In this document: one piece after another, positions 1 to 61,355 of the stretch
How positions within the stretch are numbered: position 1 is the stretch's first letter
Layout of the letters: each line of letters opens with the position of its first letter
Assembly: GCA_028714875.1 (NCBI GenBank)
Contig: JAQTLN010000024.1
Span: 1 to 61,355, forward strand
Source of the DNA: Gallionellaceae bacterium
Lineage (GTDB): Bacteria > Pseudomonadota > Gammaproteobacteria > Burkholderiales > Thiobacillaceae
Direction of reading: 5' to 3'
Length of the DNA: 61,355 nt
Position numbers and translations under genes: made by a program
Notes under the pieces: model-generated
Told to the model about the DNA's origin: nothing
The model's database searches: none
The model's input: the letters and a program-made list of their open reading frames with translations, nothing else

Positions 1-242
1 ACGAGATCATGAAGGCGAAAGAGGCTGGCGTCTCCAAGGATGTGCTGGAGAAGGCCTACGACTTCCAGTACGACGCCAACCTGTACTGGGAATGGTGGAC
101 CGCCGAGAACTCCGACGGCTTCCACAACCCGGACAATGCGCGTGAATCTCTGACGCGTTCCATTGACGCCTCTCAGGACGGCATCAAGTACCTGAAGGAT
201 GAGATGCACAAGCTGAAAGCAGGAGCTGTTGCCGCCAAGTAA
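1..242 (+). CDS. nrfA: Cytochrome c nitrite reductase NrfA-like, C-terminal end (partial)
   Basis: This is the 3' end of a gene that begins before the window; the frame is open from base 3 to a TAA stop at 240-242. The visible 79 residues hold a WEWW segment followed by [10 protein letters not shown]. That resembles the C-terminal helix region of pentahaem ammonia-forming nitrite reductases, where an FHNP-type histidine serves as a distal haem ligand. The family reduces nitrite to ammonium in the periplasm. No haem-binding CXXCH is in the visible part, so the call rests on this one motif region and on the cytochrome c maturation operon that follows. Another multihaem cytochrome of the same fold is possible. 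Confidence 0.65.
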
Positions 243-258
243 CGCGCAGCAATAGTTG

Positions 259-295
259 AAAGGGGCGGGCGGGGTTTACCCGCGCCGCCCCTTTT
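259..295 (+). terminator. Rho-independent terminator after the nitrite reductase gene
   Basis: A 9-bp perfect stem (260-268 with 285-293) has further GC pairing inside it and ends in TTTT. It begins 17 bases after the nrfA-like stop codon, so it probably separates that transcript from the ccm operon. Confidence 0.8.
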
Positions 296-306
296 GCTGC
301 CTATTG

Positions 307-400
307 GCTTGTAGCCAGTGGCCGGATGGCATGTGATTCATGTGGATGGCATTTGATGTACATCAATCGAACCCCCGCTGACCGCCTACCGGCTACAAGC
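307..400. repeat. Inverted repeat around the ccm upstream region
   Basis: A perfect 10-bp inverted repeat has arms GCTTGTAGCC at 307-316 and GGCTACAAGC at 391-400. Weaker similarity continues inward (CAGTGGCCGG against CGGTAGGCGG). The FNR-like box lies between the arms. It may be a small intergenic repeat that has come to carry the promoter region, or chance pairing. Confidence 0.5.
353..366. promoter_or_regulatory. FNR/ANR-type binding site upstream of ccmA
   Basis: The sequence TTGAT-GTAC-ATCAA is a perfect match to the FNR/ANR/DNR consensus dyad (TTGAT, four bases, ATCAA). Its centre lies about 91 bases before the ccmA start codon and after the terminator of the preceding gene. This fits activation of cytochrome c maturation under low oxygen, in step with an ammonia-forming nitrite reductase. 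A -10-like TACAAG at 394-399 could serve the promoter, but I cannot fix a transcription start. Confidence 0.7.
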
Positions 401-450
401 TAACCCCGCCTTGCTGGTATCCTCGCCGGCCTTGACTCAATCCGCACCCA

Positions 451-1107
451 ATGCCCGACGCCCTCCTTTCTGTTCATGACCTGGCCTGTGCCCGTGGCGA
501 CCGGCTGTTGTTCAAGGGCATGAACTTCGCTCTGAACAGTGGCGAACTGCTGTTGGTGCAGGGCGGCAACGGCCAAGGCAAGACCAGCCTGCTGCGCCTG
601 CTCACCGGTCTGTCCAGTCCGGAAGAGGGAGAAGTCCGCTGGCGTGGCGAGCCCATCCGCGGCCAACGTGAGGCTTACCATGCGGAAATGGTTTATCTCG
701 GCCATGCCAATGGCGTGAAGGATGATCTCAACCCTGTGGAAAACCTGCGTTTCGCCGATGGCCTGCAAGGCCGCGCGTTTGACGAGGCACGCGCTATCGT
801 GACCCTGGAACGCCTGGGTTTGAGCCGCTGCCTGGACCTGCCCTGCCGAGTGCTGTCATTCGGCCAACGCCGCCGGGTCGCTTTGTCCGCGCTGCTGCTC
901 GCGGGCGCAATCCTTTGGATACTGGACGAACCCCTGACCGGCCTCGATATACACGCCGTGGCATTGATGGAGGGTTTGATCCGCGATCACCTGAGCGCCG
1001 GTGGTATGGTCGTGGCCACCACTCACCAGGCATTGAATCTGGAAGGGGTGATCGTGCAGCGCCTGCTGGTAGGCAATGTGGCCATTCCCGAACTGGCGGT
1101 TGACTGA
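451..1107 (+). CDS. ccmA: Haem exporter ATP-binding subunit CcmA
   Basis: This is the ATPase of the CcmABCD ABC complex, which releases holo-CcmE during System I cytochrome c maturation. The 218 residues contain a Walker A motif GGNGQGKTS, an ABC signature LSFGQRRRVALS and a Walker B segment ILWILDEP followed by TGLD. It acts at the cytoplasmic face of the membrane with CcmB and CcmC. It opens a nine-gene operon, and its TGA stop overlaps the ccmB ATG by one base. No strong ribosome binding site precedes the ATG; the start was chosen because the protein length and N-terminus fit the family. Confidence 0.96.
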   Translation: MPDALLSVHDLACARGDRLLFKGMNFALNSGELLLVQGGNGQGKTSLLRLLTGLSSPEEGEVRWRGEPIRGQREAYHAEMVYLGHANGVKDDLNPVENLRFADGLQGRAFDEARAIVTLERLGLSRCLDLPCRVLSFGQRRRVALSALLLAGAILWILDEPLTGLDIHAVALMEGLIRDHLSAGGMVVATTHQALNLEGVIVQRLLVGNVAIPELAVD

Positions 1108-1775
1108 TGTACCGCTTTCTCCTTGCTGTCCTGCGTCGCGACCTCACCCTGGCGGCGCGCCGTCGTGGTGACTGGCTGATCGCGCAATTCTTCTTTGTCA
1201 TGGTCGCCAGCCTGTTCCCGCTCGGTGTCGGGCCGGAGCCGGCCATGCTGGCGCGCATCGGCCCCGGTGTCCTGTGGGTGGCCGCCACGCTGGCATCGCT
1301 GTTATCGCTATCGCGCCTGTTCGCGGACGATCATCGTGATGGCAGTCTGGAGCACATGGTGCTGTCGCCCGAGCCCACTGTCCTGCTGGTTCTGGGCAAG
1401 TCGCTGGCGCACTGGCTGATCTACGGCATCCCACTGTTGTTGATCGCGCCGGTGTTGGGTCTTCAGTTCAATTTAAGCTGGGAAGCGATACTGGTGCTGG
1501 ACCTGTCCTTGCTGCTCGGCACGCCCATTCTGTCTTTGCTGGGTGGCGTGGGGGCCGCGCTGACGCTGGGCCTGCGTGGCGGCGGTGTTTTGCTGACCTT
1601 GCTGATCCTGCCGCTTTATGTACCCGCGCTTATTTTTGGCGCGGGTGCTGTTGATGGTGTGATGGCGGGAACTGGAGCCGAAGCGCACTTGTCTTTGTTG
1701 GGCGCTTTTTTTGTGCTCTCCCTTATGATCGCGCCCTGGATTGCCGCCGCCGCCTTACGTGTCTCACTTGAATAA
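1107..1775 (+). CDS. ccmB: Haem exporter membrane subunit CcmB
   Basis: A 222-residue, very hydrophobic protein with about six predicted membrane segments. It forms the membrane part of the CcmABCD complex together with CcmC and CcmD. The start overlaps the ccmA stop (TGATG), which suggests translational coupling. The TAA stop lies just before a short 11-bp tandem duplication at the ccmB/ccmC border. Its place between ccmA and ccmC supports the call. Confidence 0.94.
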   Translation: MYRFLLAVLRRDLTLAARRRGDWLIAQFFFVMVASLFPLGVGPEPAMLARIGPGVLWVAATLASLLSLSRLFADDHRDGSLEHMVLSPEPTVLLVLGKSLAHWLIYGIPLLLIAPVLGLQFNLSWEAILVLDLSLLLGTPILSLLGGVGAALTLGLRGGGVLLTLLILPLYVPALIFGAGAVDGVMAGTGAEAHLSLLGAFFVLSLMIAPWIAAAALRVSLE

Positions 1776-1776
1776 G

Positions 1777-1798
1777 CGTCGAATGAACGTCGAATGAA
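1777..1798 (+). repeat. Tandem 11-bp duplication at the ccmB/ccmC junction
   Basis: The unit CGTCGAATGAA occurs twice in direct succession (1777-1787 and 1788-1798). Each copy carries an ATG (1783 and 1794), but only the second is in frame with ccmC; the first runs out of frame. It looks like a slippage duplication. Confidence 0.8.
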
Positions 1799-2528
1799 CC
1801 TCTATACCTACGCCTCCCCCGCCAACTTCTACACGCTCGCCGGTCGGCTCATACCCTGGTTCGCCTGGGGTGCCGGCATCCTCACACTCTGGGGGTTGTA
1901 CATTGCCTTTTTCCTGGCGCCCACGGATTTCCAGCAGAGCGAGGCCTACCGCATTATCTTCATCCATGTGCCCGCGGCCTGGATGTCGATGTTCATCTAC
2001 CTGGTGATGGCCTTCTGGGGCGCCATCGGTCTGGCCTTCAACACCCGGTTGTCGTTCATGATGGCGCGCGCCCTGGCGCCGACCGGCGCGATGTTCACCT
2101 TCGTCGCCTTGTGGACCGGCGCCTGGTGGGGTAAGCCGATGTGGGGTGCCTGGTGGGTGTGGGATGCGCGCCTGACCTCCGAACTGATCCTGCTCTTCCT
2201 CTATGTCGGCATCATCGCCCTGTGGGCCGCGATCGACGACATCAAGCGTGGTGATCGCGCCGGTTCGCTGCTGACTCTGATTGGCTCCATCAACGTGCCG
2301 ATCATTTATTTCTCGGTGAAATGGTGGAACACCCTGCACCAGGGTGCGTCTGTCAGTGTCACCAAGGCGCCCAGCATGGCCGCCATCATGTTGCAGGGCA
2401 TGCTGATCCTGTCCATCGCCGCCTGGCTCTATACCATCGCCGTGGTTTTGGTTCGGGTGCGCCGCATCATCCTGGAACGGGAGCGGCAGACCGAGTGGGT
2501 CAAGGCTTTGCTGGAAAAGGAGTCCTGA
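1794..2528 (+). CDS. ccmC: Haem transport protein CcmC
   Basis: A 244-residue, six-helix membrane protein of the haem-handling family. The tryptophan-rich WWD-type segment is visible as GAWWVWDARLTSE around residue 115-130; it holds haem for covalent attachment to CcmE. Conserved histidines that flank the motif are present, for example in FIHVPAAW and NTLHQGAS. The gene follows ccmB after 18 bases, and ccmD starts two bases after its TGA. Confidence 0.95.
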   Translation: MNLYTYASPANFYTLAGRLIPWFAWGAGILTLWGLYIAFFLAPTDFQQSEAYRIIFIHVPAAWMSMFIYLVMAFWGAIGLAFNTRLSFMMARALAPTGAMFTFVALWTGAWWGKPMWGAWWVWDARLTSELILLFLYVGIIALWAAIDDIKRGDRAGSLLTLIGSINVPIIYFSVKWWNTLHQGASVSVTKAPSMAAIMLQGMLILSIAAWLYTIAVVLVRVRRIILERERQTEWVKALLEKES

Positions 2529-2529
2529 T

Positions 2530-2703
2530 ATGGAATGGGCAAGCTGGTCTGACTTCTGGCACATGGGCGGCTATGGCTTCTATGTCTGGGGCTCCTTCGG
2601 CGTCACCGCCGCCTGTGTATTGGTCGAGGTCGTTTTATTGAAACGCGCCGCCGGTGAAACGCGCCGGCGCCTGAAGCGCATGCAGCAATGGGAAGAACAA
2701 TGA
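2530..2703 (+). CDS. ccmD: Haem exporter small subunit CcmD
   Basis: A short 57-residue gene read directly from the sequence. The translation starts [14 protein letters not shown] and includes [12 protein letters not shown], then one membrane helix, then an arginine/lysine-rich tail ([13 protein letters not shown]). This is the typical CcmD layout: aromatic N-terminus, one helix, basic cytoplasmic tail. CcmD stabilises CcmABC with CcmE and is needed for release of haem-loaded CcmE. Its TGA overlaps the ccmE ATG (ATGA). Confidence 0.92.
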
Positions 2704-3146
2704 AGTCACGCCACAAGAAACTTATGGTCATCGTCCTGGCCCTCGCGGGCATCGGCATTGCCGCCGCGCTCATCCTCAATGCTTTCCAGAGCAATCTGGT
2801 GTTCTTCTTCTCGCCCACCCAGGTGGCGAACGGCGAGGCGCCCACCAATCGCGCCTTCCGTATCGGCGGCCTGGTGGAGGCCGGCAGCCTGAAACGCGAT
2901 GCGGGCGGCCTGACTTCGCATTTCGTGGTCACCGACACCGCCAAATCCATGAACGTGGTCTACACGGGCATCCTTCCCGACTTGTTCAAGGAAGGTAAAG
3001 GCGTGGTGGCCGAGGGCAGGCTGGGCGCCGATGGCCTGTTCACCGCCACTCAGGTGCTCGCGAAACATGACGAGAACTACATGCCTCCCGAGGCGGCCCA
3101 TGCCCTGGAACAAGCGCAAAAAGCTCAAAAATCGGTAGTGAGATAA
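2700..3146 (+). CDS. ccmE: Cytochrome c-type biogenesis haem chaperone CcmE
   Basis: A 148-residue protein with an N-terminal membrane anchor (residues about 8-28) and a periplasmic OB-fold domain. The haem-binding motif is visible as [12 protein letters not shown] near residue 120-132; the histidine of this motif forms the covalent haem bond and the tyrosine is the axial ligand in the family. The start at 2700 overlaps the ccmD stop; an ATG at 2688 in the same frame lies inside ccmD and is less likely. Confidence 0.96.
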
Positions 3147-3211
3147 CGCAAATACACCAGACAAGTCTGGTCGCAACTGTCGAACAAAATCGGCACCCCA
3201 AGGAGACACCA

Positions 3212-5173
3212 TTGATCCCAGAACTCGGCCATTTCGCCCTCATCGTCGCGCTGCTGTTGGCGCTCACCCAGGCCATCCTGCCGCTTTATGGCGCGCAGCG
3301 CGGCAACCTCACCCTCATGTCGGTGGCGCGACCGGCGGCGCAGGGGCAGTTCGTGTTCGTCGCGATCGCCTTCGGCTGTCTGGCCTACTCTTTCCTCACC
3401 AATGACTTCTCGGTGGAGAACGTGGCGCGCAACTCCTTCTCGCAGTTGCCGGAGATTTATCGCTTCACCGCCACCTGGGGGTCGCATGAGGGTTCCATGC
3501 TGCTGTGGGCTTTGATTCTCGGCTTCTGGACCACGGCGGTATCTGTGTTCTCGCGGCATCTACCGGATGACATGGTGGCGCGCGTGATCGGCATCATGGG
3601 CCTGATCTCCTCCGGCTTCCTGGCCTTCCTGCTCACGACCTCCAACCCCTTCCTGCGTCTGCTGCCGGCCGCCGCCGACGGCCGCGACATGAACCCGCTG
3701 CTGCAAGACCCCGGCATGGTGATCCATCCGCCCATGTTGTACATGGGTTATGTCGGCTTCTCGGTCGCCTTCGCCTTCGCCATCGCCGCGCTGCTCTCCG
3801 GTCGCCTGGATGCCGCCTGGGCGCGTTGGTCGCGCCCCTGGACCACGGTGGCCTGGGCTTTTCTCACCTTCGGCATCGGCCTGGGTAGCTGGTGGGCCTA
3901 CAACGAACTGGGCTGGGGTGGCTGGTGGTTCTGGGACCCGACCGAAAACGCCTCCTTCATGCCCTGGTTGGCTGGCACCGCGCTGATTCACTCGCTGGCG
4001 GTAACCGAAAAACGCGGCGCCTTCAAAGCCTGGACCGTGCTGCTGGCGCTGACCGCTTTCTCACTGTCTTTGCTTGGCACCTTCCTGGTGCGTTCCGGTG
4101 TGCTTTCCTCTGTGCATGCCTTCGCCACCGATCCCGCGCGTGGCGCCTTCATCCTCGGCTTCCTGGTGGTGGTGATCGGCGGCTCGCTGGCCTTGTTCGC
4201 CTGGCGGGCGCCGAAGATGCTCACCGGCGGCCGTTTCACCTGGTTCTCGCGCGAGGCGCTTCTGCTGTCCAATAACGTCGTTCTGCTGGCCGCGCTCGGC
4301 ACGGTGCTGTTGGGCACGCTGTACCCACTGCTCCTGGACGCGCTGGGTATGGGCAAGATTTCCGTCGGCGCGCCCTACTTCAACGCGGTGTTTGTGCCGG
4401 TGATCGCGCCCGCGTTGTTCCTGATGGGTATCGGGCCGCTCGCGCGCTGGAAGGAAGCCAGCCTGCCGGACATGGTGGCGCGCCTGAAATGGGCGCTGGC
4501 GATTTCCGTGGCCACCGGACTACTGTTGCCGCTGACCCTGAAGGGTTTCAATCCCTGGGCCACACTCGGCTTCACGCTCTCGGTCTGGATCGCGCTGACG
4601 GTGTTGATCGGTTTCCGTGAGCGTCTGAAGCATGGTGGTCGTTTGAACAGTCTGCCGCGCGGTTTCTGGGGCATGCAACTCGCGCACCTGGGCATGGCCT
4701 GGGGCGTGGCGGGCATCACCCTGGTGGCCAACTACCAACAAGAACACGACGTGCGCATGAACGTGGGCGACCACACGCAACTGGCCGGCTACACCTTCAC
4801 TTTCCAGGGCACCACGGAACGTCCGGGCCCCAACTACCGCGCCGCTCGGGGCACGGTGGAAGTAAGTCAGAACGGCAAGAAGCTGTTTGTGCTGCACCCG
4901 GAAAAACGCATCTATAACGCCTCCGGCATGCCTATGACCGAAGCGGCCATCAACTACAACTTCTTTCGGGATATCTACGTTGCCCTGGGTGAGCCGCTGG
5001 ATGATCAGGCCACCACCTGGGTGGTGCGCATCTTCCATAAACCGTTCATCAACTGGTTGTGGATCGGCGCCCTGTTCATGGCAATTGGTGGTTTCCTGGC
5101 GGCGTCGGATCGGCGTTACCGTATCGCGGTGAAAGCGCTGGTGCCGGGCAACACCGCTGTACAAGGAGCCTGA
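3212..5173 (+). CDS. ccmF: Cytochrome c haem lyase subunit CcmF (TTG start)
   Basis: A 653-residue polytopic membrane protein that joins haem from CcmE to apocytochrome c, together with CcmH. The WWD-type motif is visible as WGGWWFWDPTENASFMPW around residues 235-250. The start is TTG, supported by AAGGAG at 3200-3205 with a good spacing and by the family-typical N-terminus MIPELGHFAL. It is separated from ccmE by 65 bases, the only sizeable gap in the operon, and is followed by ccmG after two bases. Confidence 0.96.
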   Translation: MIPELGHFALIVALLLALTQAILPLYGAQRGNLTLMSVARPAAQGQFVFVAIAFGCLAYSFLTNDFSVENVARNSFSQLPEIYRFTATWGSHEGSMLLWALILGFWTTAVSVFSRHLPDDMVARVIGIMGLISSGFLAFLLTTSNPFLRLLPAAADGRDMNPLLQDPGMVIHPPMLYMGYVGFSVAFAFAIAALLSGRLDAAWARWSRPWTTVAWAFLTFGIGLGSWWAYNELGWGGWWFWDPTENASFMPWLAGTALIHSLAVTEKRGAFKAWTVLLALTAFSLSLLGTFLVRSGVLSSVHAFATDPARGAFILGFLVVVIGGSLALFAWRAPKMLTGGRFTWFSREALLLSNNVVLLAALGTVLLGTLYPLLLDALGMGKISVGAPYFNAVFVPVIAPALFLMGIGPLARWKEASLPDMVARLKWALAISVATGLLLPLTLKGFNPWATLGFTLSVWIALTVLIGFRERLKHGGRLNSLPRGFWGMQLAHLGMAWGVAGITLVANYQQEHDVRMNVGDHTQLAGYTFTFQGTTERPGPNYRAARGTVEVSQNGKKLFVLHPEKRIYNASGMPMTEAAINYNFFRDIYVALGEPLDDQATTWVVRIFHKPFINWLWIGALFMAIGGFLAASDRRYRIAVKALVPGNTAVQGA

Positions 5174-5175
5174 GC

Positions 5176-5697
5176 ATGAAACGCTGGTTGCCCCTGGTTG
5201 TTTTCGCGGTCCTGGTCGGTTTCTTCGCCAAGGGCCTGTTCCTCAACCCGCGAGAAGTGCCTTCGCCCTTCATCGGCAAGCCGGCTCCCGCATTCAGCCT
5301 GCCCGTGGTCGGCAATCCCGGCGCCGCGTTCAGTCCCGCCGACATGAAGGGCAAGGTCTGGTTGCTCAACGTGTGGGCGCCCTGGTGTGTGTCCTGCCGT
5401 CAGGAACATGGTGTGCTCATGGAACTGTCCCGGAATCAGCCGGTACCCATCGTCGGGCTCAACTGGAAGGACAAGGAGCGCGAGGCGGAACAACTCCTGG
5501 CGCAACATGGTAGCCCCTATCTGGCCGTGCCTGACGATCTGACCGGCAAGGTCGGCATCGACTATGGCGTCACCGGCACCCCGGAAACCTATGTCATCGA
5601 CAAGGCCGGCATCATCCGCATGAAACAGGTCGGCCCGATCAGCCCGGAAGTCTGGAAAGAGAAATTCGAACCGAAATTGAAGGAGCTGGGCGCATGA
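5176..5697 (+). CDS. ccmG: Thiol:disulfide interchange protein CcmG/DsbE
   Basis: A 173-residue membrane-anchored thioredoxin-like protein. It has an N-terminal helix, an active site WAPWCVSC, and the cis-proline region GVTGTPETYVID. It keeps the cysteines of apocytochrome c (or of CcmH) reduced for haem ligation in the periplasm. It begins two bases after ccmF with AAGGAG nearby, and its stop overlaps the ccmH ATG (ATGA). Confidence 0.95.
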   Translation: MKRWLPLVVFAVLVGFFAKGLFLNPREVPSPFIGKPAPAFSLPVVGNPGAAFSPADMKGKVWLLNVWAPWCVSCRQEHGVLMELSRNQPVPIVGLNWKDKEREAEQLLAQHGSPYLAVPDDLTGKVGIDYGVTGTPETYVIDKAGIIRMKQVGPISPEVWKEKFEPKLKELGA

Positions 5698-6146
5698 AAT
5701 CCCTGCTGTTCTCATTGCTTTTGCTGTTGGCCATCCCGGCCTGGGCGGGTGAAGCCGTTTCCGTTGGTGAAGACCCGGTCATCGAACAGCGCATGGTCAA
5801 TCTGGCGGAGGAACTGCGCTGCCTGGTTTGCCAGAACGAATCCCTGGCCGGCTCGCACGCCGAATTGGCGGAGGATCTGCGCCGCGAAATCCGCGTCCAG
5901 ATGAAGGCCGGCAAGAACGACAAGGAAGTGATCGAGTACCTCACCACGCGCTATGGCGATTTCGTGCTGTACCGGCCGCCGTTCAAGCCGTTGACCTACC
6001 TGCTCTGGCTTGGCCCCTTGTTGTTCCTGGCGATCGGCGGCTCGGCCTGGTATGCCACTCTGAAGAAACGCCGTGCTCAGAAAGATTCTCCGGTGGACGA
6101 AAAACAGATCGCCGCCGCCGCTCAACTCCTGGATGAAAAACAATGA
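5694..6146 (+). CDS. ccmH: Cytochrome c-type biogenesis protein CcmH (CcmL type)
   Basis: A 150-residue protein with a signal peptide (cleavage probably after AWAG), the family motif LRCLVCQN with its CXXC pair around residues 42-50, and a C-terminal membrane helix. It works as a thiol oxidoreductase on the apocytochrome c CXXCH motif. It corresponds to the N-terminal part of E. coli CcmH; the C-terminal TPR part is the separate next gene. Both ends overlap their neighbours by ATGA. Confidence 0.94.
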   Translation: MKSLLFSLLLLLAIPAWAGEAVSVGEDPVIEQRMVNLAEELRCLVCQNESLAGSHAELAEDLRREIRVQMKAGKNDKEVIEYLTTRYGDFVLYRPPFKPLTYLLWLGPLLFLAIGGSAWYATLKKRRAQKDSPVDEKQIAAAAQLLDEKQ

Positions 6147-7417
6147 ACCCGTTTTGGACTGTTTCCCTGTTCTGGATTGCTACCGCCATCTGCATCGCCG
6201 TCGCGCTCGCTTTCGTTCTGCCGCCCTTGTTGCGCAAGAAGGATGTTGCCGCCAAGGCTGCGCGGCGCGACATCAACATCGCCGTCTATCGCGACCAGAT
6301 GAAAGAAATGGATGCCGATCTCGCCAACGGCCTGCTCTCCGACGAGCAGTACCAAGTCGGCAAGCTGGAACTTGAGGCCAGACTCGCTGAAGACGCGCTG
6401 GCCAAGGCCGATGCGACGATGGCGCCGGTCGCCAGCCGTCGTCTCGGATTTACCATGGCCGGCCTGCTCCCGGCCGCCGCCTTCGGCCTGTATTTCTGGC
6501 TTGGCAATCCGATGTCGTTGATCTCCATCGCCGAGGCGCAGGCCAACCCCCAGGCTAATTCCCAGGCCGTGCAAGGCGACCACGACATCGCGAAAATGAT
6601 CCAGAAAGTCGAAGAGAAGACCCAGAGCGATCCCAAAGATGCCGAAGCCTGGTCCATGTTGGCCAAGACGTATGCGGCGGTGGAACGTTGGCCGGATGCG
6701 GTGAAAGCCTACGAAAAGGCGCTCGCGCTGAAGCCTGATGTGCCCGCGCTCATGACCGGCTATGCCGAAGCGATTGCCATCAGCGGCGGCCGCACCTTGC
6801 AGGGCAAGCCGATGGAGCTGGTGCTGAAGGCATTGGAAAAGGCACCGGACGACCCCAAAGGACTGGAACTGGCCGGCATCCATGCCTTCCAGGAAAAGAA
6901 TTACGCCCAGGCCGCCTATTACTTCAAGCATCTGCATAAGCTGCTGCCGCCAGACTCGCCCTATGCCCAGGACATTATGGAAGCGCAGAAAGAGGCCACC
7001 CGCCTTTCCCGTGGTGCCGCCACCGGGCTGGACAATCTCTCCGACCAGGGCGCGGGCAAGGCCGCCGCCGGCCCCGCCGCCACCCTGCACGGCAAGGTGG
7101 ATATCGCCCCCGCGTTGAAAGCCAAGATGAGTGATAAGGATGTGGTATTCCTGTTCGCCCGTTCCGCGGAAGGCGGCGCCCCGGTGGCCGCCCTGCGCTC
7201 CACCGCCGTGAAGTTCCCGCTGGAATTCGAACTGAGCGATGCGATGGCGATGAATCCGGATAACAAGTTATCCAACTTCAAGGAAGTTACCCTGACCGCG
7301 CGTATCTCCAAGTCCGGGCAGCCCATGGGTGGCGCGGGTGACCTGGAAGGAACGCTGGTTCGCGTGAAAGTGGGCAGCAAGGACATAAAGCTGACTATCG
7401 ACAAGATCCGCCCTTGA
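6143..7417 (+). CDS. ccmI: Cytochrome c biogenesis TPR protein CcmI
   Basis: A 424-residue protein with two N-terminal membrane segments flanking a cytoplasmic loop with a leucine-rich stretch, then a periplasmic TPR region (about residues 150-290). Family members present apocytochrome c to the CcmF/CcmH haem lyase. The C-terminal third resembles the extra domain found in many beta- and gammaproteobacterial CcmI proteins. It overlaps ccmH by ATGA and is the last gene before a strong terminator. Confidence 0.92.
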   Translation: MNPFWTVSLFWIATAICIAVALAFVLPPLLRKKDVAAKAARRDINIAVYRDQMKEMDADLANGLLSDEQYQVGKLELEARLAEDALAKADATMAPVASRRLGFTMAGLLPAAAFGLYFWLGNPMSLISIAEAQANPQANSQAVQGDHDIAKMIQKVEEKTQSDPKDAEAWSMLAKTYAAVERWPDAVKAYEKALALKPDVPALMTGYAEAIAISGGRTLQGKPMELVLKALEKAPDDPKGLELAGIHAFQEKNYAQAAYYFKHLHKLLPPDSPYAQDIMEAQKEATRLSRGAATGLDNLSDQGAGKAAAGPAATLHGKVDIAPALKAKMSDKDVVFLFARSAEGGAPVAALRSTAVKFPLEFELSDAMAMNPDNKLSNFKEVTLTARISKSGQPMGGAGDLEGTLVRVKVGSKDIKLTIDKIRP

Positions 7418-7423
7418 CCCGGT

Positions 7424-7464
7424 AAAACGCCCCGGCGCCAGCCAGCGCGCGGGGGCGTTTTTTT
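7424..7464 (+). terminator. Terminator of the ccm operon
   Basis: A GC-rich hairpin (ACGCCCC pairing with GGGGCGT, with extra inner pairing) is followed by seven T residues. It starts seven bases after the ccmI stop codon. Confidence 0.9.
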
Positions 7465-7559
7465 CTGCTCCGGGGCAAAATGTTGATGTCAATCAAAGTT
7501 TTATCTGGGCGGGTTTGTTAAACAGTGCACCTTCTCCTGGCCAATAAGAGGGTTTTGTC

Positions 7560-7916
7560 ATGGATCGTCGCACTTTCATAGGTTTCATTCCCGCCATCGC
7601 CCTCATCGGCTGCGCCAGCACAGGCCAGGAAAAGGCAGCCGACCAATCCGGCGTGCGTTTCAGCGAAGCGGAACGCAAGATCATCATGGGGTATTACCCG
7701 CGTTCGGTAGGGGCGCAGGAGAATCCGAAAGCCCGTGTCAATGTGGGTGACAAACTCATGTCTGGAGAGCGGCCGAACAAGCTCCCCACCGCGCTCGACG
7801 CGAAATTGCCGACACTCGCCGCTCCCTACGCACGCCTGACCTTGGGCGCGGACGTGATATTGGTGAACCGCGACACACACGACATCCTCGACGTGATCCC
7901 GCAGATCGCCTTCTGA
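7560..7916 (+). CDS. CigR/RcnB-like small lipoprotein
   Basis: A 118-residue protein with a lipoprotein signal (lipobox ALIGC, so the mature protein would begin at Cys18). The rest resembles the CigR/RcnB-like family: FSEAERKIIMGYY, then a section rich in LP (RPNKLPTALDAKLPTL), then a C-terminal DVILVNRDTHDILDVI. Family members are small envelope proteins with poorly known roles. It stands alone between two terminators. Confidence 0.65.
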   Translation: MDRRTFIGFIPAIALIGCASTGQEKAADQSGVRFSEAERKIIMGYYPRSVGAQENPKARVNVGDKLMSGERPNKLPTALDAKLPTLAAPYARLTLGADVILVNRDTHDILDVIPQIAF

Positions 7917-8317
7917 GCCGCTCTTCACGCAAGGTTCCAGGCCGGTCCAGACCGGCCTTTTTCATTCCGGAAGCCACAACAACAGTACACATGGCGCGCT
8001 CGCGCGCCCTGTAACTGTCGTTATTCGAGGTGGTCAAGGAGGCGCTACTGGTGCTTTATTGCCTGAATATAACAATCGCACGGCGTCAATCGGGGTGACA
8101 AAGACGGCACGACGGCCGCGAGGGTTTCTGAGTAGTCACAAACGTAGTCCCGGACGGTCACGCAGGCGGGCCAAACCGCGCTTGCCTTGACCAGATTGCA
8201 TGCGCGTTCAGGCAGGCTCGCGATTTATGGCCGTGGGCCTGTATCCACACGCAACACAGGCGCTGTGGGGGATAAGTGCTTCTTCACGCCGGCGCGCCCT
8301 TCGGCCCGCGTGGTTTC
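7917..8317. other. Gene-free stretch between the CigR-like gene and metH
   Basis: About 400 bases lie between convergent genes. Apart from the terminator at 7939-7962 I see no convincing gene, RNA or repeat here. Short open frames present have no recognisable start context or family features. Confidence 0.6.
7939..7962 (+). terminator. Terminator after the CigR-like gene
   Basis: The perfect stem AGGCCGGT/ACCGGCCT (7939-7946 with 7951-7958) is followed by a run of T residues, 22 bases after the stop codon. Confidence 0.88.
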
Positions 8318-12025
<3,708 letters not shown>

Positions 12026-12042
12026 GGTGGGCGGCCGGGACG

Positions 12043-12070
12043 AAAAGGGGTGGATTTTATCATCCACCCC
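12043..12070 (-). terminator. Terminator-like hairpin just before metH
   Basis: On the minus strand a perfect 9-bp stem GGGGTGGAT/ATCCACCCC with a 6-base loop is followed by TTTT. It ends 17 bases before the metH ATG and begins 13 bases after the stop of the preceding gene. It could end the exopolysaccharide transcript or act as an attenuator for metH. Confidence 0.75.
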
Positions 12071-12083
12071 CCCCATGGCGGCG

Positions 12084-13391
12084 CTACAGTCCGTCGCGTG
12101 CCGCCTTTCGCCTGGTAAATGACTTGCCGGCGGTTTTCATCTCCTGGATGGGGATGCTTGTTTGCTGCTGGTTGATCAGTACCCAAGCTATCACGGTGAT
12201 GGCGATCAGGTGGTAGAAGAGATCGAAATACGACAGGCCCAGAAAGGCGCCGGCGGACGCGTAACCGACCAGGCTGACCTGGATCATGGCGGCGAGATCG
12301 GCTGCCCATTTTCGTTCCGGGTCGCGTTTGCATACGCGCATGATCTGGTTGCAGCGCATCCAGGTCATCAGGCCCAGCGACATGAACATGGCGAAACCGA
12401 TGAAGCCCTGCTCTCCCATTTGCTCGAAATAGATGCTGTGCACGTCATGGACAATGTTGGGGTCAGGCGCGTATTGCCAGAAAGTCGCGGGCTTGAACAT
12501 ATCCATGCCGCCGCCGGTAATCCGGCTCTTGGCGACATTGAAGGCGGTCCACCAGGCATTGATACGCCCCATAGACGAGTCATCCTGCTGGTAGGTCTGG
12601 ATGGAATTCATGCGGTCGTACCAGGCTTGCGGCATGATGCTGCCGATGATGATGACGCTGCTGACGATCATCAATCCGGTCATGAACTTGTTGCGGCTCT
12701 TCAGCCAGAGGAATAGGCCCATCGCGGCCAGGCCCAGCAGTCCACCGCGTGACTGGCTGCCGATCGCGGCGATGGCCGAGAGCATCATCGCCGCGCCCAG
12801 GCCCAGTTGCAGCCAGCGGCGTTTTTCCTGTAGCCGCAAATAAGCCAGCAAGGGAATGGTCATCGCCAGCACCAGCGCCATTTCGTTGTTGCCGCCGAAG
12901 AAGGTGCCGTCCGGCCCCTGTACGTGATGCACGCCGCCTTTCGAGATGGTGAAAATGCCGCCTTTGATGCCGTAGAAACCGAGCGAGACGCAGATCACCC
13001 AGAGCAGGCCGTTCAGGCGCTCGCGGTTGGTGATGACCATCAGCGTGACGAAGGTCATCAACAACACCTTGAATACCTTCTTGAAGTTATCAAAGGCCAG
13101 CTCGGGGTAGAGCGCGAAGTAGGTCGTCACGCACATCCACAGGACGAAGATCAGCAACAGCGCCGTCTCGCGCGTCCAGGGAATGCGTTTGGGCTCCTTG
13201 GTGAACAGCAGGGAGACAAAAGTGGTCAGCGCGATAATCATCGCCCAGGGGAAGTTCAGTGCCCAGCCGAAAGCCAGGCGATGCGGGTTGTGGTAGCCGA
13301 TCCAGGACCACAGGTAGATGCCGACTTGCGGGCGCCGCAATGCCATGGGCAACAGCCCGAATACGACAATGGCGACGAACAGGTCTCTCAC
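12084..13391 (-). CDS. O-antigen-ligase-like protein of the exosortase A locus
   Basis: A 435-residue polytopic membrane protein with about ten to twelve helices and one large periplasmic loop (roughly residues 250-340), the layout of Wzy/WaaL-type glycan polymerases and ligases. The N-terminal region ([20 protein letters not shown]) and the loop match my memory of the family described as putative O-glycosylation ligase, exosortase A system-associated (TIGR03097). It probably polymerises or transfers the glycan on the periplasmic side. The start is GTG, overlapping the previous stop as GTGA. It is the last gene of the long minus-strand locus. Confidence 0.82.
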
Positions 13392-14227
13392 AGAGAGCGG
13401 TCCTGGTGGTCTGGCGCGGTGAACCAGGTGACTCGGCGCGGCAGGTAGAGATCGCGCAACAGGCCGTCACGCAGGCGGCGATCCACCTGGCGCTCATGGC
13501 TCAAGCCACGCTGTTTGACCTGATACAGGCGCCCCTTGTGCGGCTGCCGCTGGCCGAAGCGCTCGCCTTTACCCAAACGGCGCACGAACTCGGCATAGAC
13601 CTCCGCGCTGGTTTGCACAGCGCGCCAGAACAATTTCAACTCATCGTCGTCGGCGTCTACTTCCGGCCTGATGTGGGCGATCAGACCGCCGGTGTCGATG
13701 CCGGCATCGATCCAGTGCAGCGTGCAGCCGACCTTATCCGGCTCGCCGTTGTAGAGCGCCCAGAAGGTGCAGTCGGCGCCGCGATACTCCGGGGAAAGGC
13801 CGCCGTGCAGGTTGGCGATGCCTAGGCGGCCTTCCTTCAGAAGATCGCCACGAATCAACGAGGTGCCGAACACGCACAGGAGATCGGGCTTCAGTTCGCG
13901 CGCCAGGGCCACCACATCGGGATGATTGATGTGGGGAAACTCGCGCAGCAACTCGGGATGGTTCAGACGCGCGTCGGCCTCACCGAAGAAGAAGCGGCGC
14001 TCCGGGTTGCCGGTGTAGCGGCGGCGGTCGCGCAGCCAGCGCCAGATCTTGCGCGTCAGGTTGTCGGGGCGCAGCGTCTTGAACAGCTTCTTCCAGGAAA
14101 ACGCCGAGCCGGTCTCATTGACGATGGCCAACACGTCGGCCGCGTCGCACAGCGCGTTGGCGACGTGGATATGGCGCGGGCTGCGACCGCACAGCAGCAT
14201 CACCCGCAGTTGGGAACGCTCAGACAT
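13388..14227 (-). CDS. Formyltransferase-like protein, probably acting on a sugar
   Basis: A 279-residue protein of the formyltetrahydrofolate-dependent formyltransferase fold. The catalytic signature is intact: NLHGGLSPEYRGAD (Asn-x-His) near residue 140 and the aspartate in HWIDAGIDTGG about 30 residues later. It lacks the full C-terminal domain expected of methionyl-tRNA formyltransferase. Set inside a glycan locus, an amino-sugar N-formyltransferase is the more likely role, though the substrate is unknown. The start at 14227 has GGGAG upstream and overlaps the stop of the preceding gene by eight bases. Confidence 0.72.
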   Translation of the reverse strand: MSERSQLRVMLLCGRSPRHIHVANALCDAADVLAIVNETGSAFSWKKLFKTLRPDNLTRKIWRWLRDRRRYTGNPERRFFFGEADARLNHPELLREFPHINHPDVVALARELKPDLLCVFGTSLIRGDLLKEGRLGIANLHGGLSPEYRGADCTFWALYNGEPDKVGCTLHWIDAGIDTGGLIAHIRPEVDADDDELKLFWRAVQTSAEVYAEFVRRLGKGERFGQRQPHKGRLYQVKQRGLSHERQVDRRLRDGLLRDLYLPRRVTWFTAPDHQDRSL

Positions 14228-15503
14228 GGGTATCTCCCACTTTGTCTCCCTCACCCCCAGCCCCTCTCCCGCCTGCGGGCGAGGGGAGCGTCGAGCGGCT
14301 GTCGCCGGTTGTCGTGATGGGAACCGGTGGCACGGCGATGTCGGCCATGTCCATGATCAGGGCGTCGGCAAAAAATTTTGCCGCCCAGTTGGGGTATTCG
14401 AAGCGCGAATAGTCTCCCCAGATCGGTGCCGATCCGGCGATACCGCCACGCACGGCGGGGTCCGGATGATCCAGGCGCTGCGTGGTCTTGAGATAGGCGA
14501 TCGCCGCGCGCGCGTGGGCGCGCAGCTCCTCGGCGCCGGTGGCCTGCGCCAAACGGGTCCAGTTCATGCTCATCTGGGCGGCGCCGGTGAGGCAGCAATA
14601 TTTCGCGTCCGCCACCCAGCCATCCTTGAACGTGCCGGCCAGCCAGCCATCCTGGCGTTGCGCGGCGGCGATGCCGCGCCCGGCCTTGAGCGCGGCGTTC
14701 AGATAGCGTTCCTCGCCGAGCAGCACGCCGGCTTCCAGGAAGCCGCGTATGGCATAGGCGATGGTGTGGGTGAAGGGCGAGCGCCAGGGCACGAAGGCAT
14801 TGCCGGTGAACCAGCCGGAGTCGGTCTGCTGCGCCAGGGCCCAGTCCATATGGCGTTTCGCCGCGTCGATCAGGCGCGGCTCATTGGCGAGCAATCCGGT
14901 GGACAGCAGCGGCCAAGTGGCGCGGGTGTTGTAGACATGCGTTGTATCGTTGTGTTCGAAGTGGCGGAAGCAGCCATCGTCGTCCTGTTGCTCGGCCAGC
15001 CAGTGGCCGGCGCGCACGGCGGCTTCCAGGCAGTCCTGGCGCTGGAGCTGCGTGTACCCGGCCACCATGCCGTGCATGATTTGTCCGGTGTTGAAGATCA
15101 CCGGCCGGCTGCCGGGTTCGCCGAAGTGGCCGGGAAAGGCGCCGTCGGCCTGCTGGATGGAAAGCTCCCAGTCGATCATGCGTTGTGCGCGTTCTTTCAG
15201 CTCCGGCCGGCGCAACAGTTCGGCGGCGGCGAGAAAGGTTTCGATGATGTAGCCGGTGGTTTCCGGATAACTCGGCAGCCAGCCATCCTCGAAACTCCAG
15301 CCGGCGGAGACGCCCCCTGCGTCGGCCTTGCCGTCGCGCGCGTCCTGTGCGCGGCAAAGCCAGTCGATGGCCGCGCCAAGGTGCTCCGCGTGGGGTTTCG
15401 CGGCGCCGCGCACATCGCGCAGGCTGTCCAGAATCAAACCGAGATGACGCGGACGCCAGGGTTTGTAGCGGAACGGCAGGGCAAGCAGGTCGGCGATGTC
15501 CAT
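14220..15503 (-). CDS. Alpha/alpha-toroid protein of polysaccharide metabolism
   Basis: A 427-residue soluble protein with repeated helical hairpins and tryptophan/aspartate motifs (SYPETTGYIIETFL, QQADGAFPGHFGE, DDDGCFRHFEHNDTTH, KYCCLTGAAQ) typical of six-barrel alpha/alpha proteins such as glycan lyases, hydrolases or epimerases. It recalls proteins annotated VpsJ in other exopolysaccharide loci, but I cannot confirm this. The last about 19 residues (STLPSPAGGRGAGGEG and onward) are the translation of a palindromic repeat at 14248-14288, so the native C-terminus was probably shorter. GGAG lies before the ATG. Confidence 0.6.
   Translation of the reverse strand: MDIADLLALPFRYKPWRPRHLGLILDSLRDVRGAAKPHAEHLGAAIDWLCRAQDARDGKADAGGVSAGWSFEDGWLPSYPETTGYIIETFLAAAELLRRPELKERAQRMIDWELSIQQADGAFPGHFGEPGSRPVIFNTGQIMHGMVAGYTQLQRQDCLEAAVRAGHWLAEQQDDDGCFRHFEHNDTTHVYNTRATWPLLSTGLLANEPRLIDAAKRHMDWALAQQTDSGWFTGNAFVPWRSPFTHTIAYAIRGFLEAGVLLGEERYLNAALKAGRGIAAAQRQDGWLAGTFKDGWVADAKYCCLTGAAQMSMNWTRLAQATGAEELRAHARAAIAYLKTTQRLDHPDPAVRGGIAGSAPIWGDYSRFEYPNWAAKFFADALIMDMADIAVPPVPITTTGDSRSTLPSPAGGRGAGGEGDKVGDTHV
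14248..14288. repeat. REP-like palindromic repeat, copy 1 (within the toroid gene)
   Basis: CCCTCACCCCCAGCCCCTCT is followed by a GC-rich palindrome that ends GAGGGGAG. Related copies occur at 37450-37490 (same orientation) and 56743-56787 (opposite orientation). Here it codes for the C-terminus of the toroid protein and lies just upstream of the next start codon. Confidence 0.85.
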
Positions 15504-15511
15504 GGGACTCC

Positions 15512-16897
15512 TTATTCTTTCCTGGTGGCGCTATCCAGCTCGCCGCCAAGACGAACATGGCTCACCACATAACGATGTTTGCCGGAGGCTTCCGGCGGAA
15601 TGGTGTCGACCAGCTTCACGGCGATTCGCACCGAGTCGCCCAGGCGCTGGCGCAGTCCGGCCTTGATGCTCAGGACCGCATGATCGTTCCAGCGCGCGTT
15701 GGGCACGGCCAGCACTTCAATATCCTGGGTACTGTGCTGGATCAACTTGAATTCAGCCAGGCCTTCGGTGGCGCGCAGAACGTAGATGCCCGCGAGGGCA
15801 TGCATGATGGTGCCATCCTCGCGCACCAGGAAATCGGTGCTGCGTCCCACCACTTCGCCGATCACATGCAGGCCGCGCCCGTCGTGATCCGGTTCCGGCG
15901 CCAGCCGTACCATGTCGCCGCTGCGATAACGGATGAAGGGCTGCGCCTCGGAGCACAGGCCGGTCATCACCGCCTCACCCATTTCGCCCGGCGCCACCGG
16001 GTTGCCGGCTTCGTCGAGCACTTCCAGAAGGATGCTCTCGCTCATCAGCAACACCTGGCCTTGCGGGGTCTCGTGCGCGGTGAAGCCGATGTCGCGACTG
16101 CCGAATTCATTCGCCACCGGCACCCCGAATACCTCGCCTATGAGTTCGCGCTGATGCGTATAGAGCGGTTCGCCGGTGGCGCACACCACCTTGAGTTCGG
16201 GCAAGCGCGGGCGGCGTCCCCGCTCCTTCGCGTGCGCCGCGAGCAGGGCGAGGGAACTGGCGTAACCGTAGACGCAGCGCGGGTGGAAGGCTTCCATCGC
16301 GTCGAGGTAGGCGTCCATGCTGGTCGGCGACATGGCGAAAGCGTTGAGCACCAACTGGTTGATCAGGCGGTCGCGCACGGTCTTGACCCAGTCGGTCTTG
16401 TTCAGTTCGACCGGCGCGCCCCACAGGTAAACCTCCGGCTCACCCACTTCGACCCCCCACCAGCGCCGCGCGCGCATGCGCCCGGCCGCGTCGGAAGCCT
16501 GGCGGGTCCGGCCGAAATGGAAGATCAGCGGTTTGCCGCTGGAACCGCCGGTGTTGTACTGGAACGCGCCGCCCGGCACGTCGCGCCACACCAGGTTTTC
16601 CCGGTTGGCGGCGGCATCCTGCTTGTCCATGCGCGGCAGGCGCGCCAGGTCGGCGAGGCTGGACAAGTTCTCCGGCGACAGTCCGGCGGCGTCCATGCGT
16701 TGCCGATGCCAGGGGCAATGGGCATGGGCGACCTGGAGCAGGCTACGGAGTTTCTCCAGTTGCAGCGCCTCAACCCCCGCGCGCGACAGCCACTGGCTCT
16801 TTTCCAGCTCAGCCAGATAGCTGAAAGTCGGGCGCTTGAAGGCGCGCTCCTGCAAGGGATAGATGACGTTGCGGGCCAGGACGGCGGGCATTTTCAT
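15512..16897 (-). CDS. CapK-like adenylate-forming enzyme
   Basis: A 461-residue protein of the phenylacetate-CoA ligase/CapK group of adenylate-forming enzymes. The phosphate-binding loop is visible as YNTGGSSGKPL near residues 115-125, with later motifs NEFGSRDIGF and YRSGDMVRL. Relatives in capsule and exopolysaccharide loci are thought to activate acyl groups, but the substrate here is unknown. GGGAG precedes the first ATG. The toroid gene follows after eight bases, while a 142-base gap with a repeat lies before it. Confidence 0.75.
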   Translation of the reverse strand: MKMPAVLARNVIYPLQERAFKRPTFSYLAELEKSQWLSRAGVEALQLEKLRSLLQVAHAHCPWHRQRMDAAGLSPENLSSLADLARLPRMDKQDAAANRENLVWRDVPGGAFQYNTGGSSGKPLIFHFGRTRQASDAAGRMRARRWWGVEVGEPEVYLWGAPVELNKTDWVKTVRDRLINQLVLNAFAMSPTSMDAYLDAMEAFHPRCVYGYASSLALLAAHAKERGRRPRLPELKVVCATGEPLYTHQRELIGEVFGVPVANEFGSRDIGFTAHETPQGQVLLMSESILLEVLDEAGNPVAPGEMGEAVMTGLCSEAQPFIRYRSGDMVRLAPEPDHDGRGLHVIGEVVGRSTDFLVREDGTIMHALAGIYVLRATEGLAEFKLIQHSTQDIEVLAVPNARWNDHAVLSIKAGLRQRLGDSVRIAVKLVDTIPPEASGKHRYVVSHVRLGGELDSATRKE

Positions 16898-16933
16898 GAA
16901 AGGGCTCCCGTTCCGGCAAAGTTGCGCGCGTGT

Positions 16934-17014
16934 CGTAGGGTGCGGTGAGGAACGAACCGCACCACGCGACGCAGCCGTGGTCGATGCGGTTCGCTGCGCT
17001 CACCACATCCTACG
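16934..17014. repeat. Inverted repeat between glycosyltransferase and CapK genes
   Basis: The left arm reads CGTAGGGTGCGGTGAGG...CGAACCGCACC and the right arm, read in reverse, CGTAGGATGTGGTGAGCG...CGAACCGCATC, so the arms are near-identical inverted copies. This GTAGG-TGCGGTGAG...CGAACCGCA form resembles a dispersed repeat common in proteobacterial genomes. It fills most of the 142-base intergenic space. Confidence 0.8.
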
Positions 17015-17039
17015 ATGCGGCGAGGTTCAAGCAAGAGGT

Positions 17040-18254
17040 TCATGGATGGGCGCTCGCATGAAGTGCCGCGAACTCCGCCAGCAGGACGCGCACCCGCGTG
17101 TCCCAGGCGTTTTCCGCCGCGTAGTCGAGGATGGCCTGGCGCGGCCAGACGCGGCGTAGCGCGTCGCGCAGTGCCGTGGTCAGCGCCGCGCGCTCGCCAA
17201 AGGGAACGATCGCGCCGAGCTCCGGCCGGCACACTACTTCGCGGTTGCCGCCGACATCGGTGGTCACCACCGGCAGGCCGCAGGCCATCGCTTCGAGAAA
17301 GACATTGGCCCAGCCTTCGTTGCGGGTGGCCAGGACGAACACATCGGCCGCCGAGAGCGGCCACTTCAGTTCCTCCGGCGGCAGCGCGCCGAGAAAATGC
17401 ACCTGGGCTTCCAGCCCGGCGGCCGCAACCTGGGCGCGCAGTTCGGGGAGCATGTCGCCTTCCGGATTGGCGCCGCCGACGATCAGGTAATGCAGTTTCG
17501 GTTCGCCGACGAGCAATTCCGGCAGGCATTCGATCACCCGGTGAAAGCCTTTGCGTTCGACCAGGGCGCCCACCGAAATCAGCACTTTGGCGTCGTCAGG
17601 CAAGCCGAAGCGCCGCCGCGCCGCCTCACGCGGAACGGGCGAAAAGCGTTCCAGGTCGATGCCGTTGCCGATCACCCGGCCCTTGCTGGCGGGCATGCCC
17701 AGGCTGATGGCCAGTTGCCGTAGTGAATCGGAAACCGAGAACACCCGGGTCGCGCGCGCCAGCGCCGTGGCGACCCGCGCGCGCAGGACCGGGTTGCGGC
17801 TATGCGGCACTTCGGTGCCGCGCAGGGTGATGCTGGTCGGTAGACTCAGCCAGCGCCCGAGCAGGGTGGCGGCATAGCCGTCCGGGTAGGCGAAATGGGC
17901 GTCGATCACGTTGTAGCCCTGGCGCTTCAGGCGCCACAACGTGGGCAGGCTGGCGAGCGCCATCATGAAGCCGTCGAGCCGCCGCAACAGGCCGGGCAGG
18001 GCCAGAAAACGCGGGAAGCGGACCTCGATGCCTTGCTGCTGTTCCCGGCATCCCGGTTGCGGGCGATAGCCCGGGCGCAGGCGGCGGATCAAGGTCTGGC
18101 CGGGAAACCAGGGGCGCGGCGAAACCACCACCAGCGGCAGGTGCCGCGCGACGCGGAACATACGCTCGCGGATGAACAGCCCGGCGTGCGGCTGCGCCGA
18201 ACTGGGGAACAGGCTGGAGAAGACCACGAGTCGCGGCGTGGCGTCATCAGGCAT
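17040..18254 (-). CDS. Glycosyltransferase family 4
   Basis: A 404-residue GT-B fold protein. The N-terminal half has LVVFSSLFPSSAQPHAGLFI, and the C-terminal nucleotide-sugar domain has VGALVERKGFH, LIVGGANPEGD and the EX7E-type region RNEGWANVFLEAMACGLPVV. It adds a sugar to a growing lipid-linked oligosaccharide in the cytoplasm. The ATG at 18254 overlaps the end of the methyltransferase gene by eight bases. It belongs to the extra module inside the exosortase A locus; donor and acceptor are unknown. Confidence 0.85.
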   Translation of the reverse strand: MPDDATPRLVVFSSLFPSSAQPHAGLFIRERMFRVARHLPLVVVSPRPWFPGQTLIRRLRPGYRPQPGCREQQQGIEVRFPRFLALPGLLRRLDGFMMALASLPTLWRLKRQGYNVIDAHFAYPDGYAATLLGRWLSLPTSITLRGTEVPHSRNPVLRARVATALARATRVFSVSDSLRQLAISLGMPASKGRVIGNGIDLERFSPVPREAARRRFGLPDDAKVLISVGALVERKGFHRVIECLPELLVGEPKLHYLIVGGANPEGDMLPELRAQVAAAGLEAQVHFLGALPPEELKWPLSAADVFVLATRNEGWANVFLEAMACGLPVVTTDVGGNREVVCRPELGAIVPFGERAALTTALRDALRRVWPRQAILDYAAENAWDTRVRVLLAEFAALHASAHP

Positions 18255-19128
18255 GGCGCAAGCGATAGACCACGCTGGAACTGAAGAACTCACGCAACCC
18301 GGGAATACGGGTAAAGAGATGGGTGAAGCGGGCGAGCGCGCCGCCCCCGAAACCGCGTATCCGCCGCTCCATGACGCGCAACCCGACCTTGTCGCAGAGG
18401 GCCTCGAACTCCGCCATGCTGAGCCGGTTCACTTCCGGCAATTCCGTCATGGCAAGCCACTTGTTCGGCTTCTTCCGTCCCGCTTCGTCGATATCCCATA
18501 CGCGCGGCTTGAATTCGGGCAGGTCGTAGATCCGCGCGCAGGTCTTGATGAGGGTGCGGTCGGAGAAGAAGACATGCGCCCAGGGCAATGGCACCAGGCT
18601 CTCGATATGGTGTCCATAAGGATGGAACCAGGGCATCCACCAGATCATCACCTCGCCACCGGGACGCAATACTCGTTTCCAGTCCTGGATGATGGAGGGG
18701 TAATCCATGATGTGCTCCAGCACATCGAAGCACAGCAGCACATCCACCGATGCGTCCGCCATGTCGATGCTGTGGAAGTTGCTCGCGGGGATGAAGCGGG
18801 GCTTCATCGCGAGCGGGAGTTGCTCCGCGCGTGCCGTGGCGGAGCGCACGCGGTCGTGATCGACGTCGATGCCGGTGATGCTCTTCACCGGAAGATTCGC
18901 CACGTAAAAGCTCAGATCGCCCTCGCCACAGCCGAAATCCAGTACATCCTTGCCGGTGAGTGCCTGGTCGTCGAAATTTTTCGTGAATTGGCCGACCAGT
19001 TCGGAAGTGCGCCAGTTCTGATAATTGCCCGCGTCAAACGTGGCGGGGTTGGCGCCCGCGTCGCCAAGTTGACGGTTCAATACGTTTTTCTTTGACAGCG
19101 AATAACAAATCTCATCGGCAATCGTCAT
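18247..19128 (-). CDS. SAM-dependent methyltransferase of the glycan locus
   Basis: A 293-residue class I methyltransferase. Motif I is VLDFGCGEGDLSFYVA near residues 75-90, followed by ITGIDVDHDRV and VLLCFDVLEHIMDYP. It may methylate a sugar or lipid-linked intermediate, but nothing in the sequence identifies the acceptor. The ATG at 19128 is preceded by GAGGA with good spacing; a TTG further upstream is less likely. Confidence 0.8.
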   Translation of the reverse strand: MTIADEICYSLSKKNVLNRQLGDAGANPATFDAGNYQNWRTSELVGQFTKNFDDQALTGKDVLDFGCGEGDLSFYVANLPVKSITGIDVDHDRVRSATARAEQLPLAMKPRFIPASNFHSIDMADASVDVLLCFDVLEHIMDYPSIIQDWKRVLRPGGEVMIWWMPWFHPYGHHIESLVPLPWAHVFFSDRTLIKTCARIYDLPEFKPRVWDIDEAGRKKPNKWLAMTELPEVNRLSMAEFEALCDKVGLRVMERRIRGFGGGALARFTHLFTRIPGLREFFSSSVVYRLRHA

Positions 19129-19145
19129 TGTTTTGTCCTCCCTAT

Positions 19146-20372
19146 TCAAAGCAATGTTTCTTTATCGCCGCTGGCTTTCGCATAAATGGCGCGATAGTTG
19201 GCAATGCTTTTCGCCCAGTTGCGTTCGCATTCCACGAAGCGACGGCCATTGGCGCGCAGGGTATTACCGCCATCCGTCAGATTCAGGGCGGTCAGCGCCT
19301 TGTCGGTGAGATCGGCGACATCGCCGGCGCGGAATAGCACCCCGGTATGGCCATCCTCGATCAGTTCCTGATGCCCGCCCACGTCGGAAGCGATCAGCAA
19401 ACGCCCTTGCGCCATCGCTTCCAGGGGTTTCAGGGGCGTCACCAGATCGGTCAGGCGCATGGCGTGGCGCGGATAGGCAAGCAGGTCGACCAGATCGTAG
19501 TAGCGGTTCACCTCGCCATGCGGCACGCGGCCGACGAACACCACCTTGTCGGCCACGTTCAGCGCGGCGGCCTGAGCCTTGAGATTGGCTTCTTGCGGGC
19601 CACCTCCGACCAGCAACAATTTCACGTCGGGAGCTTGCTCCAGTATCAGCGGCAAAGCCTTGATCAGCAGATCCAGCCCCTCGTAGGCATAGAAGGAACC
19701 GAGGAAACCGATCACTCGGCAGTCGCCCAAGCCCAGCCTGGCTTTCAGGGCCAGGTCGGGCTCACCGCCGCGACTGAATTGTTCGATATCGACGGCATTG
19801 GGAACGACGCCGATCTTGTCCAGCGGAATGCCGCGCGCGACCAGATCGCCACGCAGGCCGCCGCAGATGGTGACCACCTGGCTCGCCTGGCGCACAGCGC
19901 GGGTTTCCAGGGCGCGCGTGAGACGGTAGCGCAGTCCCCATTCCGACTGGGTGCCGTGGTCCACCGCCGCGTCTTCCCAGAAGGCGCGTATCTCGTAGAC
20001 CACGGGAATGCCGAGCTGGCGGCCGACATGGAGGGCCGGATAGGCGTTCAGCACGGGAGAGTGCGCATGCAGCAGATCCGGTTTGAGCTTACGCGCCAAT
20101 TCCAGCAGGCGGCGCTCGGTGGCGCGCATGAAGGCCCATTGGTTGAACAGCGGCAGCCGGCTCAGCGGCCCGGTCGGCAACGGCGTGCGGAAAAAATGCA
20201 GGTCGTCGACCGTTTCTTCTTCCTGTTCGACCTGGCCTTGTTTCGGGCTGGTCAGATGAAAGGTTTCCCAACCCAGTCGGCGTTGCCCGCGCAGGATATT
20301 GGCGCTACGGAAGGTGTAGCCGGAGTGCAGCGGCAGGGAGTGGTCGAAGACGTGGAGGATGCGGAGTGTCAT
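19146..20372 (-). CDS. Exosortase A-associated glycosyltransferase (family 4)
   Basis: A 408-residue GT-B glycosyltransferase. The N-terminus ILHVFDHSLPLHSGYTFRS, the GFLGSFYAYEGLDLLI segment and the late motif KPLEAMAQGRLLIASDVGG match my memory of the XrtA-associated family TIGR04063. It would add one sugar of the repeat unit at the cytoplasmic face of the membrane. The ATG overlaps the previous stop as ATGA, so it is translationally coupled to the amidotransferase gene. Confidence 0.85.
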   Translation of the reverse strand: MTLRILHVFDHSLPLHSGYTFRSANILRGQRRLGWETFHLTSPKQGQVEQEEETVDDLHFFRTPLPTGPLSRLPLFNQWAFMRATERRLLELARKLKPDLLHAHSPVLNAYPALHVGRQLGIPVVYEIRAFWEDAAVDHGTQSEWGLRYRLTRALETRAVRQASQVVTICGGLRGDLVARGIPLDKIGVVPNAVDIEQFSRGGEPDLALKARLGLGDCRVIGFLGSFYAYEGLDLLIKALPLILEQAPDVKLLLVGGGPQEANLKAQAAALNVADKVVFVGRVPHGEVNRYYDLVDLLAYPRHAMRLTDLVTPLKPLEAMAQGRLLIASDVGGHQELIEDGHTGVLFRAGDVADLTDKALTALNLTDGGNTLRANGRRFVECERNWAKSIANYRAIYAKASGDKETLL

Positions 20373-22279
20373 GGCTGCTTCTCGTTATTTCTCAGAAAGG
20401 CCTCGAACATCAGCAGCGACCACAGAGGCGAACTGTAGTCACGCGCGCCGCGCGCGTGTTCGTCCGCCATGCGCGCCAGGTAACTCATGTCGAACAGGCC
20501 GGTATCGGCCATGCGTTGCGATGTCAGGGCGCGGTTCAGCTTTTCCTTGAGCGGGCCGCGGAACCATTCGGCGAGCGGAATGGAGAAACCCATCTTGCGG
20601 CGGTACATGATGTCGTGCGGCAGGTAGGGCTCCAGCGCCTGCTTCAGCATGAACTTGCCCTCGCCGCCGCGCAGCTTGAACTCCACCGGCAGGCCGGACA
20701 CCCATTCCATCAGTTTGTGGTCGAGGAAGGGCACGCGCACTTCCAGGGCGTGGGCCATGCTGGCGCGATCCACCTTGGTGAGAATGTCGCCGACCATGTA
20801 GGTTTTCATGTCCAGGTACTGCACCTGCGAAACCATGTCCTGCGCCGGATTGCGCGCATGGTGGCGGCGCAGCACTTCGACCGCCGAGTAGCCGTTCAGA
20901 CGGCGTTTGAATTCGGGGCTGAAGACGCGCTCGCGCAGGCCGTCGCCCATCACCGAGACGCCGTGGAAATAGCCTTCCACGGTATCGCGCGCCATCGCCT
21001 CGAAAGTGGTTTTGGCGCGTAGCACCTTGGGTGCCCAGTCGGCCTTGGGATAAGTGTTGCCGAGGAAGCCGAACAGCGGTTTGCGGATACTGTAGGGCAG
21101 CATTCGGCGCATGCGCTCTTCGTAGGAGTGCCAGCGATAACGCCGATAACCGGCGAAGTTTTCGTCGCCGCCATCGCCGGACAGCGCCACGGTCACCGTC
21201 TTGCGCGCCAGTTGGCAGACCCGGTAGGTCGGCATCGCGGACGAATCGGCGTAGGGCTCGTCGTAGAGGCGGGCGAGTTCGTCGACCAGACTGAAGTCCT
21301 CCGCTTCGACCTGTTCCACATGATGTTCAGTGTGATAGCGCTCCGCGACCTGGCGCGCGTATTCCGATTCGTCGTATTTCCGGTCGGAGAAAGCGATGGA
21401 GCAGGTCTTCACCGGCTGCCCGCCGTTCTGGCTATTAAGACCGGCCATCATCGCCACCACGGCGGAGGAATCGACACCACCGGAGAGGAAGGCGCCAAGC
21501 GGCACTTCCGCGATCATGCGGATCTTCACCGCCTCGCGCAGGCGCTCGATGAGTTCGTCTTCGGCGTCCTCCAGGGAGAGGACGAGATGCGGTTCGAACG
21601 GCACGTCCCAGTACTCTCGCGGTTGCCCCACTGGTTCGCCGCGTTTGATCAGCAAACGGTGGCCGGGCGGCATCTTCAGGGCGGTGCTGTAGATGGTGCG
21701 CGGTTCCGGCACATAGCCGTAGGCGAAATACTCTTCCACCGCGTGGTCGTCGATCTGGCGGCGGAAGCCGGGCCAGGCGGTGAGGGTCTTGAGTTCCGAA
21801 CCGAATACGAGGAAGCCGTCGTCGGTCACCGCGTAATGCAGTGGCTTCACGCCAAGGCGGTCGCGCGCCAGAAACAGTACCTGTTTGTTCCGGTCCCACA
21901 GCGCGAAAGCGAACATGCCGCGGAAGTGGTGCACACAGTCTTCACCCCATTGTTCCCAGGCGTGGACGATGGTCTCGGTGTCGGAGCGGGTCTTGAAGGT
22001 GTGGCCGAGGGCGGTGAGCTCGGGGATCAGGTCGACGAAGTTGTAGATCTCGCCGTTGAATACCACCGCCACGTTGCCGTCTTCGTTGAACAGGGGCTGC
22101 TGGCCGGCGGCGATGTCGATGATGGAAAGGCGGCGGTGGCCGAGTCCCAGCCCCGGCTCCAGGTGCAAACCCGCTTCGTCGGGGCCGCGATGCCATTGCA
22201 TGTCGTTGATGCGCGCGAGCACATCACGATCGATGGGACGTTGTTCACGCAGGTCGAAGACGCCGGTTATGCCGCACAT
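20369..22279 (-). CDS. Asparagine-synthase-like amidotransferase, exosortase A system
   Basis: A 636-residue protein with an N-terminal class II glutamine amidotransferase domain (MCGITGVFDL; Cys2 is the nucleophile, with the WHRGPDEAG and VFNGEIYN motifs) and a C-terminal asparagine synthase domain with the ATP loop FLSGGVDSSAV near residue 265. Proteins of this form in XrtA loci (TIGR03108) probably amidate a sugar acid or a related intermediate. It starts nine bases after the stop of the preceding glycosyltransferase gene. Confidence 0.88.
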   Translation of the reverse strand: MCGITGVFDLREQRPIDRDVLARINDMQWHRGPDEAGLHLEPGLGLGHRRLSIIDIAAGQQPLFNEDGNVAVVFNGEIYNFVDLIPELTALGHTFKTRSDTETIVHAWEQWGEDCVHHFRGMFAFALWDRNKQVLFLARDRLGVKPLHYAVTDDGFLVFGSELKTLTAWPGFRRQIDDHAVEEYFAYGYVPEPRTIYSTALKMPPGHRLLIKRGEPVGQPREYWDVPFEPHLVLSLEDAEDELIERLREAVKIRMIAEVPLGAFLSGGVDSSAVVAMMAGLNSQNGGQPVKTCSIAFSDRKYDESEYARQVAERYHTEHHVEQVEAEDFSLVDELARLYDEPYADSSAMPTYRVCQLARKTVTVALSGDGGDENFAGYRRYRWHSYEERMRRMLPYSIRKPLFGFLGNTYPKADWAPKVLRAKTTFEAMARDTVEGYFHGVSVMGDGLRERVFSPEFKRRLNGYSAVEVLRRHHARNPAQDMVSQVQYLDMKTYMVGDILTKVDRASMAHALEVRVPFLDHKLMEWVSGLPVEFKLRGGEGKFMLKQALEPYLPHDIMYRRKMGFSIPLAEWFRGPLKEKLNRALTSQRMADTGLFDMSYLARMADEHARGARDYSSPLWSLLMFEAFLRNNEKQP

Positions 22280-22288
22280 GTCAGTTAT

Positions 22289-23431
22289 CTAGGAGCAAGG
22301 TTCAAGGGCTGCTTCGTACACGGCCTGATATGCCGCCGCCATGCGCGCGAGGGAGAAATCGCGCTCGATGCGCCGGCGTGCCGCCGTGCCCTCGCGGGCG
22401 CGCCGTTCCGGATCGGCGGCATAGTCTAGCAGCGTGCGCGCCAATGCCGCATCGTCGCCGGGGTCGAACAGCGCGCCGTTGTCGCCCGCCGTCACCAGTT
22501 CCGGGTTGCCCCCCACTGCTGTGGCGATCACCGGCAGGCCGGTCGACATGGCTTCCAGGATGGTGTTGGAAATCCCTTCACCGAGGGAGGGCAGCACGAA
22601 TACGTCCATCGCGCGCAGGTATTCGGCGGTGTCGTCGCGATTGCCCGGCAACCAGGCCTGGCTGGACAGCCCCGCCTGATCCAGCAAAGCCTGGCACTCA
22701 CCCCGCGCGGCTCCGTCGCCGACGATCAGCAGACGCGGGCCGGCGGGGTTGTCCGCCTGGCGGCAAAGCTGGATGAAGGCGCGCGCCAGGGTGGGGTAAT
22801 CCTTCACCGCGACCATGCGGCCGATACTGCCGATGACGCAGGTGGCGCCATCCAGGAACCCTTCCGGGCCAAACGCGGGACGCGCTGCTCCGCGCGGGTG
22901 AAACTTGTCGCTGTCGACGCCGTTGTAGATCTGTGTGAGGCGGCTGGGCGCCACACCGACCGTGTCGCGCAACCAGGCCGCCAGATCGCGGCTGACGCAG
23001 GTGTAGTGGCGCACCAGGGGGCGGGCGACACGGCGCAGCAGGTTGTACTTCCAGTTCTTGCCTTGCAGATCGAACACGTCGCGTCCATGTTCGCCATGCA
23101 GGCGCGCCGGCACCCGGGCCAGCGCCGCCACGAACTGGGCTTCCAGGGCGTTGAGATTGCGGGTGTGGATCAGGTCGGGTTTGAGTTCGCGCAGCAAGCG
23201 GTAGAGGCGCCGCATCCAGTCGTGGGAATGACCGGGCGGCTTGTGGAGATCGAAGAACGCCACATCGTCACGCTCGATACGGCCGCGAAACCCGGTGTGG
23301 TCGGTCAGGCTGATGACCACATGGCGAAAGCGATCGCGCGGCAGCCGGTTGATCAGATTGACCAGACCGTTCTCCAGGCCGCCGGTGCCGAAGTGGTAAA
23401 CCACGTGGGCGATCAGAGGCGCGACACTCAT
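22289..23431 (-). CDS. Exosortase A-associated glycosyltransferase (TIGR03088-like)
   Basis: A 380-residue GT-B glycosyltransferase. Its start IAHVVYHFGTGGLENGLVNL and the segment HTRNLNALEAQFVAAL are as I remember for TIGR03088 members. The C-terminal domain has IGSIGRMVAVKDYPTL and LPSLGEGISNTILEAMSTG. It begins with ATG overlapping the exosortase stop (ATGA), so it is coupled to xrtA. Confidence 0.88.
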   Translation of the reverse strand: MSVAPLIAHVVYHFGTGGLENGLVNLINRLPRDRFRHVVISLTDHTGFRGRIERDDVAFFDLHKPPGHSHDWMRRLYRLLRELKPDLIHTRNLNALEAQFVAALARVPARLHGEHGRDVFDLQGKNWKYNLLRRVARPLVRHYTCVSRDLAAWLRDTVGVAPSRLTQIYNGVDSDKFHPRGAARPAFGPEGFLDGATCVIGSIGRMVAVKDYPTLARAFIQLCRQADNPAGPRLLIVGDGAARGECQALLDQAGLSSQAWLPGNRDDTAEYLRAMDVFVLPSLGEGISNTILEAMSTGLPVIATAVGGNPELVTAGDNGALFDPGDDAALARTLLDYAADPERRAREGTAARRRIERDFSLARMAAAYQAVYEAALEPCS

Positions 23432-24939
23432 TCCGCTTTATCGAGCATGGCGTCGAGCGCCGGCTTGTTGGCGGCCAGGAACTCGGCAAGCACGGCACTG
23501 GCCTTGTCCGCGTCGTTCTTGTCACGATAGGGGGTCGCGACGATGATCGCGGCGCCGCTGTCCTGGCCGCCGAGAAGCTTGGTCAAGGCCAGGCCGATCT
23601 TGGCGAGATAGGGGCTGACGCCATCCTCCCCCTTGATGCGGTGCCACTGCCAGGCCAGGATGCGCCGCTGCTCATTGCTGGTGAGCAGGCGTGCTTCATA
23701 GAGCGGCAGCGCCTGGCCGGAGACGTCTCGGGTCAGGGTATTGCGCCCCACTTGACGCCATTCGGGATGCTTCTGCCGAATCATGATGTTCTGGCTGTTG
23801 ATGAGTTCGGCGTTGTCGCGCTGGGTGCCGTACCAGGCCACGAACACCAAGACGCGCCGGTCGCCGTTCCGATAATTCTGGAAGCGCAGCACATCCATGC
23901 CATGCCATTGCGGCAGCCAGTCGGAGAACGCTTCCTGGCTGGTTTGCCAACCGCCGGTCGGGGTGGGCAGGGTTAACGCGGGCAGGGGGACCGGGCGGCT
24001 GGCAAGGTGCCCCTCGTAGATCGGAAATACCGCCAGCAGCAGCGCCAGGGCGGCCGCGTGCAGCGGGGCCGCGCGTATCGAGCCGGTGGCGGGAGGCGGG
24101 GCGGTTTCATCGAGATCCTCGCGCCAGAACAAACCCACCCAGAACATCACCAGCATGACGAGGCCGAACCACACCCAGCCGTAGATGAAATGGTCCACAC
24201 CCAGGGCTAGCTTCATGTCGGAGTAGTGGGCGATGAACACGATGATGGTGGCGCGCATGCCGTTGGCGAACACCGGCACGATCATCGCCGCGATGCTGAA
24301 GGCGACGCGCTTCCAGGGTGTGCGATAGGTCAGGTAAGCATAGAGCACGCCCAGGGTGATGGAAGCAATCAGATAGCGCAGTCCGGAACAGCCTTCCACC
24401 ACGTTCCATTCGCCTGTGGGCATGGTGAAGAAGGGGCCTTCGCGATACACCGGTATGCCGACCAGACGCACCGCGCCGACGGTAAAGTCGGCGGTGAAAC
24501 TGATCAGTGGCTGAATCAGCGCCTCGCCGTTGGGCACCATGAGCAGCAGGAAGCCGAGCGGGAACATGGCCGCGCGCAGCATCCTGAAGCCCAGCACCAG
24601 CCAGACCGTGGCGATCCAGAGCGCGACGAAGGCGTATTGCTCGACTACCAGCACGCCGCCCAGGCGCGCGGCCAGCCAGCCCAGGGCCAGCGGCACGATC
24701 ACCAGGAAGGCGCGCGTGTCGCCGGCCACCGGCACCGCCGCGAGGCGCTGCCGGTCGCGCCAGATCAGCCAGAGCGAGATGGGGAGGATGACAAAACCGT
24801 GGGCGTAGGTTTCCGAACGATCCCAGATGTCATACATGGACATGAAGGTCGGTTGCAGCAGCGCGGCGACCACCAGCCAGGCGAGAACCAGAAACAGCAG
24901 GGGCGGACCCCATTTCGGGGGGGGTGAGGGCAGCATCAT
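23428..24939 (-). CDS. xrtA: Exosortase A with EpsI domain
   Basis: A 503-residue fused protein. The N-terminal part (about residues 1-290) is a polytopic exosortase with the catalytic cysteine in EGCSGLRY near residue 183, the conserved arginine in NGMRATIIVFIAHYSD and the histidine region VDHFIYGWVWF. The C-terminal part (about 300-503) is an EpsI-type periplasmic domain (TGGWQTSQEAF, FVAWYGTQRDNAELI). Exosortase A cuts PEP-CTERM sorting signals and links proteins to the envelope or glycan. No PEP-CTERM substrate gene is in this window. It overlaps the preceding glycosyltransferase gene by four bases. Confidence 0.93.
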   Translation of the reverse strand: MMLPSPPPKWGPPLLFLVLAWLVVAALLQPTFMSMYDIWDRSETYAHGFVILPISLWLIWRDRQRLAAVPVAGDTRAFLVIVPLALGWLAARLGGVLVVEQYAFVALWIATVWLVLGFRMLRAAMFPLGFLLLMVPNGEALIQPLISFTADFTVGAVRLVGIPVYREGPFFTMPTGEWNVVEGCSGLRYLIASITLGVLYAYLTYRTPWKRVAFSIAAMIVPVFANGMRATIIVFIAHYSDMKLALGVDHFIYGWVWFGLVMLVMFWVGLFWREDLDETAPPPATGSIRAAPLHAAALALLLAVFPIYEGHLASRPVPLPALTLPTPTGGWQTSQEAFSDWLPQWHGMDVLRFQNYRNGDRRVLVFVAWYGTQRDNAELINSQNIMIRQKHPEWRQVGRNTLTRDVSGQALPLYEARLLTSNEQRRILAWQWHRIKGEDGVSPYLAKIGLALTKLLGGQDSGAAIIVATPYRDKNDADKASAVLAEFLAANKPALDAMLDKAE

Positions 24940-26225
24940 GTCTCCAGTAATCGGTCTACTCTGGCCAGGGCGCTATCCCAGGCGAAATCTTTCAATACAC
25001 GGGCACGCGCGGCCGGGCCCAGGTCGGGGCCGTCCAGCGCGGCCAGGGTCTCGCGCGCCAGCTCCGTCGTGGTCGCGGCGCGGCGCGCTTCCACACCGTC
25101 ACGCGCGTCGATGCCCTCCAACGCCTGCGGGGTCGCCACCACGGTGCGCGCCATCGCCATCCCCTCCAGCACCTTGTTCTGGATGCCGCGGGCGATGCGC
25201 AACGGCGCCACCACCACCCGCGCATGCGCCAGCCAGGGTCGCACATCCTCCACCCGGCCGCTGACCAGCACGCCGGGCAATGTTGCCAGAGCTTGCACCT
25301 GCGGCGGCGGCCGGCTGCCGACGATGGCGAACAGCAGGTTCGGGCGGGATTCCCGCAGCAGTGGCAATACCTCGCGCGCATACCAGTCGACGGCATCCAT
25401 GTTCGGCCAGTAATCCATCGCGCCGGTGAAGGCGATGGCTTCCACGCCGGCGGGATAGGGGTTGGCGTAAGTCCGTTCGGGCGAGTAATAGTCGGCATCG
25501 ACCCCGTTGTTGTAATAGCCGACGCGGGCCGCTGATTCCGGCGCCAGGGCGCGAAAATCGGCGGCCTCGGTTGCCGAAACGAACAGGCTGGCATCGAACG
25601 CGGATGCCACCTTGCGCTCCCACTCCAGCAGGCGCTCGCCTTCGCGCCGATACAGCCAGGACAGGGGCCAGGACTTGGTCGTCGCATACTGGCGCCACTT
25701 GTCCGAGTCGATGTCGACGAAATCCATCACCCGATGCGCTTGCTTGGCGTGCATGACAAAGCGCGCCATCGCCGAGGAATAGGTGAGTACCCGATCGACG
25801 CCGTCGCGCAGATGCGCGTCCACCCAGGCTTGCAGCCCGGCATGACGGTAATAGGGCAGGGTCAGCGGGGCGCCGCTAAGCAGACCGGTAAGCGCGCGCA
25901 GCTTGGCCAGACGCGGATTCAGTCCGGCGAAATAGGTCGAGGCGCAGACCGAGCGCACCTTGTCGCAATGCCGCCAGTCCTCGGGGTCATCCACGAAGGC
26001 CGCCAGATGCACCCGGTAGCGCCGCGACAGATGTTCCAGCAGATGCCAGGCGCGGATCTTGTCGCCCTTGTCCGGCGGGTAGGGAACACGGTGGGCAAGG
26101 AACAGGAGGTCGGGAAATTTCGGATTTCGGATTTCGGATTTCGGAGTTGCTCCACCCGCGGCTTGCGCGGTTGAATCGCCGAAATCCGAAATCCGAAATC
26201 CGAAATCGCCAGAATCCGAAATCAT
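24936..26225 (-). CDS. Exosortase A-associated glycosyltransferase with repeat-derived N-terminus
   Basis: A 429-residue glycosyltransferase. From PDLLFLAHRVPYPPDKGDK onward it resembles the family TIGR03087 (sugar transferase of the XrtA system), with C-terminal motifs AFTGAMDYWPNMDAV and APLRIARGIQNKVLEGMAM. In that family the LLFL.HR.PYPP segment lies at the very start. Here about 36 residues precede it, and they are encoded by an inverted array of 7-bp repeats (ISDSGDFGFRISDFG on one side, TPKSEIRNPKF on the other). The ATG at 26225 overlaps the FemAB stop (ATGA). A start farther upstream would lie inside femAB and is rejected. Confidence 0.85.
   Translation of the reverse strand: MISDSGDFGFRISDFGDSTAQAAGGATPKSEIRNPKFPDLLFLAHRVPYPPDKGDKIRAWHLLEHLSRRYRVHLAAFVDDPEDWRHCDKVRSVCASTYFAGLNPRLAKLRALTGLLSGAPLTLPYYRHAGLQAWVDAHLRDGVDRVLTYSSAMARFVMHAKQAHRVMDFVDIDSDKWRQYATTKSWPLSWLYRREGERLLEWERKVASAFDASLFVSATEAADFRALAPESAARVGYYNNGVDADYYSPERTYANPYPAGVEAIAFTGAMDYWPNMDAVDWYAREVLPLLRESRPNLLFAIVGSRPPPQVQALATLPGVLVSGRVEDVRPWLAHARVVVAPLRIARGIQNKVLEGMAMARTVVATPQALEGIDARDGVEARRAATTTELARETLAALDGPDLGPAARARVLKDFAWDSALARVDRLLET
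26117..26222. repeat. Inverted array of 7-bp repeats (ATTTCGG)n
   Basis: Four perfect ATTTCGG units occupy 26117-26144. A GC-rich centre that includes CCGCGGCTT follows, then four inverted units CCGAAAT at 26179-26206 and one more at 26216-26222. The array spans the border between the FemAB stop codon and the conserved start of the next protein, and is translated as its N-terminus. The array at 48657-48745 has the same plan with another heptad and the same CCGCGGCTT in its centre. Confidence 0.9.
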
Positions 26226-27253
26226 CCCAGTTGCCTGATGATGCGCGGGCCGATGAAGTTCGCCAGCGGCAGCGGCAGGTTTTGCCAGGCCTTGATGAAC
26301 AGCCGGTACTTGGGGTTGTTGGGGTTGTTCTGCGGCACGGCGGCGGCGCGCACCAGGTGGTAGCCGTAATGCACCGGCTGAGGCTCGAAACCCCAGTTGT
26401 GCTTGAAATCCCAGGAGCCGGTGCCTTTCTTGCTGCGGCCGAAATCGAACAGTCGGTAACCTCTTTCCACGGCCAGGCGCATCACTTCCCAGTACATGAA
26501 ATCGCTGCCGGCGAGCACGCGCGCGGCGGCGGTAATGCCGGCGAAATAGGGCCACACTTCATCGCGGTAGTAGAAGTTCATGACACAGCACACCACCCGC
26601 CCCTCCTGGGTGACGGTGACGATGTCGATGTCGTCGGCGAACTCTTCCAGCAGCAACACAAAGTAGCGCCGGGGGAAGACCGGCGTGCCCAGACGATGCC
26701 AGCTTTCGCAGAAGGCGGGGTAGAAGCGCTTGAGATCGCGGTCGATCTCACTCTTCAGCCCGGCCTTGATACCCTTGCGCACCATCGCGCGCTGCTTCCG
26801 TGGAATGGCCAGCAGGTTCTTTTCGACCTCGGGGTCGAGCGCCTTGCGGAACGTGGCATAGAGATCGGTGCCGGGCCACTCGGGATGCGCGAATGCATCG
26901 CGATCACGATATTCCAGGTGTCCCACGCCCAGTTGTTGCGCCAGTTCCCGCGCGGCCCGATCCAGCGCCTGTGCGGCTTCCTCGTTGTCCGCGACGATGC
27001 CGCCATAGACACTGAAGGGCATGGAAATCAGGGTATGGCCGAACAGGGCACTCTTGACCTCGCCCAGCGGCAGCACGCCTTCAATGCGGCCATCGCGCTC
27101 TGCCAACAGGAAATGACAGGGCTGCCTGAGCGATTCCTCGATCACCCGGCGCCAGCCGAAGCGATGGAAGAAGGTTCCGGCGGGCGCGCCCAGCACGTAG
27201 GCGTCCCAGGCGGCGGCGTCGGCGGCGGTGGCCGTTCTGATGGTCAGGCTCAT
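26222..27253 (-). CDS. FemAB-like protein of the exosortase A system
   Basis: A 343-residue protein with two GNAT-like halves of the FemAB type: WDAYVLGAPAGTFFHRFGW at the start, EKNLLAIPRKQRAMVRKG in the middle and a C-terminal section with YWEVMRLAVERGYRLFDFGRS. FemAB proteins transfer aminoacyl groups to amino sugars or peptides. The XrtA-linked subfamily (TIGR03019) presumably modifies the glycan. The ATG at 27253 was chosen over a TTG at 27271. Its stop overlaps the next ATG. Confidence 0.88.
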   Translation of the reverse strand: MSLTIRTATAADAAAWDAYVLGAPAGTFFHRFGWRRVIEESLRQPCHFLLAERDGRIEGVLPLGEVKSALFGHTLISMPFSVYGGIVADNEEAAQALDRAARELAQQLGVGHLEYRDRDAFAHPEWPGTDLYATFRKALDPEVEKNLLAIPRKQRAMVRKGIKAGLKSEIDRDLKRFYPAFCESWHRLGTPVFPRRYFVLLLEEFADDIDIVTVTQEGRVVCCVMNFYYRDEVWPYFAGITAAARVLAGSDFMYWEVMRLAVERGYRLFDFGRSKKGTGSWDFKHNWGFEPQPVHYGYHLVRAAAVPQNNPNNPKYRLFIKAWQNLPLPLANFIGPRIIRQLG

Positions 27254-27334
27254 GGTGTGCTCATCGGCCAAGTGCGTAGGTCGGGTTAGGCGCAGCCGTA
27301 ACCCGACTTGTGAAATGTGGCGAGGAATTGAAAT

Positions 27335-28183
27335 TCATGGCGCAAGCAGGTCGGCATAGACCTGGTCGGCGCGGCCCCAGCGAAAATCGGCGCAAAGGCG
27401 GTCGAGTTTGTCTTCCATGCGATGCAGATTGACGTAATGGCGGAAACGGCTCTTGAGCGGCGCGCCCGGCACACGCGGCTGCCCCGGATCGACTTCCCAG
27501 GGGTGGAAATAGAACATGGCGGGGCGCCGCTCCAGTTGGTTCACCCGCCCGATCAGCCAGCGCGAGGCGGCGTAGGGCAGCAGGCGAAAATAGCCGCCGC
27601 CCGCCGCCGGCAGGTTGCGCCCGGCCAGGGGGACCGTGGTGGGCGGCATTTCCAGCAAGGCCGGGCAGCTTTCCGGCCGGTAGGGAAAACGCGGCGCCTC
27701 GGGCATGCCGTAATGGTCGTGGGCGATGGGGTAGATGCTGGAGCTATAGCGGTAGCCGGCCTCGGCCAGGACATCCAGCGCCCACAGATTGGCGCGGCCG
27801 ATGGAAAAGCTGGGCGCGCGGTAACCCGCCACGGAGACGCCGGAGAGGTCTTCCAGCAGCTTCTTGGCGCGCACCACGTCTTCCCGGAAAGCGTCGGGCG
27901 TCAGGTCGCTGACGCGCTGGTGGCCCTGCCCGTGGCTGGCGAGTTCATGGCCGGCGGCGACGATGGCGCGCACCACGCCGGGATAGCGTTCGGCGATCCA
28001 GCCCAGGGTAAAGAAGGTGGCGTGGAGGTCATGGCGCGCGAACAGGGCGAGGATGCGCTCGACATTGGCTTCCACCCGGCACGGCCATTGTTCCCAGGCA
28101 TCTCTTGCAATGGTGTGCTCGAAGGCCCCGACCTGGAAGTAGTCCTCCACGTCGACACTCATTACATTGGTGATGCCTGTCAT
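27335..28183 (-). CDS. Polysaccharide deacetylase, exosortase A system
   Basis: A 282-residue NodB-type carbohydrate deacetylase. Visible motifs are MSVDVEDYFQVGAFE (metal aspartates) near residues 8-22, HATFFTLGWIAERYP, the histidine pair in ELASHGQGHQ, and the arginine in VAGYRAPSFS. It matches the XrtA-linked form TIGR03006. It probably N-deacetylates the polysaccharide or an intermediate. The ATG at 28183 lies four bases after the wecB stop; an upstream non-ATG start inside wecB is rejected. Confidence 0.9.
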   Translation of the reverse strand: MTGITNVMSVDVEDYFQVGAFEHTIARDAWEQWPCRVEANVERILALFARHDLHATFFTLGWIAERYPGVVRAIVAAGHELASHGQGHQRVSDLTPDAFREDVVRAKKLLEDLSGVSVAGYRAPSFSIGRANLWALDVLAEAGYRYSSSIYPIAHDHYGMPEAPRFPYRPESCPALLEMPPTTVPLAGRNLPAAGGGYFRLLPYAASRWLIGRVNQLERRPAMFYFHPWEVDPGQPRVPGAPLKSRFRHYVNLHRMEDKLDRLCADFRWGRADQVYADLLAP

Positions 28184-28187
28184 GCGA

Positions 28188-29282
28188 TCAGACGCTATCC
28201 AGCCAGCCACGCAGGTGCGCGGCGATGCGTTCGGCGGCATGGCCGTCCCAATATTCCGGAATCCGCCCGCGCTTGCCTCCGCTGGCGAGAATCTCGCGGA
28301 AGCAGGGCAGAATTTTCTCCGGGTCCGGCCCGGTCAGCGTGTTGCTACCTTCACTGAGGGTGATCGGGCGTTCGGTGTTCTCGCGCAGGGTGATGCAAGG
28401 GACGCCCAAAGCCGTGGTTTCTTCCTGCAGGCCACCGGAATCGGTGAGCACCAGGGTGGCGTCACGCATCAATCCCAACATTTCCAGATAGCCCTGCGGC
28501 GGCAGCAAACGCACGCCCGGCGCCTCCAGCAACGCCGCCAGGCCATGCCGTTCGGCGGCCGCGCGGGTGCGCGGATGGATGGGAAAGACCACATCGAGTT
28601 CGCGCGCGATTGTGGCCAGGGTCTCCAGCAAGCGGCGCAAGATGGCCGGGTCGTCGACATTGGAGGGCCGATGCAAGGTCACCACGGCATGGCCGCGAGC
28701 CGGTTTCGCGCCCAGGGTCCGTTCCGCCGGCACGGCCCGCTCCAGGTGCGCGCGCAGGGTGTCGATCATGACGTTGCCGACGAACTGGACGCGCGCCTCG
28801 GCAATGCCTTCGCGCAGAAGATTGGGCAGCGCCGAACGCTCGGTGGTGTAGAGCAGATCGGCGATCTGGTCGGTCAGCACCCGGTTGAATTCTTCCGGCA
28901 TGCCACGGTCATAGCTGCGCAGGCCGGCTTCGACGTGGATGACCTTGATGCCCTTCTTGGCCGCGACCAGGGCGCAGGCGATGGTGGAGTTGACGTCGCC
29001 CACCACCAGCACGGCGCGTGGCTGTTCGGCATCCAGCACCGGCTCGAAGGCGCGCATGATGTCGGCGGTCTGCACCGCATGGCTGGCCGAGCCCACTTCC
29101 AGGTTGACGTCCGGGCGTGGAATGCCGAGTTGCTCGAAAAAACTGTCGCTCATCGCCGGATCGTAGTGTTGTCCGGTGTGAACCAGTTTCGCGCTGATCG
29201 GTTTTGCCGCGAAGGCCGCCATGATCGGGGCGATCTTCATGAAGTTGGGGCGCGCGCCCACCACACAGAGGATCTCGGTCAT
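28188..29282 (-). CDS. wecB: UDP-N-acetylglucosamine 2-epimerase (non-hydrolysing)
   Basis: A 364-residue enzyme that interconverts UDP-GlcNAc and UDP-ManNAc. Family features include VVGARPNFMKIAPI at the N-terminus, LVHTGQHYDPAMSDSFFEQL, HVEAGLRSYDR, VTLHRPSNVDD and the late DSGGLQEE(T) motif with LRENTERP. It supplies a ManNAc-type precursor for the exopolysaccharide. GAGGA precedes the ATG, but that ribosome binding site and the start codon lie within one arm of a perfect 16-bp inverted repeat. Confidence 0.94.
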   Translation of the reverse strand: MTEILCVVGARPNFMKIAPIMAAFAAKPISAKLVHTGQHYDPAMSDSFFEQLGIPRPDVNLEVGSASHAVQTADIMRAFEPVLDAEQPRAVLVVGDVNSTIACALVAAKKGIKVIHVEAGLRSYDRGMPEEFNRVLTDQIADLLYTTERSALPNLLREGIAEARVQFVGNVMIDTLRAHLERAVPAERTLGAKPARGHAVVTLHRPSNVDDPAILRRLLETLATIARELDVVFPIHPRTRAAAERHGLAALLEAPGVRLLPPQGYLEMLGLMRDATLVLTDSGGLQEETTALGVPCITLRENTERPITLSEGSNTLTGPDPEKILPCFREILASGGKRGRIPEYWDGHAAERIAAHLRGWLDSV

Positions 29283-29402
29283 CCTGGATTCCTCGGGTGC
29301 GTAGCGGGTACAGCCAAGTGACCAGCGTCATCGAAGGCACTAAAGCCAGCATTCATGCGGCCGCTCAAGGGGTCGAGAGCGGTCAACCGAGGAATCCAGG
29401 AT
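29281..29402. repeat. Perfect 16-bp inverted repeat over the wecB ribosome binding site
   Basis: The arms are 29281-29296 (ATCCTGGATTCCTCGG) and 29387-29402 (its exact complement), 90 bases apart. One arm starts one base after the stop codon of the ATPase gene; the other covers the GAGGA and most of the start codon of wecB. In the transcript the two could pair and hide the wecB start. It might instead be the footprint of a small mobile repeat. Confidence 0.85.
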
Positions 29403-29403
29403 C

Positions 29404-30420
29404 TCATTCGTGTTCCTTGCCGGTGGTGATGGCGTAGAGCACCTTGCGCACCAGGGGGATGAGGCGGGTGATGGAGCGTTCGATGGCTTCCAGGCGGGCA
29501 TCCATGCCTTCCACCAAGGCGCTGTCGGCTGCCGAGTGCGGCTGTGGAAGCGCGGCGCTTTCCCGGGTTGCCGGCGCGGCCGCCTCACGATCCTGAGGCT
29601 GTTGATGATGGACTTCCTGTTGCAGGTCGCTGATCACCTCGTGCACTGCGGCCGAATCGAGGTGCGGCCGCTCTTCCAGAAAGCCGAACAGCAAAATGCG
29701 ATCACACAGGGTATTGATGCGCCGAGGCACGCCGTTGGTGAACTGGAAAATGATGTCGAAGGCATCTTCGGAAAACGAGGGTGAGCCTTGCCAGCCGGCG
29801 GTCTTGAGCCGGTGCAGGATGTATTGCGTGGTTTCCGCGCGATCCAGCGGACCGAGATGGTAGGAGGCGATGACCCGTTGCCGCAGTTGCAGCATCTCCG
29901 GGCTTTGCAGCGTGTCGCGAAATTCCGGCTGGCCGAGCAGGAAGGATTGCAGCAGCGGTTTGTCGCCTTCATGGAAGTTGGACAACATGCGCAACTCTTC
30001 GACCGCGCGATGATTCAGGTTCTGCGCCTCGTCGACGATGAGCAGCGGCCGCTGCCCCTGGCGCACGGCCACCCGCAGGTAGTCTTCCAGGCTCTTGAGG
30101 ACGGCGGACTTGGTCGTCCCCTCGGCTTGCAGGCCGAAGGCCGAGGCGATACTGCGCAGGGCGTCGTCGGCATCGAGTTGGGTGCTGACCAATTGCGCGA
30201 TCAGGTATTGGCCATTCTCCAGTTTCCGCAACAGGCTCTTGGCCAGCGTGGTCTTGCCTGCGCCGACATCGCCGGTGATGACGATGAAGCCTTCACCCAG
30301 CGACAGGCCGTATTCCAGATAAGCGAAAGCGCGTTTGTGGCCGCGGCTGGCAAAGAAGAAACGGGGGTCGGGATTAAGCTGGAACGGCTTGTCCCGCAGG
30401 TGATAGTAGCTCTCGTACAT
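29404..30420 (-). CDS. Exosortase A-associated AAA ATPase
   Basis: A 338-residue ExeA-like AAA ATPase. It starts MYESYYHLRDKPFQLNPDP and carries Walker A GDVGAGKTT at residues 50-58, Walker B LLIVDEAQNL and the arginine-rich GVPRRINTLCDR region. It corresponds to TIGR03015, found in nearly all XrtA exopolysaccharide loci, where it is probably an assembly or regulatory ATPase. It starts seven bases after the preceding outer-membrane gene. The C-terminal about 70 residues are low-complexity. Confidence 0.9.
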   Translation of the reverse strand: MYESYYHLRDKPFQLNPDPRFFFASRGHKRAFAYLEYGLSLGEGFIVITGDVGAGKTTLAKSLLRKLENGQYLIAQLVSTQLDADDALRSIASAFGLQAEGTTKSAVLKSLEDYLRVAVRQGQRPLLIVDEAQNLNHRAVEELRMLSNFHEGDKPLLQSFLLGQPEFRDTLQSPEMLQLRQRVIASYHLGPLDRAETTQYILHRLKTAGWQGSPSFSEDAFDIIFQFTNGVPRRINTLCDRILLFGFLEERPHLDSAAVHEVISDLQQEVHHQQPQDREAAAPATRESAALPQPHSAADSALVEGMDARLEAIERSITRLIPLVRKVLYAITTGKEHE

Positions 30421-30427
30421 GGCGTGC

Positions 30428-32104
30428 TCAGAAAGTCATGCCCAGTTGGGCGCTGACGGAGTTTTCCTTGACGTTGCCGGTCGTGCCATTGGTCTTCTGC
30501 TCCGAATGGCGGGCAGTGACGCTGCTCGATACATGCGGACTGATCTGGCGCGCCAGCGACCAGTTGAGCGACCAGGTGTCGCTTTGCTGGGTGGCCGCTT
30601 CCGCCGTGCTCCAGTTGGTGCCCAGCGTCGTTGAGGTGCGCCCGGAAAGCGGCATGGACCAGCTCGCGGCAACGCTCATCTGCTGATCCTCGCCTCCGGC
30701 GGTGGTGCTGAGGGACTGGCGCTTGGACTGGCTCAGGGAGAAGGCGAGCGCACTTCTGCCCAGCGAGTAATTAAGCGTGCCGGCCCAGGTCTTGTTGTAG
30801 GTGGTCTGGTTGAGTATCTGGGTGAACGGGACCGTAACGGTCACGGGCAAACATCCGCTTGGCATTGCTTCACCTGGAACGACAGGTTTGAACTCGGTGC
30901 CGCATAGATAGTACGGAAAGGATGTCGTCTGATTGAGCTGCTGCGAAGCATCAACAACCGATTCCGTATAGCTCAGCCCGACGGCGGCCCGGCGTATACG
31001 GTGGTTGAGTTTGAGCGCGTAGGAAGTGGAGCCATAGGAGGAAAGGCCATTGTTGGTCGTGTCGACGCCGAACGTGCCGCCGTCGAAGTTTTTCTGCGCC
31101 GACGCGGATAGGCTGGTCAGCGCGGAGGGTGTCCAAAGACCGCTCAGGTTGTAGGAAGACGCGTTGTTGCGTTTGCCGGCGGTCGCTGCCAGGTTGAGCT
31201 TGCGCGACGGCGACCAGTTGCCACTCAGGCTGTATGAGGTGCTGTTGCCGCTCTGTCCGGCGGTTCCCGTCAGACTGAAATAGTTGACTGGAGTCCAGTT
31301 CGCGCCGACCGTCGTGTAACTGCTGCCCAACCCTTGCAGGCTGGCAACACCCTGCGTGCTGTTGCGCCCGCCGTTGAGAAAAACCCGTGTCCGGCTGTAA
31401 ATGGCATAGCCGATGTTGTAGCTCTCGCTCTCGAACGTGGATGCGCTAACCCCACTGGAATTGCCGCTGTTGCGGCTGTAGTTCGCGCCATAGGTGAAGC
31501 GCTCCGGCCTCGGGCCATTGCGCAAAGAGAGCTTCAACGTATTGCTTGTGCTGTTGCCGAGGGTATTGGAGCCCGCGCTGGCGTAGTTCAAGCCCAGGCT
31601 GGCATCGGTGATGAGGCTTCTTTCGAAGAGCTCGTTATGCAGGCTGGGCGTGAGCGAAACCGAGCGGGTTTCCACCCGGTTCGCGACGGTATGGTAGGCA
31701 TCCAGGGAAACCGGAGCGAATTGCGAGGCATATTGCTGACCCACCCGCGCGTTGCCATTCAGCTTGAACACCCCGGCAACCGGTTCGACCTGCATGGTGG
31801 CATTGAGGTCTTGCGAGAGGTTGTTCTGGCCGGAATCGTAGAGCAGGTCAGACAAGCTATAAGCGATATTGACACTCCCCCTCTTGCCCTGCCGGCTTAT
31901 GCCGATACGGGGCGCAACCTGGGTAATGAACGCGGATTGCCCGCCATTGGCGGCCAGGGAAACATTGTCGGTGTAACGCTCCGAAAGGCTCAGGCCGGAT
32001 GTGACTTTCCAGTCGCTTGCCGCGAAAGCCGTGACCGGCAATACCCAGAGCAGTATCCAGGAAGGTCGCAACAAGGCGTTATTGCTCGGGAGCGTACTCG
32101 CCAT
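30428..32104 (-). CDS. Exosortase A-associated outer-membrane beta-barrel protein
   Basis: A protein of about 558 residues with a signal peptide (LLWVLPVTAFAAS) and a long series of alternating hydrophobic strands with glycine, serine, threonine and asparagine turns (GLSLSERYTDN, LSGNWSPSRKLNLAATAGKR), ending in a typical terminal aromatic, GMTF. This fits the XrtA-system family TIGR03016, a putative outer-membrane porin or conduit. The start is uncertain: ATGs at 32104 and 32113 both lie inside the end of the kinase gene and neither has a strong ribosome binding site. Confidence 0.82.
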   Translation of the reverse strand: MASTLPSNNALLRPSWILLWVLPVTAFAASDWKVTSGLSLSERYTDNVSLAANGGQSAFITQVAPRIGISRQGKRGSVNIAYSLSDLLYDSGQNNLSQDLNATMQVEPVAGVFKLNGNARVGQQYASQFAPVSLDAYHTVANRVETRSVSLTPSLHNELFERSLITDASLGLNYASAGSNTLGNSTSNTLKLSLRNGPRPERFTYGANYSRNSGNSSGVSASTFESESYNIGYAIYSRTRVFLNGGRNSTQGVASLQGLGSSYTTVGANWTPVNYFSLTGTAGQSGNSTSYSLSGNWSPSRKLNLAATAGKRNNASSYNLSGLWTPSALTSLSASAQKNFDGGTFGVDTTNNGLSSYGSTSYALKLNHRIRRAAVGLSYTESVVDASQQLNQTTSFPYYLCGTEFKPVVPGEAMPSGCLPVTVTVPFTQILNQTTYNKTWAGTLNYSLGRSALAFSLSQSKRQSLSTTAGGEDQQMSVAASWSMPLSGRTSTTLGTNWSTAEAATQQSDTWSLNWSLARQISPHVSSSVTARHSEQKTNGTTGNVKENSVSAQLGMTF

Positions 32105-33047
32105 ACCCGCCATAACCATAACCGTAACCGTAATCTCCGGAGTTTCCGCCGGACGCGAATTTGTTGAGCACGAGGCCGACATGCTCGCAGTCGGCCAGAT
32201 GCGCGAGCGCATCCGTGATGGCGTCCTGCGGGGTGCGTTCCGCCTCCACCACAAACACGATCTGGCCCATATAGGTCGCCAGGACCGAGGCCTCGCTGGT
32301 GGAGAGCAGTGGCGGCGTATCGAAAATCACGATGCGGTCCGGATAACGGCTGGCGATGTCACGCACAAAGTTCTTCATCGAGGAACTTGCCAGCAGTTCC
32401 GTCGCATGCGAGATGCTGTCGCCCGCCGGCAGCACCGTGAGCTTGGCGATGTTGGTCTTGATCAGCACATCCGACAAGGGCAGATCGGGGTTCTGCAGGA
32501 CATCGATCAGGCCTCGTTTGGCTTTGAGGCCAAGATTTTTCATGACTGAAGATTTCGATACGTCCGCGTCGATCAACAGGACGGTATGTTCCAGTTCGGT
32601 GGCCATGCTGATGGCCAGGCTGATGGCGGTGAAAGTCTTGCCCTCCCCGGGCAGGGAACTGGTCACCATGATCAGATTGCCGTTGCGCACTCGCTCGACG
32701 CCACCATGACCGAACGCATTGGCCAGCAGGGGACGTTTGATAAGGCGATATTCCTCGGCGATCTTGCTGCGGCCGGAATCCGGCGTCACCAAGCCCATTT
32801 CCTTGAGACGACCGATGTCGACCTCACCATGCTGGCTGCCGATGACCGTCGCCGGGCCGTCGTCTTCCACCTGTAGCCTGACGGGGCGCCTGCGCGGCTG
32901 GTCGAAAGTGGCCTCGACCCGATCGATGGCATCCTCGATCAGGTTGCGGCCGCCTCTGCCGGTGGGTGCCGCCTCGGGATCGGCAATCGGTGCCGCGGGT
33001 GTCAGTACACGGGCCATCTTGCCGGCCGCACGCTCGATGATGCTCAT
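32079..33047 (-). CDS. Exosortase A-associated tyrosine autokinase
   Basis: A 322-residue BY-kinase of the CpsD/Wzc type. It has Walker A SLPGEGKT at residues 131-138, Walker A' VLLIDADVSKSS, Walker B IVIFDTPP and a C-terminal tyrosine cluster GDYGYGYGYGGYGEYAPEQ, the usual autophosphorylation tail. It would control polymer length and export together with the chain-length protein encoded just upstream (13-base gap). It matches TIGR03018. Confidence 0.92.
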   Translation of the reverse strand: MSIIERAAGKMARVLTPAAPIADPEAAPTGRGGRNLIEDAIDRVEATFDQPRRRPVRLQVEDDGPATVIGSQHGEVDIGRLKEMGLVTPDSGRSKIAEEYRLIKRPLLANAFGHGGVERVRNGNLIMVTSSLPGEGKTFTAISLAISMATELEHTVLLIDADVSKSSVMKNLGLKAKRGLIDVLQNPDLPLSDVLIKTNIAKLTVLPAGDSISHATELLASSSMKNFVRDIASRYPDRIVIFDTPPLLSTSEASVLATYMGQIVFVVEAERTPQDAITDALAHLADCEHVGLVLNKFASGGNSGDYGYGYGYGGYGEYAPEQ

Positions 33048-33060
33048 ACCATCCTCCTCA

Positions 33061-34596
33061 TCAGGCCGCGGGAGAAAGCAGCAGGTAGTAGACGATCTGT
33101 CCCAGATACGCGACGAACAATGCCCCTGTCGCGGCGAAATAGGCGTAGTTGAACTTGCGCGCGCGCTGTCTCATCTCATCGGTCTGGATCATCGAGACCG
33201 CGCCCAGCAGCGGCAATCCGGCCAGGTCACCCAATTGGCGCCGACTAAGCACCGTGGGCCGCAACTGTCCCAGCAGGAAGGCCAGAATTACACCTAGGGA
33301 AAGACCGCCAAACGGCGCCACCGTGACCAGGAACGGGCGATTTGGCCAGACCGGCTTGCCATCCACGCGTGGTGGGTCGATGGTACGAAAATCCACGGTA
33401 TCGGTTTTCGTCTCCACTTCACTGGTGAGCGCGGCGGTTTCCCGTCGCGCAAGCAACGCGCTGAAATTCTGCTGATAAACCCCATAGTCGCGCATCATCT
33501 GCGTGTACTCGCCTTCGATGCGGGGAACCAGGTCGACGGTGCGGTAGAGATCGGCTTTTTTCTTGCCGAGTTGTTCGACTCGTGACTTGAGCGTCGCGAC
33601 ATTGGCATCGGCCTCGGCGATGGCAATGGTCAATTGCTGATAGATCGGGTTCTGCGCCTTCACCGTTTCCTTATTCTGTTTTTGCATCGAGGTTTCTTCC
33701 TGCTTTTTCTGTTCCAGCAGGCGGGCAATCAGATGTTTGGTCCGGGTTATCTCGGGGTGCAGGTCAGTATATTTCAGCCGCAAGTTGTCGATTTGTTGCT
33801 GCAAGGCCGAGATGCGCGCATCCAGAGCCGTGGTGGTCGGGTTGACAGGCACCACGGAAACCAGGGTTTCCTCCTGGTCTTCCAGTTGCAGCGACAATTG
33901 CCGTTTGCGTTGACTGGCCTCGCCGAGCTCCTGTTTGGCCTGCTCCAGCGCCGCCGAAACCTGGTTGTACTGCGCATAGAAGCCGCCGGTCGAACCCGGC
34001 ATGTTGGCGATGTTGCGGCGCTTGAATTCCTCCAATTCCTTTTCTTTTTCCAGTAATTTGTCTTCGTAGTGCTGAAGCTGATCATCGATGAACTTCTGGG
34101 ACTTGGAGAGATCCTTGCGCGTGCCGCCCAGGCTGCTTTCAGTAAAGATGGTCAACAAGGCCTGCACTACGCGTTTCGCCAATTCCGGGTTGGAGTCCAC
34201 GAAGGAAATGCTGTAGAGGTTCTCCCCCCCGCCGTCCAGGCCTATCTTCCCGACCAGGCCGTTGTATAGCGCCTCCTGTTGCTGCGGGGTTTTCGCGCGC
34301 AGATCCAGGTCGGTCATGCGCGCCAGTTTTTCCAGATTGGGGCGACTGACCAGGGTTCGGGTCATCATGGAAACCTGTTGCCCCAGGTTAGGCTGAATCG
34401 CCAGCCCCCCCAGCAGCGGCTTCAGCAGGGATTGGGTGTCGACATAAACACGTGCTTGAGCCCGGTAGCGGTTTTCCAGCGAGTAGATCCATACCCAACT
34501 GACCACCGCGACCAGCCAGGCGATGATCAACACCAGCCAGCGACGGCGCCAGACGCTGCGCGCATAACCCAGAATCTGCTCTACAACAGGATTCAT
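33061..34596 (-). CDS. Polysaccharide chain-length determinant (Wzz/GNVR type)
   Basis: A 511-residue inner-membrane protein with one helix near residues 20-38, a long periplasmic coiled-coil section (about 160-400) and a second helical hairpin near the C-terminus. It contains KYTDLHPEI near residue 275, a motif of the GNVR/Wzz family. It corresponds to TIGR03007 of XrtA loci. It works with the following tyrosine kinase and the preceding outer-membrane export lipoprotein to set chain length and drive export. Confidence 0.92.
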   Translation of the reverse strand: MNPVVEQILGYARSVWRRRWLVLIIAWLVAVVSWVWIYSLENRYRAQARVYVDTQSLLKPLLGGLAIQPNLGQQVSMMTRTLVSRPNLEKLARMTDLDLRAKTPQQQEALYNGLVGKIGLDGGGENLYSISFVDSNPELAKRVVQALLTIFTESSLGGTRKDLSKSQKFIDDQLQHYEDKLLEKEKELEEFKRRNIANMPGSTGGFYAQYNQVSAALEQAKQELGEASQRKRQLSLQLEDQEETLVSVVPVNPTTTALDARISALQQQIDNLRLKYTDLHPEITRTKHLIARLLEQKKQEETSMQKQNKETVKAQNPIYQQLTIAIAEADANVATLKSRVEQLGKKKADLYRTVDLVPRIEGEYTQMMRDYGVYQQNFSALLARRETAALTSEVETKTDTVDFRTIDPPRVDGKPVWPNRPFLVTVAPFGGLSLGVILAFLLGQLRPTVLSRRQLGDLAGLPLLGAVSMIQTDEMRQRARKFNYAYFAATGALFVAYLGQIVYYLLLSPAA

Positions 34597-34637
34597 ACCG
34601 CGCTCCAGTCAGGCCCGATGAGGCAATAGCCCATCGC

Positions 34638-35246
34638 TTAAAACCAGCGCTCGGGGATGATCAGGACGTCGCCGGGCCGCAGTTCCACATTCGCCGAGAC
34701 ATCCGCGTCCTTGATCAGGTCATCGAGTCGCACCCCGAACTGCTGCGGCTTGTCATCGACCACTCGAAGAATGCTGGCGCGATTGCCGGCGGCGAAATCG
34801 GTGATTCCACCCACGGCAATCATCAGATCAAGCAAGGACATATGCTCACGGTAGTTAAGCGTCTGCGGCTTGGTTGCCTGCCCCAGTACGCGAATCTGCT
34901 GGCTGAAAGGGCCGACACCGCCCCCGACGATGACAGTGACGATGGGGTCCTGAATGTACTTGCCCAATACTTTTTCGATCTCGCGCGCCAACTGCGTCGG
35001 GGTTTTTCCTGTAGCGGGCATGTCCTCGACCAGATTCATGGTCATCTTGCCATCCGGCCGAATCGGGAATCCCCCGGAGACCTCCGGATTTCCCCAGACG
35101 AACACATTGACGGAATCCCCCGGCCCGAGCAGGTAGGTCCATTCCGAAGCGCCATCCGCCTTGGCGGGCGCGGGCGGGTAGAGTGGTTTGCTGGCGCAGG
35201 CTGACAGCAATGTCGCCAATAACAGGGAGAGCAGGACACGGTGCAT
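34638..35246 (-). CDS. Polysaccharide export lipoprotein (Wza family)
   Basis: A 202-residue protein with a lipoprotein signal (LLATLLSAC), a polysaccharide-export domain (YLLGPGDSVNVFVWGNPEVSG) and a SLBB-like second half (VLGQATKPQTLNYREHMSL). It forms the outer-membrane export channel for the exopolysaccharide. The ATG at 35246 is preceded by AGGAA; longer open reading upstream has no family features. It is the first gene of the minus-strand exopolysaccharide locus, so the promoter probably lies in 35247-35368. Confidence 0.93.
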   Translation of the reverse strand: MHRVLLSLLLATLLSACASKPLYPPAPAKADGASEWTYLLGPGDSVNVFVWGNPEVSGGFPIRPDGKMTMNLVEDMPATGKTPTQLAREIEKVLGKYIQDPIVTVIVGGGVGPFSQQIRVLGQATKPQTLNYREHMSLLDLMIAVGGITDFAAGNRASILRVVDDKPQQFGVRLDDLIKDADVSANVELRPGDVLIIPERWF

Positions 35247-35368
35247 GAGGGTTCCTCGCGATGAATCACAAGCCGGTTGATTATGCCACAGGGCCTTTGT
35301 CGGCATTTTTGGGAGAAAACTTGAATGGCGGCGCTGCCCGGGATGAAAAAAGCGCCATGAATACGCAA

Positions 35369-35620
35369 TCAGTCCAGCCAACGCAACAGGTAGAAAAGGC
35401 GGAGGCCCTCCGAGGAACGCGATGGGCCGGACGCCACGGCGGCGTAATAGCCCTGTTCCGGTTTGGCCGCCGCGCGCGCCGCCGCCTCGGAGGCTTGAGC
35501 ACTGACACAAGCTTCGGGAAAGCGCTTGCGATTGCGTTGTGGTGCGTAGATCACCACATAGCCGGTCTGAACCAGTTGCGATTCGGTATCCGTAATCAGG
35601 CTGGAGATCGCTTCAGCCAT
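35369..35620 (-). CDS. Hypothetical protein, 83 residues
   Basis: I do not recognise this protein. It starts MAEAISSLITDTESQLVQTG and is rich in alanine and charged residues, with no signal peptide or membrane helix. Its ATG overlaps the stop of the preceding 97-residue gene by one base (TGATG), which supports a real two-gene unit. A TTG just before the ATG is an alternative start. Confidence 0.55.
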   Translation of the reverse strand: MAEAISSLITDTESQLVQTGYVVIYAPQRNRKRFPEACVSAQASEAAARAAAKPEQGYYAAVASGPSRSSEGLRLFYLLRWLD

Positions 35621-35913
35621 CAATTCAGTGTCTTGCCCGGTGGCACGAACTGCATGGTCTGTGTCGACGTGTCCTCATCGGCGTAGCGAGGCCGCTCGTT
35701 GCGCGCCAGGCCGAGCAACTCGGCCAGTTCGGCCTCACGCGCGGAAATAAGCCCCAGGCACATGCGGATGTTTTCCACGGTATCGGGGAGCAGCGGGCTG
35801 GGGTCGCCGTCACGCGGCGCGGTGTCGCGCACGATGGAGGTCAGGGTTTTGCGCATGGCGCGCATGATCTGCTGTTCCTTGGAGAGTTCAGCGCTGGATT
35901 CCGGGTTTTCCAT
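35620..35913 (-). CDS. Hypothetical protein, 97 residues
   Basis: A small, mostly helical cytoplasmic protein (SKEQQIMRAMRKTLTSIVRD, then SPLLPDTVENIRMCLGLISA and REAELAELLGLARNERPRYADED). The pattern looks familiar from betaproteobacterial genomes, where short proteins like it are sometimes labelled segregation and condensation protein A; I regard that label as unproven. It is coupled to the following 83-residue gene. Confidence 0.65.
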   Translation of the reverse strand: MENPESSAELSKEQQIMRAMRKTLTSIVRDTAPRDGDPSPLLPDTVENIRMCLGLISAREAELAELLGLARNERPRYADEDTSTQTMQFVPPGKTLN

Positions 35914-36108
35914 GCTATGACCTTCAATATGATGAGAGGGAGATTCGGCCCATTGTCACCGTGCCCGCATTGCAGGGTCAACCGTGATCCTGCCAGGGGC
36001 TTGCCGCCATGCCTTTCGACTAGTTCCCGCTCGCGGCGGGCCTCAAGTAAACTGCCGGCCTGCCGATAACCGTCGCGATCACAATAGCGCGAAGCCTGGA
36101 TACAACTC

Positions 36109-36801
36109 ATGAGAACCCTCCTCGCCCTGCTCGGGGCACTGATTACCCTGCAACTGGCGGGTTGCGCGAGCAACGGCGACCCACGCGATCCACTTGAGCC
36201 GATGAACCGCGCCATCCACAGCTTCAATGAAGGCCTCGACCGCATGGTCATGAAGCCCGTGGCGACTGGCTACCAGACGGTCATGCCGGGATTCGCGCAA
36301 ACTGGCGTGCGCAACTTCTTTTCCAACCTGAACGATGTCAGCGTCCTCGCCAACGACATCCTCCAGCTCAAACTGGAGAGTTCCACCTCCGACGTGCTGC
36401 GCATCAGTATCAACAGCACCTTCGGTTTCCTCGGTGTGCTCGACATCGCTTCCGAGATGGGTTTGCACAAACACAATGAAGACTTCGGCCAGACCCTGGG
36501 CCGCTGGGGGGTCGGCAACGGCCCCTACCTGGTGCTGCCGTTCTTCGGCCCCAGCAGTTTCCGCGATGGTGCCGGGCTTGTGGTCGATTCGACCTACACC
36601 GATCTGCTCATGCAGGTCGATGATATTCCGACGCGCAATCAGGCCTGGGTCGTGCGCGCGATCAGCCGTCGCGCCGAGCTGCTGGATGCCAAGAACGCGA
36701 TCGACGCCGCCGCCCTTGATCCCTACGAATTCAGCCGCGATCTCTATCTGGCGCACCGGCGCGGCCTGGTATATGACGGCAAACCGCCCGCCGAGGAATA
36801 A
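36109..36801 (+). CDS. mlaA: Phospholipid-transport outer-membrane lipoprotein MlaA/VacJ
   Basis: A 230-residue lipoprotein (lipobox LAGC, so the mature protein begins at Cys19). Family motifs are DPLEPMNRAIHSFNEGLDR, GVRNFFSNLNDVSVLANDIL, NSTFGFLGVLDIA and DFGQTLGRWGVGNGPYLVLP. MlaA removes misplaced phospholipids from the outer leaflet and passes them to the Mla pathway. The mlaBCDEF genes are not next to it here. It is divergent from the 97-residue hypothetical gene, with a 195-base shared upstream region in which I see no clear element. Confidence 0.95.
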   Translation: MRTLLALLGALITLQLAGCASNGDPRDPLEPMNRAIHSFNEGLDRMVMKPVATGYQTVMPGFAQTGVRNFFSNLNDVSVLANDILQLKLESSTSDVLRISINSTFGFLGVLDIASEMGLHKHNEDFGQTLGRWGVGNGPYLVLPFFGPSSFRDGAGLVVDSTYTDLLMQVDDIPTRNQAWVVRAISRRAELLDAKNAIDAAALDPYEFSRDLYLAHRRGLVYDGKPPAEE

Positions 36802-36822
36802 GCGGCGATCTCGGCGGGAATC

Positions 36823-37380
36823 ATGAACAAGGCGTTCGTCAAGGACGACGCGCCGGCCGACGAGGATGAAGAGGAAAGCGGCGCCCCTCTTCCCGTCGGC
36901 ACAAAGAATTACATGACCCCGGCTGGACATGCCCGCCTCCAGGCCGAGTTCATCCATCTGGTCAAGGTCGAGCGTCCGGAAGTGGTCAGTGTGGTGTCCT
37001 GGGCCGCCGGCAACGGCGACCGCTCCGAGAACGGCGATTACATCTACGGCAAGAAACGCCTGCGTGAAATCGACCGGCGCCTGCGCTTCCTCACCAAACG
37101 GCTGGACAACGTCGTGGTGGTCGACCCCGGCGCGCGGGAAAACACCGACCACGTCTTCTTCGGCGCCACCGTTACCGTCCTCGACCAGACTGGAGAGGAG
37201 TTCACCTACAGCATTGTCGGCCTCGACGAGGCCGATCCTGGACGCGGGCGCATTTCCTGGATTTCCCCCCTGGCGCGCGCCCTGCTCAAGGCCCGCCTGG
37301 GCGACAGCGTGCGCTTCCAGTCGCCGGGCGGATTGCGCGAACTGGAAATCGTCGCCATCGAATACGTTGACCTCGACTGA
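36823..37380 (+). CDS. greB: Transcription elongation factor GreB
   Basis: A 185-residue Gre factor with an N-terminal coiled coil whose tip carries the acidic GDRSENGDYIYGKKRLREID motif near residues 66-85, and a C-terminal FKBP-like domain (GATVTVLDQTGEEFTYSIVG, ISPLARALLKARLGDSV). It rescues backtracked RNA polymerase by stimulating transcript cleavage. Length and the ISWISPLA region favour GreB over GreA. It has an acidic N-terminal extension (DEDEEES). It follows mlaA by 21 bases. Confidence 0.93.
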   Translation: MNKAFVKDDAPADEDEEESGAPLPVGTKNYMTPAGHARLQAEFIHLVKVERPEVVSVVSWAAGNGDRSENGDYIYGKKRLREIDRRLRFLTKRLDNVVVVDPGARENTDHVFFGATVTVLDQTGEEFTYSIVGLDEADPGRGRISWISPLARALLKARLGDSVRFQSPGGLRELEIVAIEYVDLD

Positions 37381-37449
37381 TTGCGCATGCCGGCAGGCTG
37401 CTAAGATGCCGCCACCCTAACGAGCAAGGCGATTGGCGCCATACCCGTT

Positions 37450-37490
37450 CCCTCACCCCCAGCCCCTCTCCCGCCCGCGGGAGAGAGGAG
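37450..37490. repeat. REP-like palindromic repeat, copy 2
   Basis: CCCTCACCCCCAGCCCCTCT is followed by a GC-rich palindrome that ends GAGAGAGGAG. It lies between greB and the response regulator, about 50 bases before the latter's ATG, in the same orientation as the copy at 14248. Confidence 0.85.
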
Positions 37491-37537
37491 TTTCGAGCAT
37501 CGCCGCGCGATGTTCACGTTTACTGGAGTCCCTAGCC

Positions 37538-38170
37538 ATGAACCCCATCCATGTCCTGCTGGTTGACGATCACCCCCTGCTACGACTCGGCGTACGCCGT
37601 TCCCTGGAAAACGAGGAAGGTCTCGCGATCGCCGGCGAATGCGCCGACCTCGCCGAGGTACGGGCCTGGTTAAGCGGTGGCGGCAAGGCCGAGGTCGCCA
37701 TCCTAGACCGCAGCCTGCCCGATGGTGACGGCCTGGAAGTGGTGCCGCAACTGAAAGCGGCCGGCATGAAAGTCATTGTTTTGACCGTGGAGGACGAAGA
37801 CTCCGAGATCCGCGCCGCCATCGAAGCCGGCGTCGACGGCTATCTGCTCAAGTCCTCCGATACCGAACAGATCACCCACGCCATCGGCATGGTGTTGCAA
37901 GATGCCGGCGCCTTCCCGCCGCATGTGGTGCAGAAGCTCACGCGCAGCAGCGGTGAAGACCCCCTGGCCCGGCTCTCCGTGCGCGAACTGGAAATTTCCG
38001 AATACGTCGCCCAGGGCTACAGCAACAAGGTGATCGGTGCCAAGCTCAACCTCTCCGACAACACCGTGCGCAACCACCTGGCCAACATCATGCAGAAGCT
38101 CAACTTCCACAACCGCGTGCAGGTGGCGACCCTGGTGTTGCAGCACCTCAAGAAACACAAACGCGTCTGA
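37538..38170 (+). CDS. NarL/FixJ-family response regulator
   Basis: A 210-residue two-domain regulator. The receiver domain (residues 1-120) has the acidic pair VDDHPLL, the phospho-acceptor aspartate in AILDRSLPDGDG near residue 53 and the lysine in YLLKSSDT. The C-terminal LuxR-type helix-turn-helix is LSVRELEISEYVAQGYSNK and LSDNTVRNHLANIMQKL. No histidine kinase gene is next to it, so the partner is unknown. The ATG at 37538 fits the family start; the longer frame upstream is the translated repeat. Confidence 0.9.
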   Translation: MNPIHVLLVDDHPLLRLGVRRSLENEEGLAIAGECADLAEVRAWLSGGGKAEVAILDRSLPDGDGLEVVPQLKAAGMKVIVLTVEDEDSEIRAAIEAGVDGYLLKSSDTEQITHAIGMVLQDAGAFPPHVVQKLTRSSGEDPLARLSVRELEISEYVAQGYSNKVIGAKLNLSDNTVRNHLANIMQKLNFHNRVQVATLVLQHLKKHKRV

Positions 38171-38192
38171 CTGAGCCGACGATGCGGCGGAT

Positions 38193-39017
38193 TCAGCGCC
38201 CCGGCGACCGCGCGACCGGGGCCGGAGTGGCGGGCTGCTGTTCGCCCTGGAGACTGAGTTCCTGTGCCGCGCCGCCGACTTCGTTGAGGATCAGAACATT
38301 GACGCGGCGGTTGCGGGCACGGCCTTCGGCGCTGGCGTTGGTGTCCAGCGGCTGGTTGTCGGCGTAACCGATGGCCACCATGCGCGTGGTGGGCACGCCG
38401 AGTTCGGCGAACAGGCGCACCACGCTGCCGGCGCGCGCGGAAGAGAGCTCCCAGTTGGAGGGGTAGGCCGGGCTGTTGATCGGCACGTTGTCGCTGTGGC
38501 CTTCCACCTGGATGGCGTTATCGACGCCGGCCAGCACCTTGGCGACCGCCGCCAGGGCATCCTTGGATTGCGCTTGCAGCACGGCATCGCCGCTGTTGAA
38601 CAGCAGGCTGGCGTTGATTTCCACAGTGACGCCGCGCGGCGACTGGGTCACCCGCACCTTGCCGTTCTGGCTCAACGGCTGCATGGCGTCGAGGACGTTC
38701 TTAGCTACTTTCTTCATGCGTTCCGCCGCCTGTTGCCGCTCCGGCGAGTTGCCCTGCTGCGCGGCGGCGCCGATCGGCTTGCCGGTGCCTTGCAGTATTT
38801 CGGCGTTCTTGGCGCCCATATGAACGAGTTTGTCGCTGCTGGGCGCCTCATGAAAGGCATTGACCAGCGAGTCGGACATCACCCGATATTTGCCCTCGTT
38901 GATCGAGGAGATCGCGTACATCACCACAAAGAAGGCAAACAGCAGGGTGATGAAGTCGGCGTAGGAGACCAGCCAGCGCTCGACGTTTTCGTGTTCTTCT
39001 ACGCGTTTCTTGCGCAT
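38193..39017 (-). CDS. motD: Flagellar motor stator protein MotD (MotB family)
   Basis: A 274-residue stator protein with an N-terminal helix that carries the proton-binding aspartate (WLVSYADFITLLFAFFVVMY) and a C-terminal OmpA-like peptidoglycan-binding domain (VEGHSDNVPI, NWELSSARAGSVVRLFAE, GYADNQPLDTNASAEGRARN). It pairs with the MotC protein encoded just upstream. The ATG at 39017 precedes the usual MRKKRVEEHENVERW N-terminus. Confidence 0.9.
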   Translation of the reverse strand: MRKKRVEEHENVERWLVSYADFITLLFAFFVVMYAISSINEGKYRVMSDSLVNAFHEAPSSDKLVHMGAKNAEILQGTGKPIGAAAQQGNSPERQQAAERMKKVAKNVLDAMQPLSQNGKVRVTQSPRGVTVEINASLLFNSGDAVLQAQSKDALAAVAKVLAGVDNAIQVEGHSDNVPINSPAYPSNWELSSARAGSVVRLFAELGVPTTRMVAIGYADNQPLDTNASAEGRARNRRVNVLILNEVGGAAQELSLQGEQQPATPAPVARSPGR

Positions 39018-39039
39018 GGCGGGTGTTGGAAGACACGGT

Positions 39040-39780
39040 TCACGACAGATACCCCTGCAATTTGGCTTCGATGATGCGCGGGTTCTCGCCATTGGCGATG
39101 GCCACCAGGCCCAGGATGAACAGTTCCTTGTCGGCTACCTGGCGGCCGACCCAGTAGCGCAGCTTGCCGGAAATGGGCAGATACAGCAGGTTGGCGCCGC
39201 CGACGCCGTAGATGGTGGCGACAAAGGCGACGGCGATGCCGGCGCCGAGTTTCGAGGGGTCGGAGAGGTTCTCCATGACATGGATGAGACCCATCACGGC
39301 GCCGAGAATGCCGATGGTGGGGGAATAGCCGCCGGCCGCGAACCAGATCTTGGCGGCTTCGGTGTGGTGGTTCTCATAGGCCTGCAAGTCGACTTCCAGG
39401 GTTTCCCGCAGCACTTCCGGTTCGGCGCCGTCGACCAGCATCTGCAGGCCACGTCGATGGAACAGGTCGACTTGCTGTTCGATCAGCGGCTCCAGGGCGA
39501 GAAGGCCGCCGCGCCGGGCCTGATGGCTCCATTCGATGATCAGCTTGAGGGTGTCGTGCGGTGCCACGCGCGGCGGCTGGAACACCCACTTGAGCATGGA
39601 AAGCCCATCCAGGAAGACCCGGGTACTGCTTTGCAACATCACCGCGCCCAGCGTGCCGCCGATCACGATCATGAAAGCGGTGAACTGCAACAGGGAGCCC
39701 ATGTGCCCCCCTTCCAGCGCCTGCCCGAGCAGGATGGCGGAGAGGCCGAGAACGATGCCGAGGATGCTGATGACGTCCAT
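39040..39780 (-). CDS. motC: Flagellar motor stator protein MotC (MotA family)
   Basis: A 246-residue four-helix stator protein of the MotA/PomA group (MDVISILGIVLGLSAILLGQ, GGYSPTIGILGAVMGLIHVM, GAGIAVAFVATIYGVGGANL). It forms the proton channel with MotD. The position directly after fliA in an flh operon resembles the Pseudomonas MotCD arrangement, though the chemotaxis genes that lie between in Pseudomonas are absent. The ATG at 39780 was chosen over a GTG two codons upstream. Confidence 0.9.
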   Translation of the reverse strand: MDVISILGIVLGLSAILLGQALEGGHMGSLLQFTAFMIVIGGTLGAVMLQSSTRVFLDGLSMLKWVFQPPRVAPHDTLKLIIEWSHQARRGGLLALEPLIEQQVDLFHRRGLQMLVDGAEPEVLRETLEVDLQAYENHHTEAAKIWFAAGGYSPTIGILGAVMGLIHVMENLSDPSKLGAGIAVAFVATIYGVGGANLLYLPISGKLRYWVGRQVADKELFILGLVAIANGENPRIIEAKLQGYLS

Positions 39781-39789
39781 GCGCACCCT

Positions 39790-40509
39790 TCAGGCCGCCG
39801 ACCATTCGCGCAGACGGCCGCGCAAGCGCGCGATGGCCTGGCTGTGGAGCTGACAGATGCGGGACTCGGATACACCCAGCACGGCGCCAATTTCCTTGAA
39901 GTTCATTTCCTGCTCGTAATACATGCCCATGAGCTGTTTTTCCCGCTCCGGCAGGATGCCCACCGCTTGCGCCAGCGCCTTCTTGAAGTGGACCGAGGAG
40001 AGCACGTCGAACGGCGCCTGATGACCGCGATCGGCGAAACGCTCCAGGAAGTCGTCGCCATCACCTTCGTGCAGGTCTTCGTAGTAGACCAACTGGGCGC
40101 CGCGCGCATCGTTGAGCAGATCAAAATAGGCGTGGATATCGAGGCCCATTTCATCGGCGATTTCCTGTTCCGAAGGCGGCCGCTGGTTGCGCTGTTGCAG
40201 CACATGCACGGCGCCCTCGATCTGGCGTCCGGCGCGCCGCACGTTGCGCGAAGCCCAGTCGGCCTCGCGCAGCTCATCCAGCATGGCGCCGCGCACGCGT
40301 TGCGTGGCGTAGGTTTCGAAATGCGCGCCCTGCTCGCTGTCGTAGCGGTCGGCGGCATCCATCAACCCCATCAGGCCAGCCTGAATCAGGTCATCCACCT
40401 CCACGCTGGCGGGGAGCCGGGTCATCATGTGGTAGGCAATGCGTTTGACCATGGGCAGGAACTCCTGGGCCAACGCATTCTTATCCCTGTTTTCCGCTCC
40501 AACGTACAT
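39790..40509 (-). CDS. fliA: Flagellar sigma factor FliA (sigma-28)
   Basis: A 239-residue sigma-70-family factor with region 2 (LIQAGLMGLMDAADRYDSEQ, FETYATQRVRGAMLDELREA), region 3 (RPPSEQEIADEMGLD) and region 4 (LPEREKQLMGMYYEQEMNFK, ESRICQLHSQAIARLRGRL). It directs RNA polymerase to late flagellar and motor genes. The ATG overlaps the stop of the FlhG-like gene (TGATG). A repeat with a hairpin lies in the end of that upstream gene and could affect fliA expression. Confidence 0.95.
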   Translation of the reverse strand: MYVGAENRDKNALAQEFLPMVKRIAYHMMTRLPASVEVDDLIQAGLMGLMDAADRYDSEQGAHFETYATQRVRGAMLDELREADWASRNVRRAGRQIEGAVHVLQQRNQRPPSEQEIADEMGLDIHAYFDLLNDARGAQLVYYEDLHEGDGDDFLERFADRGHQAPFDVLSSVHFKKALAQAVGILPEREKQLMGMYYEQEMNFKEIGAVLGVSESRICQLHSQAIARLRGRLREWSAA

Positions 40510-41486
40510 CACGTGCCCTTAATAAAAACGCCGGGCCGCCCCAAGTTTTTATTAGCCCCCTCGGGGGGCGACGCGGTCCGAGGGGCCGCGCTGGGGGCTT
40601 TGCGTTTCATGTCCGCTTCCGCGGTCATCCGGCAATACAACCACATGCGCTGCCAATATTGTTCGAATTCAAGTGCTTCACCAACCGGCTGGCTGGTAAG
40701 CCGTTCCGCCATTATGCCCATTTCCGGGCTTCTGCCGGCACTCCCGCCCGCCATAGGGGTACGTGTTTGGGTATATCCGATCACGTCGGCATCCGCCAGG
40801 ATCGAGTGAGCGCCTTCACGTTGGCGCGGCAAGGTGCCGAGAAAATCGCACTGGATGCCGAGGAAACGTTGCGCGGTTTCTCGCAGAGCGGTGAACAGAG
40901 ACTCACCCGCCGCCGCTTCCGCGCCTTCCACGACCACCAGCCAGGCGCTGCCCGGCCATACCGTATGCGCGCTCTTCATGACGGTGTAGGCCTCGGCCAG
41001 ACGTGCTTTGGCGCCGGGCAGCACCAGCACGCGCAAATCCGCCGTCGCCGAAAGGCCTTGCCCGGAGCCGGGCGTGCTGTTGAGCAGCAGCCACTGCGGC
41101 GCTTCCGCGCGCCAGCCATCCGCGAGTTGCAAGACTTCGCGCTCGTCCAGGCGCGCCAGGGCGGCGATGCCATCCTGCGCGGCGAGCAGCTCGACCCCCT
41201 GGCCGGCGGACTGGATGGCTTGCGCCAGATGTCCGGCGCGGACGCCGTCGGCCAGCGTGCGGCGCGTCAGAATGCCGAGCAACGAACCCACGTTATGGGG
41301 CGCGGCGGCTTCGTCCAGAATCAGCGACCGGCTGCCGCGTCGCCCCAGCGCCAACGCCATGCCGGCGGTGAAGCGGGCATTGCGGCGCGCATCCGGGCCG
41401 AGGATACCGACGGCGCGAAACGCCTGGTCGGTGGCGAACAGGCGGCGCAGGCCGGTGGCCTGATCGAGCTGATCAGCGAGCCGCAC
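40509..41486 (-). CDS. flhG: FlhG-like (MinD/ParA-type) protein without a Walker A motif
   Basis: A protein of about 325 residues at the flhG position between flhF and fliA. The start DQATGLRRLF is the FlhG motif that stimulates FlhF. The deviant Walker A loop expected a few residues later is replaced by GPDARRNARFTAG, with no GK[ST]; a following LILDEAAAPHNVGSLLGI keeps the MinD-like strand. It may therefore not bind or hydrolyse ATP. The last about 29 residues (APSAAPRTASPPEGANKN and on) come from a dispersed repeat. The start is taken as GTG at 41486 (GGGGAG upstream), overlapping flhF; an ATG at 41531 is an alternative. Confidence 0.8.
   Translation of the reverse strand: MRLADQLDQATGLRRLFATDQAFRAVGILGPDARRNARFTAGMALALGRRGSRSLILDEAAAPHNVGSLLGILTRRTLADGVRAGHLAQAIQSAGQGVELLAAQDGIAALARLDEREVLQLADGWRAEAPQWLLLNSTPGSGQGLSATADLRVLVLPGAKARLAEAYTVMKSAHTVWPGSAWLVVVEGAEAAAGESLFTALRETAQRFLGIQCDFLGTLPRQREGAHSILADADVIGYTQTRTPMAGGSAGRSPEMGIMAERLTSQPVGEALEFEQYWQRMWLYCRMTAEADMKRKAPSAAPRTASPPEGANKNLGRPGVFIKGT
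40520..40605. repeat. Dispersed repeat with hairpins at the FlhG/FliA border
   Basis: It contains a 10-bp inverted repeat TAATAAAAAC/GTTTTTATTA (40520-40529 with 40545-40554), a hairpin GCCCCCTCGGGGGGC (40555-40569) and the GCGGTCCGAGGGGCCGC palindrome. The whole is translated as the FlhG-like C-terminus, a peptide pattern (AAPRTASPPEGANKN) I associate with a betaproteobacterial repeat. Read on the minus strand, the second arm is U-rich and could slow or end transcription before fliA. Confidence 0.75.
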
Positions 41487-42981
41487 CCAGGGCTCCCCGC
41501 GTGCCTGTGGACTCGACGGCGGCCAGGGCATTTTCCTGCGCCGCCGCCATCAGGATGGGGTAATCGCCTTCTTCCTGGGTGAAGGGCGAATCCGCCTGGT
41601 TCACCCGGAAGGCGCGGTCGGCCAGATAAGTGGGGTTGGCCTGGTGCAGATCCTCCGGCACCCGCTGGCCGTTGGTGACATAGTGCAGCGGCAGTTCGTG
41701 GCGGATCGCCACATCCAGCACCGGGCCGTAGGTCAGTGCTTCGTCGATCTTGGTGAGGATGCAGCCGATCAGGCCGGGGCCGCTGTAGGCGCGCGCCACT
41801 TCTTCCAGGGTCACGCCCTGGCTCGGGGCGCCCAGGAGCAGCAGGCGTTTCACGCCGCGTTCTTCGCCGTCGCCATGGTTTTCGCCACAAAGCAGGGCGA
41901 TTTGTTCCGCCACCCGTTTGTCGCGCTGGCTCATGCCGACGGTATCGATCAACACCAGGTGGCGGCTGGACAGATCGGCCAGGGTCAGTTCCAGATCGCC
42001 CTCGTCGCGCACGGCGAAGACCGGCGTGCCGAGAATGCGACCATAGATGCGCAACTGATCCTGGGCACCGATCCGATAGGTGTCGGTGGTGACCAGGGCA
42101 ACCTTGGCCGCGCCGTGGCGCAGCACCGCGCGCGCGGCCAGTTTGGCGACGGTGGTGGTCTTGCCCACCCCGGTCGGCCCCACCAGCGCGTAGACGCCGC
42201 CGCGTTCGACGATGTCTTCCTCCGGCGTGGCGATACGCAGGTTGTGGCCGATGGCGGACTTCACCCACTTGAGGGCGCGATTCAGGTCGGATTCCTCGCG
42301 TGGCAGGCTATCGAGCAACTGGCGCGCGAAGGCGCTGGAGAATCCGGCGGCGAGCAGGCGCTTCATGGCTTCGGCGCGCAAGGGATCGCGCCGGGTCAGG
42401 TCGTTCCAGGCGAAGCCGGCCAGCTGCCCCTCGACCAGGCCGCGCAGCATGCGGATTTCGCGCGCCAGTTCATGCACCTCGGGCTGCGCCGGCGGCGCCT
42501 CCGCGGGGGCGGCGCGCGGCGCCGGCTCAGTGGGCGCGGTCGCCGCCGGCGCTTTGCGGCTCTGCGCCTGGCGTACCGGGGAAGGACGGAACAGTTGCGC
42601 GCTCGGCTCGGGAACCGCGCCCGATCCGTTCCCGGGGCGGGCCGGCGCGCCGCCCGAGAGCGAGGCGTCGCGTTGCGCCAGGTAATCGGCGAAGGCGGTG
42701 AGCTGCGGGCTGGCGTCCTCCAGCGTCATTTGTCTTGGCGGCGGCGGTTCCACTGGGGCCGGATCGGCGATGGGGCGGGGAGCCTGGTGGGAGCGGGTCA
42801 GCACCGTGCCGGCCGGCTCGGCCTGCGCGGTCAGGCTCGCCATGTCGAGATCGGCCACGGCGATGATTTCCACCCCGCCCGCCACCTGCCGGTTGGACAG
42901 GATGATGGCGTTGGCGCCCAGCGCGTCGCGCACCTGGCGCAGGGCATCGCGGGTGGTGGTGGCGTAGAACTTCTTGATCAT
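41473..42981 (-). CDS. flhF: Flagellar placement SRP-type GTPase FlhF
   Basis: A 502-residue protein with an N-terminal basic domain (MIKKFYATTTRDALRQVRD), a proline/alanine-rich linker (about residues 75-165), and an NG GTPase domain with G1 GPTGVGKTTT near residue 268, VTTDTYRIGAQDQL, IDTVGMSQRD and LTKIDEA. FlhF fixes the place and number of flagella together with FlhG. The start overlaps the flhA stop by four bases. The C-terminus (TGTRGALGAAR) is non-conserved. Confidence 0.94.
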   Translation of the reverse strand: MIKKFYATTTRDALRQVRDALGANAIILSNRQVAGGVEIIAVADLDMASLTAQAEPAGTVLTRSHQAPRPIADPAPVEPPPPRQMTLEDASPQLTAFADYLAQRDASLSGGAPARPGNGSGAVPEPSAQLFRPSPVRQAQSRKAPAATAPTEPAPRAAPAEAPPAQPEVHELAREIRMLRGLVEGQLAGFAWNDLTRRDPLRAEAMKRLLAAGFSSAFARQLLDSLPREESDLNRALKWVKSAIGHNLRIATPEEDIVERGGVYALVGPTGVGKTTTVAKLAARAVLRHGAAKVALVTTDTYRIGAQDQLRIYGRILGTPVFAVRDEGDLELTLADLSSRHLVLIDTVGMSQRDKRVAEQIALLCGENHGDGEERGVKRLLLLGAPSQGVTLEEVARAYSGPGLIGCILTKIDEALTYGPVLDVAIRHELPLHYVTNGQRVPEDLHQANPTYLADRAFRVNQADSPFTQEEGDYPILMAAAQENALAAVESTGTRGALGAAR

Positions 42982-45059
42982 GGATTACCGCCGATCAGGC
43001 TGGTAATGCGGATGCTCTTGCCATCCGGGACTTCAGCGTGGGAAAGCACCTTGAGGCCGGGCGCCGAGCGGCGCAGGAAGCGCGCGAGGATGGCGCGGAT
43101 GGCGGGCGGAGACAGCAGGACGGCGGGCAATCCCGCGCTTTCCTGGCGTTCCACGGCCTGCACCGTTTCCCGCACCAGACGTTCAGCCAATCCGGGTTCC
43201 AGTCCGGCTCCCACGTCTCCCCGTGAGGCCAGGGCCTGCATCAGGATGTGCTCCAGGTTGGGCTCAAGGGCCATTACCGGCAATTCCTGCGCTCCTCCAA
43301 AGGTCTCGTGGATGATAGCACGGCCCAGCGCGGCCCTTACCGCGGCGGTCAGCTCGTCCGGGTCCTGGGTGCGCCCGGCATGTTCGGCCAGGGTTTCCAG
43401 AATGCTGCGCATGTCGCGGATGTGAACCTGCTCTTCCAGCAGGTTTTGCAGAACTTTCTGGATGCCGGTCACGGAGAGCAGCTTGGGGGTGAGATCTTCC
43501 ACCAGCTTCGGGTATTGCTTGGCGACGTGGTCCAGGAGTTGCTGGGTTTCCTCGCGGCCGAGCAGTTCCGGCGCGTGTTCGTTGATGACCTTGGTCAGAT
43601 GGGTGGCGACCACGGTGCCGGTGTCCACCACGGTGTAGCCATAGGTCTGCGCCTGGTCGCGCAGATTGGCCTCGATCCACACCGCCGGCAGGCCATAGGC
43701 GGGATCGGTGGCGGCCTGGCCCTGCACCGCGCCGAGCACGCGGCCGGGATTGATCGCCAGGTACTTGCCGGCGATGGCCTCGCCCTCGGCCACGGTGACA
43801 CCCTTCAGGGTGACGCGATAGCTGTTGGGCTTGAGTTGCAGGTTGTCGCGGATGTGCACGGCGGGCACCAGGAAACCGAGATCCTGGGCGATTTTCTTGC
43901 GGATGCCGCGGATTCGCCGCAGCAGATCGCCGTCCTGGTGCCGATCCACCAATGGCACCAGCCGGTAGCCCACTTCCAGTCCCAGGCGATCCACCGCCGC
44001 CACGTCATGCCAGCCGACTTCCACCGGCTCTTCCGGTTGCGCGGGGCCGGCTTCGACCGCCTCCGCTTCAGCCTCCGCCTCGGCGCGTGTGCGTTGCAAC
44101 AGCATGTAGCCGGCACCGGCCAGGGTGCCGCCGATCAGCAGGAAGGAGGTGTGCGGCATACCCGGGATCAGGCCCATCAAGGCGAGGATGCCGGCGGTGA
44201 GGAAGATGGCCTGCGGGCGCCCGAACATCTGGGTGAGGATCTGCTGGTTGAGGTCTTCCTCGCTGGACACGCGCGAGACCACGATGCCCGCCGCCGTGGA
44301 AATCACCAGGGCGGGAATCTGCGCCACCAGGCCGTCGCCGATCGCCAGCAGGGTGTAGGTCTGCGCCGCCTGGGCCAGGGCAAGATCGTGTTGCGCCACG
44401 CCGACGATCAGGCCGCCGATGACGTTGACCATCATGATGATGATGCCGGCCACCGCGTCGCCGCGCACGAACTTGGAAGCACCGTCCATGGAGCCGTAGA
44501 AGTCGGCTTCCTGGGAGATTTCCACGCGGCGGCGGCGGGCATCGTCCTCGCCGATGAGGCCGGCGTTGAGGTCGGCGTCGATGGCCATCTGCTTGCCGGG
44601 CATGGCATCCAGGGTGAAGCGCGCGCTGACCTCGGCGATGCGCCCGGCACCCTTGGTGATGACCATGAAATTGATCAGCACCAGGATGATGAACACGATC
44701 AGGCCCACCGCGTAATTGCCGCCCACCAGGAAATGCCCGAACGCCTCGATCACCTTGCCCGCCGCGTCCGGGCCGGTGTGGCCCTGCATGAGCACCACGC
44801 GGGTGGAGGCCACGTTGAGCGACAGGCGCAGCAGCGTGGTCAGCAGCAGCACCGTGGGGAACACCGAGAACTCCAGCGGCTTCAGGGTATAGAGGCTGAT
44901 CAGCAGCACGATCATCGCCAGCGCGATGTTGAAGGTGAACAGCATGTCCAGCAGGAAGGGCGGCAGCGGCAGCACCATCATGGCCAGGATCATGATCACC
45001 AGGATGGGCGCGCCGAGTTTCTGCCAGTTCCTGGCGTGCCTGAAAGCGGTTTCCGCCAT
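42978..45059 (-). CDS. flhA: Flagellar export gate protein FlhA
   Basis: A 693-residue protein: eight N-terminal membrane helices (about residues 15-310) with the conserved cytoplasmic FHIPEP-type loop (RFTLDAMPGKQMAIDADLNA near residue 145-165) and a C-terminal cytosolic domain (about 330-693). It is the proton-driven gate of the flagellar type III export apparatus. The ATG overlaps the flhB stop (TGATG) and the end overlaps flhF. Confidence 0.96.
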   Translation of the reverse strand: MAETAFRHARNWQKLGAPILVIMILAMMVLPLPPFLLDMLFTFNIALAMIVLLISLYTLKPLEFSVFPTVLLLTTLLRLSLNVASTRVVLMQGHTGPDAAGKVIEAFGHFLVGGNYAVGLIVFIILVLINFMVITKGAGRIAEVSARFTLDAMPGKQMAIDADLNAGLIGEDDARRRRVEISQEADFYGSMDGASKFVRGDAVAGIIIMMVNVIGGLIVGVAQHDLALAQAAQTYTLLAIGDGLVAQIPALVISTAAGIVVSRVSSEEDLNQQILTQMFGRPQAIFLTAGILALMGLIPGMPHTSFLLIGGTLAGAGYMLLQRTRAEAEAEAEAVEAGPAQPEEPVEVGWHDVAAVDRLGLEVGYRLVPLVDRHQDGDLLRRIRGIRKKIAQDLGFLVPAVHIRDNLQLKPNSYRVTLKGVTVAEGEAIAGKYLAINPGRVLGAVQGQAATDPAYGLPAVWIEANLRDQAQTYGYTVVDTGTVVATHLTKVINEHAPELLGREETQQLLDHVAKQYPKLVEDLTPKLLSVTGIQKVLQNLLEEQVHIRDMRSILETLAEHAGRTQDPDELTAAVRAALGRAIIHETFGGAQELPVMALEPNLEHILMQALASRGDVGAGLEPGLAERLVRETVQAVERQESAGLPAVLLSPPAIRAILARFLRRSAPGLKVLSHAEVPDGKSIRITSLIGGNP

Positions 45060-46216
45060 CAAGCTACCTCAGTGGTTTGGCTATTTTCCGCGGGGCGGGC
45101 GGCCGCCGGGTCCAGGTTCGCCGGTACCTGCCAATCCGTCGGCGGTGTCGGCTGCATCTGCCGTTGCAACTGGTAGACATAGGCCAGCACCTGCGCCACC
45201 GCCGTGAACAGCGTGGCGGGGATGGCCTCGCCGATTTCCACATGGCGGTGCAGGGCGCGCGCCAGAGGCGGCGCTTCGACGATGGGTATCCGGTTCTCCC
45301 GCGCCAACTCCTTGATCCGCTCGGCCACCAGTTGCGAGCCCTTGGCCACCACCTGCGGAGCGGCCATCGCGTTCTCCTCGTACTTGAGCGCCACCGCGAA
45401 ATGCAGCGGGTTGGTCACCACCACATCGGCTTTCGGCACCGCCTGCATCATGCGGCGGCGCGCTGCCTCGCGTTGCAGAGAGCGGATGCGCGCCTTGATC
45501 TGCGGATCGCCCTCGGTTTCTTTCGATTCCTTGCGCACTTCCTCCTTGGTCATGCGCAACCCGTGGTGGTAATTCCAGATCTGGAACGGCACATCGAGGG
45601 CGACGATGAAGGCGAATGCCGATGACGCCGCGAGGAAGGTGAACAGGGTGATCTGCGCGAAATGCACCGAGGCGGCTTCCAGCGGCTCCGCCGACAGGGT
45701 GAGGATGCCCTCGCGTTGCCGCCAGATCATCCAACCCGCCACACCGGCGATCAAGCCGCCTTTCAGCAGCGCCTTGAACAACTCCACCAGCGACTGGCGC
45801 GAGAACATGCGCGCCACGCCGGAGAAGAAGTTGAGCTTGGACAGATTGAATTCCAGCGCCTTGGGCGAGAACACCCAGCCGGAAATCATCAGATTGGCCG
45901 CCACCGCCGCGACCACCACGCCCAATGCCAGCGGCAGGAAGACCACCACGCCATCGAAGCTGGCCTGCATGAGATCGCGCCCCATCATGGAAGGGCTGGC
46001 GACATCGGCCAGGCCGAAACGCATGCCGTTCTGCATGACCCGATAAAGGCCCTGGAACATGAAGACGCCGAGGCCCGAGATCACCCCCGCGCTCATCAGC
46101 AGCACGGCGAGCGAGGCGAGCTCGCGCGAACGCGGCACATTGCCACGCTCACGCGCCTGCTCCAGCTTGCGCCCGGACGCTGCTTCCGTTTTTTCGAGAT
46201 CGCTGTCTTCCGCCAT
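45059..46216 (-). CDS. flhB: Flagellar export switch protein FlhB (NPLH variant)
   Basis: A 385-residue protein with four membrane helices and a cytosolic autocleavage domain. The cleavage motif, usually NPTH, reads NPLH here (VVVTNPLHFAVALKYEE near residue 270); the asparagine and proline between which cleavage occurs are kept. FlhB switches export from rod-hook to filament substrates. It opens the flhB-flhA-flhF-flhG-fliA-motC-motD unit. I could not identify a sigma-54 or sigma-28 promoter before it. Confidence 0.95.
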   Translation of the reverse strand: MAEDSDLEKTEAASGRKLEQARERGNVPRSRELASLAVLLMSAGVISGLGVFMFQGLYRVMQNGMRFGLADVASPSMMGRDLMQASFDGVVVFLPLALGVVVAAVAANLMISGWVFSPKALEFNLSKLNFFSGVARMFSRQSLVELFKALLKGGLIAGVAGWMIWRQREGILTLSAEPLEAASVHFAQITLFTFLAASSAFAFIVALDVPFQIWNYHHGLRMTKEEVRKESKETEGDPQIKARIRSLQREAARRRMMQAVPKADVVVTNPLHFAVALKYEENAMAAPQVVAKGSQLVAERIKELARENRIPIVEAPPLARALHRHVEIGEAIPATLFTAVAQVLAYVYQLQRQMQPTPPTDWQVPANLDPAAARPAENSQTTEVA

Positions 46217-46299
46217 CCTCGGGTCCGGTCAGAACCGGCTCAAGGTGTTAATAATGGCGGCGAGTCTAGCAGTCTGGCGGGGTTAATTCCCCCGACTCC

Positions 46300-46329
46300 T
46301 GTAGCGCCGGCTTCCGGCCGGCGTTTTTT
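46300..46329 (+). repeat. Palindromic repeat TGTAGCGCCGGC, copy 1
   Basis: TGTAGCGCCGGC, a short loop, then GCCGGCG and six T residues. A second copy of the TGTAGCGCCGGC form is at 60332-60355. It lies between ribD (ending 46358) and flhB. The T run follows the hairpin only on the plus strand, where no gene precedes it, so I list it as a repeat rather than the ribD terminator. Confidence 0.7.
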
Positions 46330-46357
46330 CAGTCCGCGAGCCGCCGGCGCCGCGCGC

Positions 46358-47443
46358 CTACGCCGGCCGCAGGGTCAGGCGCAGGTCGCCGCCGAACTGG
46401 CGGCTGTCGAGCAATTTGAAAGGCAGGCGGTCCGCCATGTCGCCGAGCGGCGGCAGGGCGAACACGCCGCGCGCCGCGTCGCCCATCACCAGCGGCGCGA
46501 GATAAGCGATCCACTCGTCCACCAGGCCGGCGTCGAGCAGGGCGCCGTTGAGGGTGGCGCCGGCTTCGACGTGGATTTCGTTGAGGCCACGCCGGCCCAG
46601 TTCGTTGCACAAGGCGGCCAGGCCGACCCGACCGTTGGGGCCGGGAATGCAGAGGACTTCCACTCCCGCCGCTTCCAGGGCGGCGCGCCGCTCCGGGTTC
46701 GCCTCGGCGCAGACGATGAGGGCGCCACCTTGCAGGATTTGCGCCGTCGGCGGCGTGTTCAGACGGCTGTCGACGATGATCTTCAGCGGTTGCCGGGACG
46801 TGTCGAGATCGCGCACGTTCATACGCGGGTTATCCGCCAGCACGGTGCCGACGCCAGTCAGGATGGCGCAGGCGCGGGCGCGCCAGGCCTGCACATCGGC
46901 GCGTGCCGCCGGCCCGGTGATCCATTTCGATTCACCGTTCAGCAGCGCGGTTTTGCCGTCCAGGCTGGCGGCGGTCTTCACCCGCAGCCAGGGGCGGCCT
47001 CGCGTCATGCGGGCGATGAAACCGATGTTGAGTTCGCGCGCTTCGGCTTCCAGCACGCCGACTTCCACCTGGATGCCGGCCAGGGTGAGCAAGGTCAGTC
47101 CGCCCCCGGAAACCTGTGGATTGGGGTCGCGCATGGCCGCCACCACGCGGCTCACACCAGCGTCGATCAGGGCGTTGGCGCAGGGCGGGGTGCGGCCGTG
47201 GTGGCTGCACGGCTCCAGGGTGACATAGGCGGTGGCGCCGCGCGCGCGCTCACCCGCGGCGCGCAGGGCGTGGACTTCCGCATGCGCCTCGCCGGCGCGC
47301 GCATGCCAGCCTTCGCCCACTACCTGCCCGTTGGCGACGATCACGCAACCGACGCGCGGGTTGGGCGTGGTGGTGAACAGTCCGCGCGCCGCCAGGCGCA
47401 GCGCGTGGGCCATGTGGAGGTGGTCGGCGGCGGTGAAGGCCAC
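46358..47443 (-). CDS. ribD: Bifunctional riboflavin biosynthesis protein RibD
   Basis: A 361-residue two-domain enzyme. The N-terminal deaminase has the zinc site HAEVHAL and the PCSHHGRTPPCANAL motif near residues 75-90; the C-terminal reductase has VKTAASLDGKTAL, GVGTVLADNPRMN and the final VEAGATLNGALL. It carries out the second and third steps of flavin synthesis after the GTP cyclohydrolase. The likely start is GTG at 47443; an internal ATG at residue 11 would remove a normal part of the N-terminus. Confidence 0.94.
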   Translation of the reverse strand: MAFTAADHLHMAHALRLAARGLFTTTPNPRVGCVIVANGQVVGEGWHARAGEAHAEVHALRAAGERARGATAYVTLEPCSHHGRTPPCANALIDAGVSRVVAAMRDPNPQVSGGGLTLLTLAGIQVEVGVLEAEARELNIGFIARMTRGRPWLRVKTAASLDGKTALLNGESKWITGPAARADVQAWRARACAILTGVGTVLADNPRMNVRDLDTSRQPLKIIVDSRLNTPPTAQILQGGALIVCAEANPERRAALEAAGVEVLCIPGPNGRVGLAALCNELGRRGLNEIHVEAGATLNGALLDAGLVDEWIAYLAPLVMGDAARGVFALPPLGDMADRLPFKLLDSRQFGGDLRLTLRPA

Positions 47444-47457
47444 GGAAGGCGCGACGC

Positions 47458-48201
47458 TCAGCCGGCGCGTTCAACGACCGAACGGTCGTTGAGCGGCTGC
47501 ACCGGGCGGGCGTTGTGCTTATGGATTTTCTGGAATGCCTTGATCTGGTCGGCCGAAGCTTCCACCGGCGTGCTCAGGACATACCACCGCACCCCTTCGG
47601 AACAGGGCGGCGTGGTGAGCGAACCTTCGAAGTGGTAATAGCCGTGCTTCGCGGGCAGCAGGTCGGCGGCGTTGATGCTCAAGCCTTCCACTCCATGCAC
47701 CGGGCCGGCGCCGATGGGCATGTTGTCGAACACCGGCTTCAGGGCGGCGTTTTCCTTGCCCTTCTTGATCAGCACGGCCACCACGGCCAGCTTGCCGGCG
47801 TCGTCCTTGTGCACCAGGTGGGCGACCATATCGGCGGGTTTGCCCTTGATGCGTTCCTCGCTGGGAGTGTGGAAGTGGAATTGCACCAGCCGATAGACGT
47901 GGTCGCCGATCTTCACGCCGCCGCCCGCGTCGATGTTCACCTGTACGGTATGGCCGTTGTTGATGATCTTGAGCGGGCTGGCGGCGTAATCGAACGCCAG
48001 TTCGGGCAGGTCGGCCTTCATTTCCGCCTTGCGGATGTCGATGGGTGACTGGTGCTTGCCGAGGCCGCAGACCTCGAAGTCCTTGCTCATTTCGCCCCAA
48101 TGCGCCGGGCCGTGGTGGCCTTCATATTCCCAATGCGGGCCGGCGGCCCAGGCGCCGCTCGCGGCGAAACAGCACAGCACGGCCAATTTGCTCAATTTCA
48201 T
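47458..48201 (-). CDS. Periplasmic alpha-class carbonic anhydrase
   Basis: A 247-residue secreted protein (signal peptide MKLSKLAVLCCFAASGAWA). It has the alpha-class features HWGE, GKHQSPIDI, the zinc histidines in VQFHFHTPSEE and the third in MVAHLVHKD, and LTTPPCSEGVRWYVL. It interconverts carbon dioxide and bicarbonate in the periplasm. GGAGAG lies before the ATG. It sits between nrdR and ribD, a place where no other gene is usually found in the glyA-nrdR-ribD order. Confidence 0.93.
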   Translation of the reverse strand: MKLSKLAVLCCFAASGAWAAGPHWEYEGHHGPAHWGEMSKDFEVCGLGKHQSPIDIRKAEMKADLPELAFDYAASPLKIINNGHTVQVNIDAGGGVKIGDHVYRLVQFHFHTPSEERIKGKPADMVAHLVHKDDAGKLAVVAVLIKKGKENAALKPVFDNMPIGAGPVHGVEGLSINAADLLPAKHGYYHFEGSLTTPPCSEGVRWYVLSTPVEASADQIKAFQKIHKHNARPVQPLNDRSVVERAG

Positions 48202-48211
48202 TGTTCTCTCC

Positions 48212-48655
48212 TTAAAGATCCTTGATGACGTCACGGAAATCGTCCACGCCCTGAAACGAGCGATAGACCGAGGCAAAACGGATGTAGGCCACCTTGTCGA
48301 GACGGTAGAGCGCGTCCATCACCATCTCGCCCAGGGCGCGCGAGGGAATTTCCCGCTCGCCCAGCGTCAGCAGCTTCTGGCGGATGCGGGCGATGGCCTC
48401 GTCCACCAGTTCGGCCGATACCGGCCGCTTGTGCAACGCGCGGCGAAAGCCTTCACGCAGCTTGATTTCGGAAAACTCCTCGCGCATGCCGTTGCCCTTG
48501 ACCACCTGGGGCAGACGCACGTCGGCGTTTTCATAGGTGGTGAAGCGCTTGTCGCAACTGGCGCAGCGGCGCCGCCGACGCACCGAAAGGCCATCCTCGG
48601 CCAGCCGGGTCTCCACCACCTGCGTATCGGTGGCGCCGCAGAAGGGGCATCTCAT
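48212..48655 (-). CDS. nrdR: Ribonucleotide reductase repressor NrdR
   Basis: A 147-residue repressor with an N-terminal zinc ribbon ([17 protein letters not shown] and [12 protein letters not shown]) and an ATP-cone domain ([13 protein letters not shown] onward). It senses ATP/dATP and represses ribonucleotide reductase genes. The sequence before its ATG is an array of 7-bp repeats, and I see no ribosome binding site there (CACTCGCC directly before ATG). Confidence 0.96.
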
Positions 48656-48656
48656 G

Positions 48657-48745
48657 GCGAGTGGCGAAAAGCGAGTGCCGAGTGGTGAGTGCTGAGTGGC
48701 GAGTACCGCGGCTTCAACTCGCTACTCGGTACCCAGTACCCGTAC
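48657..48745. repeat. Inverted array of degenerate 7-bp repeats between glyA and nrdR
   Basis: Seven successive heptads occur on the left (GCGAGTG, GCGAAAA, GCGAGTG, CCGAGTG, GTGAGTG, CTGAGTG, GCGAGTA). A 12-base centre CCGCGGCTTCAA follows, then inverted heptads CTCGCTA, CTCGGTA, CCCAGTA, CCCGTAC. It runs from three bases past the glyA stop to one base before the nrdR start, so it makes up the whole spacer. The layout and CCGCGGCTT match the array at 26117-26222. Confidence 0.88.
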
Positions 48746-48748
48746 CTG

Positions 48749-49996
48749 TCACTTCCCATACACCGGGAACGCGGCATTCAATTTGGCCACTTCCGCTTTT
48801 ACCCTGGCCGCCACCGCTTCGTCGTTGGGCGCGTCGAGCACGTCGGCGACCAGGTGGGCCAGTTTCTCGGCTTCCAGTTCCTTGAAGCCGCGCGTGGTCA
48901 TGGCCGGGGTGCCGATGCGGATGCCGCTGGTGACGAAGGGCTTCTGCGGGTCGTTGGGGATGGCGTTCTTGTTCACCGTGATGTGGGCGCGGCCCAGCGC
49001 CGCTTCAGCGTCCTTGCCGGTGAGGTTCTTGGCTTGCAGGTCGACCAGGAAGACATGCGACTCGGTGCGCCCGGAGACGATGCGCAGACCACGTTCGGAC
49101 AGTACCTTGCACATCACCAGCGCGTTCGCCACCACCTGTTCCTGGTAGTGCTTGAACTCCTTGCCGGCGGCTTCCTTGAACGCGGTGGCCTTGCCGGCGA
49201 TCACGTGTTCCAGGGGGCCGCCTTGCAGGCCGGGGAAGATCGCGGAGTTGATCGCTTTCTCATGCTCCGCCTTCATCAAAATGATGCCGCCGCGCGGGCC
49301 GCGCAAAGTCTTGTGGGTGGTGGAGGTGACCACGTCGGCGTGCGGCACCGGGTTGGGGTAGACGCCGGCGGCGATGAGGCCGGCGTAATGCGCCATGTCC
49401 ACCATGAAGATGGCGCCGATTTCCTTGGCGATCTTGGCGAAGCGGGCGAAGTCGATGCGCAGCGAATAGGCGGAAGCGCCGGCGATGATCAGGCGCGGCT
49501 TGTGCTCGCGCGCGCGGGCTTCCATCGCGTCATAGTCGATGGCCTCCTTGGCGTCGAGGCCGTAGGCCACCACGTTGAACCACTTGCCGGACATGTTCAG
49601 CGCCATGCCGTGGGTGAGGTGGCCGCCTTCGGCCAGGCTCATGCCCATGATGGTGTCGCCAGGCTTGCAGAACGCCATCAGCACCGCCTGGTTGGCCTGT
49701 GAGCCCGAGTTGGCCTGCACGTTGGCGGCTTCCGCCCCGAACAGTTTCTTCACCCGGTCGATCGCCAGTTGCTCGACCACGTCCACCCACTCGCAGCCGC
49801 CGTAATAGCGCTTGCCGGGATAGCCCTCCGCGTACTTGTTGGTCAGCACCGAACCCTGCGCCTCCATGACGGCGGGGCTGGTGTAGTTTTCCGAGGCGAT
49901 GAGCTCGATGTGTTCTTCCTGGCGTTTGGCTTCGCCCTGAATGGCAAACCAGAGTTCGGGATCGGTGACGGCAAGGGTTTGGGAGGCGGAAAACAT
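48749..49996 (-). CDS. glyA: Serine hydroxymethyltransferase GlyA
   Basis: A 415-residue PLP enzyme that converts serine and tetrahydrofolate to glycine and methylenetetrahydrofolate. Family motifs are [35 protein letters not shown], the PLP lysine region [16 protein letters not shown] near residue 225-240, and [15 protein letters not shown]. It heads the minus-strand glyA-nrdR group and is divergent from the pseudouridine synthase gene, with a 132-base shared upstream region. Confidence 0.97.
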
Positions 49997-50128
49997 GAGG
50001 GAACACCTGGAATCGCAAAGAAAGCGCGATTTTACTCATGCGCGCCCCTTGTTGAGCAGAAACGACGGGCAGCATTCAACGGCCGTTTCCAGGATGATTG
50101 ACGGGTCAGCCACACTTCAGCGTCAACG

Positions 50129-50776
50129 ATGGAAATTCTTTACCAGGACAGCGCGCTCCTCGTCTTCAACAAGCCCAGCGGCCTGCTCTCCGTGCCGGGA
50201 CGCGGCCCGGACAAGCAGGACTGCCTCTCCGCCCGCGTCCAGGCGCGCTGGCCCGACGCGCTGATCGTGCATCGCCTCGACTTCGATACCTCGGGAATCA
50301 TCCTCATGGCGCGCGGCCCCGACGCGCAGCGCGCGCTCAACCGAGCCTTCGAGTCGCGCCTGGTGCACAAACGCTATGTGGCCATCGTCGATGGCGTGCT
50401 GGAAGCCGCCGCGACGGCGGTGGACGGCTGGGGTCTGATCGATCTGCCGCTGTGCCTGGACTGGGAAAACCGGCCCCTGCACATCGTCGACCATCAGGCC
50501 GGCAAACCCAGCCGCACCCGCTGGAGGCCCCATCCGCCGTGCGAAGTGGGCGGCGCGCCCGCCACCCGGGTCGACCTGGAACCCATCACCGGCCGCTCCC
50601 ACCAACTGCGCGTCCACCTACAAGCCCTCGGCCACCCCATCCTCGGCGATACCCTCTACGCCTCACCCGCCGCCCAGGCCCGCGCCACGCGCTTGTTGCT
50701 GCATGCCCGCGAATTGACCCTGGCGCATCCGCTCACCGGCATACCGCTCACCTTCCGCAGCGAACCGCCGTTCTGA
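50129..50776 (+). CDS. RluA-family pseudouridine synthase
   Basis: A 215-residue enzyme without an S4 domain. The catalytic aspartate lies in IVHRLDFDTSGI near residue 50, and other motifs are VFNKPSGLLSVPGR and EPITGRSHQLRVHLQALGHP. It isomerises a uridine in rRNA or tRNA. The short form without an S4 domain recalls the RluA type itself, but the target cannot be read from sequence. Confidence 0.9.
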   Translation: MEILYQDSALLVFNKPSGLLSVPGRGPDKQDCLSARVQARWPDALIVHRLDFDTSGIILMARGPDAQRALNRAFESRLVHKRYVAIVDGVLEAAATAVDGWGLIDLPLCLDWENRPLHIVDHQAGKPSRTRWRPHPPCEVGGAPATRVDLEPITGRSHQLRVHLQALGHPILGDTLYASPAAQARATRLLLHARELTLAHPLTGIPLTFRSEPPF

Positions 50777-50787
50777 GCGGCGGCGGC

Positions 50788-51135
50788 TCAGGGTTCCAAC
50801 ATGCGCAACTGTTCTCGCAGGATGAGCAGCTTGCGGTCGATGGCGCGGACGGCGGGGTGCAGCTCCGTATATTTCAGCAGCAGGCCGCCACGCTCCGTTT
50901 CCAGCTGATTGATGCGGCTCAGCACGTCCTCCCGGCTGCCGTAAGGGGCCTCCACGGGCGGACGGCTTTCCAGTTTTTGCATGCGCCGCTCCAGGTCTTC
51001 CAGGCGCTGCTCGGCTATCACCTGGCCGGCGACTGGTGGAACCACCTCGTGGGAGGCGCAGCCCGCCAGTAGCAAGCCCACCGGGAATAACAGCCGGCGC
51101 CAATGTCGTGCGTGATGTTCGTCTTGCCTTGTCAT
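50788..51135 (-). CDS. Small coiled-coil lipoprotein
   Basis: A 115-residue lipoprotein (lipobox LLAGC after LLFPVGL) followed by a charged helical region with two likely coiled-coil stretches. I do not recognise a family. It contains KYTELHPAV near residue 90, close to KYTDLHPEI of the chain-length protein at 33061-34596, in a similar coiled-coil setting. That may reflect common descent or a shared structural turn. It is convergent with the pseudouridine synthase gene. Confidence 0.65.
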   Translation of the reverse strand: MTRQDEHHARHWRRLLFPVGLLLAGCASHEVVPPVAGQVIAEQRLEDLERRMQKLESRPPVEAPYGSREDVLSRINQLETERGGLLLKYTELHPAVRAIDRKLLILREQLRMLEP

Positions 51136-51230
51136 AGCAGCCTCCGGGTCCGGATATGTGACGACCGGAGTCAAGGGTAGGCTGCCGCCGCGGACTTTCC
51201 AAACCGCTTCTGGCCACATATTGCTCGGGA

Positions 51231-51638
51231 TCAGTGTTCGCCTTTGGTCTTGCGCATTCCCGCGACGCGATTGCCCTGTTTCTGCGGGCCGCCCATCGGG
51301 AAGATGTCATGCAGGTAGCGGCTGTTCCCCTTTTCCGGCCCCCAGGCATCACGAAAGTGTTTGACCATGTCGCGCACCTGGGCCTGGACATTGTGTTCTT
51401 CGTAGAACTCACGGATGAAATCGATTACCCGCCAGTGCTCGTCCGTGAGTACCAGGCCTTCCCTGGCCGCCTGGGCGCGGGCGAAATCCTCGCTCCAGGT
51501 GTCCATGTCGAGGATGTAGCCTTCCTGGTCGGTCAGCACTTCCCGGCCATCCACCAGCAACTTGCGGGTGTAGATGGCGTAGGGGCTGGTGCTGTCGAGC
51601 GCGTCCTTGCGGTAGTTGATCTTCGGCATCTCATACAT
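51231..51638 (-). CDS. DsrC/TusE-family protein lacking all cysteines (RspA-like)
   Basis: A 135-residue protein of the DsrC/TusE fold: REVLTDQEGYILDMDTWSED, LTDEHWRVIDFIREFYEEHN, then a C-terminal arm ending GPQKQGNRVAGMRKTKGEH. In DsrC the arm carries two cysteines and in TusE only the last one. Here the aligned positions are asparagine (QGNRVAG) and glutamate (KGEH), and the protein has no cysteine at all. It cannot carry sulfur as DsrC or TusE do; a regulatory role has been proposed for such homologues. AGGAG precedes the ATG with good spacing. Confidence 0.85.
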   Translation of the reverse strand: MYEMPKINYRKDALDSTSPYAIYTRKLLVDGREVLTDQEGYILDMDTWSEDFARAQAAREGLVLTDEHWRVIDFIREFYEEHNVQAQVRDMVKHFRDAWGPEKGNSRYLHDIFPMGGPQKQGNRVAGMRKTKGEH

Positions 51639-51704
51639 GGTGAAAACTCCTTTTCCTGGGTGAATCAAAGGGTGAGAACGCTTCGTGCCTCGACCAGCCC
51701 GGCC

Positions 51705-51873
51705 CTAGCAGCCTGTCGGACTTTGGAATCGTCGGCTGCAAAGCGACCGCGGCGGTCCATTTTTCACCGGATTTTTGCCCCATAGCCGGGCTATGCGGCT
51801 GCAAATCCGGCAAAAACTGGCCTCGCCGGGGCCGCTTTTCGCTATCGACGACCAAAGTCCGACAGGCTGCTAG
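51705..51873. mobile_element. MITE-like long inverted repeat
   Basis: A 169-bp element with perfect 22-bp terminal inverted repeats (51705-51726 and 51852-51873, starting CTAGCAGCCTGTCGGACTTT). Most of its inside is also an imperfect palindrome (for example GTCGGCTGCAAAGCG... against ...CGCTTTTCGCTATCGAC), folding to a loop near CATAGCCGGGCTATG. It has no coding capacity. The outer CTAG could be a duplicated target. Its right end supplies the TAG stop codon of the HPP gene. Confidence 0.85.
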
Positions 51874-52601
51874 CCAGCCCGGCCGCCTTGCATCGCCAGC
51901 GCGGGCGGCAGGTGGGCATGGTTGGTCGCCAGGTGGTAAATCCGCAGCAAGTCGTCTTCCGTGACGTCGATGAAGGAATCGATCTGGGACAAGGCGTAGA
52001 CCAGATCGCTGTGGGCAATCATGGATTTCTCGCCGACGTCGGCGGGATCTCGGGTCGGGCCCAGTTTGGCCATCCAGAGCGGATAGCGACGATGCGGGAA
52101 GGGCGCGTTGAACAGCATGGCCACGCTCAACAGAACCAGCACGTTGAGCAGCAAGGGCGCGACCAGATAGGCATAACCCAAGGTGTGCACCGCTTCACCG
52201 CCCAAGACCACCGCCAGTGCCGCCGCCCCGCCCGGCGGGTGCAGGCAACGCAGGTAGTACATCGCGGCAATGGACAGCGCCACCGCCACCGCCGCCGCGG
52301 TCAGGGTGTCGTGGATGAGCAGAACACAGGTGATGCCGATGGCGGAAGACAACATATGCCCGCCCAGCACCGGCCACGGCTGCGACAGGGGGCTGTGCGG
52401 CGCGGCGAACAGGAGGACGGCGGAGGCGCCCATGGAGGTGACGACCAGCGCGGTTCCCTGCCCCCCGAGCACGCCGTGGCTGATGATCAGCACCCCGAGG
52501 ATGCCGAGGAAGGCGCCCAGGGCGGAGAGCAACTTCTCCACATGGCTGGCCGGATGGGGGTCGGCGCCGAACCAGCGGCTCCACTTTTCCGTGATCTTCA
52601 T
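51870..52601 (-). CDS. HPP family membrane protein
   Basis: A 243-residue protein with four membrane helices (about residues 25-170) and the family signature LHPPGGAAALAVVLGG, followed by a soluble tail of about 70 residues. Some HPP proteins take part in nitrite transport, but the function here is unknown. GAGGTGG precedes the ATG at 52601. The stop codon TAG lies in the end of the adjacent MITE-like element, so the original C-terminus may have been longer. It is divergent from a LysR-type regulator gene. Confidence 0.85.
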   Translation of the reverse strand: MKITEKWSRWFGADPHPASHVEKLLSALGAFLGILGVLIISHGVLGGQGTALVVTSMGASAVLLFAAPHSPLSQPWPVLGGHMLSSAIGITCVLLIHDTLTAAAVAVALSIAAMYYLRCLHPPGGAAALAVVLGGEAVHTLGYAYLVAPLLLNVLVLLSVAMLFNAPFPHRRYPLWMAKLGPTRDPADVGEKSMIAHSDLVYALSQIDSFIDVTEDDLLRIYHLATNHAHLPPALAMQGGRAG

Positions 52602-52654
52602 GACATCCACCTCGCTCGAAACTGGGTGGAAGCAGTGTATGAGCACGATCTAAT

Positions 52655-52700
52655 ATTCAACAAACGATATTTATTAGTGTTAAATATCGTGTTATTGAAT
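52655..52700. promoter_or_regulatory. AT-rich operator between HPP and LysR genes
   Basis: A perfect 10-bp inverted repeat ACGATATTTA/TAAATATCGT (52664-52673 with 52681-52690, 7-base spacer) is flanked by a second dyad ATTCAA/TTGAAT (52655-52660 with 52695-52700). Such nested dyads in a divergent promoter are typical LysR-type binding regions. The AT-rich stretch stands out against the GC-rich surroundings and ends 17 bases before the LysR start codon. Confidence 0.75.
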
Positions 52701-52716
52701 ATATGGACGGCCTGAC

Positions 52717-53568
52717 ATGGATACCGAATTCGCCCGCACCTTTCTCGCGGTGGCGGCCGCCGGCAATTTCGTCGGCGCGGCGACACGCCTGCATATCACC
52801 CAATCCACGGTCAGCGCGCGCATCCAGACCCTGGAGTCGCAAATGGGGGCGCGGCTGTTCCGGCGTGGACGCGGTGGCGCGGAATTGACCGCCGCCGGGC
52901 ATCGTTTCCTGCGTCACGCGAAAACGCTGGTCCGCACCCTGGAGCAGGCGCGCCATGAGGTCAGCCTGCCCAGCGGCTTCAGCGGCGGGTTGACCCTGAG
53001 TGGGCGCAGCGCTTTATGGGAGGGCTTTCTGCCGCGCTGGGTCGACTGGATGCGAGAGGCCGTGCCCGATGTATCCCTGCGTCTGGAGCTCGGCTTCGAG
53101 GAAGGCATCATGCACGGCCTGGTGCAGGGCATTGTCGACATCGGTGTCATGTACACGCCCGAGAGCCGGCCTGGCCTGGCTGTGGAGCACCTGTTCGACG
53201 AGTCTCTGGTGCTGGTGACCAGTAATCCGAACCGCCCCTGGCCGGACCCCGATTACATCCATGTGGATTGGGGCGCCGAGTTTCATGCCCAGTTCGGTGC
53301 TCGTTTTCCCGCCGTGGAAACGCCCGCCCGCATCGCCAATATCGGCTGGATCGGGCTACAGCTGATGGAGTCTCGCGGCGGCTCGGTCTACCTGCCGCAG
53401 CGCGCGGTACGCGATGCGATCGAACAGGGCAGGCTGTGGCGCGTCCACGAAAGCCCCCTTATTACGCTGCCCGCCTACATGGTGTTTCCCATGGACCGGG
53501 ATGAGGCCCATCTGGCCCGCGCGGTGCAGAAACTGCGTTCACTCGGCGCGGAGGAGCGCGCCCGGTAG
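52717..53568 (+). CDS. LysR-type transcriptional regulator
   Basis: A 283-residue regulator with an N-terminal winged helix-turn-helix (FLAVAAAGNFVGAATRLHIT, STVSARIQTLESQMGARLF) and a substrate-binding domain (residues about 90-280). It is divergent from the HPP gene with a nested dyad between them, so it probably controls that gene and itself. The inducer cannot be read from the sequence. Confidence 0.9.
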   Translation: MDTEFARTFLAVAAAGNFVGAATRLHITQSTVSARIQTLESQMGARLFRRGRGGAELTAAGHRFLRHAKTLVRTLEQARHEVSLPSGFSGGLTLSGRSALWEGFLPRWVDWMREAVPDVSLRLELGFEEGIMHGLVQGIVDIGVMYTPESRPGLAVEHLFDESLVLVTSNPNRPWPDPDYIHVDWGAEFHAQFGARFPAVETPARIANIGWIGLQLMESRGGSVYLPQRAVRDAIEQGRLWRVHESPLITLPAYMVFPMDRDEAHLARAVQKLRSLGAEERAR

Positions 53569-53573
53569 GGGGC

Positions 53574-53651
53574 ATGAGCAAAACCGCCATCCAGTGGTCG
53601 GATGCTCATGATGATCACCGTGATGGGCAGTTCATGGCTGGATGCGATGTT
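53574..53651 (+). pseudogene. Possible remnant of a DUF5131-type gene start
   Basis: Seven bases after the LysR stop (53567-53568 region), ATGAGCAAAACCGCCATCCA begins a frame reading MSKTAIQWSD, which resembles the start of phage Gp37/Gp68-like (DUF5131) proteins. The similarity stops after ten residues and the frame then runs antisense to the RND gene. It may be the stump of a gene cut by rearrangement, or chance. Confidence 0.2.
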
Positions 53652-56600
53652 CTATCTGCCCTCGCTGCCCAGCCGCCTGCGCATCAACCACGCATGCAGC
53701 AGCGGGGTGACGAACAGGGTGAGCGGGGTGGCGACGGCCAGGCCCCAGACGATGGCGGAGGCCAGCGGGCCCCAGAGCAGGGAATTGCCGCCCCAGCCGA
53801 AGGCGAGCGAGATCAGGCCGCCGATGACGGTGAGTGTGGTGATGATGATCGGCACCAGTCGCCGGCGGGCGGCGTGGAAGGCGGCGGCGAGCGGGTTCAT
53901 GCCGAGCGCTAGGCGGTCTTCGCCGGCGGAAACCAGGACGATGGAGGCATTCACGGCGACGCCGGAGAGCGCCACGCAACCGTAGAGGGTGTAGAGGGTG
54001 ATCGACTGGCCACTCGCCAGGAGGCCGATGGCGACCCCGGCCCAGGCCATCGGCGCGGTGGCAAGTATCACCAGGGGTAGGGCGAGGCGGCCGAATTGCC
54101 CGGCCAGCCAGGCATACATCAGGATGAAGCCCAGCAGCAGGTAAAGCAGCAGGTCATTCAGGCTGGCTTTCACGTCCTCCATTTCGCCGCCCTGGGCGAG
54201 GCTCACACCAGGGTGTTTGGCCGGCAGTTTCGCCCAGGCGGCGTCCACCGCCGCGATGGCCTGGCGGGCGGTGACGCGATCCTGGTCGAAGCTGGCGTGC
54301 AGGCTGACGGTGCGTTTGCCGTTCACCCTTCTGAGTTCGCCCGGCGTGCTCTCGAACTGCATGCTGAACAGGTCGCCGGGGTTGATCTCGCGACCGTCCG
54401 GCAGGCGCCAGGGCTCCGAGAGCAGGCGGCGCACGCCGGCCTCGTCCAGCGGCTGGCCGCGCACCACCACGTTGAGGGTTTCCTCGCCTTCCATCACCTT
54501 GCCCACCGGCACGCCCTCGAAGTGCAGGCGGATCAGGGCGGCCAGCTTGAACGGGTCGAGACCGGCGCGGGCGGCGGCGGCCGCGTCCACCTTGAGGACG
54601 ATGCGCGGCTGGCTGAAGTTGGCGTCGTTGCGCACATCGGTGAAGCCCGGCGTTTTCGCCAGTTCACCGCCCAGATCCTGGGCGGCGGCGCTCAACTCGG
54701 CCAGGGGCGCGCCGGACAGGCGCAGGGTGAGGCTGGAGAGCATGGGCAGGTCGGCGGAGAGCACCTGCACCGAGATGTTTTCCGCGCCCGGCACCTTGAG
54801 CATGGGGCGCAGGGCGGCAACGAACTCGGTGACCGGACGGGCGCCGGCGGATTCCGGCGCCAGGCTCAGGGTGACCTGGCCGAGATGCTCGCCCAGCACC
54901 ATTTCGCTGGGCGTGAACTGCAAGCCGGCCATCGCCAGCGAAGCCTTCACTTCGCCCGGCCGCGCCACGCCGCGCGCGGCCCGCTCCAGGGCGCGGGTGG
55001 CTTGCAGGGTGGTTTCCATGCCGGTGGCGGGCGGCATTTGCAGGTTGAGGTTGAACACCCGCAGCGGGTCGGAGGCGAACCAGCGCGGCTTCACCCATTC
55101 CAGCCCCAGCGCCAGGCCGGCCACCAGAACCAGTACGCCGAACAGGGCGGCCACCGGCAAGGGGTGCTGGAAAGCGCGCGCCAGCAGACGGCCGTAATGG
55201 CGGCGCAGCCAGACGCCGACCTGGTCGCGCCAGCCCGCCGCCCGGGTCTTGCCGCCCCACGACACGACATGGCGCGGCAGCAGCCAGAGCGAGGCGGTCG
55301 TGCTCATGACCAGGGTGAGTATGACCGCCAGCGGCGTGACGAACATGAAGCGCCCCATCAAGCCGGGCAGGAACAACAGCGGCGCGAAGGCGAGACAGGT
55401 GGCGAACACCGAAGCGGTGACCGGCCGCGCGACTTCCTTGAGCGCGCCGGCCACCGCGTCGAGGCGGTTCATCCCGGCGGCCAGGCGCAGGCGGATGGCG
55501 TCGGCCACCACCACGGCGTCATCCAGGGGTATGCCGAGCACGATGGCCACCCCCAGCAACACCGAGACGTTGAGGGTCTGCCCGAGCAGATGCAGGGCCA
55601 GGAACATGCCGGCGAGGGCGAACGGCACCCCCAGGCTGGTGAGCAGGGCCAGGCGCCCGCCGAGGAAGAACCAGGTGACGGCCAGCACCACGGCGAGGCC
55701 GAACAGGGCGTTGGCTTCCATCACGCCGATGGCTTCGCGGGTACTGTCGCTCTGGTCGTCCAGCAGGGTGTAGACGGGCGCGCCGAAGGCCTGGTTCTTG
55801 CGCGTCACCAGGCCGCGCACGGCCTCGGTCAGGTCCAGTGTGTTCACGTTCTCCGCCTTGATCACGGAGAGCAGCACGGCGGGTTTTCCATCCAGACGCA
55901 CCAGTTCGCGCGCCGCGCCGACGCCCTGGCGCACCTTGGCCAGCTCGGCCAGCGGCACCGTCTTGCCGGCGGCATTGAGGATGGGGAGTTCCGCCAGGAA
56001 ATCGGGATTGGCCGACAGCCCTTCGACGCGGATGGCGTAGCGCCGCCCGGAGACATCGGCCATGCCGGCCGGATAGGTGTGCGCCTGATCGGCCACGGCG
56101 CGGGCCAGATTTTCCGGGGAAACCTGATGTCGGCGCAGGGCGTCCGGATCGAAGTCGACCGCCAGTTCGCGCTCGCGCAGGCCATAGGCCCAGACCCGGG
56201 CGACGCCGGGCAGGCGCTCCAGTTCGTCGCGCGCGACCTCGGCCAGGCGGCAGACGCCACCATCACCGGCCGCGCCGCTCACCGCCACCATGGCGGTGGG
56301 GAAGAAGTTGGAAGAGGTCAGTTCCAGGATCTGCGGCGGTCGCGCCTCGCGCGGAAAGCCGGCGGCGGCCTGGCGGATCTCGCGTTCGAGCGCGGCGAGA
56401 CGTCGCTCGAAGCGGGCATGGGGAATATCCGCGAAGCGCACCAGCAGGGTCGCCACATTGTCGCGTGAGGTGGCCGTCACCAGGCGCACATCCGCCACCC
56501 GGCGCGCGGCGGCTTCCAGGGGCAAGGTGATTTCCCGTTCCACATCCTGCGCCGCCGCCCCCGGCCAGATCACCGCCACCGCCATCCAGTTGAGATTGAC

Positions 56601-56708
56601 CTCCGGATACTGCGCGCGCGGCATGGCGTAATAGGCCCATGCCCCCAGCAGAAGCACGGCACCGAGCACGAAATCGGCGAGACGATGGGATCGCAGGATT
56701 GCCAGCAC
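53652..56708 (-). CDS. RND-family efflux permease
   Basis: A 1018-residue inner-membrane transporter of the AcrB/HAE1 type with the usual duplicated plan: one helix, a large periplasmic loop, six helices, then the same again. Visible motifs are PRAQYPEVNLNWMAVAVIWP at the start and GIPLDDAVVVADAIRLRLA in helix 4, with the proton-relay aspartate pair. It exports small molecules using the proton gradient. The start is GTG at 56708 with AAGGAG at the right distance; the longer frame upstream is antisense to the next gene. No periplasmic adaptor or outer-membrane channel gene is nearby. Confidence 0.9.
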   Translation of the reverse strand: MLAILRSHRLADFVLGAVLLLGAWAYYAMPRAQYPEVNLNWMAVAVIWPGAAAQDVEREITLPLEAAARRVADVRLVTATSRDNVATLLVRFADIPHARFERRLAALEREIRQAAAGFPREARPPQILELTSSNFFPTAMVAVSGAAGDGGVCRLAEVARDELERLPGVARVWAYGLRERELAVDFDPDALRRHQVSPENLARAVADQAHTYPAGMADVSGRRYAIRVEGLSANPDFLAELPILNAAGKTVPLAELAKVRQGVGAARELVRLDGKPAVLLSVIKAENVNTLDLTEAVRGLVTRKNQAFGAPVYTLLDDQSDSTREAIGVMEANALFGLAVVLAVTWFFLGGRLALLTSLGVPFALAGMFLALHLLGQTLNVSVLLGVAIVLGIPLDDAVVVADAIRLRLAAGMNRLDAVAGALKEVARPVTASVFATCLAFAPLLFLPGLMGRFMFVTPLAVILTLVMSTTASLWLLPRHVVSWGGKTRAAGWRDQVGVWLRRHYGRLLARAFQHPLPVAALFGVLVLVAGLALGLEWVKPRWFASDPLRVFNLNLQMPPATGMETTLQATRALERAARGVARPGEVKASLAMAGLQFTPSEMVLGEHLGQVTLSLAPESAGARPVTEFVAALRPMLKVPGAENISVQVLSADLPMLSSLTLRLSGAPLAELSAAAQDLGGELAKTPGFTDVRNDANFSQPRIVLKVDAAAAARAGLDPFKLAALIRLHFEGVPVGKVMEGEETLNVVVRGQPLDEAGVRRLLSEPWRLPDGREINPGDLFSMQFESTPGELRRVNGKRTVSLHASFDQDRVTARQAIAAVDAAWAKLPAKHPGVSLAQGGEMEDVKASLNDLLLYLLLGFILMYAWLAGQFGRLALPLVILATAPMAWAGVAIGLLASGQSITLYTLYGCVALSGVAVNASIVLVSAGEDRLALGMNPLAAAFHAARRRLVPIIITTLTVIGGLISLAFGWGGNSLLWGPLASAIVWGLAVATPLTLFVTPLLHAWLMRRRLGSEGR

Positions 56709-56742
56709 GAACAACTCCTTCCCAGCAAAGTCGCTCAGCGAC

Positions 56743-56787
56743 TCTCGAAGCTCCCCTCTCCCCAGGGAGAGGGGTTGGGGGTGAGGG
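56743..56787. repeat. REP-like palindromic repeat, copy 3 (reversed)
   Basis: TCGAAGCTCCCCTCTCCCCA followed by GGGAGAGGGG and TTGGGGGTGAGGG. This is the reverse complement of the family seen at 14248-14288 and 37450-37490. It lies in the divergent region between the RND gene and the SRPBCC gene. Confidence 0.85.
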
Positions 56788-56825
56788 CAAACAGGCATGG
56801 CGGTTCTGACCGCCATGCCTGTTTG
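56788..56825. promoter_or_regulatory. Perfect 17-bp inverted repeat before the SRPBCC operon
   Basis: CAAACAGGCATGGCGGT, a 4-base loop TCTG, then its exact complement, ending 18 bases before the ATG at 56844. A TATACT (-10-like) follows at 56832-56837, so the dyad would cover the -35 region. It could be an operator or a stable RNA hairpin; there is no T run to make it a terminator. Confidence 0.65.
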
Positions 56826-56843
56826 CGTGGATATACTTGCGGC

Positions 56844-57437
56844 ATGAAGCCGCTGCGCTATTTTGCCCTCCTTTTCTCCCTGCTCGTACCTCAAGCGTCG
56901 GCCATTGCCGCCGCCGATACGCCGCTCACGGTGATTCAGAGCGGCAGCCTGTTGAGTGTGGAGGGCTGGCTGGAAACCCGCGCCACGCGGGAAATCGCCT
57001 GGTCGGTGCTGACCGACTATGAACATTTTTCCGACTTCGTGCCCGGCATCCGCGCCAATCGCGTGCTGGAGTCGCAAGGCCGGGTGAAAACCGTCGCGCA
57101 AAGCGGCGAGGTCGTGACCGGGATGTTCAAGCTGCTCTACGAGGGCACCATGCGCATCGAGGAATATCCCGACGAAGGCCTGAGCATCCTGTTCCTGAGT
57201 GGCCCGTTCAAGGAAGTGCGCGGCGAATGGCGCATGGAACGCGCGGAAAAAAAACGCCCCCTGCGGCTGGTCTATCGGATGAACATGGATATGATGAAAA
57301 CCCCGTTTCCACCCCCCCTGGCGCCGAGCATCGCCGAGCAGCAGGTGCGAACCTGGGTGGACGTGTTCGCGCGTGAGATGGACAAACGCATGGATAATCG
57401 CGTCGATAACCAAATGGAACGGCGAAAAGCCAAGTGA
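56844..57437 (+). CDS. Exported SRPBCC/START-like protein 1
   Basis: A 197-residue protein with a signal peptide (FALLFSLLVPQASAIAAA) and a coenzyme Q-binding/polyketide cyclase-like fold (TREIAWSVLTDYEHFSDFVP, GMFKLLYEGTMRI, FKEVRGEWRM). SRPBCC proteins bind hydrophobic ligands; most known ones are cytoplasmic, so an exported form suggests a lipid or quinone role in the periplasm. The frame is open upstream, but that part is repeat and promoter. Its stop overlaps the GTG of the next, related gene. Confidence 0.8.
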   Translation: MKPLRYFALLFSLLVPQASAIAAADTPLTVIQSGSLLSVEGWLETRATREIAWSVLTDYEHFSDFVPGIRANRVLESQGRVKTVAQSGEVVTGMFKLLYEGTMRIEEYPDEGLSILFLSGPFKEVRGEWRMERAEKKRPLRLVYRMNMDMMKTPFPPPLAPSIAEQQVRTWVDVFAREMDKRMDNRVDNQMERRKAK

Positions 57438-57439
57438 CT

Positions 57440-58000
57440 ATGCCAGTGACTTCCCTGCTTGTTGTAGCGCGCCGGCTTGCTGGACTGCTTGCCCTGTGCC
57501 TGCTCGCGACCGCCGCGCAAGCCGGACAGGCGCGCGTCAAGGTCGACTCCGGCCTGACTGGAGTGAGGGTGGACGCCAGCCAGGTGGTGTACGCCGATGC
57601 CGCCACCGTGTGGAGCACCATCACCGATTACAACCGCCTTGCCGCCTTCATTCCGGACATGGTTTCCAGCCGCGTGATTTCCGCGCCCGGCACCCCCAAG
57701 CGGGTCGAGCAGATCGCCGACGCCGGCCTGTTCGCCTTCATCATGCCCGACCGCGTGGTGCTGGCGATGGAGGAAGTGCCGTCCTACACACTGCGTTTCC
57801 GCGCGATAGCGGGCAAGGTCGCGAGTATGTCCGGGGAATGGCGCATCGTCGGTGAGCGTTCGCCGGTGACACTGCATTACCGCGCCCATGTGCTGCCTCT
57901 GACCCCGTTGCCGCCCCTGGTTTCCGACTATTTCATCGAAAGCGAAGTGCGCGCCCGTTTCGAAGCCGTCGGCAACGAGTCCGAACGGCGCGCGCGCTGA
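57440..58000 (+). CDS. Exported SRPBCC/START-like protein 2
   Basis: A protein of about 186 residues with a signal peptide (LLALCLLATAAQA) and the same fold as the gene before it (AATVWSTITDYNRLAAFIP, KVASMSGEWRIVGE). The two are probably tandem paralogues. A GTG at 57434 that overlaps the previous stop (GTGA) is an alternative start. Binding partner and ligand are unknown. Confidence 0.8.
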   Translation: MPVTSLLVVARRLAGLLALCLLATAAQAGQARVKVDSGLTGVRVDASQVVYADAATVWSTITDYNRLAAFIPDMVSSRVISAPGTPKRVEQIADAGLFAFIMPDRVVLAMEEVPSYTLRFRAIAGKVASMSGEWRIVGERSPVTLHYRAHVLPLTPLPPLVSDYFIESEVRARFEAVGNESERRAR

Positions 58001-58010
58001 GGGAGGTCTC

Positions 58011-58379
58011 ATGCGAATTCTGGTATTGGCCGTTCTGCTGCTCCTGGCCGGGTGTGACCAGATCAAGGAACGCGCCGGCTTTCCCGACCCCGCCCGCGTG
58101 GAAGCCGACGGCAAGGCCATCGGCGGCGCCTGCCGGCACGCCGGGCGCGGCCTCGAGGATTGCTATCGGCTCAATCCCGAAGCGACCAAATCGGCGATCT
58201 ATGCCGGCTGGAAGGAAATGACCGAGTACATGGCCAAAAACAATATCGAGGCCGTCGAACCCACCATCCCGCCGGAAATACTCAAGCCGGAACCGGCGCC
58301 GAAGAAAAAGAGCAAGAAGGCGGATGGCGAGGAGGGTAATGCCCACGCCCCGGCCAGCGAAAAGGATGCCGGCCACTAA
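58011..58379 (+). CDS. Hypothetical lipoprotein
   Basis: A 122-residue lipoprotein (lipobox LLLAGC at residues 10-15) with two further cysteines (GGACRHAGRGLEDCYRL) that could form a disulfide, and a lysine/proline-rich tail. I do not recognise a family. GGGAGG precedes the ATG. It lies between the SRPBCC pair and the phosphatase-like gene in one operon. Confidence 0.75.
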   Translation: MRILVLAVLLLLAGCDQIKERAGFPDPARVEADGKAIGGACRHAGRGLEDCYRLNPEATKSAIYAGWKEMTEYMAKNNIEAVEPTIPPEILKPEPAPKKKSKKADGEEGNAHAPASEKDAGH

Positions 58380-58390
58380 GTGCAAGCCGC

Positions 58391-59140
58391 ATGAAAGGCC
58401 TCAGCATCGCCTCCTACAACATCCACAAGGGGATGTCGTTTTTCAACCGCCGCGTGGTGTTGCATGACGTGCGCGAGCGCCTGCACGGCATCAACGCCGA
58501 CATCGTGTTTCTCCAGGAAGTGCAAGGCCTGCACGAGTATCGCGCCGGGCGCCACGACAACTGGCCAGCCGGACCGCAGCACGAATTCCTCGCCGACGGC
58601 CTCTGGCCAGATATGGCCTACGGCCGCAACGCCGTGTACGACCACGGCCACCACGGCAACGCCATCCTCTCGCGCTATCCCATCCTCAAGTCGGAAAACA
58701 TCGACATCTCCGCGCATGTCTTCGAAGCCCGCGGCATGCTCCACTGCGAACTCGATGTCCCTGGTCTCAGCGAGCCGTTGCACGCCATCTGCCTGCATCT
58801 GGCCCTGAACGAAGCCGGCCGCAAGAAACAGGTGCGGCAACTGGCCGAGCGCATCCGCGCCGTGGTGCCGGACGCGGCCCCTCTAATCATCGCCGGCGAC
58901 TTCAACGACTGGCGTCGCCGCAGTTGCGGCTACCTGGGTCAGGTGCTGGGGCTGCGCGAAGTGTTCGACCTCGCCCACGGGCAGCCCGCGCGCAGCTTTC
59001 CCGCCGCCCTGCCCATGCTCTCGCTGGACCGCATCTATGTGCGCGGTTTCAGCGTCGAATCCGCCAATGTGCTGCACGGTCTGCACTGGCGCCGCCTCTC
59101 CGATCACGCGGCGCTGACCGCGCAACTCCAGCCGTTATGA
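58391..59140 (+). CDS. Endonuclease/exonuclease/phosphatase-family protein (YbhP-like)
   Basis: A 249-residue protein of the EEP superfamily: SIASYNIHKGM, FLQEVQGLHE with the metal glutamate, ICLHLALNEAGR, IIAGDFNDW, and the final LSDHAALTAQL. Substrates in the family include nucleic acids and phospholipid head groups. It overlaps the cardiolipin synthase gene by ATGA, the same pairing as ybhP-clsB in E. coli, so a link to phospholipids is likely. Confidence 0.85.
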   Translation: MKGLSIASYNIHKGMSFFNRRVVLHDVRERLHGINADIVFLQEVQGLHEYRAGRHDNWPAGPQHEFLADGLWPDMAYGRNAVYDHGHHGNAILSRYPILKSENIDISAHVFEARGMLHCELDVPGLSEPLHAICLHLALNEAGRKKQVRQLAERIRAVVPDAAPLIIAGDFNDWRRRSCGYLGQVLGLREVFDLAHGQPARSFPAALPMLSLDRIYVRGFSVESANVLHGLHWRRLSDHAALTAQLQPL

Positions 59141-60315
59141 TCCGTCCGGGCAACCGGCTGACCCTGCTGGAAAACGGCGCCCAGTATTTCCCCGCCCTGA
59201 TCGCCGCCATGGACGCGGCGCGCCATGAAATCCACCTGGAAAGCTACATCTACACGGCCGACGCCACCGGCCGCGAGGTGAGCGCCGCCCTCATGCGCGC
59301 GGCGCGGCGCGGCGTGGTTACACGGGTATTGCTGGACGGCTTCGGCTCGCGCGATTTGTCTGGTGAATTGGTCGCGGAACTGCGCGGCGCCGGCGTGGAA
59401 CTCCTGTTCTATCGGCCGGAGCGCGGCTTCATGCGTATGCGTCGGCATCGGCTGCGCCGCATGCACCGCAAACTGGCGGTAGTGGACGCGCGTATCGGCT
59501 TCGTCGGCGGCATCAATGTCGTCGACGATCAGGATGGCCGCAATCTGGCCGCGCCGCGCGAGGATTTCGCCATCGAGGTGAGCGGCCCGCTGGTGGCCGA
59601 CATCCACGGCGCCGCCCGGCGCCTCTGGAAACTGGTGGAATGGAGCCGCATGGGCCGGCAGCGCGGCGAGGACACCTGGATCAAGCCCGATACCCGCGCC
59701 GTCGGTGAACAACGGGCGGAATTTCTGACCCGCGACAGCCTGCACCGGCGCCACTCCATCGAACGCGCCTACCTCAAGGCCATCGGCCATGCGCGCGAAG
59801 AAATCCTCATCGCCAACGCCTACTTCCTGCCCGGCCGCCGCTTTCGCCAGGCACTCCTGGAAGCCACCCGACGCGGCGTGCGCGTCATCCTGGTGATGCA
59901 AGGGCACACCGACCACCGCCTCTACCACGCCGCCAGTCGCGCGCTCTATCGCTTCTTCCTGGAAAACGGCATGGAAGTTTACGAGTACCACGCCAGCGAA
60001 CTGCACGCCAAAGCGGCGGTGATCGACGCCCACTGGGCCACCCTGGGCTCCAGCAACATCGACCCGTTCAGCCTGCTGCTGGCGCGCGAAGCCAACCTGG
60101 CGACGCACGACCCAACATTCGCGCAAACCCTGCGCGAACGCATCCTCCATGCCCGCGACCGCGGCGCCCACCGCATCCACCGTCAAGCCTGGCGCGACAT
60201 CCCCTGGACCCTGCGCTTCGCCTCCTGGCTGGCCTACGGCGTGGTGCGGGGATTGATGGGGCTGGCCGGGTATGCGCAGGCTTATGAGGGGCGGGAGCAT
60301 CGGACCAAGGAGTAG
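59137..60315 (+). CDS. clsB: Cardiolipin synthase B
   Basis: A 392-residue phospholipase D-family enzyme with two HKD motifs: MHRKLAVVDARIGFVGG near residue 108 and LHAKAAVIDAHWATLGSSN near residue 290. It joins phosphatidyl groups to form cardiolipin. It has no N-terminal membrane helices, as in ClsB rather than ClsA. The ATG overlaps the previous stop (ATGA); the longer frame upstream is a shadow of the EEP gene. Confidence 0.92.
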   Translation: MIRPGNRLTLLENGAQYFPALIAAMDAARHEIHLESYIYTADATGREVSAALMRAARRGVVTRVLLDGFGSRDLSGELVAELRGAGVELLFYRPERGFMRMRRHRLRRMHRKLAVVDARIGFVGGINVVDDQDGRNLAAPREDFAIEVSGPLVADIHGAARRLWKLVEWSRMGRQRGEDTWIKPDTRAVGEQRAEFLTRDSLHRRHSIERAYLKAIGHAREEILIANAYFLPGRRFRQALLEATRRGVRVILVMQGHTDHRLYHAASRALYRFFLENGMEVYEYHASELHAKAAVIDAHWATLGSSNIDPFSLLLAREANLATHDPTFAQTLRERILHARDRGAHRIHRQAWRDIPWTLRFASWLAYGVVRGLMGLAGYAQAYEGREHRTKE

Positions 60316-60319
60316 CACG

Positions 60320-60355
60320 GCCGGCGAGTCATGTAGCGCCGGCGCCTCGCCGGCT
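60320..60355 (+). repeat. Palindromic repeat TGTAGCGCCGGC, copy 2
   Basis: GCCGGCGAG (60320-60328) pairs with CTCGCCGGC (60346-60354). The TGTAGCGCCGGC between them matches the repeat at 46300. It lies five bases after the clsB stop and may also serve to end transcription, although no T run follows. Confidence 0.7.
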
Positions 60356-60594
60356 TCGTGGGCCTGATCAGAAGTCTGAAGCCCGAATGCGGCACAGCGG
60401 AATCCGGGGTACTGACACCGGTAATGCGTAGGACAGGCAGTCACGTGGCTTGCTGCCACAACGTCTGCTACTCAGTGGTTGAGCCCCGCAGCCAAGTGCT
60501 GGCTGGCGCTGGTTGATATTTTCCGGGTTACCCTTTAAACCGTTTCCACGAACATCGAGAACGTGTCTGTATAACGTGAAACATGGGAGGGGTG

Positions 60595-61248
60595 ATGAGC
60601 GATTCAGCGCTGACGTCAAAGGGTGGCTACTTTATCGAAGAGGCTGGCGCTGCAGCATTCAATACCGCCTTCACGCACATGCTGGCAAAGCTCCAGAAGG
60701 AAGTTGTATCCAAGTACATGTCTCCCGAGAACACTCACCGGTTTCGCCATGGTGGAGACTGGAGCCATCCAGGTGTACCTGAGGCAATTGACGGCGGAAT
60801 GCAAACACATTCAGCCGTCGTCGAGACCCGGTTTCAAGACCTGATCGACAACGACCTTGATGCAATTGATCGCAGCGCGCGACACCTTATCGAGGAAATG
60901 CATCAACAGTTTGTGCAGATGCTTTACTTGACCGTAACAGCAGCCTGCGACCAAACCGGAAACACTGTTGACGCCCAAGCAGAAGGTTCTTTGCCAGAAG
61001 CTTTCATCGCGATGATGGAGAAGATCGAGTTCGTGGCTGACAAAAACGGGAATGTGACCCTTCCACAAATACACGCTAATCCAGAGACTGCCACGCGCAT
61101 GATGGTGGAACTCGAAACCGCCCCATCAGAATATAAAGAGCGCGTCGAAGCTATCAAAGCCCGCAAGACTATAGAAGCTATTGAACGAGAGGCCGAACGC
61201 AAGGCCAAGTTCACACGCTATGGGGACAGTTGTCACTGCCGGATGTAA
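60595..61248 (+). CDS. Hypothetical protein, 217 residues, lower GC
   Basis: I do not recognise a family. The protein is acidic and mostly helical (LIDNDLDAIDRSARHLIEEM and a charged C-terminal helix EYKERVEAIKARKTIEAIER), with a terminal SCHCRM. No signal peptide or membrane helix is visible. The start at 60595 has GGAGG just before it; an in-frame ATG at 60583 is possible. Base use is clearly less GC-rich than in neighbours, and the stop codon lies two bases before the probable IS21 end, which suggests acquired DNA. Confidence 0.65.
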   Translation: MSDSALTSKGGYFIEEAGAAAFNTAFTHMLAKLQKEVVSKYMSPENTHRFRHGGDWSHPGVPEAIDGGMQTHSAVVETRFQDLIDNDLDAIDRSARHLIEEMHQQFVQMLYLTVTAACDQTGNTVDAQAEGSLPEAFIAMMEKIEFVADKNGNVTLPQIHANPETATRMMVELETAPSEYKERVEAIKARKTIEAIEREAERKAKFTRYGDSCHCRM

Positions 61249-61250
61249 TT

Positions 61251-61355
61251 TGACACACCTTGCTGATTGAAAACTGACACACCGAACGTGGACGATCGGG
61301 GTTTCGCAAGGAGCCCAGATGATCTCGAACGAGGTGTATGTGGAAATCGAAATCT
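61251..61355 (+). mobile_element. Left end of a probable IS21-family element (partial)
   Basis: TGACACACC occurs at 61251-61259 and again at 61275-61283. Repeated end sequences starting with TG are typical of the multiple transposase-binding sites of IS21-family elements. A coding frame with a good ribosome binding site starts 36 bases later. The rest lies beyond the window. Confidence 0.6.
61319..61355 (+). CDS. Putative IS21-family transposase IstA, N-terminus (partial)
   Basis: Only the first 12 codons are in the window: MISNEVYVEIEI. AAGGAG lies eight bases before the ATG. Similar short N-termini are common in IstA proteins, but the call rests mainly on the repeated TGACACACC ends before it. 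Confidence 0.45.
   Translation, partial: MISNEVYVEIEI

Follow-up and report, generated by a model that had tools for sequence, protein, structure and literature searches.

Genes for the 23S rRNA intervening-sequence protein (IVP) are frequently enclosed by two convergent arms of tandem 7-base repeats, and this association extends to intervening sequences (IVSs) inside 23S rRNA genes in two replicons. Neither observation was part of the initial annotation of the DNA from which the analysis started, a 61,355-nt stretch of a Gallionellaceae bacterium (contig JAQTLN010000024.1; hereafter the window), whose two inverted heptad arrays at gene borders are likely bare members of the same class of element. 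The relevant features of the window are as follows.

24936–26225, minus strand: glycosyltransferase of the XrtA/PEP-CTERM system (TIGR03087), 429 aa; residues 1–39 lie outside the family model, ~36 of them derived from array and centre
26117–26148, no strand assigned: left arm, ATTTCGG ×4, G-rich arm read towards the centre
26149–26178, no strand assigned: GC-rich centre containing a smaller palindrome; genomes G011 and G006 have a similar centre at this junction
26179–26223, no strand assigned: right arm, CCGAAAT ×4 plus degenerate units, met first by transcription of femAB and the glycosyltransferase gene
26222–27253, minus strand: FemAB family XrtA-associated protein (TIGR03019), its stop overlapping the glycosyltransferase ATG
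48212–48655, minus strand: nrdR-like repressor gene, starting where the second array begins
48655–48704, no strand assigned: left arm of the second array, degenerate GAGTGGC-type heptad
48705–48715, no strand assigned: short centre of the second array with CCGCGGCTT, a chance resemblance to the first array
48716–48754, no strand assigned: right arm of the second array, overlapping the glyA stop
48749–49996, minus strand: glyA (serine hydroxymethyltransferase, SHMT), upstream of the second array

At the femAB–glycosyltransferase border, TRF called 4.1 copies of ATTTCGG at 26117–26145 (100% matches, score 58) and ~6.1 copies of CCGAAAT with indels at 26179–26223 (score 65). As the initial annotation had stated, the inverted array fills the space between the femAB stop and the conserved start, the four ATTTCGG units, the GC-rich centre and the four CCGAAAT units with their degenerate neighbours reaching up to the glycosyltransferase core; correct, too, was the reported overlap of the glycosyltransferase ATG (26225–26223) with the femAB stop (TGA, 26224–26222), which on the minus strand read ATGA. 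Both flanking protein families, TIGR03087 and TIGR03019, are named for the XrtA/PEP-CTERM system. The two arms of this array had period-7 scores of 23 and 22, and the left arm of the second array scored 19, compared with 14 for the best single score in 60 second-order Markov copies of the window that served as chance control. A scan for 49-base periodicity reached its threshold neither in the window nor in the Markov copies.

Both window arrays are predicted to fold as long stems. For RNA from 26100–26240 the predicted energy is −67.4 kcal/mol with 28 pairs in one run, so that the complementary, stem-forming ends typical of an IVS are present in this array. A period of 7, convergent arms and a G-rich arm that comes first are traits it shares with two 23S elements (L381 and L382, see below), although these lie outside the published IVS definition. 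The window arrays also resemble the heptads of Xanthomonas and Nostoc in being tandem, intergenic and close to a stop or start codon; the G-tract of at least three per unit expected of a quadruplex former is absent, ATTTCGG containing only GG. The 30-nt centre of the femAB–glycosyltransferase array has no ORF, hence no IVP/S23p gene in its loop, and neither window array lies inside a 23S rRNA gene, both being located between protein genes.

The glycosyltransferase is present in 20 of the 23 genomes of the genus, and its junction with femAB was readable by motif in 19 of these 20 (not in G018). Ten array-free relatives possess a start codon 4–5 codons before the core LFLAHR, and G009 retained such a near-core start despite heptads upstream. 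Eight genomes (the source genome G000, G022, G011, G006, G017, G005, G008 and G003) lack ATG or GTG at this position, where G022 has TTG, and carry an in-frame ATG or GTG 14–40 codons upstream of the core; some TTG codons lie closer to the core in G022, G008, G017, G011 and G006. The sole in-frame start of the source genome is the ATG 40 codons before the core, overlapping the femAB stop, which results in 36 residues more than in the short form, and the NCBIfam model TIGR03087 begins at residue 40 of the protein. The earlier proposal that the array supplies the N-terminus of the enzyme, with ~36 extra residues, is thereby borne out. It had further been argued that the array keeps an open frame. 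The frame is indeed open, but since 69% of all heptads are stop-free in their 21-nt cycle, this alone is unremarkable. The distances from femAB stop to core in four ATTTCGG species (116, 107, 92 and 92 nt), all 2 mod 3 despite the 7-base unit, appear to be better evidence, though these species share ancestry and are not four independent cases. A search for the extension in relatives without heptads, suggested as a check, gave a divided answer: for the close relatives the link between extension and array holds, while in G005, G008 and G003 the extensions are shorter and the heptads degenerate or not clearly present. In G017, the same border harbors GGGGCAA heptads and their inverse, i.e. a unit other than ATTTCGG. 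At the level of sequence comparison, the old start codon has been lost at this border. The array would have erased the enzyme's own start, ribosomes now most likely initiate where femAB stops and translate the array, and one of the two window arrays is thus probably translated.

The second array had been placed near 48657–48745, with the same plan and another heptad, and is present at 48655–48754, where it fills the gap between the stop of glyA and the start of the nrdR-like gene. Both centres contain the 9-mer CCGCGGCTT, which had been taken to suggest one mechanism that builds such arrays, with the shared core as nucleator. We give this mechanism practically no credence: CCGCGGCTT has 51 copies in the genome versus 306 of the reversed control, it is absent from all 20 array places viewed in the genome, and the centres of relatives at the same border differ in sequence. 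The expected enrichment of the core between inverted heptads thus failed to appear, the match between the two centres is due to chance, and the nucleator was rejected. Of the idea that gene borders carry arrays of a single plan with exchangeable heptads, the general form stands, in that units differ between elements; the shared centre does not.

In the source genome, ATTTCGG arrays occupy at least 21 places, and the 14-mer ATTTCGGATTTCGG occurs 120 times (reversed control: 0). Manual reading of 16 fetched stretches, amounting to 20 array places, revealed 14 pairs in convergent order, one of them enclosing an ORF, and six single arms. Arrays are unevenly spread over the genome, as a 400-kb sample (N excluded) contained only one, a TTTACTG heptad run (L077:269–316, G000:C1). 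A single arm was also seen within the coding sequence of a CheA-like kinase (L254:8277–8329, i.e. G000:C1:241276–241328), shorter in G017 and not seen in G012. Among 101 genomes, 13 contained the 14-mer ATTTCGGATTTCGG, the source genome included, with G011, G012 and G017 ranking next in number, and two of 299 evenly drawn Pseudomonadota genomes (G000 and G175) contained ATTTCGG ×3. Convergent arm order was found in four of the 23 genus genomes with a slightly looser pattern and divergent order in none; viral contigs included five with the convergent hairpin and none with the divergent one (again with slightly different patterns). With hairpins in only these five viral contigs and no match in phage records for the one IVP searched there (L324), phages do not stand out as the main carrier.

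A scan of named genomes returned at least 116 stretches with ATTTCGG hairpins, of which 80 were examined. The groups named among the matches listed include Bacteroidetes, Acidobacteria, Planctomycetes, Chloroflexi, Nitrospirae, NC10/Methylomirabilota, Omnitrophica, Deltaproteobacteria and Betaproteobacteria. The 80 examined loci, selected for ATTTCGG hairpins and spanning 574 kb, contained 142 period-7 arrays, 50 of them with another dominant unit (some being ATTTCGG variants); other periods yielded five (period 6), 11 (period 8), 85 (period 14, an echo of 7) and 0–6 arrays (the rest). Their 115 hairpins with arms of at least 18 bases comprised 65 of period 7, six of period 8 and 44 without period, and the 5′ arm contained more G than C in all 65 period-7 hairpins (41 with ATTTCGG; 24 dominated by another unit, in some cases an ATTTCGG variant).

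At G000:C1:239303–239745, convergent ATTTCGG arms enclose a gene of the family PF05635/TIGR02436, encoding an IVP, and in the che element of G000 and G012 an IVP gene lies between two convergent ATTTCGG arms. At L254:6293–6685, the C-terminus of the IVP itself is encoded by a heptad arm (NPKSEIRNPK). A Pfam search, used in place of a home-made IVP profile that also caught heptad-encoded ORFs, identified 14 PF05635 hits in eight of the 23 genus genomes. Heptads, with about ten different units, flank all 14 of these genes on both sides. Beyond the genus, IVPs were present in 12 of 14 genomes chosen for ATTTCGG hairpins, in 52 of the 299 Pseudomonadota genomes (48 above the curated cut-off) and in none of 14 well-known control genomes. 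For the analysis of flanks, we fetched 30 of 79 hits from ATTTCGG-bearing genomes of other lineages and 30 of 81 from the Pseudomonadota sample, mostly the best-scoring ones, dropped one short-flanked element from each of these two sets, and added IVPs from ten of 28 plasmid records of our own choice. Both flanks were periodic (period-7 score of at least 11) in 14/14 genus elements, 13/29 from other lineages, 14/29 from the Pseudomonadota sample and 8/10 from plasmids, as opposed to 2/315 control pairs; a score of at least 13 on one flank was reached by 14, 19, 22 and nine elements, respectively, and by 19/315 controls. Over 146 IVP flanks, the mean period-7 score was 17.0 versus 5.0 in the control, with 90/146 versus 12/282 scoring 13 or more.

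The unit of these arms is seldom that of the bare hairpins: of the 30 loci taken from other lineages whose genomes bear ATTTCGG, only one (L316) had ATTTCGG-type arms in its best match, from which it follows that resident IVPs rarely share the unit. The array-rich genomes G011 and G017 gave no IVP hit, and G175 is not among the 52 IVP-bearing Pseudomonadota genomes, so that ATTTCGG ×3 and IVP co-occur in one of two genomes of that sample. By an ORF heuristic, the IVP gene was sense with both neighbors in 56 of 67 loci, antisense to both in none and mixed in 11 (seven were skipped); as three of eight annotated plasmid loci, L376 among them, had the IVP antisense to both neighbors and five sense, no sense rule is drawn. 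A resident reverse transcriptase was considered as a requirement and discarded, G020 and G010 having three and two IVPs without an RVT_1 hit (G000, G011, G012 and G017 have one to four RVT_1 hits). Two loci differ in setting or make-up: the heptad-armed IVP gene of L373, on an Anabaena plasmid, has cas6 on one side and cas4 on the other within a type I-D CRISPR locus, and the IVP gene of L307 has on its flanks no heptads but longer units, both direct and inverted, built around GGTGGTGACGGC.

Rfam searches of 31 IVP loci, of which 19 had been chosen largely because their arms were weak, located two within 23S rRNA genes, namely L381 from an Azospirillum lipoferum plasmid, with GAGGACG-type arms, and L382 from G024, a genome from the family to which the source genome belongs, with GGGATCA-type arms. 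L383, also from G024, is identical to L382 over 3283 bases; the identity covers a longer stretch that is itself 23S rRNA by Rfam, so the pair does not define the ends of the element. Two further IVPs of G024 showed no rRNA match. The heptad–IVP association thus includes IVSs of 23S rRNA in two replicons. That IVP loci without clear arms might lie within 23S rRNA was also considered, and none of the 19 did.

Arm units are matched within elements and differ between them. In 57 of 82 elements, the match between an element's own two arms exceeded the 99th percentile of swapped pairs, and the 5′ arm of these 57 had more G than C in 56 cases and equal numbers in one; the other 25 did not pass the matching test, several showing degenerate arms by eye and one, L307, carrying repeats of another kind. 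Between elements the units vary, while the period, the complementarity of the arms and the G-rich 5′ arm persist. For instance, the guaBA IVPs are related (75% between G016 and G020, 60% between G010 and G016), and their units, of GGTAGTC and GAGAGTC types, differ. At the rfb site, read manually from the flanks, the IVPs of G020 and G010 share 62% although their arm units differ, that of G009 being slightly closer to G020 (64%). Arm units are identical at dnaK–dnaJ (IVPs 100%) and che (92%). Period-8 arms accompany the IVP genes of L311, L309 and L379 (GTGCGATA, TTGGCGTA and GAGGGCAG). In related elements of G185 and G165, one copy has a 7-base TAGGCAG arm and another has one base added in one arm, with the opposite arm degenerate; in L387 and L391, the 8-base form fills one arm only.

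The 19 guaB–guaA loci offer a direct comparison of one border; 14 were viewed (three of them with another upstream gene), and five were not read by motif. An IVP element resides there in G016, G020 and G010; one-armed heptad runs without ORF in G008, G009 and G018 (period-7 scores 12, 13 and 10); and a terminator-like hairpin, by eye, in G000, G006, G022, G002, G004 and G007, the period-7 score being 3 in G000, G006 and G004. At site E in the che cluster, G017 has one unit versus two runs of four in G000, with no target duplication visible. Where G000 and G012 have the che IVP element, G017 carries another long inverted repeat (GTAGGTTGGGCAAAGCG type) beside remnants of ATTTCGG units (L256:13230–13420, G017:C84). 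Within the single array L033, few left units stand against 13 right units. Read together, these site comparisons suggest that arms are turned over and homogenised in place.

We consider it probable, with some reserve, that the window array is the bare stem, i.e. an ORF-less member or a scar, of an IVS-like stem-loop element. IVSs without an ORF exist, the IVP/S23p gene in the loop being optional. The full element would consist of two inverted arms of 7-base (sometimes 8-base) tandem repeats, G-rich arm first, and its loop would hold a gene for the four-helix-bundle protein (PF05635, IVP/S23p). Its locations would be protein-gene borders and, in some replicons, the interior of 23S rRNA genes, where the name IVS applies. 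For units that change under a constant period, complementarity and polarity, the simplest cause may be slippage combined with copying of one arm from the other. Bare arrays may descend from IVP-bearing forms, the elements may move and rewrite their arms, and RNase III may cut the stem in mRNA. At none of the sites compared was an IVP-bearing element caught turning into a bare array, the guaB–guaA runs being essentially one-armed. A wider reading, which we regard as possible and advance tentatively, is that IVP genes with heptad stems constitute a mobile stem-loop family that crosses phyla without a recognised transposase, with 23S IVSs as its best-known niche. Period 7, a G-rich strand in first place and free arm sequence would then be the signature of a copying machinery that belongs to the family itself, in which the IVP pentamer perhaps works on stem RNA or DNA ends, and many unexplained bacterial heptads would be bare stems.

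Heptads might also be microsatellites that arise on their own by polymerase slippage in 7-base steps, quasi-palindrome correction providing the second arm, and IVP genes using the hairpins as landing places or being carried along. Slippage tied to the polymerase footprint has been proposed before (Rehm 2015, PMC4692102), and the unequal arms of L033, the one unit versus two runs at site E, the base added to one arm among TAGGCAG relatives and the arrays of IVP-free G011 and G017 are what such a process would produce. Slippage alone, however, leaves unexplained the heptad arms at every IVP gene of the genus, their presence inside 23S rRNA, the polarity of 56 of the 57 arm-matched elements and the recurrence of one unit at many places of one genome and in many phyla, and we hold this account to be rather doubtful.

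Less probable still, and in our view improbable, is that the RNA stem itself is useful, serving between operon genes as a site of RNase III cleavage or as a stabilising element, with no common ancestry with IVSs. The window arrays do fill stop-to-start gaps between co-directional genes, their folded RNA is very stable, and RNase III cuts the stems of 23S IVSs (PMC4990558); yet selection for a stem needs no 7-base period, related species have the same border without an array or with a terminator-like hairpin, and one array lies within the CheA-like kinase coding sequence. Movement of the hairpins by a REP-associated (RAYT) or MITE-type transposase would account for dispersed short inverted repeats and for palindromic centres that recur across species. 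We deem it very improbable, given that no fixed terminal sequence accompanies the constant period and polarity and that site E shows no visible target duplication. Our preferred reading of the window array remains that of a bare IVS-like stem.

The closest known system is the 23S rRNA IVS with an S23p/IVP gene, known from Coxiella, Leptospira and others (PMC4990558), which has a complementary-end stem, S23p in the loop and heptameric repeats; for Coxiella, the paper describes a 28-bp stem, excision by RNase III and variable tandem heptameric repeats upstream of S23p. The Azospirillum and G024 elements, in 23S rRNA and with heptad arms, share this likeness, while the window arrays differ in lying between protein genes, having no ORF and, in one case, probably being translated, RNase III excision having been reported for 23S IVSs (PMC4990558). 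Rehm 2015 (PMC4692102) described GGGAATC and GGGGA(C/T)T heptads of Xanthomonas and Nostoc, intergenic and near stop or start codons; two Xanthomonas genomes contained 70 and 75 inverted pairs in convergent order. A single type of G-rich unit was read there as a quadruplex former, in contrast to the many units, many phyla and IVP link found here; the terms S23, 23S, four helix and intervening are absent from the text of that paper. MacGregor 2015 (PMC4679880) reported TAACTGA direct repeats in Beggiatoaceae, with one indirect repeat and thus unlike the inverted arms described here, and noted intergenic heptads common to distant phyla with no known mechanism; S23, 23S and intervening were not found in its text.

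The plasmid IVPs of filamentous cyanobacteria examined here have heptad arms. In this they recall the STRR heptanucleotides, the tandem heptads of these organisms. STRR is mentioned for Calothrix in PMC4692102, which reports few inverted pairs in Nostoc. PF05635 resembles Avd of diversity-generating retroelements (PMC10053308), systems from which the present elements differ in that IVP-bearing G020 and G010 are without an RVT_1 hit; in PMC5524665, four helix bundle proteins are merely listed in a table. Our literature search, conducted largely at title level, returned no statement tying intergenic heptads to IVP genes.

Intergenic heptads and 23S IVSs have both long been described, with their origin and function unsettled. 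The architecture they have in common, heptad arms with an IVP gene in the loop, joins the two and makes their location, their spread and the role of the four-helix protein testable. At the femAB–glycosyltransferase border, moreover, the loss of a start codon suggests how such a stem can turn into new protein sequence.
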